NCBI GenBank assembly: GCA_030595325.1
Contig: JAUVDN010000006.1
Location: 1 to 44,575 of the forward strand
Reading direction: 5' to 3'
Source of the DNA: Gammaproteobacteria bacterium
Lineage (GTDB): Bacteria; Pseudomonadota; Gammaproteobacteria; SZUA-229
Length of the DNA stretch: 44,575 nucleotides
Part shown: positions 1 to 44,575 of the stretch, one piece after another
How the letters are laid out: every line of letters begins with the position of its first letter
Position numbering within the stretch: the stretch's first letter is position 1
Made by a program: the position numbers and the translations under genes
The notes under the pieces: generated by a model
Databases searched by the model: none
What the model was told of the DNA's origin: nothing
The model's input: the letters and a program-made list of their open reading frames with translations, nothing else

Positions 1-348
1 AATGAAGTTGTACTAGTGGTTTATGATCCAGAAAAAATCAGCACTGAACAACTGCTCAACGTTTTCTGGGAATCACATGATCCAACACAGGGTATGCAGC
101 AAGGCAACGACAGGGGTACACAGTATCGCTCAGGAATCTACCTATTTAACGAAGCGCAACGAAAGGTTGCTGAAACCACTTGTGGCTTTTTTCAGCAAGA
201 ACTGGCTAAAAATGGCTACGGTCAAATCACTACTGAAATATTAGATGCGCCTGAGTTTTACTACGCTGAAGATTATCATCAGCAATATCTTGCCAAGAAT
301 CCGAATGGTTATTGCGGCTTAGGCGGTACGGGCGTGAGTTGCTCGTGA
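1..348 (+). CDS. msrA: Peptide-methionine (S)-S-oxide reductase MsrA, C-terminal part (5' end outside window)
   Basis: Frame is open to the left edge ([14 protein letters not shown]...); [26 protein letters not shown] and C-terminal [15 protein letters not shown] are MsrA hallmarks. Confidence 0.95.
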
Positions 349-359
349 GTGGCTGTTGC

Positions 360-468
360 TGAGTCATAGCTGACAAAGTCAAAAACTTTAAAAGCTACTC
401 ACCACAGAGGACACGGAGGTGAAAATTCTTTTGATTTTATTTTTTTCTGGAGGTCAGCTAATGGCCAT
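360..468. repeat. 109-bp intergenic repeat, copy 1
   Basis: Identical base for base to 9188-9296; contains TAGCTGAC...GTCAGCTA inverted ends. Confidence 0.95.
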
Positions 469-487
469 AAGTGGCTATTAACAGATA

Positions 488-2023
488 TCAGTACTCACAC
501 AACAACAAAGATTTACCCGTCATCGAAGGCGGTTGTTGCAACCCCATCAACTGCAATATGGTTGGTGCAACTGCACTCAGGTCACAGCCCGGGCGCAAGT
601 GCCAGTTCGCTTCATCGATAATCAAACATGGTACCGGGTATAAAGTATGCTGCGTGTGTGGTTCCTGCGTTACCGGATCAACCATCTCATCACAGTTACC
701 ATGATCAGCGGTCAGAATAACTGAAAAACCCGTTTCAGCAGCCGCATCCAGTACACGGCCAACTTCTTTATCCAGTGCTTCCACTGCTTGGATAACCGCA
801 TCACGCACAGCGGTATGACCGACCATATCACCGTTAGCAAAATTCACCATGATGAAGCCGTAATCACCTGACTCCAGTCCTTCGATAACTTTATCGGCAA
901 CCCCTTCGGCACTCATCTCTGGCATTAAATCATAAGTAGCAACATCGGGAGAATTAACCATGACGTGATCTTCACCGGCAAATGGTTGCTTCTTACCGCC
1001 GTTGAAGAAATAAGTGACATGGGCAAATTTTTCTGTTTCCGCGCAGTGTAGCTGTTTGTATCCAGCACGGCTGACGACTGATGCGACGGTTGCCTGTGGT
1101 CGCTCTGGTGCATAACCAATGGGTAATAAAAATTCAGGGTCATATTCCGTCAGACAGGTTACTAACGCACCTTCAAAATCACCAGTATCAAATTCATCGA
1201 AGTGATCCTGGCTTAGCACAGCAGTTAACTGGCGGGAACGATCGTTACGGAAGTTGAAAAAGATAATGCTGTCACCGGTAGCAATCAGGTCGGCCCCATC
1301 AAGTACTGTCGGCAGAATAAATTCATCCGTCGCATCATTAGCGTAAGCCGCTTCAATGGCATAGTGAGCATTCTCAGCATGCGGGCCTTCACCTTTTACC
1401 ATCGCGTTCCACGCCAGCGCTGTTCTTTCCCAACGATTATCTCTGTCCATCGAATAATAGCGACCACTAACAGTGGCGATACTGCCGTTTGCGTCTTCCA
1501 GCACGCTTTCTATTTCAGCAAGAAAGGTTAGAGCGGACATCTGCGCCGTATCACGACCATCAGTCGTCATATGTACCACTGGCTTTACTTTGTAATCAGC
1601 GCATAATTTAATCAATGCTTTTAGATGGTTGATATGACTGTGCACACCACCATTCGACGTCAAACCAACCAGATGTAGTGGGCGATTATTTTCTGCTGCA
1701 TCTTCAACCGCCGCGACCAGCGCTGCATTAGTGAAAAATTCGCCACTTTCAATCTCGTCATTAATTCGAACCAGATCCTGACGGATAACCGAACCGCTGC
1801 CCAACGTCATGTGACCCACTTCTGAGTTACCCATCTGACCATCGGGTAAACCCACTGAACTGCCACAGGCATCTAGCGTTGTATGAGGATTTCTTGAAAA
1901 ATATTCGTCTAAGCGCGGGGTATCAGCTTCCTGAACCGCGTTATTTATTCGACTTGGGTTGACACCAAAACCATCCAGTATAATCAGGAGGGTGGGTCTT
2001 CGGGGGACACTTCGATCGACCAT
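488..2023 (-). CDS. gpmI: 2,3-bisphosphoglycerate-independent phosphoglycerate mutase
   Basis: RPTLLIILDGFGVNPS, DGQMGNSEVGHMTLGSG, DGRDTAQMSA, TADHGNCDEM motifs. Confidence 0.97.
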   Translation of the reverse strand: MVDRSVPRRPTLLIILDGFGVNPSRINNAVQEADTPRLDEYFSRNPHTTLDACGSSVGLPDGQMGNSEVGHMTLGSGSVIRQDLVRINDEIESGEFFTNAALVAAVEDAAENNRPLHLVGLTSNGGVHSHINHLKALIKLCADYKVKPVVHMTTDGRDTAQMSALTFLAEIESVLEDANGSIATVSGRYYSMDRDNRWERTALAWNAMVKGEGPHAENAHYAIEAAYANDATDEFILPTVLDGADLIATGDSIIFFNFRNDRSRQLTAVLSQDHFDEFDTGDFEGALVTCLTEYDPEFLLPIGYAPERPQATVASVVSRAGYKQLHCAETEKFAHVTYFFNGGKKQPFAGEDHVMVNSPDVATYDLMPEMSAEGVADKVIEGLESGDYGFIMVNFANGDMVGHTAVRDAVIQAVEALDKEVGRVLDAAAETGFSVILTADHGNCDEMVDPVTQEPHTQHTLYPVPCLIIDEANWHLRPGCDLSAVAPTILQLMGLQQPPSMTGKSLLLCEY

Positions 2024-2248
2024 AAGAGCTCTCTGCCCTTCTCTCTATTTTGTTTATTTGTATTTAGTGTTCGTGCTTAGGGCGCGATTTTACACTATTG
2101 GTGTGATTTACACGAATATAAACAGCTTACTGTTTAGCCTTGTAATTGCCGAATGACAGAAACTTGAGTCTTAAGAGAAGTTTTAAGTTATAAGTAAAAA
2201 ACTCAGCCCACAAAGAACGCAAAAGACGCGAAGAAAAAGTATTGTCTG

Positions 2249-2308
2249 AGCTCCCTCTCCCTCTGGGACGCCTATATCCATGTAGGCGTCCCAGAGGGAG
2301 AGGGAGCT
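2249..2308 (-). terminator. Long perfect hairpin downstream of tatC (26-bp stem), possible terminator or structured element
   Basis: agctccctctccctctgggacgccta / taggcgtcccagagggagagggagct with 8-nt loop; lies 19 nt past the tatC stop; the minus strand shows a T-run about 9 nt later. Confidence 0.6.
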
Positions 2309-2327
2309 AACAAACAATCGTTCTTAT

Positions 2328-3395
2328 CTATTTTTTATCCGGATTATCACCAGACTTATCTGAGTCGCTATCTCCAGATTCATCTGTGGAGTCATCTTCA
2401 CGGTTATTTTCCTGCTCTTCATCTTCGGCTTCATCGAGCAACCGCTCCATGTCTTCATCACTCAATTCATCGCCAAGCTCATCACCTTGTTCATCGTTCT
2501 GAGTCTCGGCAGCCAAATTATTATTTATTGGATTACCTTCTTCATCATGATCATCTTCCGGGATGTCAGCTGCTGTAACTAATGGCGTCTCTTCTGTCAT
2601 CGTAAAGTCATCATTTTCCATGATGACATTTTCTTCTGATTTATCTTTTAAAAAGATGCGCGACGCGATTAAACCCAGCTCGAACAGCAGCCAGATAGGT
2701 ATTGCCAGCAAAGACTGAGAAATCACATCCGGCGGTGTTAAAAACATGCCAATGATAAACGCGCCGATAATGATATAAGGACGTTTTTCTGCCAGTTTAT
2801 CTGCTGAAGTAACACCAGCGGCAATCAATAAAAAAGTAGCAACAGGTACTTCGAATGCAATACCAAAGGCGAAAAATATCGCAATAATAAAATCAAGGTA
2901 CTGACCGATATCGGTCATCACTGCAACGCCTTCCGGTGCTATACCGATAAAGAAACCAAAAAGAATCGGGAAGATTACAAAATAGGCAAAAGCAATGCCG
3001 CAATAAAAAAGAATAACACTGGATATTAATATCGGTGTCGCCATTTTCTTTTCATGACGATACAAACCCGGCGCAATAAACCCCCACATCTGATGCAAGA
3101 TGTAAGGAATGGTCAGAAGCACGGACAGTAGCAATACTAATTTAAACGGCACCAGAAAAGGTGAGGTCACACTAGTCGCAATCATCGATGTGCCTTCCGG
3201 CATCAAGCCCAACAGTGGTTGCGCCGCGATGGTGAAAATATCTTCAGAAAATGAAAACAGCGCTATAAAAACAATAAGAATTGCCAGCACCATATGTAAC
3301 AGTCGATCGCGAAGTTCGATCAGATGGTCCATCAGCGTTTGTTCTTTCTGATCTCCAGTTGGGGAATCTTGTTCTGCCATTATTTTATTTAACAA
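2328..3395 (-). CDS. tatC: Sec-independent protein translocase TatC with long acidic C-terminal tail
   Basis: MDHLIELRDRLLH, FKLVLLLSVLLTIPYILHQMWGFIAPGLYRHEKK, FGIAFEVPVATFLL; about 100 extra acidic residues at the C-terminus. Confidence 0.96.
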   Translation of the reverse strand: MLNKIMAEQDSPTGDQKEQTLMDHLIELRDRLLHMVLAILIVFIALFSFSEDIFTIAAQPLLGLMPEGTSMIATSVTSPFLVPFKLVLLLSVLLTIPYILHQMWGFIAPGLYRHEKKMATPILISSVILFYCGIAFAYFVIFPILFGFFIGIAPEGVAVMTDIGQYLDFIIAIFFAFGIAFEVPVATFLLIAAGVTSADKLAEKRPYIIIGAFIIGMFLTPPDVISQSLLAIPIWLLFELGLIASRIFLKDKSEENVIMENDDFTMTEETPLVTAADIPEDDHDEEGNPINNNLAAETQNDEQGDELGDELSDEDMERLLDEAEDEEQENNREDDSTDESGDSDSDKSGDNPDKK

Positions 3396-3402
3396 TCATG
3401 CT

Positions 3403-3834
3403 TCAAGATTTACTTTTTTCTGAAATTGATGTGTCTGTAGCTGATGTATCGGCAGTTGACGCTACATCTGAAGAGTCGCCTGATGATACATCGCTGGAAT
3501 CGGACTCAGGCTCATCATAAAAAGAATGAGACGGTGTATCCGTTAAGATGTCAGCCGCTGAAACTTTAGGCAAGTCTGCGGCAACATCATCAACACCTGA
3601 TTTTATCTGTTGCTGTAATTCATTAATCTGAACTTCCTGATTATGCAGCATGCGTTTAAATTCATTAACGTCGAGCTCCTCTTCAACTTCGCTACGCACA
3701 CCTTCTATATAACGTCGCGCCTTACCAACAAAGAAACCCGCCTGACGCGCAGCACCGGGCAAACGCTCCGGGCCAATTACGACCAGCGCTAAAATAAGAA
3801 TTAGCAGGATTTCCCAGAAGCCAACGTCAAACAT
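3403..3834 (-). CDS. tatB: Sec-independent protein translocase TatB
   Basis: MFDVGFWEILLILILALVVIGPERLPGAAR; operon position between tatA and tatC. Confidence 0.95.
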   Translation of the reverse strand: MFDVGFWEILLILILALVVIGPERLPGAARQAGFFVGKARRYIEGVRSEVEEELDVNEFKRMLHNQEVQINELQQQIKSGVDDVAADLPKVSAADILTDTPSHSFYDEPESDSSDVSSGDSSDVASTADTSATDTSISEKSKS

Positions 3835-3903
3835 ATATTCAGTACAGTAATGCTACGCACACTAAAGCCGACGTAAAAACATCAACTTTGATGCATAGAA
3901 AAG

Positions 3904-4152
3904 TTAAACGTTATCTGTGTTCTTGGTTGATTCAGCCTTAACCGACTCAGCCTTAACTGATTCAGTATCCGCAGACTCTGCTGAAGATTGCTCAACTTTA
4001 TTTTGCTTATTGTCATCACCGTCTTTCACAGCGCTCTTAAATCCTTTGATTGCTGAACCCAAATCACCACCGACGTTTTTCAATTTTTTTGTACCAAAAA
4101 TTAAAATAACAACAGCCAATAAAATCAATAATTGCCAAACACTAATACCCAT
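3904..4152 (-). CDS. tatA: Sec-independent protein translocase TatA
   Basis: [39 protein letters not shown]. Confidence 0.95.
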
Positions 4153-4225
4153 AATAATTCTCTCTTATCTCTTTATCTTAATTCGACAATCAGCCACTCT
4201 ATATGATGACTGCTTGCCTAGCCGA

Positions 4226-4306
4226 CCTCGCTATAGCGAGGTACGAAGCAATTTACCCAGGCGCTTGTGTCGTCATTGTGCGATTGCTTCGTATCACACA
4301 ATGACG
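4226..4306. repeat. Intergenic element with nested/alternative inverted repeats
   Basis: CCTCGCTATAGCGAGG palindrome (4226-4241); TACGAAGCAAT 4242-4252 complementary to ATTGCTTCGTA 4283-4293; CGTCATTGTG 4271-4280 complementary to CACAATGACG 4297-4306. Confidence 0.8.
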
Positions 4307-4373
4307 TATTTAATTATTTTATCTCTTACAGCTCAGCTCTTACAATCCTGCTCTTGCAATTTCGCTTTTATAA

Positions 4374-4709
4374 TTATGTCCTTGCCGCTTTCTCATCGTG
4401 CCCAGAAACACCAAATCGACGCGCCAATTCTTTTATCACATCATCAGCAGATAAGCCCTGATCTGCCAGTAACACCATGGTATGAAACCAGAGATCTGCT
4501 ACCTCATAAACCAGTTTATCTTTATCACCACCGCTTGCAACATCTTTTGCGGCCATTACTGTCTCTGTGGCTTCTTCACCAACTTTTTTAAGGATAGCAT
4601 CTAATCCTTTATCGTACAGGCTAGCTACATAAGATGAATCTGGCGCGGCACCTTTACGCTGCTCCAGTATTTCGCCTAATTGTGTCAGCACTTCAGAATT
4701 ATTCATCAT
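4374..4709 (-). CDS. hisE: Phosphoribosyl-ATP pyrophosphatase
   Basis: [51 protein letters not shown]. Confidence 0.96.
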
Positions 4710-4736
4710 TTCAACTTTAAATATGGTGTCTCTACA

Positions 4737-5117
4737 CTATTTATAAATATCTTTAGGGTCTTTAATAACCTGTTCAACTTCGACCCATTTCTCACCTTGT
4801 AACTGACGATAAAAACAACTCTCACGTCCAGTATGACAAGCGATACCACCCTGCTGTTCAACTTTTAACAATATTACATCTTCATCACAATCAAATCGAA
4901 TATCAACTATTTTTTGCGTATGACCTGACTCTTCACCTTTGTGCCAGAGTTTTCCTCTGGAACGCGACCAGTAAACAGCTTCTTTTTTTTCTGCCGTTAA
5001 TCGCAATGCTTCACGATTCATCCAAGCCATCATTAAGATTTTACCACTGCTGGCATCTTGTGCTATCGCAGGAACTAATCCTTTATCATCGAATCGAATT
5101 TCATCTAACCAATTCAT
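4737..5117 (-). CDS. hisI: Phosphoribosyl-AMP cyclohydrolase
   Basis: [57 protein letters not shown]. Confidence 0.97.
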
Positions 5118-5125
5118 TAGCTAAG

Positions 5126-5899
5126 TTACAGCCTCATCTCGATTCCGCGAGATGCCATGTGCTGCTTTGCTTCTTGAATGGTGTACTCTGCAAAGTGAAA
5201 AATGCTGGCAGCAAGTACCGCATCTGCTTTACCTTCTAATACTCCATCAGCCAGATGATCAAGAGTACCGACGCCACCTGAGGCAATAACAGGAACTGTA
5301 ACTGCTTCAGAAATGGCACGTGTCAGCGGTATATTGAATCCGGTTTTTGTACCGTCTTTATCCATGCTGGTCAGTAAGATTTCACCAGCACCATAATCGA
5401 CCATTTTTCTCGCCCACTCGATGGCATCCAGACCCGTCGTCTTTCTGCCACCGTGGGTAAATATTTCCCAACGTAAAGGCTCACCGGCAACACTGACCTG
5501 TTTCGCATCGATGGCAACAACGATACATTGCGAACCGACAGAATCTGTCGCTTCACGCACAAACTCCGGATTGAATACAGCGGCGGTATTAATAGCGACT
5601 TTATCTGCACCGGCATTTAACATGCGACGCACATCATCTAACTCTCTGATACCGCCACCAACGGTTAACGGAATAAATACTTCATCGGCTACCTTTTCGA
5701 CAACGTGAACGATGGTCTCACGATTATCGGAGCTTGCCGTAATATCAAGAAAGGTTATCTCATCGGCACCTTCTGAATCATACCGTCTGGCCACTTCTAC
5801 CGGGTCACCAGCATCTCTGATATCTACAAACTGCACACCTTTAACAACGCGACCATTATCGACATCGAGGCAGGGAATGATTCGTTTTGCTAATGACAT
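5126..5899 (-). CDS. hisF: Imidazole glycerol phosphate synthase subunit HisF
   Basis: [45 protein letters not shown]. Confidence 0.98.
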
Positions 5900-6630
5900 T
5901 ATTGCTTATCCAGCCACGCCTGTGCTTGTTTTAAATCAATCGCACCTTCATAGATAGCACGACCGGTAATTGCGCCCATGATACCTTCATCCGCAACCGC
6001 ACTTAAGGCTTTAACATCATCCATGTTGGTCAGGCCGCCGGAAGCGATGACCGGAATATTAATTGCCTGCGCCATCTTAACGGTAGACTCGATATTCACG
6101 CCCTGCATCATGCCGTCGCGTGATATATCGGTATAGACGATAGCTTCAACGCCATCATCCTGAAAACGTTTTGCCATATCAATAACGTCATGTTTAGACA
6201 GTTTTGACCAGCCATCCACCGCCACTTTACCGTTTTTAGCATCCAGACCAACAATGATATGGGTAGGAAATTCTGCACAGACTTCAGCAACAAAATGTGG
6301 TTCATTCACCGCTTTTGTGCCAATGATTAAATAGTTCACACCCGCATCAAGATAAGCGGCGATAGTATCTTCATCGCGTATGCCACCACCAAGCTGAATT
6401 TTCAGATCCGGATAAGCGGATGCAATATCATGTATCACACCGGCATTAACAGGCTTTGCTGCGAAAGCGCCATCCAGGTCAACGATATGTAACCGTCTTG
6501 CGCCTGCTTCAACCCATTGCCCTGCCATCGCTACCGGGTCATCAGAGAATACGGTGCTATCATCCATATCACCCTGACGCAGGCGTACACATTGTCCATC
6601 TTTTAAATCAATTGCGGGTATTAATAACAT
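5899..6630 (-). CDS. hisA: Phosphoribosylformimino-5-aminoimidazole carboxamide ribotide isomerase
   Basis: [47 protein letters not shown]. Confidence 0.98.
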
Positions 6631-6663
6631 CTGTCTCTTATCTCAGTGATTATGTCTCAGTAG

Positions 6664-7314
6664 TTATACTTGCCCATTCCAGCGGCAAAAGTTTTTCAGT
6701 AACTGCAAACCATCATGCGCACTCTTTTCAGGGTGGAACTGGGTGGCAAAAACATTGTCTTTAGCAATTGCCGACACAAATTCAATACCATAGTCGGTAG
6801 TACCTGCAGTCAACGTTTCATCTTCAGGTGCAACATAGTAACTGTGCACAAAATAAAAACGGCTGTCTTCTGGTATCTCGTCCCACAAAGGGTGCGCCTG
6901 TTTGTGGGACACCTTATTCCAGCCCATGTGCGGAATTTTTAGTGTTTGCATCTGTGACTGTAATGATTCATCAGCAAATGCACGCACATTTCCCGGGTAC
7001 AGATTCATGCAATCAATACCCTGGTTTTCCTCACTGTGCTGCATCAATACCTGCATACCCATGCATATCCCTAGAAACGGCTTCTCATGTGCAGCCTGTA
7101 AAACAACTTCTTCCAGCTGCAGGTCTCTTAAATGTTTCATGCAGTCACGCGCTGCTCCCTGACCAGGAAACACAACACGCTCAGCCGCAGCAATCTCTTT
7201 CGCATCTGAACTGACGATAACGCGCTGCTCAGCAGAAATTACATGCTCTATCGCTTTTGAAACTGAACGAAGATTACCCATGCCGTAATCAACGACAGCA
7301 ATAACTGAGCTCAT
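6664..7314 (-). CDS. hisH: Imidazole glycerol phosphate synthase subunit HisH
   Basis: VVDYGMGNLRSVSKA, PFLGICMGMQVL, FVHSYYV, ATQFHPEKS glutaminase motifs. Confidence 0.97.
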   Translation of the reverse strand: MSSVIAVVDYGMGNLRSVSKAIEHVISAEQRVIVSSDAKEIAAAERVVFPGQGAARDCMKHLRDLQLEEVVLQAAHEKPFLGICMGMQVLMQHSEENQGIDCMNLYPGNVRAFADESLQSQMQTLKIPHMGWNKVSHKQAHPLWDEIPEDSRFYFVHSYYVAPEDETLTAGTTDYGIEFVSAIAKDNVFATQFHPEKSAHDGLQLLKNFCRWNGQV

Positions 7315-7389
7315 GATAGCCTTCCGGCTAAATGAATAATGAATAATGAATAATAAATAATCATATTAAAAAATTAACTTTGCTTTTAT

Positions 7390-7409
7390 AACTAGCTATA
7401 GCTAGTTAT
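7390..7409. repeat. 20-bp perfect palindrome TAACTAGCTATAGCTAGTTA between hisB and hisH
   Basis: Sequence equals its own reverse complement and is followed by another TAGCTAGTTATA unit. Confidence 0.9.
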
Positions 7410-7432
7410 AGCTAGTTATATATAGACACCTG

Positions 7433-8026
7433 CTAGAGGGTTCCTTTTGTGCTTGGCATAATACCCTGCATTCTTGGGTCTGCAGTAATCGCCATACGCA
7501 CAGCACGGCCGAAAGCCTTAAATATTGTTTCAGCAATATGGTGCGCATTGTCGCCACTAAGGTTATCGATATGCAGCGTCACATTGGCGTGGTTGATAAA
7601 TCCTTGAAAAAACTCATGGAACAGATCAACATCAAAATCACCGATACTTGAACGTTTAAACTTCACGTTATACTCCATACCAGGACGTCCTGAAAAATCG
7701 ATAACTACACGAGTCAAAGCCTCATCCAATGGCACATAGGCATGTCCGTATCGAACAATACCTTTTTTATCGCCGATAGCTTTAGCGACAGCCTGACCAA
7801 TAGTAATACCGATATCTTCTACCGTATGGTGAGCATCGATGTGCAGATCTCCCTTGGCTGTTATCTCAAGATCAATCAATCCATGACGCGCTACCTGATC
7901 AAGCATATGCTCTAAAAATGGCACCCCGGTATCCAGGTTACATTTGCCCGTACCATCCAGATTTACTTTTACCTGAATCTGGGTCTCCAGTGTATTACGT
8001 TCAACACTCGCCTGACGCTGCGTCAT
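7433..8026 (-). CDS. hisB: Imidazoleglycerol-phosphate dehydratase
   Basis: [65 protein letters not shown]. Confidence 0.97.
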
Positions 8027-8114
8027 TTATATCTCCAGTTTATCTGTTTTTCTAATTTGTAGCGCTAATCTGTATTACTTATTTAAATTGTATATTTAAC
8101 ATTCATTTTAACTA

Positions 8115-8579
8115 TTACATAGTCAAATTAAAGGTAACCGGGCCATCATTATGCAACCGAACCGCCATGTCTGCACCAAATTGCCCTGTCTGTAGCCAGT
8201 TAGCGGATAAATTCTGCGCTAATGACTCACCTTTTACACGCATTATATCAACAAGTTGCGTAAACAGTGCGATTCCTTTTTCCGGGTCTGCAGCGCTAGA
8301 GAAACTTGGCCGCAAGCCCTTCTTCGTGTCCGCCGCCAGGGTAAACTGAGGTACCAGTAAAACTGAACCGCTAATATCCATCACACTCAGGTTCATTTTA
8401 TCTTCCACATCGGCAAATACACGGTATTTCAATATTTTTTCTGCCAGACGCTCCGCCGTAATCAATTCGTCCTTTTTCTCGACACCGAGCAACACCAGCA
8501 GACCCTGCTCGATAGCCGCTATTTCTTCGTTATCGACAACCACCGATGCCGATTTGACGCGCTGTATTAGTGCAATCAT
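8115..8579 (-). CDS. dtd: D-aminoacyl-tRNA deacylase
   Basis: MIALIQRVKSASVVV; start at 8579 chosen because AAGGA is spaced 6 nt from it (abuts the upstream in-frame ATG at 8585); SVLLVPQFTLAADTKKGLRPSF. Confidence 0.96.
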   Translation of the reverse strand: MIALIQRVKSASVVVDNEEIAAIEQGLLVLLGVEKKDELITAERLAEKILKYRVFADVEDKMNLSVMDISGSVLLVPQFTLAADTKKGLRPSFSSAADPEKGIALFTQLVDIMRVKGESLAQNLSANWLQTGQFGADMAVRLHNDGPVTFNLTM

Positions 8580-8639
8580 AAACATTCCTTTTTATTAATA
8601 GCCGCGCCTATACCATGCCTAAGACCCAGTAAAAGCCAA

Positions 8640-8657
8640 TGTAAGGATTTTCCTACA
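8640..8657 (+). promoter_or_regulatory. Candidate GacA/UvrY upstream activating sequence
   Basis: TGTAAG-GATTTT-CCTACA versus the TGTAAG-N6-CTTACA consensus (1 mismatch in 12 fixed positions); about 70 bp upstream of the GGA-rich RNA candidate. Confidence 0.65.
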
Positions 8658-8713
8658 TCAATTTGCCTTTCTCGCTGATGGCACGAATCAAGCAAGTAAA
8701 CCATAATACTCAG

Positions 8714-8915
8714 TATGGACAAAGGGACAGAGCCGTAACAAGGACATAAGGATATAGGTAGCTTCAGGAAATTCAACACGGATAAGGACTAAGGATTATT
8801 AGTTTACACGGATTGGTAACTTTTTCTATGGAATTGGAAATCTAAGGAATAGCTATAGCGCGAGGCTCATCACCAAGCAAGGACCTGAAACCCCAACTTT
8901 TAGTTGGGGTTTTTT
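8714..8915 (+). ncRNA. Candidate CsrB/RsmY/RsmZ-type CsrA-sequestering sRNA
   Basis: About 13 GGA motifs (many AAGGA/ANGGA) in roughly 200 nt, ends in an intrinsic terminator, GacA-like box upstream, CATAAT -10-like hexamer at 8702; 5' end estimated. Confidence 0.72.
8890..8915 (+). terminator. Rho-independent terminator
   Basis: ACCCCAACtttt-aGTTGGGGT stem followed by TTTTTT. Confidence 0.9.
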
Positions 8916-8917
8916 AT

Positions 8918-9121
8918 GCCCAGGGATGGGCGGTATGTCGCAAGGAGCCAAGGACGGCGGTGCGTCGATGCCCAGAGATTGGGCGGCATGCCACAAAGAG
9001 CCTGCGACCTACATGGATGTAGGAAGTTAGAGCAACGCAGGAGCAATTGCCGAGGAGCGGAAGCTTCGTCCAGGGATTGTACCGTATGAAGCAAGGAGCC
9101 ATGGATGGCGGTGCGTCAATG
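8918..9121 (+). repeat. Degenerate array of about 50-nt units carrying small hairpins with GGA/GAGA loops
   Basis: GCCCAGGGATGGGC (8918), GCCAAGGACGGC (8947), GCCCAGAGATTGGGC (8970), CCTACATGGATGTAGG (9008), GCCATGGATGGC (9098); unit 8921-8970 resembles 9071-9120. Confidence 0.75.
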
Positions 9122-9187
9122 TAGATATATCCACCCAAATTCCAATATAAACAATGAATGATTGCTGCATCAACAGATGGACGCTAT

Positions 9188-9296
9188 TGAGTCATAGCTG
9201 ACAAAGTCAAAAACTTTAAAAGCTACTCACCACAGAGGACACGGAGGTGAAAATTCTTTTGATTTTATTTTTTTCTGGAGGTCAGCTAATGGCCAT
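9188..9296. repeat. 109-bp intergenic repeat, copy 2
   Basis: Identical to 360-468; its right end forms part of a near-perfect 28-bp palindrome 9279-9306. Confidence 0.95.
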
Positions 9297-9304
9297 TAGC
9301 CGAC

Positions 9305-9559
9305 CTACTCAATAATCTCATAACAACCGGTATCAGACTCCGCAAGATAAGTGCAGTCATATACTTTCCCGTTACACTCCGCTATCCAGTTATGCTCACC
9401 ATTAAGCTCAACCGTTTCTTTAGATATCGTCACATCTTCCTTTTTGCACTCGGCAATATTATACGACGTTGCTTGCACCGCTATACTGGTATTCGTCAGA
9501 CAACCACTAAGCCCAAAGACCAATATTGATGCAACCATTATTCTCAAAATTATTTTCAT
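9305..9559 (-). CDS. Small predicted lipoprotein
   Basis: N-terminal hydrophobic segment with lipobox FGLSGC; no recognised domain. Confidence 0.7.
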   Translation of the reverse strand: MKIILRIMVASILVFGLSGCLTNTSIAVQATSYNIAECKKEDVTISKETVELNGEHNWIAECNGKVYDCTYLAESDTGCYEIIE

Positions 9560-9960
9560 TCGTCTATCAACAGCTCAGGTTTTTTAAATTGTAACCATTT
9601 ATACGCATCATCAATATCATTAAAAATATCTACACGAATATGCGCAGCAACAGATAATAGTTTGTGCAATTTAGCCAACACTATTGGGTATGGATCCACT
9701 GCTATAATTGCCATTGTAAACTCACCTCTACTCAACCCAAGATTCAGATTGATATGAGCAACCCTATGTATATCATCATCAGTAAGCGCGCTCGTATCCG
9801 CACCCAGCACATCAAACAATTGACTAAACCCCGGTTTTATCAAACCGCCAAAGTTATTAATCATCCAGTGCTTGCTATCCATTAGCTCTTTACTTGTCAC
9901 TTTACCGCTGCATTTGCTTACAACCAATAAACCGTCATGGTAAATCTCTTGAACAATCAT
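9556..9960 (-). CDS. Conserved hypothetical protein, possibly SpoIIAA/STAS-like fold
   Basis: Complete 134-aa ORF overlapping the lipoprotein start by 4 nt; MIVQEIYHDGLLVVSKCSGKVTSKEL; fold assignment tentative. Confidence 0.65.
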   Translation of the reverse strand: MIVQEIYHDGLLVVSKCSGKVTSKELMDSKHWMINNFGGLIKPGFSQLFDVLGADTSALTDDDIHRVAHINLNLGLSRGEFTMAIIAVDPYPIVLAKLHKLLSVAAHIRVDIFNDIDDAYKWLQFKKPELLIDE

Positions 9961-9980
9961 AAAATCCTACTCTACTAAAT

Positions 9981-10829
9981 TTATTCTATTTGCAGCTTTT
10001 TAAAATCAAAAAGCTCACTATCTGCCAAATGCGATGGCACAACATTTTGCAAACTTCGCATAATCAGATCAGAGCGCCCGGGCTTTTCCTGCTCCCATTG
10101 GCGAATCATTCTTTTCACTACTTTACGCTGCATGTTTTCCTGCGAGCCACACAGGTTACACGGAATGATAGGATATTTTTTAATCTGTGCATAAGCTTCG
10201 ATATCGTTTTCTTTACATAACGCTAATGGACGAATGACAACATGCTTATGATTATCACTTAACAGCTTAGGTGGCATCGTTTTTAACTGGCCGTTGAAAA
10301 ACATGTTCAGAAAAAAGGTTTCAATTATATCGTCCTGATGATGACCCAGTGCAATCTTGTTGGCGCCTATTTTTTCAGCAAATGAATACAGAATGCCACG
10401 ACGTAGTCGTGAACATAAACCACAGGTTGTTTTACCTTCCGGTATCTTGTCTTTAACAATGCTGTAAGTATCCTGCTCGATGATATGATACTCAACACCC
10501 AAACCATCAAGATACTCCGGCAGAACCTGTTCAGGAAAACCTGGCTGTTTTTGGTCAAGATTAATAGCAATCAATTCAAACGAAACAGGGGCTTTTTTCT
10601 GCAATGCCATCAAAATCTCCAGCATTGCATAGCTGTCTTTACCGCCGGACAAACAAACCATGACACGATCGCCGTCTTCAATCATGCTGTATTTCAGTAT
10701 GGCTTCACCAGCTTTATGCTTCAGACGTTTGAACAAGCTTTTTTCAGACTGTTTTTTTTGAGGGAAATCACCAGCTGTTTTGGATGCCGACTGGCTTAAG
10801 CCACTAATATTTACCGGTGTATTAATCAT
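9981..10829 (-). CDS. ttcA: tRNA 2-thiocytidine biosynthesis protein TtcA
   Basis: [24 protein letters not shown]-loop, [13 protein letters not shown] and CNLCGSQ cysteine motifs; internal start at 10829 preferred. Confidence 0.95.
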
Positions 10830-11799
10830 AAACCGACGCCTCACCCGGTGGTCGTGTTTTAAAATACTTCAACGTCCACAGATACTCCACCGGACATTGT
10901 TCAATCGCCTGCTCTACCGCTTTATTCATATTTAAACTATCAACTTCATCATCACCGCTGGGGAACCCCTGCATAGCAGGAAACAGCTTTAATTCGTATT
11001 GACGGCTTACCGACTGATAACAGCAGCTACAGGTCAACACCACCGCATTACAGGATTTCGCCAAACGTCCAAGTACCGGAACAGTTGCTTTTGGCACGCC
11101 ATAAAATGGAGCAAAGATTGATTTGTCTGCACCCAGGTCTTCATCGGCAAGATAAATAAGAATTTTTCCTTTTCGCATTTCCCTAATCAGTGGACGCATA
11201 CCCTCTTCACGAGACACAACTGCACCACCATTGTTTTTACCAAATCGTAACCGGCCATTAGCAATCACCCAGTTAACCACAGGATTACGCATCGCCTTAT
11301 ACAGCCCGATAGAACCATTATCCATACTGATACCGGCCACAGCAAATTCTAAACCAACGTAGTGTGGCAACAGAATAATCACGTTTTTACCCTGCGCTCG
11401 GTACTCTTCAATTTTTTCAAAACCTAATTTTCGTATTCTGTTTCTTACCAGGCTAATCGGTCTCCACCACAAAATGCAGTAATGAAACAGACTACGAAAC
11501 TGCGCCTGAAAATGTTTTTCCACGATTACTCTGATCTCACTCTCAGTTTTATCAGGAAAACATAAAGAGAGATTTTTAGTCGCGATATTAAAACGCTTTT
11601 TATTAGACCGAGCAGCAAAATCACCAAATCTGCAACCCAGCCAGTCTATGATAGGCATCGGAAAAAAGGTGATGATAAAAAACAAGGCCAGACCAAACAA
11701 GGTCAACCAGTAACGAGGATGTAGAAATGAAAGCTTAAAACCGTATCTGTTTTTAATGGCGTTTTTATTGGTACTTGTATTGGCGTCTTGCTTACCCAT
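10822..11799 (-). CDS. LpxL/HtrB-family lipid A biosynthesis acyltransferase
   Basis: [64 protein letters not shown]. Confidence 0.88.
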
Positions 11800-11821
11800 T
11801 ATTTATGCCCATCACCAAAAT

Positions 11822-13273
11822 CTACTTACGCCAGAAGGCTGGCGTTAACAATACCAGCAATGTGAATATTTCCAGGCGCCCCAGCAACATTGAGAAGCAC
11901 AAAACCAATTTATTAAAATCAGAAAGACTGGCGTAGTTTGCACTAACCTCGCCCAGGCCCGGCCCTAAGTTATTTATCGTGGCCGCAACTGCTGAAAAAG
12001 CAGTAATCTGATCCAGACCATTAAACATCAATATCAACATCATTAATGCAAACAGTGCGACGTATGCAGCAAAGAAACCCCACACTGCATCGATAATAGA
12101 ATTCTTCACCGGCTGCTTACCCAGCTTTACAGTCACCTGAGCATTAGGATGAATCAACCTCAAAATCTCACGCTGCCCCTGCTTGATTAGCAACAGGATA
12201 CGAATCACTTTCATCCCGCCACCGGTTGAACCGGCACAGCCTCCAATAAAACTGGAAAACAACAAAAGAACAGGAATAAACACGGGCCAGCTGGAAAAAT
12301 CAGAGGTAACAAAACCTGAGGTAGTCGCTATTGAAATCGTCTGAAAGATACCTTCGCGAAAAGCATCAGAGAGATCATGATAAACAGACTGACTATAAAG
12401 CACATACACACTAAGCGCTGAAATAATAATTAACAGACTCGCGTATAATCTGAATTCTGCATCTCGAAAATAGGGGGATAAAGTTTTAGAGCGCGCGACA
12501 GAAAAATGCAATGCAAAGTTAATTGCACCAAGAAACATAAAGATGATAGCTACAAACTCTATTGCCTTACTATCAAAATAACCGATACTTGCATCGTGCG
12601 TAGAAAAACCGCCGATAGCAACCGTAGAGAAACTATGCGCTACTGCATCAAACAGATTCATGCCTGCTATCCAGTAGGCAATAGCACATGCAATCGTCAG
12701 ACCTAGATAGATATACCAGAGTGCCTTGGCTGTTTCAGCAATTCGCGGTGTTAATTTATTGTCTTTGACTGGACCTGGCGTTTCTGCTTTATACAGCTGC
12801 ATACCACCGATGCCCAGCATAGGCATAACAGCAACGGCCAGCACGATGATACCCATACCACCTAACCACTGCAGTTCTTGACGATAAAACAAAATGCTAT
12901 GCGGCAGATGATCCAGGCCAACTAAAACCGTTGCACCTGTTGTTGTTAAGCCTGATATCGATTCAAACAGTGCATCGACAATACTTATATCCAGGTTTTC
13001 ATATAGATACAACGGCAGAGCCCCTGCCACACCCAGAACCATCCAGAATAAAACCACAACCACAAAACCATCTCGCAGGCGCAGGTCATTACTCTGTTTT
13101 CTTACTGGCAGAAACAACAGAAACCCGATCGCCAACAAAACCAGATAACTATAAAAAAATGCATGTGCAGCGCCTTCCTGATAGAGCAGATCTATAACCA
13201 CCGGTGGTAGCAGTGTGATGCTGAACAGCATTAAAAACTGCCCTATTATGCGTTGTATGATTGCTAGGTGCAT
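11822..13273 (-). CDS. trkH: Trk potassium uptake system transmembrane protein
   Basis: SISGLTTTGATVL, RQELQWLGGMGIIVLAVAVMPMLGIGGMQLYKAE, IGGCAGSTGGGMKVIR. Confidence 0.97.
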   Translation of the reverse strand: MHLAIIQRIIGQFLMLFSITLLPPVVIDLLYQEGAAHAFFYSYLVLLAIGFLLFLPVRKQSNDLRLRDGFVVVVLFWMVLGVAGALPLYLYENLDISIVDALFESISGLTTTGATVLVGLDHLPHSILFYRQELQWLGGMGIIVLAVAVMPMLGIGGMQLYKAETPGPVKDNKLTPRIAETAKALWYIYLGLTIACAIAYWIAGMNLFDAVAHSFSTVAIGGFSTHDASIGYFDSKAIEFVAIIFMFLGAINFALHFSVARSKTLSPYFRDAEFRLYASLLIIISALSVYVLYSQSVYHDLSDAFREGIFQTISIATTSGFVTSDFSSWPVFIPVLLLFSSFIGGCAGSTGGGMKVIRILLLIKQGQREILRLIHPNAQVTVKLGKQPVKNSIIDAVWGFFAAYVALFALMMLILMFNGLDQITAFSAVAATINNLGPGLGEVSANYASLSDFNKLVLCFSMLLGRLEIFTLLVLLTPAFWRK

Positions 13274-13286
13274 AAAGAATCCTTAC

Positions 13287-14663
13287 TTACAAAAATGTAA
13301 CCGGCACCTGAAATAATTTTTCAACCACATTAAACTTCTTCTTATCAAGCAAGAATAAAATCAGATGATCATTATTTTCTATCAGCACATCATGATGCGC
13401 CATAATCACCTCTTCACCTCGAATAATGGCACCGATAGTTGTACCTTCCGGCAGTGCAACTTGCTCTATGGTTTTACCGACCACTTTTGAATTAGCACTA
13501 TCACCATGAGCGATAGCTTCGATTGCTTCAGCTGCACCACGGCGCAAGGAATGTACTGAAACCACATCACCTCTGCGTACATGCGCAAGCAGGCCACTGA
13601 TGGTGATCTGCTGTGGCGAAATTGCGACATCTATAGCACCATCACTTTCCATCAAATCGACATAGGCATGACGATTAATCAGAGACATTACTTTTCTTGC
13701 GCCTAACCGTTTCGCCAGCATTGATGACAATATATTAGCCTCATCATCGTTAGTTAATGCACAGAAAACATCCATCCGATCAATGTTTTCTTCCAACAAT
13801 AATTCTTCGTCTGCGGTATCACCGAGTAAAACGATTGTTTTGTTCAAATCACAAGACAGCTCTTGCGCACGCGTTTTATCGCGCTCCAATATTTTTACAC
13901 TGTATTTATTTTCCAGCGCCTCTGCAAGACGCTTACCTATATTACCGCCGCCTGCCAGCATTATGCGCTTGATCGGCTTATCCATTTTTCTCAATTCTGA
14001 CATCACTGCCCGAATATCTTTTTTTGCAGCGATGAAAAAAACTTCATCATCTGCTTCTATCACCTGGTCACCTTTAGGCACGATACCTTTGCCGCGCCGG
14101 AAGATAGCAGCAACTCGTGCGTCGATACCCGGCATATGTTTTCTTAAATCTGAGATTTCATGACCGACCAATGGACCGCCATAATATGCTTTCACGCCGA
14201 CCAGACGTGCGCGACCGCCCGCAAAATCCATCACCTGCAGCGCACCGGGGTATTCAATCAATCGCTGTATATGCTCTGCAATCAACTGTTCCGGGCTGAT
14301 CAATACATCAATGGGGAGAATTTTGTCGTTAAACAACTCTGGGTATTTAAGATAGTCTTGAGCTCGAACACGCGCAATTTTTGTCGGCGTATGAAATAAG
14401 CTGTGTGCAATCTGGCAGGCAACGATATTTGTCTCGTCACTGTTGGTAACAGCAACCAGCATATCAGCATCACTGATGCCTGCATTTTTCAATACATCAG
14501 GATGAGACGCATGACCGACCACTGTCTGAATATCCAAGCGGTCACTCAAATCTTCCAGTAGCGATACATTAGTATCAACCAGCGTTATGTCATTAGCTTC
14601 AGATGAAAGGTTTTGCGCAACACTTGAGCCTACCTGTCCAGCGCCTAAAATTATAATATTCAT
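13287..14663 (-). CDS. trkA: Trk system potassium transport protein TrkA
   Basis: [19 protein letters not shown], duplicated RCK NAD-binding domains ([17 protein letters not shown]). Confidence 0.97.
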
Positions 14664-14901
14664 TTTTTAGTTATCGTTTAAACAGCATGTGTAATACAAC
14701 ACTTGTTGCAAATAATTTATATCCCTAATTTATATCTCTAACTTAAATCTCTTACTTATAATCCAAGCAACTCTGATTAATAACCAGCAATAGATTTATA
14801 GCGAATATTACGCGTTATGTATTCACATTTCATTAACCAGGGTCAGTTAAATTGCCAAGCCCGTTACTAGCTATAGATTACAATCTACCAGCTGTCTCGT
14901 A

Positions 14902-16290
14902 TCAGGCTGTCTTTTGTATGCGACAGAAATAAAACCCGTCCGCCTCATATTCCCCAGGCAACAACTGACGCCCATGATCACATTCATGGCCCCATTCGGC
15001 ATCTATCGGTAATTCTTTTGCATCACTCTGTTTTTTCAGAAACTGCTGAATCTGATACTGGTTCTCATCTTTAAAAACAGAACAGGTGACATATAGCATT
15101 TCACCCCCTACGGCTAACATCTGCCACGCTGCCTGCAAAATCTCTGACTGCAGCTTAACCAATGGTTCGATATCCGTTGGCCGACGATGCGTTTTGATAT
15201 CCGGATGACGACGAATAACACCGCTGGCAGAGCATGGTGCATCGATCAAAATTCGGTCAAATGTTAAGCCATCCCACCATTGCTTATACTCACGTGCATC
15301 AGCGATGATCAATTCTGGTACTACATCTGCATCTAGCTTTAAACGCTGTATATTTTCTTCGACACGTTGCATCCTTATCTCATCACTCTCTACCGCAACC
15401 AATGCTTTGATAGTATCGCCGAGTTCAAGAATATGACAGGTCTTTCCACCCGGTGCTGCACACAAATCTAACAGTCGCTGATGTTTATCAAGATTTAACA
15501 GCCCCGCCGATAACTGAGCGCCGACATCCTGCACCGACACAGCACCGAGCGAAAAATCAGGCAGTTGACGCACATCGATACCCTGTAAAAGCTTCAATGC
15601 CTGATCTGATATTGCTGAGCCCACTGATTCAATTTCATTTTCTTGCAGCATCTGCTGATATTTTTCAGCACTGGAATAACGTTTATTAACACGCAGCCAA
15701 AAGTCCGGGCGCTGATTATTAGCATTCAATATCTGCTGCCAATTCTCCGGCCAATCGTTTTGTATCTTTTTAATCAGCCAGTCTGGATGAGAGTACTTAG
15801 CCTGGTCTTCCGACACTGACGAAACCAGTTCTTCTTTTTCACGGGTAAATCTTCTCAATACAGCATTGACCAGTCCGTCTGCCCAACGCTTGCCTGTTTT
15901 CCTGACCAGCTCAACCGCTTCATTGATGATGGCGTAATCAGGCGTGCGGCATTCCAGCAATTCATACAAAGACATCAATAAGATTATCTGCACATCACTG
16001 TCCTTAGCTTTTAAGGGTTTAGATAATAATGCCGAAACAAAAAATTCCAGTTGCCAGCGCCAACGTAACACACCATTGACCAATTCATTAGCCAGACCCC
16101 GGTCACGAGTATCATCTAGATTCTCGATCGTTTTAGCCTGTGCCGCCGATAAAGACTTACCATCAAAGACCAGTTTTAATGCTTTTAGACTCGCCTGCCT
16201 GGCCAGGCTGACTTTAGCTCGTCCGTCTTTTGACTTAGAATTTTTATTATTTTTATTATTTTTCTTTTTTGATTGCATTGGATTTGCCAC
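14902..16290 (-). CDS. rsmB: 16S rRNA (cytosine(967)-C(5))-methyltransferase
   Basis: NusB-like N-terminus plus VQDVGAQL, DLCAAPGGKTCHILEL, DAPCSASGVIRRHPDIK. Confidence 0.95.
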   Translation of the reverse strand: MANPMQSKKKNNKNNKNSKSKDGRAKVSLARQASLKALKLVFDGKSLSAAQAKTIENLDDTRDRGLANELVNGVLRWRWQLEFFVSALLSKPLKAKDSDVQIILLMSLYELLECRTPDYAIINEAVELVRKTGKRWADGLVNAVLRRFTREKEELVSSVSEDQAKYSHPDWLIKKIQNDWPENWQQILNANNQRPDFWLRVNKRYSSAEKYQQMLQENEIESVGSAISDQALKLLQGIDVRQLPDFSLGAVSVQDVGAQLSAGLLNLDKHQRLLDLCAAPGGKTCHILELGDTIKALVAVESDEIRMQRVEENIQRLKLDADVVPELIIADAREYKQWWDGLTFDRILIDAPCSASGVIRRHPDIKTHRRPTDIEPLVKLQSEILQAAWQMLAVGGEMLYVTCSVFKDENQYQIQQFLKKQSDAKELPIDAEWGHECDHGRQLLPGEYEADGFYFCRIQKTA

Positions 16291-16294
16291 GGTC

Positions 16295-17293
16295 TTACGT
16301 TAATACCTGACCAATTAAAGAGTTTGCATTTAGAAAATCAGCTACCGACATTCTTCGTTTACCTTCAGCCTGAAGTTCAGTAACTCGAAGTACGCCATCT
16401 CCAGTTGCAATATCAATCCCTTCCGCAGATTCAGACAGTACCGTACCCGGAGGACTTGCTGGTGGACTTACTGCTGCACCTTCTTTATTAAGCACGTCTT
16501 GATTAAGTACGCCTTGTTTAAGCACTTCCGCCGACCATAGCCGTAACATCGATGCCTTACCTTTTTTACTGTACGCACAATAGGCCACCGGCCAGGAATT
16601 ATAGGCTCTGATTGCACGATGGATATCCACCGCTGATTGCTGCCAGTCTATTTTAGCTTCTGCCTTACTCAATTTAGAGGCATAACAGGCATCGTTATTA
16701 TTCTGCTTATTTTTCTTTATCGTGTGATTCGCAATAGCAGGCAAAGCGTCCAGCAGAGTCTGCGCACCCAGGGCCATCAATTTATCATGCAAACTTGAGC
16801 CCGTCTCTTGCTCAGCAATCTCACATTCAGCCACCGCCAGCATGTCGCCGGTATCCAGTCCTTCATCCATCTGCATGATGGTAATACCAGTTATTTCGTC
16901 ACCCGCCAAAATGGCTCGCTGAATTGGCGCTGCACCACGCCAACGAGGCAATAATGAAGCGTGGATATTGATACAACCTAAGCGTGGCGCCTGCAATACT
17001 TCTGCCGGCAGCAACAAACCATAAGCAGTCACAATCATCAGGTCAGCATCTAATGCGGCCAGCTCTTGCTGCGCCTGCCCCTGTTTAAGAGTTTCAGGCT
17101 GATAGACTGGAATGTTGTACTGCAATGCTTTTTCTTTTACTGGTGAAGGTTTTGGCTCGCGACCACGTCCCGCAGGTCGATCAGGCTGCGTATAAACCGC
17201 AACAACCTCATGGGCTGAATTTATTAAAGCATCCAGTCCAGCAACGGAAAAGTCAGGGGTACCAGCGTAGATAATGCGCAAAGAGTGGCTCAC
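16295..17293 (-). CDS. fmt: Methionyl-tRNA formyltransferase
   Basis: LRIIYAGTPDFSVAGLDAL, GCINIHASLLPRWRGAAPIQRAI. Confidence 0.98.
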   Translation of the reverse strand: MSHSLRIIYAGTPDFSVAGLDALINSAHEVVAVYTQPDRPAGRGREPKPSPVKEKALQYNIPVYQPETLKQGQAQQELAALDADLMIVTAYGLLLPAEVLQAPRLGCINIHASLLPRWRGAAPIQRAILAGDEITGITIMQMDEGLDTGDMLAVAECEIAEQETGSSLHDKLMALGAQTLLDALPAIANHTIKKNKQNNNDACYASKLSKAEAKIDWQQSAVDIHRAIRAYNSWPVAYCAYSKKGKASMLRLWSAEVLKQGVLNQDVLNKEGAAVSPPASPPGTVLSESAEGIDIATGDGVLRVTELQAEGKRRMSVADFLNANSLIGQVLT

Positions 17294-17391
17294 GGTGATT
17301 TAATCGGGCTCTGTTTAATGGGTCGTTTTAATTGAGAAAGTTAATGTCAGAAGATAGTGTCTGAAAGAATATCTCAAGTGCAGGTATGATA

Positions 17392-17907
17392 TTAAACCGC
17401 GACCCGGCTTTCTTCACGTTTTGCTTTCAACAAACGTTTTTTAATTCGCTGCTGTTTAAGTGGTGATAAATAATCGACAAATAGTTTGCCTTGCAGGTGA
17501 TCGATTTCATGCTGGATACACACTGCCAGCATCTCGTCGGCCTGCAAAGTATATTCATCACCGTTCTGATCCAGTGCTTTAATGGTAACTCTTTCCGCTC
17601 GCTCTACCGTCTCATATATATCCGGCACAGACAGACAGCCCTCATCACAGATTTCCGTGCCTTCCTGTGTAATTATTTCAGGGTTGATCAAACAAAGCGG
17701 CTGATCCTTGCCTTCAGAAATATCAATAACAATGACTTGCTGGTGCACATTAACCTGTGTTGCCGCCAGCCCGATGCCCGGCGCAATATACATGGTTTCA
17801 AACATATCATCGACTAGCTTTTTAATGGTGTCATCCACCTCTGCTACGGGTTTAGCTACCGTACGCAAACGCTTATCCGGGTAATGTAATATTTCTAAAA
17901 TTGCCAT
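17392..17907 (-). CDS. def: Peptide deformylase
   Basis: [43 protein letters not shown]. Confidence 0.98.
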
Positions 17908-18138
17908 AATAAATTCAATCTTTTAACTAATAACTGCGTTTATCCATACTATTATGAATATCGGTAAAAATCCCTGCAAATAGCGCGAATTTGCTTATTT
18001 CTGCTACACTCAAATAAAAACATGCTTTAGTAACTGAAGTTTACCTACTAAACCATTGAGAATAATAGAAAAACTTAGCCCTGCAATAACAATAAAGGGC
18101 CAAGAACTCAGAGCCAGAGAGTAAATAAAAAAATAAAA

Positions 18139-19326
18139 ATGAATATCTCGAAAACGCCCAAGTCACGTATTATTTTACCCTTTTTCCTGGTCACAGGGCT
18201 ACTAGCGATTGTTTCAGGCTGTAGCTCAACTGAACCGCGCCCACCAGCCGTAGCAAACGTCGAAGAAGAACCAGTAACCATCGCCGCTGTGGCGGAAGAA
18301 ACCAAGGCTCCCGCGAAAGAAATTCGCGTCAAAGCCGCGCATCCTCGCCAATACACGGTTAAAAAAGGGGATACTTTATGGGGTATATCCAGCTTATTTC
18401 TGCAGGACCCATGGTACTGGCCTGAAATTTGGTCAAAAAACCAACAAGTTTCAAATCCTCATCTAATTTTTCCGGGTGATGTATTAACGCTGATTTACGT
18501 GAACGGTCAGCCACAGATGCTTGTTAACGAAGAAAAGCACCAGCAAGTCATCAAACATTCCAGTGATGGTCGCCCCGTTAAAAAACTTAGCCCAAGCATA
18601 CGCACATCAGCACTTGATGCCAGCATTAAAAGCATACCCGGCGATGCCATCCGACAATTTCTAAGCAAACCAAGAGTAGTAACCAAAGAAGAGCTGGAAA
18701 ATGCACCACGTATCGTCGGTAGTCAGGATAACCATCTAATACTGGGCGAAGGTAGCCGTGTCTACATTCGAGGTGAGCTCGACAAAGAGCGTGTTCGTCT
18801 TGCCGTGTTTAAACCCGGTGACGCTTTAAGAGACCCGGCTACTAACGAACTGCTGGGATACGAAGCAAAATATGCCGGCGATGTTCACATCGTTGCTTAT
18901 GGCGACCCTTCCACTGGTGATTTAACCTTCACAGAACGTGAAGTTCTGATTGGCGACCGCTTATTACCCGAAGATAAAAGTAAATTAGAAAACCTATATT
19001 TCCCGCATATTCCTGACCATGAAGTCGACGCACAGATAATCTCACTGTATGACGCCCTGTTCGGCGTTGCTCAGCTGCAAATTATTGTCATCAACAAAGG
19101 TGAACGTGACGGCATGGAAGTAGGACATCTGCTAGCAACATTTTCACAGGGCGCTACTGTTCGCGACCGATTCGCAAAAAACAGCAGCAAGCCGGTAAAA
19201 CTACCGAACGAGCGCAGCGGTCTGGTGATGATTTTTAAAACCTTCGACCGCGTAAGCTATGCACTGACATTGGAATCTCAACGCGTCATCCATAACAAAG
19301 ACTTCCTGCATACACCAAGATTCTAA
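18139..19326 (+). CDS. LysM peptidoglycan-binding domain protein (lipoprotein-like)
   Basis: AIVSGCSS lipobox, YTVKKGDTLWGISSLFLQDPWYWPEIWSKNQQVSNPHLIFPGDVL. Confidence 0.9.
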   Translation: MNISKTPKSRIILPFFLVTGLLAIVSGCSSTEPRPPAVANVEEEPVTIAAVAEETKAPAKEIRVKAAHPRQYTVKKGDTLWGISSLFLQDPWYWPEIWSKNQQVSNPHLIFPGDVLTLIYVNGQPQMLVNEEKHQQVIKHSSDGRPVKKLSPSIRTSALDASIKSIPGDAIRQFLSKPRVVTKEELENAPRIVGSQDNHLILGEGSRVYIRGELDKERVRLAVFKPGDALRDPATNELLGYEAKYAGDVHIVAYGDPSTGDLTFTEREVLIGDRLLPEDKSKLENLYFPHIPDHEVDAQIISLYDALFGVAQLQIIVINKGERDGMEVGHLLATFSQGATVRDRFAKNSSKPVKLPNERSGLVMIFKTFDRVSYALTLESQRVIHNKDFLHTPRF

Positions 19327-19360
19327 TCGCACAGAGCCATATTTAATGTAGTATTCAAGG

Positions 19361-20539
19361 ATGAATACAATCAGGACAGACTCTGCAAGGACCGCAGATC
19401 AAAACACCTCACTCATAAACTGGCTGACCCTGTCACACACTGCAGGTTTAGGCGCCACTACCTTTATTTCACTACTCAATCAGTTCGGCTCCCCTGAAGC
19501 GGTACTTAATGCCAGCAGGAAACAACTTTCCAGCATAATTATAAAAGCAGATGTCATTAACGCACTGTCGAAACAACAGGGTTTAACGCCATCTACTGAG
19601 ATCTCCGCCAAGATAAACAATGATCTTGAATGGAGCAGGCAAAACGACCATCACATTATTACCATACTTGATGACCGCTACCCGGAACAATTAAAACAGC
19701 TACCCGATGCGCCACCCATATTATATGTGAGGGGTGATCCGGACTATTTACAACAACCTCAACTTGCCATGGTCGGCACACGAAACCCGACTGCAGCCGG
19801 ACGCAATACCGCCAAAGACTTCGCCAGCCATTTATCCAGTGTCGGCATCACAATTACCAGCGGATTGGCCAGCGGCATCGATGGCGCCAGTCACGAAGGC
19901 GCGTTAACCGGTTTGGCAGGCACTATCGCTGTGGTCGCACATGGTCTCGATATCGTTTACCCGGCTAAACACCAGAATCTGGCACAACAAATCTGCGAGA
20001 ACGGCGCTGTTATTTCAGAAATGCCCATTGGCACACAACCGCTGCCAGGGCTATTTCCCCGTCGCAATCGACTCATCAGTGCGCTGTCGCTCGGCACTCT
20101 GGTTGTCGAAGCGGCTCTAAAAAGTGGTTCATTAATCACCGCTCGCTTAGCACTGGAACAAAATAAAGAAATTTTTGCTATCCCGGGATCCATCCACAAC
20201 CCCATGGCTAGAGGCTGTCACCAGCTCATCCGACAGGGCGCAAAACTAGTGGAATCTGCAGACGATATCCTTGAAGATTTGCCCATCACTGCAAAAACAA
20301 GCGCTTCATATCCACGAAAATCTGACGAAAATATCCACGAAAATCCAAAAGATATACACAAGACACTTGACCCGGATCACCAAAAACTGCTCAAATGCCT
20401 CGCTTATGAGCCTGCGAGCATCGATGAACTGGTCGTTAACAGTGATTTTAACGCCGCTGAAGTCGCATCCATGCTGCTTATTATGGAGCTCGAAGGAATT
20501 GTTGTCTGCCAGGATGGTCGATATACGAATGTTAGATAA
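19361..20539 (+). CDS. dprA: DNA processing protein DprA
   Basis: LAMVGTRNPTAAGRNTAKDFA, TSGLASGIDGASHEGAL, FPRRNRLISALSLGTLVVEA. Confidence 0.97.
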   Translation: MNTIRTDSARTADQNTSLINWLTLSHTAGLGATTFISLLNQFGSPEAVLNASRKQLSSIIIKADVINALSKQQGLTPSTEISAKINNDLEWSRQNDHHIITILDDRYPEQLKQLPDAPPILYVRGDPDYLQQPQLAMVGTRNPTAAGRNTAKDFASHLSSVGITITSGLASGIDGASHEGALTGLAGTIAVVAHGLDIVYPAKHQNLAQQICENGAVISEMPIGTQPLPGLFPRRNRLISALSLGTLVVEAALKSGSLITARLALEQNKEIFAIPGSIHNPMARGCHQLIRQGAKLVESADDILEDLPITAKTSASYPRKSDENIHENPKDIHKTLDPDHQKLLKCLAYEPASIDELVVNSDFNAAEVASMLLIMELEGIVVCQDGRYTNVR

Positions 20540-20598
20540 GAAGACCTGATGTCTAGTAGATGACAATCGTTAAGCCGTAAATACTAAGGTTATACTGA

Positions 20599-21093
20599 AT
20601 GATAATTAAGCAGTCTGTTGTTGATGTCCTGATGTTTCTTTTTGAACGTTATCTGGATGAAGAAGAGTTGAATGAAACCCGCCGTGTTACTGATAAACGC
20701 GACAGTATTCTGCTTCGTCTGGAAGAAATGGGCTTCCACAACAAAGATATAAATCAGGCTTTTGACTGGCTGGAAGATCTGGCAGACATCCCTGATAATC
20801 AGCAGATAAGCCCGCTAAAAGAGACCAGCAGCAGAATCTACAGCGAACAGGAAAAGAAATTAATTGGTATAGAAAGTATCGGCTTTTTACATTTTCTTGA
20901 ACAAACGAATATACTCACACCAGTTACACGTGAACTAATACTCGATCGTGTCGCTGCATTGGGGCACCCGCTGGACGCAGAACAACTTAAGTGGATCATC
21001 ATGATTGTACTACATGCCCGTCCAGGCGAAGAGGATACACTCGCCCTGCTGGAAAGTTTTATATTTGATGAAGTTACAGACCTTATTCAATAA
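20599..21093 (+). CDS. smg: DUF494 family protein Smg
   Basis: VVDVLMFLFERYLDEE, EEMGFHNKDINQAFDWL; located between dprA and topA. Confidence 0.93.
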   Translation: MIIKQSVVDVLMFLFERYLDEEELNETRRVTDKRDSILLRLEEMGFHNKDINQAFDWLEDLADIPDNQQISPLKETSSRIYSEQEKKLIGIESIGFLHFLEQTNILTPVTRELILDRVAALGHPLDAEQLKWIIMIVLHARPGEEDTLALLESFIFDEVTDLIQ

Positions 21094-21118
21094 CACCAAG
21101 AATTAGCTACAGGCACAC

Positions 21119-23653
21119 ATGAGCAAAAATCTCGTAATCGTAGAATCGCCAGCTAAGGCGAAAACTATCGAAAAATATTTAGGCAAAGACTTTAAAGTTC
21201 TTGCCTCATATGGTCACGTACGCGATCTAATACCTAAAGCTGATGCTATTGATACTAGCAACGACTTCAAGATGAAGTATCAAATCATCGAACGCAATGA
21301 AAAGCACGTTAATAAGATTATCCAGTTTCTTAAGAAAGCAGATACGCTCTATCTCGCAACTGACCAAGATCGCGAAGGAGAGGCGATTTCATGGCACTTG
21401 TATGAGCTGTTAAAAGATAAAGAATTATTAAAAGACAAAACCGTGCATCGCGTTGCCTTCAACGAAGTAACCAAACGCGCCATTCAGGAAGCGATCGACA
21501 ATCCTGGTGAACTATCGATGGATCTGATTAATGCGCAGCAGACTCGACGCGCACTGGATTATCTTGTTGGTTTCAACCTGTCACCACTGCTATGGAAAAA
21601 AGTGCAGCGTGGTTTATCAGCAGGACGTGTACAGAGTCCCGCATTACGCTTAATCGTAGAGCGCGAAGAAGCTATCGAAGCTTTTGATGCACAGGAATAC
21701 TGGACCATCGAAGCCGATGTCGCCAAAAGTAAACAGGATTTCATCGCTCGGCTGACTATCTATAACGATGAAAAAGTCATCGATAAACAGGTCTCTAAAA
21801 AAGGCAGCAAAGATAAAAACAACCCTGAAATACCTGAAGAAAAAACCAACTTCAGCTTCAAAGACGAAGCAACAGCAGGAGCGGCTAAAGACAATTTACT
21901 AGCCTTAGCCAACGGCAAATTATCTGTCAATAAAGTTGAGAAGAAAGAGAGCAAGCGTGAACCAAAAGCCCCTTTCACTACCTCGACCATGCAGCAGGAT
22001 GCCGCTAGCAAGCTTCGCTTTAGTGCTCAACGCACCATGCGTACTGCGCAAAATCTGTATGAAGGTATTGATATTGGCGGTGAAACCGTCGGTCTAATCA
22101 CCTACATGCGTACCGACTCACTTCATCTTGCTGATGAAGCCATCGCCGAGATACGCGGCTTGATTGAGTCTCGCTTTGGTAAAAACAATTTACCTGACGG
22201 CCCGCGCATCTTTAAAAATAAATCAAAAAATGCACAGGAAGCTCACGAGGCCATACGCCCGACATCTGTGCTACATACACCGGAAGCAATAAAAGACAAA
22301 CTTAAACCTGATCAGTTTGCACTTTATGAACTGATATGGAAACGCACTATGGCCTGCCAGATGATGCATGCCACATTAAACAATGTCAGCATACAACTTG
22401 GTTGTGGCGAGAATAATACATTCCGTGCCAGTGGCTCTACCATTAAAACACCTGGTTTCATGTCGGTATATATGGAAGGCAACGAAGAGAGCCGACTTGA
22501 TAAAGAAGCAGACAAGATGCTACCTGAACTGGTTGAAGGTGAAAAAATTGATCTACTGGAAATTCGTGATGAGCAGCATTTCACCCAGCCGCCGCCAAGA
22601 TTTACAGAAGCCAGTTTGATTAAAACGCTGGAAGAGTTCGGCATCGGCCGCCCTTCCACATACGCCAGTATTATTTCGACACTGGTCAACCGTAATTACG
22701 CCGAACTGGAAAGCCGTCGCTTCACACCGACAGATATCGGTCGCATCGTTAACCGTTTTCTCACCGATTACTTCACCAAATATGTCGACTATGAATTCAC
22801 TGCTGAACTCGAAGATGAATTAGATTGCATCGCACGCGGCGAACACGACTGGCTGCCATTACTCGAAAAATTCTGGTCACCGTTCATAGAAACTGTTGAT
22901 CACATCGAAGAAAACGTCAGCCGTGCTGATGTAGCCCAGTCACGCCACATCGGTACCGATGAAGAATCCGGCAAACCAATCTCTGTTCGCATGGGTCCTT
23001 ATGGTCCATTTGTACAGATCGGTGATAAAGACGATGAAGATAAGCCTCGTTTTGCCAGTTTACGTCCCGGCCAGAAAATGGCTGACATCACCATGGATGA
23101 TGTCTACTTCTTACTGCAGTTACCACGTGACTTAGGCGAGACACCAGAAGGCGAAGCCCTGTCGACAAACTATGGTCGCTTTGGACCTTACGTTAAATAC
23201 GCCAGCAAATTTGTCTCTATCAACAAAGAGTACCAGGAAAAGGATATCGACCCATACAACATCACCTTCGAACAGGCGATGGAACTGGTTACAGCCAAAA
23301 AAGAATTTGATGCCAACAAACACATCAAAGATTTTCCTGGCACAGATATAGAAGTACTGAATGGACGATGGGGACCATACATTACTGACGGCATGAAGAA
23401 TGCCAAAATCCCTAAAGATAAAGAGCCGGCCTCTTTAACTCAAAAAGAATGCGAAGAATTACTTGCAGCAGCGCCATTCCGACGTGGCAAAAAGAAAAAA
23501 GTGGCAAAGAAAAAGGTTGTTAAGAAAAAGGCTGCCGCAAAGAAAAAAACAAGCAAGAAAAAAGCCGTTAAGAAAAAAACGGCTAAAAAGAAAACCACTA
23601 AAACAACAGGCACCAAGAAAAAGGCCGTAAAGAAAAAAACTGCTGACGACTAA
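21119..23653 (+). CDS. topA: DNA topoisomerase I with lysine-rich C-terminal tail
   Basis: KNLVIVESPAKAKTIEKYLG, TDQDREGEAISWHL, LITYMRTDS, GIGRPSTYASII; KKKAVKKK repeats at the C-terminus. Confidence 0.98.
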   Translation: MSKNLVIVESPAKAKTIEKYLGKDFKVLASYGHVRDLIPKADAIDTSNDFKMKYQIIERNEKHVNKIIQFLKKADTLYLATDQDREGEAISWHLYELLKDKELLKDKTVHRVAFNEVTKRAIQEAIDNPGELSMDLINAQQTRRALDYLVGFNLSPLLWKKVQRGLSAGRVQSPALRLIVEREEAIEAFDAQEYWTIEADVAKSKQDFIARLTIYNDEKVIDKQVSKKGSKDKNNPEIPEEKTNFSFKDEATAGAAKDNLLALANGKLSVNKVEKKESKREPKAPFTTSTMQQDAASKLRFSAQRTMRTAQNLYEGIDIGGETVGLITYMRTDSLHLADEAIAEIRGLIESRFGKNNLPDGPRIFKNKSKNAQEAHEAIRPTSVLHTPEAIKDKLKPDQFALYELIWKRTMACQMMHATLNNVSIQLGCGENNTFRASGSTIKTPGFMSVYMEGNEESRLDKEADKMLPELVEGEKIDLLEIRDEQHFTQPPPRFTEASLIKTLEEFGIGRPSTYASIISTLVNRNYAELESRRFTPTDIGRIVNRFLTDYFTKYVDYEFTAELEDELDCIARGEHDWLPLLEKFWSPFIETVDHIEENVSRADVAQSRHIGTDEESGKPISVRMGPYGPFVQIGDKDDEDKPRFASLRPGQKMADITMDDVYFLLQLPRDLGETPEGEALSTNYGRFGPYVKYASKFVSINKEYQEKDIDPYNITFEQAMELVTAKKEFDANKHIKDFPGTDIEVLNGRWGPYITDGMKNAKIPKDKEPASLTQKECEELLAAAPFRRGKKKKVAKKKVVKKKAAAKKKTSKKKAVKKKTAKKKTTKTTGTKKKAVKKKTADD

Positions 23654-23659
23654 CACACC

Positions 23660-25142
<1,483 letters not shown>

Positions 25143-25186
25143 ATTGGCTGACTCATCTTTTTATAAGCACCATCTATTAACATCAT

Positions 25187-27766
25187 TCAATCTGCAATAA
25201 ATTTTTTCTGTTGAAATTTTACAACATTGCCATTAGGTAATTCGTCTAACGGTATAGAGATATAGTTACCCTGAACTTTATCGACACCACAAATTTTCAA
25301 CAAACGAACGATTTCTGGACTTTCCACATACTCAGCAACAGTATAACGACCTAAAGAATGCGCCACATCATTCATCGCTGTTACGATTGCACGGTCAGTT
25401 GCACCCCGTGCCATGCTACGTACAAACTGACCATCGATCTTCACATAGTCGGTTGGTAAATTCTTTAACTGAGAGAAAGAACAGAAACCTGAACCAAAGT
25501 CATCAAGTGAGAATCGGCAACCAATTTTTCGCAGCTCATTAATAAAATCATTTGCCTGCTCAAGATTTGCAATGGCACATGTTTCAGTCACTTCAAATGT
25601 CAGTGAACTAGGCGCCACATTATATTTATCTATCAATGATTTTATAATATCAAGCGTCTCATCGCTATCAACCGTGTTGCCACATATGTTAATCGATAAG
25701 CGAACATTGCTGCCTGACTGCCCGGTAGCAATCATCGCCTGTAGAGCATGATCCAATACCCACATATCAATATCTGTCATCATATTGAAACGTTCTGCTG
25801 TTGGAATAAAACTATCAGGATAGTTGAGCACACCATTCTCATCAACCATTCTGACCAGAACTTCATAACTATATATTTTGTCAACCTCACTCAGATGTCT
25901 CCGCCACAGAGCTCCGTCTTGCGCAGGAAGATTGACAAGATCAACATCCTTCATCTGCATAATAGGCTGATAATGCAATACAAATTTATCATTTTCCAAT
26001 GCTTCCCTGATGCGCACAGACCAACCTAACTCCTTGCCCATGCTGTTATGCTCATCACTGGTTTTCTCATAGATATGAGTCTGGTTTCGACCCATTCGTT
26101 TTGATATATGACAGGCAATATCTGCGTTCGCCATAATATCACCCGCAGTTAGATCATCTATATCCATCATTGCAACACCAAAGCTGGCATTTACATGATA
26201 CGATTTCTCCTCATGCTGTACCCGCAATCCTGACAGTGCTATCCTTATTTCATCGGCTATATCTATCGCTTGAGTATCATCAACATTTTTTAAAATTATC
26301 GCAAACTCATCGCCACCGATTCGCGCCGCAATATCTTGGCGTCTAATATGTTTACTTATTTCACGACTGAGGTCGACTAATAATTTATCACCAACTTCAT
26401 GACCTGCAGTATCATTAACATATTTGAATCGATCAAGATCCATATACACGACTGCACTCATAACACCTGTACGACTTGCGGCACTTAATTCTTTCTCAAG
26501 ATCAGCTTCGAAATAACGACGGTTAAATAAACCGGTCAGGTGATCGTGGGTTGCCTGCCAGCGTAACTTCTCTTCCATCATCTTACGCTCAGAGATATCT
26601 CTAAAAGCAATAACAGAACCTTCCTGCTTACCGTTTACTGATAGTGGGAACAACGTGCAATCAACAGGAATTTCCTTACCACTCTGATGTTTGAATACCG
26701 TTTCCCATCCCTTAAGTTTCTCACCTGAATAATAGGCCTCTCTCAGCAGATCTTTATTTTCACTCTGGTGTTCCAGATGAAAAGCTTCGTTCGCACCCAC
26801 GCCTAATAAAGGCTTTACATCATGCAGGCCCAGCACTTTTAATGCCGCCGGATTCATAAATGTTATGCGGCTATTTTTATCTACACCGTAAACACCTTCA
26901 CCAACCGACTCAAGAATTGCAGCTAGATTTTCACGTTGTTTTTCGATTGATCGCTGCACTTCGATAAAGCGACGCATACCTGATATGCGCGCTAAAAATA
27001 ATTCTTCTGCTTCATTCTTGAATATACATTCGATTGCACCAGCTTGCAGACAATCACGTATAACAGAATCAAGGTAGGTACCGGTGATTACCGCCGTTCT
27101 GATATCTTCTGTTAGTGGGTTATCACGTAGCTTCTGACACAGCACATAACCGTTGTGTTCGGGCATAAAGTAATCAACAATAGCTATATCAACTGGTTGT
27201 GCAAGTGCAATTTCATAAGCTTCGTTAACAGAATTCGCTATTGTTACATCATAGTTATTGCGTTCAAGCAGCCGCTGATAATAAACACGGATACTTTTTG
27301 AATCATCAACAAATAAAACACGTGTCTGCCTTGCATCTCTGTAGGAAGCACGCTGTTCGATAACAGGTTCTTTACTTTCGGGATTTAACATCACCTCTAA
27401 AGACAAGACCATTTCCGGATAATTTTCCCAGGGCACCAATGCTGTGGATTGGCGGGTGCTCATCCAGTTCAGTAACTCAGGTTCAGCATCGTTTGATAGC
27501 AGCAGCACAGGAACCTCACTATAAGGTTCACGATCCAGGATAACCAGCAGATGCTTGGATTTATCGAAATGTTCGTAATTTGGCCAACCGACAAGGATTG
27601 CATGAAGCTGCTGTTCATTTGTCTGCAACAGCTCACTGGCAGAAATGAAATCATTCACAACGACAATTTCATAACCCTGCTTCTCAATGGTCTTGCCAAG
27701 CATATACCGTAAGGTTGCCGATTCTTCTACAATCAGAATACGTTGCTTAGTAGCAATATCAGACAT
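25187..27766 (-). CDS. Receiver-receiver-PAS-GGDEF-EAL cyclic-di-GMP signalling protein
   Basis: REC VLFVDDSKSIRVYYQ...DIAIVDYFMP; PAS; RIGGDEFAIIL; EAL-type domain with EVL motif and DDFGSGFCSFSQLKNLPTDYVKIDG. Confidence 0.95.
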   Translation of the reverse strand: MSDIATKQRILIVEESATLRYMLGKTIEKQGYEIVVVNDFISASELLQTNEQQLHAILVGWPNYEHFDKSKHLLVILDREPYSEVPVLLLSNDAEPELLNWMSTRQSTALVPWENYPEMVLSLEVMLNPESKEPVIEQRASYRDARQTRVLFVDDSKSIRVYYQRLLERNNYDVTIANSVNEAYEIALAQPVDIAIVDYFMPEHNGYVLCQKLRDNPLTEDIRTAVITGTYLDSVIRDCLQAGAIECIFKNEAEELFLARISGMRRFIEVQRSIEKQRENLAAILESVGEGVYGVDKNSRITFMNPAALKVLGLHDVKPLLGVGANEAFHLEHQSENKDLLREAYYSGEKLKGWETVFKHQSGKEIPVDCTLFPLSVNGKQEGSVIAFRDISERKMMEEKLRWQATHDHLTGLFNRRYFEADLEKELSAASRTGVMSAVVYMDLDRFKYVNDTAGHEVGDKLLVDLSREISKHIRRQDIAARIGGDEFAIILKNVDDTQAIDIADEIRIALSGLRVQHEEKSYHVNASFGVAMMDIDDLTAGDIMANADIACHISKRMGRNQTHIYEKTSDEHNSMGKELGWSVRIREALENDKFVLHYQPIMQMKDVDLVNLPAQDGALWRRHLSEVDKIYSYEVLVRMVDENGVLNYPDSFIPTAERFNMMTDIDMWVLDHALQAMIATGQSGSNVRLSINICGNTVDSDETLDIIKSLIDKYNVAPSSLTFEVTETCAIANLEQANDFINELRKIGCRFSLDDFGSGFCSFSQLKNLPTDYVKIDGQFVRSMARGATDRAIVTAMNDVAHSLGRYTVAEYVESPEIVRLLKICGVDKVQGNYISIPLDELPNGNVVKFQQKKFIAD

Positions 27767-27951
27767 GCAATATTCCCCAAAAACTTTATGAGCAATCCGT
27801 AAGAATTGCGGTATGGTCGAGGTACTTAACAGATAATATAGATGTTATTTACTGTTTAAGACCTGAATTTGGTCACATTTTTATAAGATAAATATAGCAA
27901 TTTAAGACGAAAAATCCAGTAATCTCCGCTTATCTGACGATATGATTACAA

Positions 27952-27988
27952 AAAAAGCCGGTACAGAAGAATTCTGAGCCGGCTTTTT
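27952..27988 (-). terminator. Intrinsic terminator downstream of the hvfA-like gene
   Basis: AAAAAGCCGG...CCGGCTTTTT inverted repeat, bidirectional in form. Confidence 0.8.
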
Positions 27989-28040
27989 ACTATACCCCTT
28001 CCAGGAAAGGGCTAAAAGAGGGTGAATAAGTACTTAAAAA

Positions 28041-28304
28041 CTACTTTTCACCCTCGCCACATTTACCTTCACCACACTTGGCTTCCTTGGCCTTATCGCC
28101 TCCGCACTTGCCTTCACCACATTTAGCTTCTTTGGCCTTATCGCCGCCACATTTGCCTTCACCACATATGCCTTCAGACATTGCAACATTATAACCACCA
28201 CTTAATTCCTGCATACCAAATGGGTTTTCAGCTGCCATTACATTGCTCGCTGCAAATGTAGCGACGATGGCCGCGCTAGCTGCGACAGTTGTTAATTTTT
28301 TCAT
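28041..28304 (-). CDS. HvfA/bufferin-like EGKCG-repeat putative RiPP metallophore precursor
   Basis: Signal peptide MKKLTTVAASAAIVATFAASNVMA, then AENPFGMQELSGGY and repeated GEGKCGGDKAKEAKC. Confidence 0.85.
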   Translation of the reverse strand: MKKLTTVAASAAIVATFAASNVMAAENPFGMQELSGGYNVAMSEGICGEGKCGGDKAKEAKCGEGKCGGDKAKEAKCGEGKCGEGEK

Positions 28305-28352
28305 AGTACTGTTCTCCTTAATTTATAAAATCAGTTGTTTTTTACCACACTC

Positions 28353-28376
28353 ATATCAATAGATTTCTATTGATAT
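28353..28376. promoter_or_regulatory. Perfect 10-bp inverted repeat upstream of the hvfA-like gene
   Basis: ATATCAATAG-attt-CTATTGATAT, about 50 bp upstream of the ATG at 28304. Confidence 0.6.
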
Positions 28377-28467
28377 TAATAATGGTTAACGCATTTGAAG
28401 GGCCACTGTCTAAAAAGTTCAACTGCACACAAATTTTTAGACCGATTTTATATTCACGGCAGGATAA

Positions 28468-28962
28468 TTATTTCATACCCAGTTCTATAGCTGCAATCAC
28501 TTCAGATTCAATCGTCATCAAAAGATCTTTAGCTGGGCTACTTTGTGCGTTAATAGCAGGGCGGTTGAATAACACCGTTGTTTTGCCATCACGCTCGATT
28601 AAAGTGATATGCAGCGGGCAAAAACCCAGCATATCAGGATCCAGGTTACTCACTTTGTTGGCATACCAACCATTACAGAAGATCATACTTCTAATTTCTG
28701 ACAGTTGATTCTGGTTGTATCCCTCTCCCCATTTATCAGAAAAACGTGCCAGATTGGCTCCAATATCTGGCTCAAAAACAACAAAAAAACGCGTATCTTC
28801 CAGACTTTTATAAAGCTTATCGTATACAACAGACACCGGTTTATTCACTGTCTGCTGATAAACTGCGGGATTAACAACCGGTTCACTTTCCGCATTCACC
28901 AATATCGGACATAGCATTAGCAATATCAGCACAAACCCAGTTTTTACATTTTTCTCGCTCAA
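28468..28962 (-). CDS. DUF302-like exported protein
   Basis: Signal-like N-terminus; VSVVYDKLYKSLEDTRFFVVFEPDIGANLARF, FCNGWYANKVSNLDPDMLGFCPLHITLIERDGKTTV. Confidence 0.7.
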   Translation of the reverse strand: MSEKNVKTGFVLILLMLCPILVNAESEPVVNPAVYQQTVNKPVSVVYDKLYKSLEDTRFFVVFEPDIGANLARFSDKWGEGYNQNQLSEIRSMIFCNGWYANKVSNLDPDMLGFCPLHITLIERDGKTTVLFNRPAINAQSSPAKDLLMTIESEVIAAIELGMK

Positions 28963-29107
28963 ATTTAACTAATTATTTATTATGTCTTTGTTATTATTCT
29001 TGGAAAAATGACAAAACCTCAGACACCAACCCATGACATCTAACAATGGCATCAGACATTTAGCCTGTTACAATACAATAAATTTCGATTTATTGTGGAG
29101 CAAGTAA

Positions 29108-30115
<1,008 letters not shown>

Positions 30116-30133
30116 ATATAAAAATACAACCTT

Positions 30134-30976
30134 ATGACATCAGACAACATTGACCGCTACGCTGTTTTTGGCAACCCTGTCGAGCACAGCAAGTCACCAC
30201 AGATTCACGCCATGTTTGCCAAGCAAACCGGGCAGACATTAGTTTATACAGCAGAACTAGCCGAACTTAATCAGTTTGAACCAGCGGTAAAAGCTTTCAT
30301 TGCACACAATGGTAAAGGCTTGAACATCACAGTTCCATTTAAGCAGGATGCATGGTCAATCGCAGCCAAACACAGTGACCGTGCGGCGCGTGCTGGCGCA
30401 GTAAACACCTTAGCATTACAACCTGATGGTAGTTTGTTCGGCGATACTACTGATGGCGTTGGGCTGGTTCGAGACTTAATGCAAAACCATCACGTTCAAC
30501 TGCAGGATAAAAATATTTTAATCATTGGCGCAGGCGGCGCAGTTCGCGGTGTACTTGAAGCCATCCTTGATCAACAGCCTGCCTCATTAATAATCAGCAA
30601 TCGGACTAAAGAAAAAGCGACGCAACTAGCGGAAGATTTTTTCAATCTGGGTAATATTTCTGGTTGCGGGCTAGACGAGATACGTGACACCCGTTTTGAT
30701 ATTGTGATTAATGGCACATCAGCCAGCCTAAAAGGTGACCTGCCACCACTACCCGAAACTATCTTTGCCGAAGCCAGCTGCAGTTACGACATGATGTATG
30801 CCGCACAGGCGACACCCTTCATGCAGTGGTCTTCAGACAATGGCGCAAAAATAATACTGGATGGTTTGGGCATGCTGGTCGAGCAGGCTGCCGAATCTTT
30901 TTATATCTGGCGTGATGTAAAACCAGAAACTAAAAATGTTATTACACACATCAGAAATCTCCTCACAAAATCATAA
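30134..30976 (+). CDS. aroE: Shikimate dehydrogenase
   Basis: YAVFGNPVEHSKSPQIHAMFA, GLNITVPFKQDA, ILIIGAGGAVRGVL. Confidence 0.97.
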   Translation: MTSDNIDRYAVFGNPVEHSKSPQIHAMFAKQTGQTLVYTAELAELNQFEPAVKAFIAHNGKGLNITVPFKQDAWSIAAKHSDRAARAGAVNTLALQPDGSLFGDTTDGVGLVRDLMQNHHVQLQDKNILIIGAGGAVRGVLEAILDQQPASLIISNRTKEKATQLAEDFFNLGNISGCGLDEIRDTRFDIVINGTSASLKGDLPPLPETIFAEASCSYDMMYAAQATPFMQWSSDNGAKIILDGLGMLVEQAAESFYIWRDVKPETKNVITHIRNLLTKS

Positions 30977-31087
30977 GGCTTTTGGATACCAACCAATCGT
31001 TGTCTGTTTTCGCCGAGAACGGACATTCAGTATTGCGCGGAATGATTCTCGTTTGTCACCGACCCCTTTTATTTGGATTTTATTTTT

Positions 31088-31174
31088 CTTTGTACAAATT
31101 TGTTCGCTTTTAGTGACGTTCCGCCAAGGTCACCTATGTGGTGTTCTGAAGCATTGAGGAAGAAACCCTCAATA
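31088..31174. repeat. Imperfect direct repeat flanking the TA module, copy A
   Basis: Shares CTTTGTA, TTTGTTCGCTTTTAGT, CCAAGGTC, TGTGGTGT and ATTGAGG-AGAAACC with 31929-32015 without gaps. Confidence 0.8.
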
Positions 31175-31208
31175 CTTTTTAAGAGAGAATGAAAACGCTA
31201 GTTAGATA

Positions 31209-31496
31209 TTAGTGACTTAGTGCTTTAAGCACCGCTTTTGGTTCTTTGGCTACTACGTTTAATAAAACCAAGGCCGGCCCTTGAGGTGTTCGGTCACCAC
31301 GTTCCCAGTGGCGAAGTGTACTAACGCTTATACCAAATGCTGAGGCGAATTCATTTTGGGACATACCTATCTGAGCTCGAATGTTTTTTACATCTACAGG
31401 TGTGAATTCATGCACCACTGCTTTTCCTTTTTTTCCTTTTGAAAACTCTAGAGCTTCATCAAGGCCTTGTTTGATACTATCAAATGCTTTACTCAT
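31209..31496 (-). CDS. Xre-family (HigA/NadS-like) antitoxin
   Basis: DVKNIRAQIGMSQNEFASAFGISVSTLRHWERGDRTPQGPALVLL helix-turn-helix. Confidence 0.88.
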   Translation of the reverse strand: MSKAFDSIKQGLDEALEFSKGKKGKAVVHEFTPVDVKNIRAQIGMSQNEFASAFGISVSTLRHWERGDRTPQGPALVLLNVVAKEPKAVLKALSH

Positions 31497-31831
31497 TACT
31501 GACCTCCATAATTTTTAATAAGTAACGACGTTAATTTGGCTAGATCGTTACGCTCGGACTTCGTTAGATTGGATTTTTCACCTTTACCAAATAAGGTTAA
31601 AAGAAATAAGGGCATCGACTCACTGTGGTGGTAATAAATTACACGCACACCGCCACTTTTACCTTTGCCTTGCGCAGACCATCGTAATTTACGTATACCA
31701 CCAGTACCTTGCATGATGTCGCCAGCCGATGGGTGAGAGGCTAAATAATTTATAATACTTAGTCTTTCAGAACTACTGAGTATTTTGTCTGATCTTTTCA
31801 GGAATTCAGCCAGTTCTACTATGGTTTGCAT
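31496..31831 (-). CDS. RelE/HigB-like toxin
   Basis: GIRKLRWSAQGKGKSGGVRVIYYHHSESMPLFLLTLFGKGEKSNLTKSERNDL; stop overlaps the antitoxin start by 1 nt (TAATG); internal start at 31831 preferred. Confidence 0.88.
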   Translation of the reverse strand: MQTIVELAEFLKRSDKILSSSERLSIINYLASHPSAGDIMQGTGGIRKLRWSAQGKGKSGGVRVIYYHHSESMPLFLLTLFGKGEKSNLTKSERNDLAKLTSLLIKNYGGQ

Positions 31832-31928
31832 AACTACAAGTGTAATCCAATGGATTATAGCTGTCAATACACGAAATTCGAGATAAATCCTAAAAACCTT
31901 GGCCGTATACAGCTATAACGAATGTCTC

Positions 31929-32015
31929 CTTTGTATGGTTTTGTTCGCTTTTAGTAATATATCACCAAGGTCGGTTTTGTGGTGTACGGGTCGATTGAGG
32001 TAGAAACCTTGAATG
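31929..32015. repeat. Imperfect direct repeat flanking the TA module, copy B
   Basis: See copy A; same orientation, about 840 bp apart. Confidence 0.8.
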
Positions 32016-32092
32016 TCGTTTATGTAAAACAGACCTAATTTTCAAAGAAAACATTAAGATCACTCAGGATTCTAGGCGTATTCCCTTAACCA

Positions 32093-33400
32093 TTACCAGC
32101 GCAACGAATACCCCACGTTCAGAATTATCGCATCCAGGTCAGGCGTTTCTTCTATCACAGGCACATCACCATCATCAAATGACTGCGTCATGAACTCACC
32201 CCGTACTGATAGCTCACTGTTTGCGCCTAAGGCATAACCATATTTCAGACCTACCGTACTGGTGGTCATTTTCATTAATCTCGAGTCACTACTGACTTCA
32301 CTCACTAACACGTTACCACTGGCATCCACATCGCTACCCTGTATTAGATTATGTCGATAAAAATCTGCCTGATCCTGCATGTAATAGCGCAAGTGAGGTT
32401 GCAAATAACTACGGCCCATTTCATAACGGTATTTAAAATCAAAGGTGTTCGATGTAATACCCCAATCATCCCAAAAATAACGATAAGAGAAATGTATAAC
32501 ATCTTCTGAAAGATGATGCGCTGTTCTAAATAACCAGCTGTTTCGTTGTCGTGAGTCAGGCCTATTCTCATAGACATAGGGCAACGCATCTGCGTTTACA
32601 TTGAGCAACGCAGAGTTATCAGGAAGACCAGTAATCGGGTCAACGACGGTCACGATTTTAAAAGGATCAGATAAATAACCGTCAGACATACCGTATGAAT
32701 AATTTAATTCGATTAGTGTCTTTCGGTTAATTACCTGTGTCACACCAAAAATAAAATCAGTAATTGTTTTTGAGTCACTGCCACCTTCACGATTAGTATC
32801 GCTCGGTTCTCGCATTGGACTCAGCGCAATAGGAATTTCGCCTTCTGGCGACAAAGTATCATTGTTAAACGCCACGCCGGCAGACAAGGTTGTATTTTTA
32901 TTGTTTAAGTCTTTAAAGTAAGTACCACTCACACCCAGTGATAAGTAGTCATATTCTTTTGACGCGTTAAAACCAATCTTAACTCTTGATAAACGGTTAA
33001 TCGGCAACGTCCAGTCCGCACCAATAGCAACACGTGTATCTCTAAAGCTGTCATCAAGAGGATTATCGCCAGGTTGAACGGTATAACTTTTGTTACCTGA
33101 TGGCGTGGTAAAAGTTTGCACAACAGAAGAAGGGTGCGCTCCATTTGGCGTCGCGCCGGTCAATACATCTATCACCAGCCTGAGATCAACACGCTCACGC
33201 TCACCCTCGTCCCCAATATTTTTTCCTGCATAGATAGCAGGCTCAAATGCAGACACACGACCATCACCTTCGCTGTAATACAGAAAGGCGGTGTCTATAT
33301 CCCAGTCTTCTGATTCCGATGCATTTACTGCAATAACTGGTACCTGCAATAGCGCACATGACGCAATACCCAGCTTCTTTGTTATTTTATTTAGTTGCAT
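32093..33400 (-). CDS. DUF3570 family outer-membrane-type protein
   Basis: Signal peptide; AFLYYSEGDGRVSAFEPAIYAGKNIGDEGERERVDLRLVIDVLTGATPNGA; C-terminal aromatic beta-strand ending SLRW. Confidence 0.85.
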   Translation of the reverse strand: MQLNKITKKLGIASCALLQVPVIAVNASESEDWDIDTAFLYYSEGDGRVSAFEPAIYAGKNIGDEGERERVDLRLVIDVLTGATPNGAHPSSVVQTFTTPSGNKSYTVQPGDNPLDDSFRDTRVAIGADWTLPINRLSRVKIGFNASKEYDYLSLGVSGTYFKDLNNKNTTLSAGVAFNNDTLSPEGEIPIALSPMREPSDTNREGGSDSKTITDFIFGVTQVINRKTLIELNYSYGMSDGYLSDPFKIVTVVDPITGLPDNSALLNVNADALPYVYENRPDSRQRNSWLFRTAHHLSEDVIHFSYRYFWDDWGITSNTFDFKYRYEMGRSYLQPHLRYYMQDQADFYRHNLIQGSDVDASGNVLVSEVSSDSRLMKMTTSTVGLKYGYALGANSELSVRGEFMTQSFDDGDVPVIEETPDLDAIILNVGYSLRW

Positions 33401-33609
33401 CCGCAGCCTCCACCACCTACACCTTGGCCACCACTAGATGCTTCTTTACTAAAATAGATATGCTCGTCGTAAAAATTATCAAAAAAATCTGGGACTGGCC
33501 GCATTGAATCCTTGGCAAGCAGGTCGCGTTCCCAGGGTTCGACACCCATTGAACTACAACCAGCAGCAGTAACTATAAACACCAAAACTAAATATCTCAC
33601 TACTGCCAC
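33391..33609 (-). CDS. DUF4266 family small lipoprotein with GGGGCGCN C-terminus
   Basis: Lipobox TAAGCSS; MGVEPWERDLLAKDSM; overlaps the DUF3570 start by 10 nt. Confidence 0.85.
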   Translation of the reverse strand: MAVVRYLVLVFIVTAAGCSSMGVEPWERDLLAKDSMRPVPDFFDNFYDEHIYFSKEASSGGQGVGGGGCGCN

Positions 33610-33948
33610 CTATTTATTTTTTAATAATGACTGAATTGCTAATTCGAGCTGCTGTTTATCTTTATCGCGAAAACCGATATGTGAAGCATGCACTTTTCCA
33701 TTACGGCCAATCAGATAGCTGCTTGGCATGCCTTGCAACTTATAACTAGATGCACTTGTGCCGCTCTCATCAAATGCTACTTTGAAATTCACGTCCATCG
33801 CTTTAAGAAATTCATCGGCCAGCCTCCTGTCTTTATCCAGGTTAACCGCAATAACTTCGAACCCCTGATCAGCGTAGCTTTGTTTTATGTCGCGCATCCA
33901 AGGAAAGGATTTACGGCATGGCACACACCAAGACGCCCTAAAATCCAT
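33610..33948 (-). pseudogene. TlpA/thioredoxin-like protein, apparently N-terminally truncated
   Basis: DFRASWCVPCRKSFPWM active site lies at the very N-terminus; in-frame TAA 6 codons upstream; no signal peptide visible in any upstream frame. Confidence 0.65.
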
Positions 33949-34063
33949 CAGGCTACACTTGAATTATCTCAGCCAGAAAAAGGCAGCGGACTAAAAGTTA
34001 TCGTTACTTTTACACAGCACTAAACAGTAGCTATAAACAGCAACACTGACTAATTTATACACA

Positions 34064-35995
34064 TTATTGCAAGGCAATAAGCTCATCGAACTCAGAATTT
34101 GGCACCGCTTTACTGATTAAAAATCCTTGTATCGTGTCGCAGCCTAACTCTGTTAATAAATCTAAAGCAGATTGATTTTCCACACCTTCTGCAACCACAG
34201 TCAGACCAAGGTTGTGTGCCAGCTCGATAGTAGAGCGCACAACTGCTTCATCGTCTTTGTTATCAACCAAATCTTTGATAAAAGTCTGATCTATCTTTAA
34301 TTCGCTGACTGGCAAACGGCGAATACGGCTCAATGAAGAATAACCCGTACCGTAATCATCGATGGACAACACAACACCTAAAGAACAAACATGATCAAGA
34401 ACTTCTGCAAGCCGATCAAATTCCGACAAGAATAAATTTTCGGTGATTTCAAACGTTAATAACTCACCATCAGTTTCATCTTTTATAATTTTATCAATAT
34501 TTTCTTTGAACTCGGGATGCATTAATGTCTGCGGAGATAAATTAACCGCTATACGCAATACACTGCTTCCGCTTTTCCATTGTCTCGCTTGCGCCAGTGC
34601 AGTTTCTATCGCCCAATAAGTGTATTCATCAATCATACCATTCTGCTCTAACACTCGAATAAAGATATTAGGCGGAACATTACCGCGCTTCTTGTTAGAC
34701 CATCGACCCAATGCCTCGGCGGCAACGATCTGACCTGTTTCAGCACTTACTTTAGGCTGGTAGTGCAATTTAAATTGTTTCTCTTCTAACGCTTTGCGCA
34801 CATCAGAGACCATCGCCAGATGACCTTGTGCCAGATAATCATTTCCTGAGTCGTAGACACATACTTTTACATTACTGCTTTTTGCTTCATACATCGCAAT
34901 GTCTGCATGACTTAACAGACTACTGATATTAGTGCCATGTTCAGGGTAAACAGCAACACCGATACTTGCACTCACAACAATATTATTCGCTTCAATCGCA
35001 AACGCCTGTTTTAAACACTCTATGAATGAATCAGCACGCTTTTTAGCTTTCTCTAACGTGTGATTAGGTAGAATGATAATAAATTCATCACCGCCAAGGC
35101 GCGCCAATGTTTCGTTGTTTTTAACCTCACTATCGAAACGCCGCGCAATTTTATTTAATAACCTGTCACCGTTATCATGTCCCAGGGCATCATTTATACC
35201 TTTAAAACTATCAATATCAATCAGCAAAACACCAATATTTTTTTCTTTACGAGACGCTTCTTTAATATCGCGAGAAAGACGGTCATGAAATAAAGAACGA
35301 TTGGGCAGCGAAGTAACAGAGTCATAAAGCGAAAGATACTCCAGTTCTTTACTGCTTTCGATGAGTTGCTTATTCAGATTTTCCAGTTTGAAACGGTAGT
35401 CTTCATTTAACTCATGAGAGACTTCCATACATTTGACCGCCATCGCATTTTCTATAGCAACAGAAACGATACTGGCAAACAGCTGTAACAGGTTCAGGTC
35501 TTTTTTATTAAAACTTTCGCCATTCAATTTATTTAAACCAGCAATTCCACCCAAAAACTGTTTTCTGCCTTGCAGCGGTACCAGAATCATGTTGCTGGCT
35601 TCTTTTTCCCAGCGATTTTTTTCTTCATCACTAAGCTCGTTCATCATGCCCTGCCACCAGGGCTTTTTGTGCTTCCAGACCCAGCCGCAGACACCAAATT
35701 CAAGCGGTAACGATTCACCTATGATTTCATTAGCGTTCTCACCGGAACCACCCCGGTACGTATAGGTTTCACCGTTATCGTCTAATAATGGAATTAACAA
35801 AGTTTCAGCGTTAACCAACTCACGGGCGCGATTGGCGACTATCTGAAAGACCTTTTCTATATCGAGCTCACTGCCAATTTCTGCGAATGATTGCTGCAAC
35901 AACTCAATCTCAGTCTCTTTTTCCTGAAGACTGCGGCTAAGATCAACCACATTTACTTTTTTATTCGATCCCATAAATATTTGGACTAATTCCAC
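34064..35995 (-). CDS. GAF-GGDEF-EAL cyclic-di-GMP signalling protein
   Basis: GAF-like N-terminal region; LARLGGDEFIIILPN; AEALGRWSNKKRG; DDYGTGYSSLSRIRRLPVSELKID. Confidence 0.94.
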   Translation of the reverse strand: MELVQIFMGSNKKVNVVDLSRSLQEKETEIELLQQSFAEIGSELDIEKVFQIVANRARELVNAETLLIPLLDDNGETYTYRGGSGENANEIIGESLPLEFGVCGWVWKHKKPWWQGMMNELSDEEKNRWEKEASNMILVPLQGRKQFLGGIAGLNKLNGESFNKKDLNLLQLFASIVSVAIENAMAVKCMEVSHELNEDYRFKLENLNKQLIESSKELEYLSLYDSVTSLPNRSLFHDRLSRDIKEASRKEKNIGVLLIDIDSFKGINDALGHDNGDRLLNKIARRFDSEVKNNETLARLGGDEFIIILPNHTLEKAKKRADSFIECLKQAFAIEANNIVVSASIGVAVYPEHGTNISSLLSHADIAMYEAKSSNVKVCVYDSGNDYLAQGHLAMVSDVRKALEEKQFKLHYQPKVSAETGQIVAAEALGRWSNKKRGNVPPNIFIRVLEQNGMIDEYTYWAIETALAQARQWKSGSSVLRIAVNLSPQTLMHPEFKENIDKIIKDETDGELLTFEITENLFLSEFDRLAEVLDHVCSLGVVLSIDDYGTGYSSLSRIRRLPVSELKIDQTFIKDLVDNKDDEAVVRSTIELAHNLGLTVVAEGVENQSALDLLTELGCDTIQGFLISKAVPNSEFDELIALQ

Positions 35996-36201
35996 CTAAA
36001 ATCAACGAGTTATATAAAATACTAACGTGAAGTATAGTCTATAAATATGTAAACTAGTGGGGCATAATCCACAAATGGCAGAATTTTTATGCCACTCTTG
36101 TCAAGAGTGGCGGAACATTAATAGCAATCCAAGCTTTGCTTCAGAGTAAAATAGTCGGCCTCAAATAATCAGCCACGATCCATCGACTACAAATTGCAGC
36201 C

Positions 36202-36732
36202 TTAAGATCTGTGTCTGTTTTTAAGCTTTACGTACTGCTGCGCCGAATATTTCAAAAAGGCCTTTTCCTTATTCGTTAACTCCCTTACTTTTTTAACTGG
36301 GCTACCCAGCCACATATAACCACCTTCTAACACCTTGTTTGGCGGCACCAGACTACCCGCACCCACCATTGCACCTGATTGAATAACCGAGCCATCCAGT
36401 ACTACTGAACCCATACCAATCAAACATAAATCCTCGACTGTACAGGCATGCAATACCACGTTATGCCCGACAGTGACATCATTACCCACACTGAGTTTGA
36501 AACCGCCCGGTGCATATTCGCTGTCATGGGTGACATGCAATATGCTGCCATCTTGTATATTCGTGCGTTTGCCGATAACGATTGAGTGAATATCGCCACG
36601 AACAGAACAACAGGGCCAAATCGAACTGTCCTCACCAATCTGTACATTACCGGTAACCACTGCACTGTCATCAACAAAAGCAGTACCATCTATCTGTGGC
36701 GTAAATTCTTCAAAAGAACGTATATTCGTCAT
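36202..36732 (-). CDS. Gamma-carbonic anhydrase-like hexapeptide repeat protein
   Basis: NVQIGEDSSIWPCCSVRGDIHSIVIGKRTNIQDGSILHVTHD; VGHNVVLHACTVEDLCLIGMGSVVLDG. Confidence 0.93.
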   Translation of the reverse strand: MTNIRSFEEFTPQIDGTAFVDDSAVVTGNVQIGEDSSIWPCCSVRGDIHSIVIGKRTNIQDGSILHVTHDSEYAPGGFKLSVGNDVTVGHNVVLHACTVEDLCLIGMGSVVLDGSVIQSGAMVGAGSLVPPNKVLEGGYMWLGSPVKKVRELTNKEKAFLKYSAQQYVKLKNRHRS

Positions 36733-36751
36733 TATTTAACTCTTTAGACAG

Positions 36752-36793
36752 TTTAGGTTTATGGGTTTAGGTTTATGGGTTTAGGCTTATGTA
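36752..36793. repeat. 14-bp tandem repeat (about 3 copies of TTTAGGTTTATGGG)
   Basis: Two identical copies and a third with several differences, just upstream of the carbonic-anhydrase-like gene. Confidence 0.9.
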
Positions 36794-36903
36794 TTTAGAT
36801 CGTAAATGAGATTTATCAAACAGCTCCTATCAAAAACTATACCACTGATTGAAAATTCGATAATAGAAATATTTAGATAACAGAATCAGGTAAAATTGCC
36901 TGG

Positions 36904-38079
36904 ATGGATACGTCAAAAATCACAACAATTATTACTTCCTTTATCTGCTCACTACGGGTAAAAACGAAAGTATTTCTGGATAACAGTAAGATCATATTAA
37001 ATAACCTGATCGACTTCGTTGTCCCTCAGATAAAACTGGCCTTAGATACTTTTAAATTAATCATTATCTTTCTGATTAAACAGACAGATAATCTAATCAA
37101 CACTATAGCAACACACCCTTTACTTGATAAATTAGAAAACACATATAACAAGGTCAGACTTCAGCTAAGCCAAAACTTTAATAAACAAAAATTATTATTT
37201 CAGCAGACTGTCTTTTACAAAAAATCTGTTTTCTACGCTCAGTTAACACGCCTGGACAAACCCATAGGCATTCTATTGCTGCTATGGCCGACATTAATCG
37301 CCTTATGGATTGCGGCTGAAGGCTGGCCTGATCCATTGGTATTATTTGTTTTTGTTATGGGGGTTATCTTAATGCGTTCAGCGGGCTGCGCAATAAATGA
37401 TTATGCCGACCGTGAAATAGACGGCAAAGTTAAACGTACTAAACAACGCCCTTTGGCATCAGGAAAAATTACAGCAAAAGAAGCATTGATTATTTTTGCA
37501 TCGCTAAGCACACTTGCGTTCATACTCGTATTATTCATGAACACGCTCACCATCATCATGTCGCTTGTCGGTGTATTACTTGCCATCAGTTATCCGTTCA
37601 TGAAACGCTACCATTATTTACCACAGGTACATCTCGGCGCAGCCTTTGGCTGGTCAGCCCCGATGGCTTACGCCGCACAAGCAAACGAAGTTAACGCTAT
37701 CACCTGGTTAATATTTCTTTCCACTATATTATGGGCAACCGCTTACGACACTATGTATGCCATGGTTGACTATGACGATGATATAAAAATTGGCGTTAAA
37801 TCCACAGCCATCTTATTTGGTAATCAGGACAAATTGATTATCGGCGCGATACAGGCTCTACTTTTATTAAACCTGATACTCATCGGTCACCGGGCAGAGT
37901 TAAGTGGTTTTTATTACACAGGTGTAGCGGGCGCTACTCTGTTTTCCATCTATCAACAGTATCTAATAAAAGACAGAAAACGCGAATTATGCTTCCAGGC
38001 TTTTCTAAACAATAATTATTTTGGTATGGTTTTATTTATCGGCGTATTTCTGGACTACCAGTTTGCCGATGTAATCTAA
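36904..38079 (+). CDS. ubiA: 4-hydroxybenzoate octaprenyltransferase with N-terminal extension
   Basis: [55 protein letters not shown]; about 110 residues precede the core. Confidence 0.94.
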
Positions 38080-38144
38080 AGTTTAGATTCAAAGGAGTTT
38101 CATTTACATAGCTTTACATACATATGCCAACTTGATACTCAAAA

Positions 38145-38879
38145 CTATCCTTTAATCGGTGCACGCGCGATACTCAGCACACCTACACACTCAACACCAT
38201 TCCCCTTCAACAATTTAGCAAGCTCGTTGACAGTTGAGCCCGTAGTAACAACATCATCAATAATAAGAACGTGTCCGCACTGAATATCATTAACCAGTGT
38301 AAATGCATTTTTAATATTTTTAGACCTTTGCTTTGCATCTAGCCCAGTCTGTGGCGGCGTCTTACGTTGCCGTATAACCGCATTATATTCGATGGGTATT
38401 TTTTTCTTTTTACTAAGAACACGCGCAATCTCTATCGACTGATTAAAGCCTCGTTTTCTTAATCTTGATGAATGCAACGGAACAGGCAACAAACAATCAG
38501 GTAAATCTCTGTTAAATATCTCTTCTGAGTTCACAGCCGATAGAAAAATTTCACCAATACTTCTGGCATAGGTAATTTTTTCTGAAAACTTTAACTGATG
38601 CACCAAACCGATAACGTCATCTTCATAACGAAAAACACTGTACGCATAATCAAAAGCCGGTGGTTTTGTTATGCAACGACCACAGATTGAGCCCTTACTC
38701 GTCCCTTCCGCCAACGGCAGTGCACAACGAGTACAGCATATGGTATTAAATGGCTGAGATTCAAAACAATCTACACATAACTCGATCGACTGCCCAACGT
38801 CAGGCGAGCTAACTGTTTGATTACATAGAATACAGCGTGACGGGAATAGATTATCTAATAATCGTTCTGCAAGTTCCAT
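38145..38879 (-). CDS. comF: ComF family phosphoribosyltransferase-like protein
   Basis: CILCNQT...CCTRCALPL zinc-finger cysteines; LRKRGFNQSIEIAR; VLIIDDVVTTGSTVNELAK. Confidence 0.94.
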   Translation of the reverse strand: MELAERLLDNLFPSRCILCNQTVSSPDVGQSIELCVDCFESQPFNTICCTRCALPLAEGTSKGSICGRCITKPPAFDYAYSVFRYEDDVIGLVHQLKFSEKITYARSIGEIFLSAVNSEEIFNRDLPDCLLPVPLHSSRLRKRGFNQSIEIARVLSKKKKIPIEYNAVIRQRKTPPQTGLDAKQRSKNIKNAFTLVNDIQCGHVLIIDDVVTTGSTVNELAKLLKGNGVECVGVLSIARAPIKG

Positions 38880-38964
38880 ATGCGATACATCTCCATGTTG
38901 CTACACTTCCTTGTAGTGTAAGATATGCCTCATTATAACGTCCAAACAAAGAAAACCAAGAGCC

Positions 38965-39951
38965 ATGTCTGAAATACGCAACAACTGGTCAAAACAAGAA
39001 ATATCAGCCTTATTTGAACTGCCCTTCAGCGATCTGTTATTCCAGGCACAATCCATTCATCGTGAAAGCTTCGACCCGAATCAGGTTCAAGTCAGCACCC
39101 TCCTAAGCATCAAAACCGGTGCCTGCCCGGAAGACTGTGGTTACTGCTCGCAGAGTTCAAAGAATGACGCCGAAGTCGAACGCGAACGGCTGTTACCACT
39201 GGATGAAGTTATGGAACAAGCGACAGTAGCCAAAGATAACGGCGCCAGTCGATTCTGCATGGGCGCAGCATGGCGCAACCCGACTGACAAAAATCTCGAT
39301 AAAGTCATCGATATGATCATCGCTGTTAAAGGTATCGGCCTTGAGACCTGTGTAACTTTAGGCATGTTAACTCACGATCAGAGCCAACGACTTAAAGAAG
39401 CCGGTCTTGATTATTACAATCACAATATCGATACCTCACCAGAGTATTATGGTGACGTAATTACTACCCGCACATTCGATGACCGATTAGACACCCTGCA
39501 ACATGTAAGAGACGCAGGCATCAATGTCTGTAGCGGCGGCATCGTTGGCATGGGCGAGAAACAGACTGACCGCGTTTCATTCCTGCAGCAGTTAGCAAAC
39601 TTACCAAAACATCCAGAAAGCGTTCCGATCAACATGCTGGTACAAGTTGAAGGCACTCCGCTGCACGGCGTCGAAGAGATTGAACCGCTGCAATTTATCC
39701 GTACTATCGCAGTTGCCAGAATCATCATGCCTGAGTCTGTAGTACGGCTATCAGCAGGGCGAACTGAGATGTCCGATGAAACCCAAGCACTGTGTTTTCT
39801 TGCCGGCGCAAACTCTATCTTCTACGGTGATAGGTTACTGACCACTGATAACCCGGACGAAAATCACGATCAGCAGCTATTTAAAAAGCTCGGTATCAAC
39901 AAAAAACATGTGTTTTCATCCGAGCAGATAAAAGATACTGCCTGCGCTTAG
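38965..39951 (+). CDS. bioB: Biotin synthase
   Basis: [39 protein letters not shown]. Confidence 0.98.
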
Positions 39952-39970
39952 AAATCGCTAACACTGCCCC

Positions 39971-41152
39971 TTGAAAAACCTCAATTTAAAACTTAATAGG
40001 GCGCTCAAGGAAAGAAAAAAACAAAACCGTTACCGCACCCGTCGAATAACAAAAGGTCCACAACAGATCGAAATGAAAGTTGATGATAGAGATGTCATCA
40101 GTTTTTGCAGCAACGACTACCTCGGTCTTGCTAATCACCCACAGATTAAACAAGCAACAATAAAGGCCATTAATGACTTTGGTGTCGGCAGCGGCTCCGC
40201 ACATTTAGTCAATGGTCACTCCATAGTTCATCATCAGCTCGAAGAAGAACTTGCAGAATTTTCCGGTTACCCGCGTGCATTATTATTTTCCACCGGTTAC
40301 ATGGCTAATCTTGGCCTATGCCAGGCGTTAACAGCTAAGGGTGACTACATCTTTGAAGATAAACTAAACCACGCATCGTTAATCGATGGTGGCTTAATCA
40401 GTGGCGCAAAAATGCAGCGCTACCTGCATAACGATGTATCTAGCCTCAAACAAAAATTTGATAAGACCCATAAAGACAATAATCAGGATACAAACAAACT
40501 GGTTTTAACCGATGGCGTTTTCAGCATGGACGGTGACATCGCCAACCTGCCAAAACTATCAACACTATGCAAAAAGAATAACAGCTGGTTGATGGTCGAT
40601 GACGCACATGGCTTTGGCACTTTAGGTGAAACCGGTAAAGGCTGCTTGCAGCATTTTTCTTTAGGCCAGAAAGACGTGCCTATTTATATGGCAACACTCG
40701 GTAAGGCAATTGGCACAGCGGGTGCATTTATCGCTGGCAGTGATGAACTCATCGAAACCATTATCCAGCAAGCACGCACCTACATATACACCACTGCCAT
40801 GCCAGCAGCGATTGCAGAAGCGACACGTTATAGTCTTAATATTATTCAGAACGAATCACGGCATCTTAATAATCTAAACAACAATATCGCTTACTTCAAA
40901 AGTTGCTGCACTGAATTAGAGTTACCGATAGAAAATAGTGAAACAGCAATACAACCCATGATTATCGGTGATGATAAGGCAGCACTGCAGATAAGCCAGG
41001 ATTTATTCGAATCAGGATTTCTGGTAACAGCGATACGCCCACCAACTGTACCGGAAGGCACATCACGTTTACGGATTACGCTTTCTGCAAAACATACACA
41101 TGATCATATTGATCAACTAATTAACGCACTAAGAGAGTTAACTTCTCAATAG
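39971..41152 (+). CDS. bioF: 8-amino-7-oxononanoate synthase (TTG start)
   Basis: FCSNDYLGLANHPQ, GSGSAHLVNGHS, DDAHGFGTLG, ATLGKAIGTAGAFIAG. Confidence 0.96.
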   Translation: MKNLNLKLNRALKERKKQNRYRTRRITKGPQQIEMKVDDRDVISFCSNDYLGLANHPQIKQATIKAINDFGVGSGSAHLVNGHSIVHHQLEEELAEFSGYPRALLFSTGYMANLGLCQALTAKGDYIFEDKLNHASLIDGGLISGAKMQRYLHNDVSSLKQKFDKTHKDNNQDTNKLVLTDGVFSMDGDIANLPKLSTLCKKNNSWLMVDDAHGFGTLGETGKGCLQHFSLGQKDVPIYMATLGKAIGTAGAFIAGSDELIETIIQQARTYIYTTAMPAAIAEATRYSLNIIQNESRHLNNLNNNIAYFKSCCTELELPIENSETAIQPMIIGDDKAALQISQDLFESGFLVTAIRPPTVPEGTSRLRITLSAKHTHDHIDQLINALRELTSQ

Positions 41153-41268
41153 TCTGCTTTCATAAACGGCCATTGACTCACTCGTGGCAAGCATTAGAAA
41201 GCCTGCCAAAGGTGACATTTAGCACAGGTTAAATCTCAAGTCATCGAATCTAGATATAACATATATTT

Positions 41269-41306
41269 CTACGAGGAAACTCTGATGTCTCAGGATTTCC
41301 TCGTAG
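41269..41306. terminator. Hairpin between convergent bioF and lipoprotein gene
   Basis: CTACGAGGAAA...TTTCCTCGTAG 11-bp perfect stem. Confidence 0.5.
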
Positions 41307-41315
41307 CTAGAAGTA

Positions 41316-42164
41316 TTATTTTTTTGCTAACATGCTTTCTTTAACAGCTGTTGCATATACTTGCGCCATCTTACGGCCATGCTCTTCAAATAGTGCATTA
41401 TGCTCTGTTGGATCCACAATGCCAGTCACTATCACGCCTTGCTCATCGGTGGTAGCAAACCACTCGCGTATATTCATCACCGGGCCGGAACGTGATATCA
41501 GTGTAGCGTTAAATGCCGAACCGGTTGATGCTGCACCAGATCCGCCTACACATGCTTCACAGGAAAATGAAAACCCAGGATCATTGACCACTAGAACGGC
41601 ATCCACTTTTAAAGCTTCGATAGCTTGCTTGATGTAATCACTTTCACCGGCTTTATTAGTTAGTGCAGTATCACCGGACCAGTCAGCCACAAGACCATAT
41701 TGATTCATATTTTTAGGCGCAACACCTACAAAACTCTTGCTACCGCTCATGCTGCCTAAAAAGCTGAGTGCCTGCCCCATCATGCCTTCATCAGCCTGTT
41801 TTTGGGAGGCACTGACAGGTTTATATAATGCAGTAAACTTTGCATTAGAAACCACAGCAGAGTAAGGCATCACATCAAAAGACAGGCCTTGTTTTTGCAG
41901 TGCAGCAGTAAATGTTTTAACGGCTGCATCTGCAGCTTTATTGCCGTTTTTTCCTATCGCAGTTTCAGCCAGTGCCGCTAAAACACCGGTCGAATTTTCA
42001 CGCGGATTATCTCTGTACGTGATTTGCTCGGGTACGGTATACATGATGACTGCAACGTTTTTAATTTTCCTGACTTCTTCAACATTAACGGTGTTTTTAC
42101 CGAAACTGCATGCTGCAAGAAATACAGGCAGTGATAAGGCGATATACAATTTAATTTTATTCAT
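41316..42164 (-). CDS. Predicted lipoprotein of unknown function
   Basis: Lipobox FLAACS; complete ORF with coherent composition; no recognised domain. Confidence 0.75.
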   Translation of the reverse strand: MNKIKLYIALSLPVFLAACSFGKNTVNVEEVRKIKNVAVIMYTVPEQITYRDNPRENSTGVLAALAETAIGKNGNKAADAAVKTFTAALQKQGLSFDVMPYSAVVSNAKFTALYKPVSASQKQADEGMMGQALSFLGSMSGSKSFVGVAPKNMNQYGLVADWSGDTALTNKAGESDYIKQAIEALKVDAVLVVNDPGFSFSCEACVGGSGAASTGSAFNATLISRSGPVMNIREWFATTDEQGVIVTGIVDPTEHNALFEEHGRKMAQVYATAVKESMLAKK

Positions 42165-42476
42165 GAATAATTTCCTTTGTTTTTAAAAGTAATGCGTTCT
42201 GCGTTTTTTTATATTTATCAAAAAGTCTGTTGCCGGTTACTTATTTCAAAATATACTTAAGTCAAATCTGGTAATTGTTGTGCTTTATCAATATTGTCAT
42301 TCCGGTAAATAAAAACATCCATTAATTAAAAAACTTATTGAAGGTAACAAAGGGATTAATCTTTATCCTGCTCAATTCCGTTGAATAATGTGCCAATGAA
42401 TTACACTTTTATGTATTCCAAATAAAATTGATTTTCCAGAAACGGGAAGTCTTAGCGTCCGTGTATGCAGAGGAAA

Positions 42477-42509
42477 ATATGGTGTAGGTCTTTGATACCT
42501 ACACCATAT
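42477..42509. terminator. Perfect 13-bp-stem hairpin downstream of the Ig-like gene
   Basis: ATATGGTGTAGGT-ctttgat-ACCTACACCATAT followed by TCTTTTT on + and TTTTCC on -. Confidence 0.7.
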
Positions 42510-42546
42510 TCTTTTTAGAGAAAAGCACTGTAGATTATTGTAATCG

Positions 42547-44575
42547 CTAAGGCTCCACGGTCAAAGCTACACCGCCAAATCCAACCACAACCCAGTTAGC
42601 AGCTGTTGTATCCCATAGCAAACTGTATAACGGGTTCGTGGTACCTGAAACCTGTTTTGTCCAGCTTACGCCATCGGTGCTGGTGAGCATGATTCCATTT
42701 GAACCTATTGCAAGATATCCACCCGTACCGTCATAACCGATATCAGTCATATTGCCTGTACCTGCTGACACATACGTCCAGTTAACAAGGTCTACAGAGT
42801 AAGCAATGCTTGCTTCATTTGCTATGGTTCCTGCTACCAGATATTTCGTACCATCATGAATAATTTTATCAACACGTTGGAAGGTTGATGAAACTGGAGT
42901 CCAGTTAAGGATTGTATCTGTTATATCTGCTTTCATGGAGAAAACAGGTCCTAGCAATGAATTTTTACCTGTGATGAAGTAGGTTCCATTAGCAAAATGA
43001 ATACCATTTGGCTGTGTATTCACGGTCAGTGGAGAACTTAGAGTCTTACAGTAAGTGGGTGTTACAGGCCAGGTAACACCATCAGTACTTATGGAGTGCA
43101 GGCATTGGGTTGTTGCGCCTGTGCTCGCAGGATTTCGCCCTATGGCAATATAGTCTGTTCCATTATGAACAATACCGCTGAATTGTACATAAGTAGTCGT
43201 TGCAACTACGCCATCACCATCTCCTGCTGCTGGTGCATTTGACCATGTTGAGCCATCGCTACTATTACATGCCGCAGTATAGGTGCCTAAGATTGTAGTA
43301 CCATTAGGCCCCTTGACACCACCAATGGTCGTCCATTTACCTTCGGCATAAATAATTTCTACTAAGCCCAATGATCCTCCGCGACAATAAAATGCATCGT
43401 CCCCAGAATCTGAAACACTGCCCCAGCTAACACCGCCATCAGTACTATGTAATATAAAATTTGAACTTGAAACAGCTATAATTTCTGCACCATTGCTGGC
43501 AAGACTTGTTATATCTTTTGTAATGGTAGAGTTTCTAGTGGTGGTAGTGACTGGAGCACCGAAAGTGTACGTAACAGTTTCTGATGCAGCATTACCGGCA
43601 ACATCTGTTGCGCTAATAGATAAGGTAACATCACCAACTCCAGGTGCGCCCGTTAGAGGAATATCATAAACATTCCCGGAAACCAGTACGGGTGTTCCTA
43701 GCACCAGCCCACCTATGCCAGCGCCACTTAAGACGTACTTTGCAGAATCTAATGCATCTGACATAGCTTCGGAGAACTCTACACGGACTTTGCTCAGTTC
43801 CAGTATCGCAAGATTACTTTCTGCAGGGTTAACATAACTCAAAACGGGCGCCGTTTGGTCCACCGTCCAGTGCACCTGACTGCTTACGTTGTTGCCAGCC
43901 AAATCCGTTACCATTGGGAAACCACTTACCAGTGAAATATCTTTGAAAACTGGATCTTCTACCAGATTACCGCTCATGGTTAGCACGTAAACATTACTAC
44001 CTGGGGGTGTGTTAGCGATACTTGCAATGGCCAGTGTTCCCTTAGAATTTCCAGTTAAGTTGTATGAAGCAATATTGTCTGCATTCAGCACGGGTTCTGA
44101 ATAAGTCACCGTAACTGTAGATAAAGAGCTTAAGACTGTCAGATCTACAGGATCCCATGTGCGTGTAGGAACAACCGGATCAATGGATATTGTGATTGTA
44201 TTGTTTCCAGCCAGGGCATTACCTGCAGGGTCAGCAATATTACTGATAGTCAATATCAACGAGCCATCTAATGCCACACCACTCAGACTTATAGTTGACT
44301 GGATTGTTGTAGTAGCCGTTACACTGCTGATCGCCAGTGGAGTTGCACCGCCCACCGCCGTTCCAGAAAGAGCATAGTTAGCCATCAGATCTTTACCATT
44401 AACCACTTCACTGTAATTAACGGTTATAGATGACGGCGCAGCATTTTGTAACACACCATCTGCCGGAACAGTTGTAGATATTTGAGGTGCTGTCACATCA
44501 AAGGTGTAGTTAATATTCGTGCCTGCCAGTGTATTGCCGACCAGGTCCGTTATACCACTGATATCAATATCTAAA
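42547..44575 (-). CDS. Bacterial Ig-like (Big_5/SbsA-type) repeat protein with BNR/Ycf48-like C-terminal region (5' end outside window)
   Basis: Frame open through the right edge (...LDIDISGITDLVGNTLAGTNINYTFDVTAPQISTTVPADG); repeated DxxGN / VTVTYSEPV units; C-terminal STDGVSW repeats. Confidence 0.85.
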   Translation of the reverse strand, partial: LDIDISGITDLVGNTLAGTNINYTFDVTAPQISTTVPADGVLQNAAPSSITVNYSEVVNGKDLMANYALSGTAVGGATPLAISSVTATTTIQSTISLSGVALDGSLILTISNIADPAGNALAGNNTITISIDPVVPTRTWDPVDLTVLSSLSTVTVTYSEPVLNADNIASYNLTGNSKGTLAIASIANTPPGSNVYVLTMSGNLVEDPVFKDISLVSGFPMVTDLAGNNVSSQVHWTVDQTAPVLSYVNPAESNLAILELSKVRVEFSEAMSDALDSAKYVLSGAGIGGLVLGTPVLVSGNVYDIPLTGAPGVGDVTLSISATDVAGNAASETVTYTFGAPVTTTTRNSTITKDITSLASNGAEIIAVSSSNFILHSTDGGVSWGSVSDSGDDAFYCRGGSLGLVEIIYAEGKWTTIGGVKGPNGTTILGTYTAACNSSDGSTWSNAPAAGDGDGVVATTTYVQFSGIVHNGTDYIAIGRNPASTGATTQCLHSISTDGVTWPVTPTYCKTLSSPLTVNTQPNGIHFANGTYFITGKNSLLGPVFSMKADITDTILNWTPVSSTFQRVDKIIHDGTKYLVAGTIANEASIAYSVDLVNWTYVSAGTGNMTDIGYDGTGGYLAIGSNGIMLTSTDGVSWTKQVSGTTNPLYSLLWDTTAANWVVVGFGGVALTVEP

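Follow-up and report, generated by a model that had tools for sequence, protein, structure and literature searches.

The Gac/Csr regulatory scheme is known from experimental work carried out in other organisms (PMC2375449, PMC4682653, PMC3171408, PMC7652899). The RsmX, RsmY and RsmZ RNAs are free-standing, terminated RNAs displaying unpaired GGA motifs and associated with a palindromic upstream activating sequence for GacA (PMC2375449). Similarly, CsrB and CsrC from Escherichia coli and CsrB1 and CsrB2 from Shewanella contain AGGA/ARGGA motifs, and the UvrY box TGTAAGN6CTTACA occurs upstream (PMC3171408, PMC4682653). Pairs of sites located 10-63 nt apart lie within reach of one CsrA dimer, and the core of the CsrA-binding motif selected by SELEX corresponds to ACARGGA (PMC7652899).

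The locus described here occurs in the genome of an uncultured gammaproteobacterium, in a stretch of 44,575 nucleotides (44.6 kb) that was analysed as a whole and is referred to below as the window. On the basis of sequence comparison, the region 8640-8915 is very probably the gene for a small RNA of about 200 nt of the Csr/Rsm type, i.e., a sponge for CsrA activated by GacA. Like RsmX, RsmY and RsmZ from Pseudomonas, the predicted RNA is a free-standing terminated molecule with multiple GGA motifs, preceded by a GacA-type palindrome and present in several copies per genome, but it differs from these RNAs by the absence of any detectable similarity in sequence or to their covariance models. 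The Pseudomonas RNAs are also smaller, about 110-130 nt with fewer GGA motifs, compared to about 200 nt and 13 GGA for the window RNA. With CsrB/CsrC from E. coli and CsrB1/CsrB2 from Shewanella it shares the many AGGA/ARGGA motifs, the UvrY-type box and the occurrence of two copies per genome, whereas it is unmatched by RF00018, shorter, and located beside dtd. In addition, some 65 bp separate the box from the predicted start, as compared to about 180 bp in E. coli csrB (PMC3171408, PMC4682653).

The anatomy of the locus is summarized in Table 1. The box, the CATAAT hexamer and the terminator with its T-run reported by the first-pass annotation were all found in place when the sequence was read again. 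The box is the sole exact match to TGTARG-N6-CYTACA in the window, out of four that the 2.3-Mb genome contains; its second half-site reads CCTACA instead of the textbook CTTACA, and CCTACA is also the usual form in relatives. The -35 hexamer is likely contained in the CTGATGGCA element, where the promoter scan places ATGGCA at a distance of 18 bp from CATAAT. The terminator consists of a stem, 8888-8897/8903-8912 (AAACCCCAAC-TTTTA-GTTGGGGTTT), and a T-run at 8910-8915. According to this anatomy, the locus is a free-standing intergenic unit endowed with a promoter and an intrinsic terminator, and devoid of an open reading frame. A dispersed, partly tandem repeat made of units of about 50 nt (8918-9130) directly follows the terminator on its 3' side; parts of it match 61 places genome-wide, and the GGAs found there belong to the repeat and not to the RNA.

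Table 1. Features of the predicted small RNA gene (positions in the window).
Feature	Position	Strand	Basis
GacA/UvrY-type palindromic upstream activating box TGTAAGGATTTTCCTACA (TGTAAG-GATTTT-CCTACA)	8640-8657	+	Exact match; half-sites conserved
Conserved CTGATGGCA element, containing the -35-like ATGGCA (8678-8683)	8675-8683	+	Conservation; promoter scan
-10 hexamer CATAAT	8702-8707	+	99% conserved in relatives; fixed spacing from box
Predicted non-coding RNA, about 200 nt, 13 GGA of which 11 ANGGA	8714-8915	+	Start inferred from the -10 hexamer
GAGCC, 5' side of a putative long-range closing helix	8730-8734	+	Pairs with GGCTC
Core CsrA-like site AAGGA within ACAAGGA (SELEX core ACARGGA)	8740-8744	+	All 15 homologues keep the GGA at 8742
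GGCTC, 3' side of the putative closing helix, inside the conserved segment AGCTATAGCGCGAGGCTCATCACCAAGCAAGGA	8864-8868	+	Pairing with GAGCC
Rho-independent terminator	8888-8915	+	Sequence; stem and T-run kept in homologues

The abundance of GGA triplets, estimated at around 13 and mostly in ANGGA context by the first-pass annotation, holds upon exact counting (8714-8912) and clearly exceeds the content of shuffled sequences. Mononucleotide shuffles contain on average 4.05 GGA and none out of 20000 reaches 13, while dinucleotide shuffles contain 6.6 on average and a single one out of 5000 reaches this number. For ANGGA, dinucleotide shuffles give a mean of 2.3 and a maximum of 8, and 0 out of 5000 attain 11. 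The RNA body also represents the GGA maximum among all 200-nt windows taken on both strands of the 44.6 kb, for which the mean amounts to 1.4 on the + strand and 1.9 on the - strand. The GGAs are spaced at 6-35 nt, with many spacings falling inside the range of 10-63 nt that CsrA can bridge, and the ACARGGA core is present at one site at least in the window RNA and in every copy of the genus.

A DNA search of 40 relatives matched the region within the genus of the window only. A full-length copy adjoins dtd in 12 genomes of the genus, this genome included, with scores of 174-207 bits for sequences that themselves belong to the training set of the covariance model, and two further genomes of the genus possess partial copies cut by contig ends. 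The model found no match in 3 of the 18 genus genomes and a marginal one in a fourth; among these four, one genome is 97% complete but distributed over 490 contigs. Conservation was evaluated in 15 homologues, i.e., those from the 12 genus genomes and three from other lineages. The two half-sites of the box are 96% and 99% conserved as compared to 48-70% around them, and in relatives the distance from the first base of the box to the start of CATAAT is 62 nt (+/-1). The CTGATGGCA element exhibits a mean conservation of 0.89, whereas the linkers that separate the box, this element and CATAAT are poorly conserved (about 0.55). Within the RNA body, the columns forming GGAs reach 0.875 versus 0.743 for the other columns (Mann-Whitney p = 7e-5), and 59% of them are invariant versus 20% of the others. 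Invariant GGAs start at 8717, 8725, 8742, 8750, 8780 and 8810, and those at 8830 and 8836 are not conserved; the number of GGAs varies from 10 to 15 in relatives. The letters of the terminator stem vary among homologues (CCCCAAC, CCCCCGG, CCCCGGAC), and the stem and T-run persist. Such a pattern is the one that would be expected of a CsrA sponge selected for its GGA sites. To regard the region as GGA-rich by chance, as a small protein-coding gene or as part of the dispersed repeats that come after it deserves hardly any credence: GGA-containing repeats do start just past the terminator, but conservation falls at this very point from 0.75 to 0.56 in the 15 homologues, a pattern already at odds with this reading. 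Moreover, the RNA model detects two convincing loci in the genome and not dozens, and the longest ATG-initiated open reading frame comprises 7 amino acids in the window RNA and at most 24 in the copies of the genus and the paralogues.

To assess the wider distribution of this organization, dtd was searched in one genome per species, yielding 80 loci. In several of them, upstream of dtd or pip-dtd and on the strand opposite to dtd, an exact box precedes a GGA-rich stretch that ends in a terminator. Homologues linked to dtd occur in other gammaproteobacterial MAGs, either beside dtd (L042, L043, L058) or upstream of pip-dtd (L083), and candidates combining a box and a GGA-rich stretch were also recognized in L048, L067, Ectothiorhodospira marina and E. 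haloalkaliphila. In the two latter, which are named and culturable species, the candidate Csr-type RNA is located upstream of pip-dtd (L064 and L082, respectively), and ttcA occupies its other side in L064, pip and ttcA being named from translated sequences. Among named records, the MAG HyVt-457 (DRLE01000265.1) is the nearest, with a dtd protein 71% identical.

The covariance model R1, built from 15 copies, matches the window at 8707-8915 with 198.5 bits, the window copy being a training sequence. Outside the training set, R1 recognizes a second, diverged copy in the same genome (L026 1501-1766, G000:C100:1538-1803; 79.5 bits), which associates an exact box TGTAGGTCTATCCTTACA, CATGAT, 9 GGA and a terminator in a genomic context distinct from the dtd locus. 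Also outside the training set, paralogues in two genomes, G006 and G007, score 96 and 99 bits, a copy with box and 13 GGA in G021, which belongs to the same family but to a different genus, scores 58.6 bits, and L083 scores 49.6 bits. L048 is marginal (19.8 bits), and R1 has no match to the Ectothiorhodospira and L067 candidates, whose resemblance to the window RNA lies in architecture and place. Since only 4 of 184 class-level genomes match R1 at E up to 0.01, this genome included, the sequence family is narrow; the plasmid records searched contained no match. Two other exact boxes of the genome, L024 (G000:C20:22256) and L025 (G000:C60:1307), were rejected as small RNA loci, since the sequence downstream of them contains no more than 1-4 GGA on either strand. 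The L025 box is situated upstream of a gene for a small protein that reads as a helix-hairpin-helix (ComEA-like) protein, which may be another direct target.

The intergenic location of the element, with dtd on one side and a small gene (9556-9960) on the other, would suit a 5' leader or another cis-regulatory element of a neighbouring gene. There is nevertheless very little chance that this is its nature: both neighbours are encoded on the - strand, whereas the element lies on the + strand with its own terminator, the unit is kept intact in other lineages where its flanking gene differs (L064 has pip-dtd and ttcA), and the second copy resides in a different context.

With respect to RNA structure, the single-sequence fold of the window RNA is not unusually stable compared to shuffled sequences (z = -1.13). 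In the predicted folds of all 15 homologues, the G residues of GGA are more often unpaired than other G residues, single folds being poorly determined. The GAGCC and GGCTC arms are paired in 91.6% of the cells of a 19-sequence alignment, with a covariation score reached by 54 of 500 shuffles; because this covariation is weak, the long-range closing helix is kept as possible only. The assignment as a sponge was not made to rest on structure.

In the 3' segment AGCTATAGCGCGAGGCTCATCACCAAGCAAGGA, high conservation is not confined to the GGA, which lends itself to another interpretation, namely a transcribed GGA-rich small RNA acting otherwise than as a CsrA sponge, e.g., by base pairing through this segment, the GGAs being incidental. 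Such a role is most improbable in view of the preferential conservation of the GGA columns and of the association of ANGGA enrichment with a GacA-type box, both hallmarks of CsrA-sponge RNAs. Furthermore, every recovered copy, the diverged second copy included, keeps at least 9 GGA despite drift over most of its length. A second function added to that of CsrA sponge, exerted through AGCTATAGCGCGAGGCTCATCACCAAGCAAGGA and its possible pairing with the 5' GAGCC, for instance base pairing with target mRNAs or binding of another protein, appears unlikely, if less strikingly so. As a class-wide signature the segment was discarded: it matches 8 of 369 genomes, and the seven matches outside this genome lack both box and GGA array and are therefore attributed to chance.

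The designation of the locus as CsrB/RsmZ-like in the first-pass annotation has no counterpart in Rfam. None of the CsrB, CsrC, RsmY and PrrB_RsmZ families matched the window or the 15 loci at the gathering score, nor the region 8500-9100 at E up to 10, and weak matches such as AgrB and rnk_pseudo were dismissed as chance terminator matches. Searched against the whole genome, CsrB (RF00018) and PrrB_RsmZ (RF00166) gave best scores of 12.6 and 15.6 bits, respectively, both away from the locus. Since the RNA displays, at the sequence level, the hallmarks of this functional class and corresponds to none of the Rfam families, it is assigned to a new sequence family within an already known kind of RNA. 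One computational survey has reportedly dealt with small RNAs regulating CsrA, and relatives of the window RNA may have been predicted earlier. The proposal of a Csr-titrating RNA is otherwise supported by the homologues from the 12 genus genomes and several other lineages, which keep the box, the promoter spacing, the GGAs and the terminator.

The protein partners looked for in the genome were recovered in part: it contains csrA and a gene of the barA/gacS type, while gacA was found in relatives and not here. CsrA (L001) comprises 62 amino acids and, at 117 bits, exceeds the cut-off of 73. The hybrid kinase, a 925-amino acid protein with BarA as best family, falls short of the curated equivalog cut-off (662 versus 890 bits), and its gene adjoins a gene that reads as pdxJ. 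A GacA/UvrY-like protein at the level of the relatives was not found in this 82.8%-complete genome, in which the best candidate (176 bits) is a regulator located beside its own kinase. Proteins of this type (252-268 bits, likewise short of the equivalog cut-off, here 280) occur in 11 of the 18 genus genomes, including all five of those at least 90% complete, and incompleteness of the assembly most simply accounts for the gap.

By analogy with the characterized systems, we infer transcription of the gene, binding of GacA and CsrA, and the outcome of sequestration as follows. GacS/BarA would phosphorylate GacA/UvrY, and the phosphorylated regulator would bind the palindrome, some 65 bp ahead of the start, and activate the sigma-70 promoter. 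The resulting transcript, with about 13 GGA sites of which many pairs could be bridged, would bind several CsrA dimers and sequester them away from their target mRNAs, which would thus be de-repressed. A link to the control of c-di-GMP, suggested earlier from the presence of two GGDEF/EAL genes in the window, found no specific support there. Both proteins (25187-27766 and 34064-35995, - strand) were confirmed by family search. In the leader of the first gene, a single ANGGA occurs at -34 and one GGA at -10, and that of the second contains no ANGGA; no clear cluster of CsrA sites occurs in either, and the link was set aside, the sites in these leaders not exceeding those of other genes of the window.

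The picture of how Gac/Csr systems work is unchanged by this locus, which would add a family of CsrA-sponge RNAs that Rfam lacks, present in a gammaproteobacterial genus still uncultured and anchored to dtd in several other lineages. The locus predicts that a Gac/Csr switch operates in organisms that cannot yet be grown. The combination of box, GGA motifs and synteny can reveal such RNAs where covariance models are blind.
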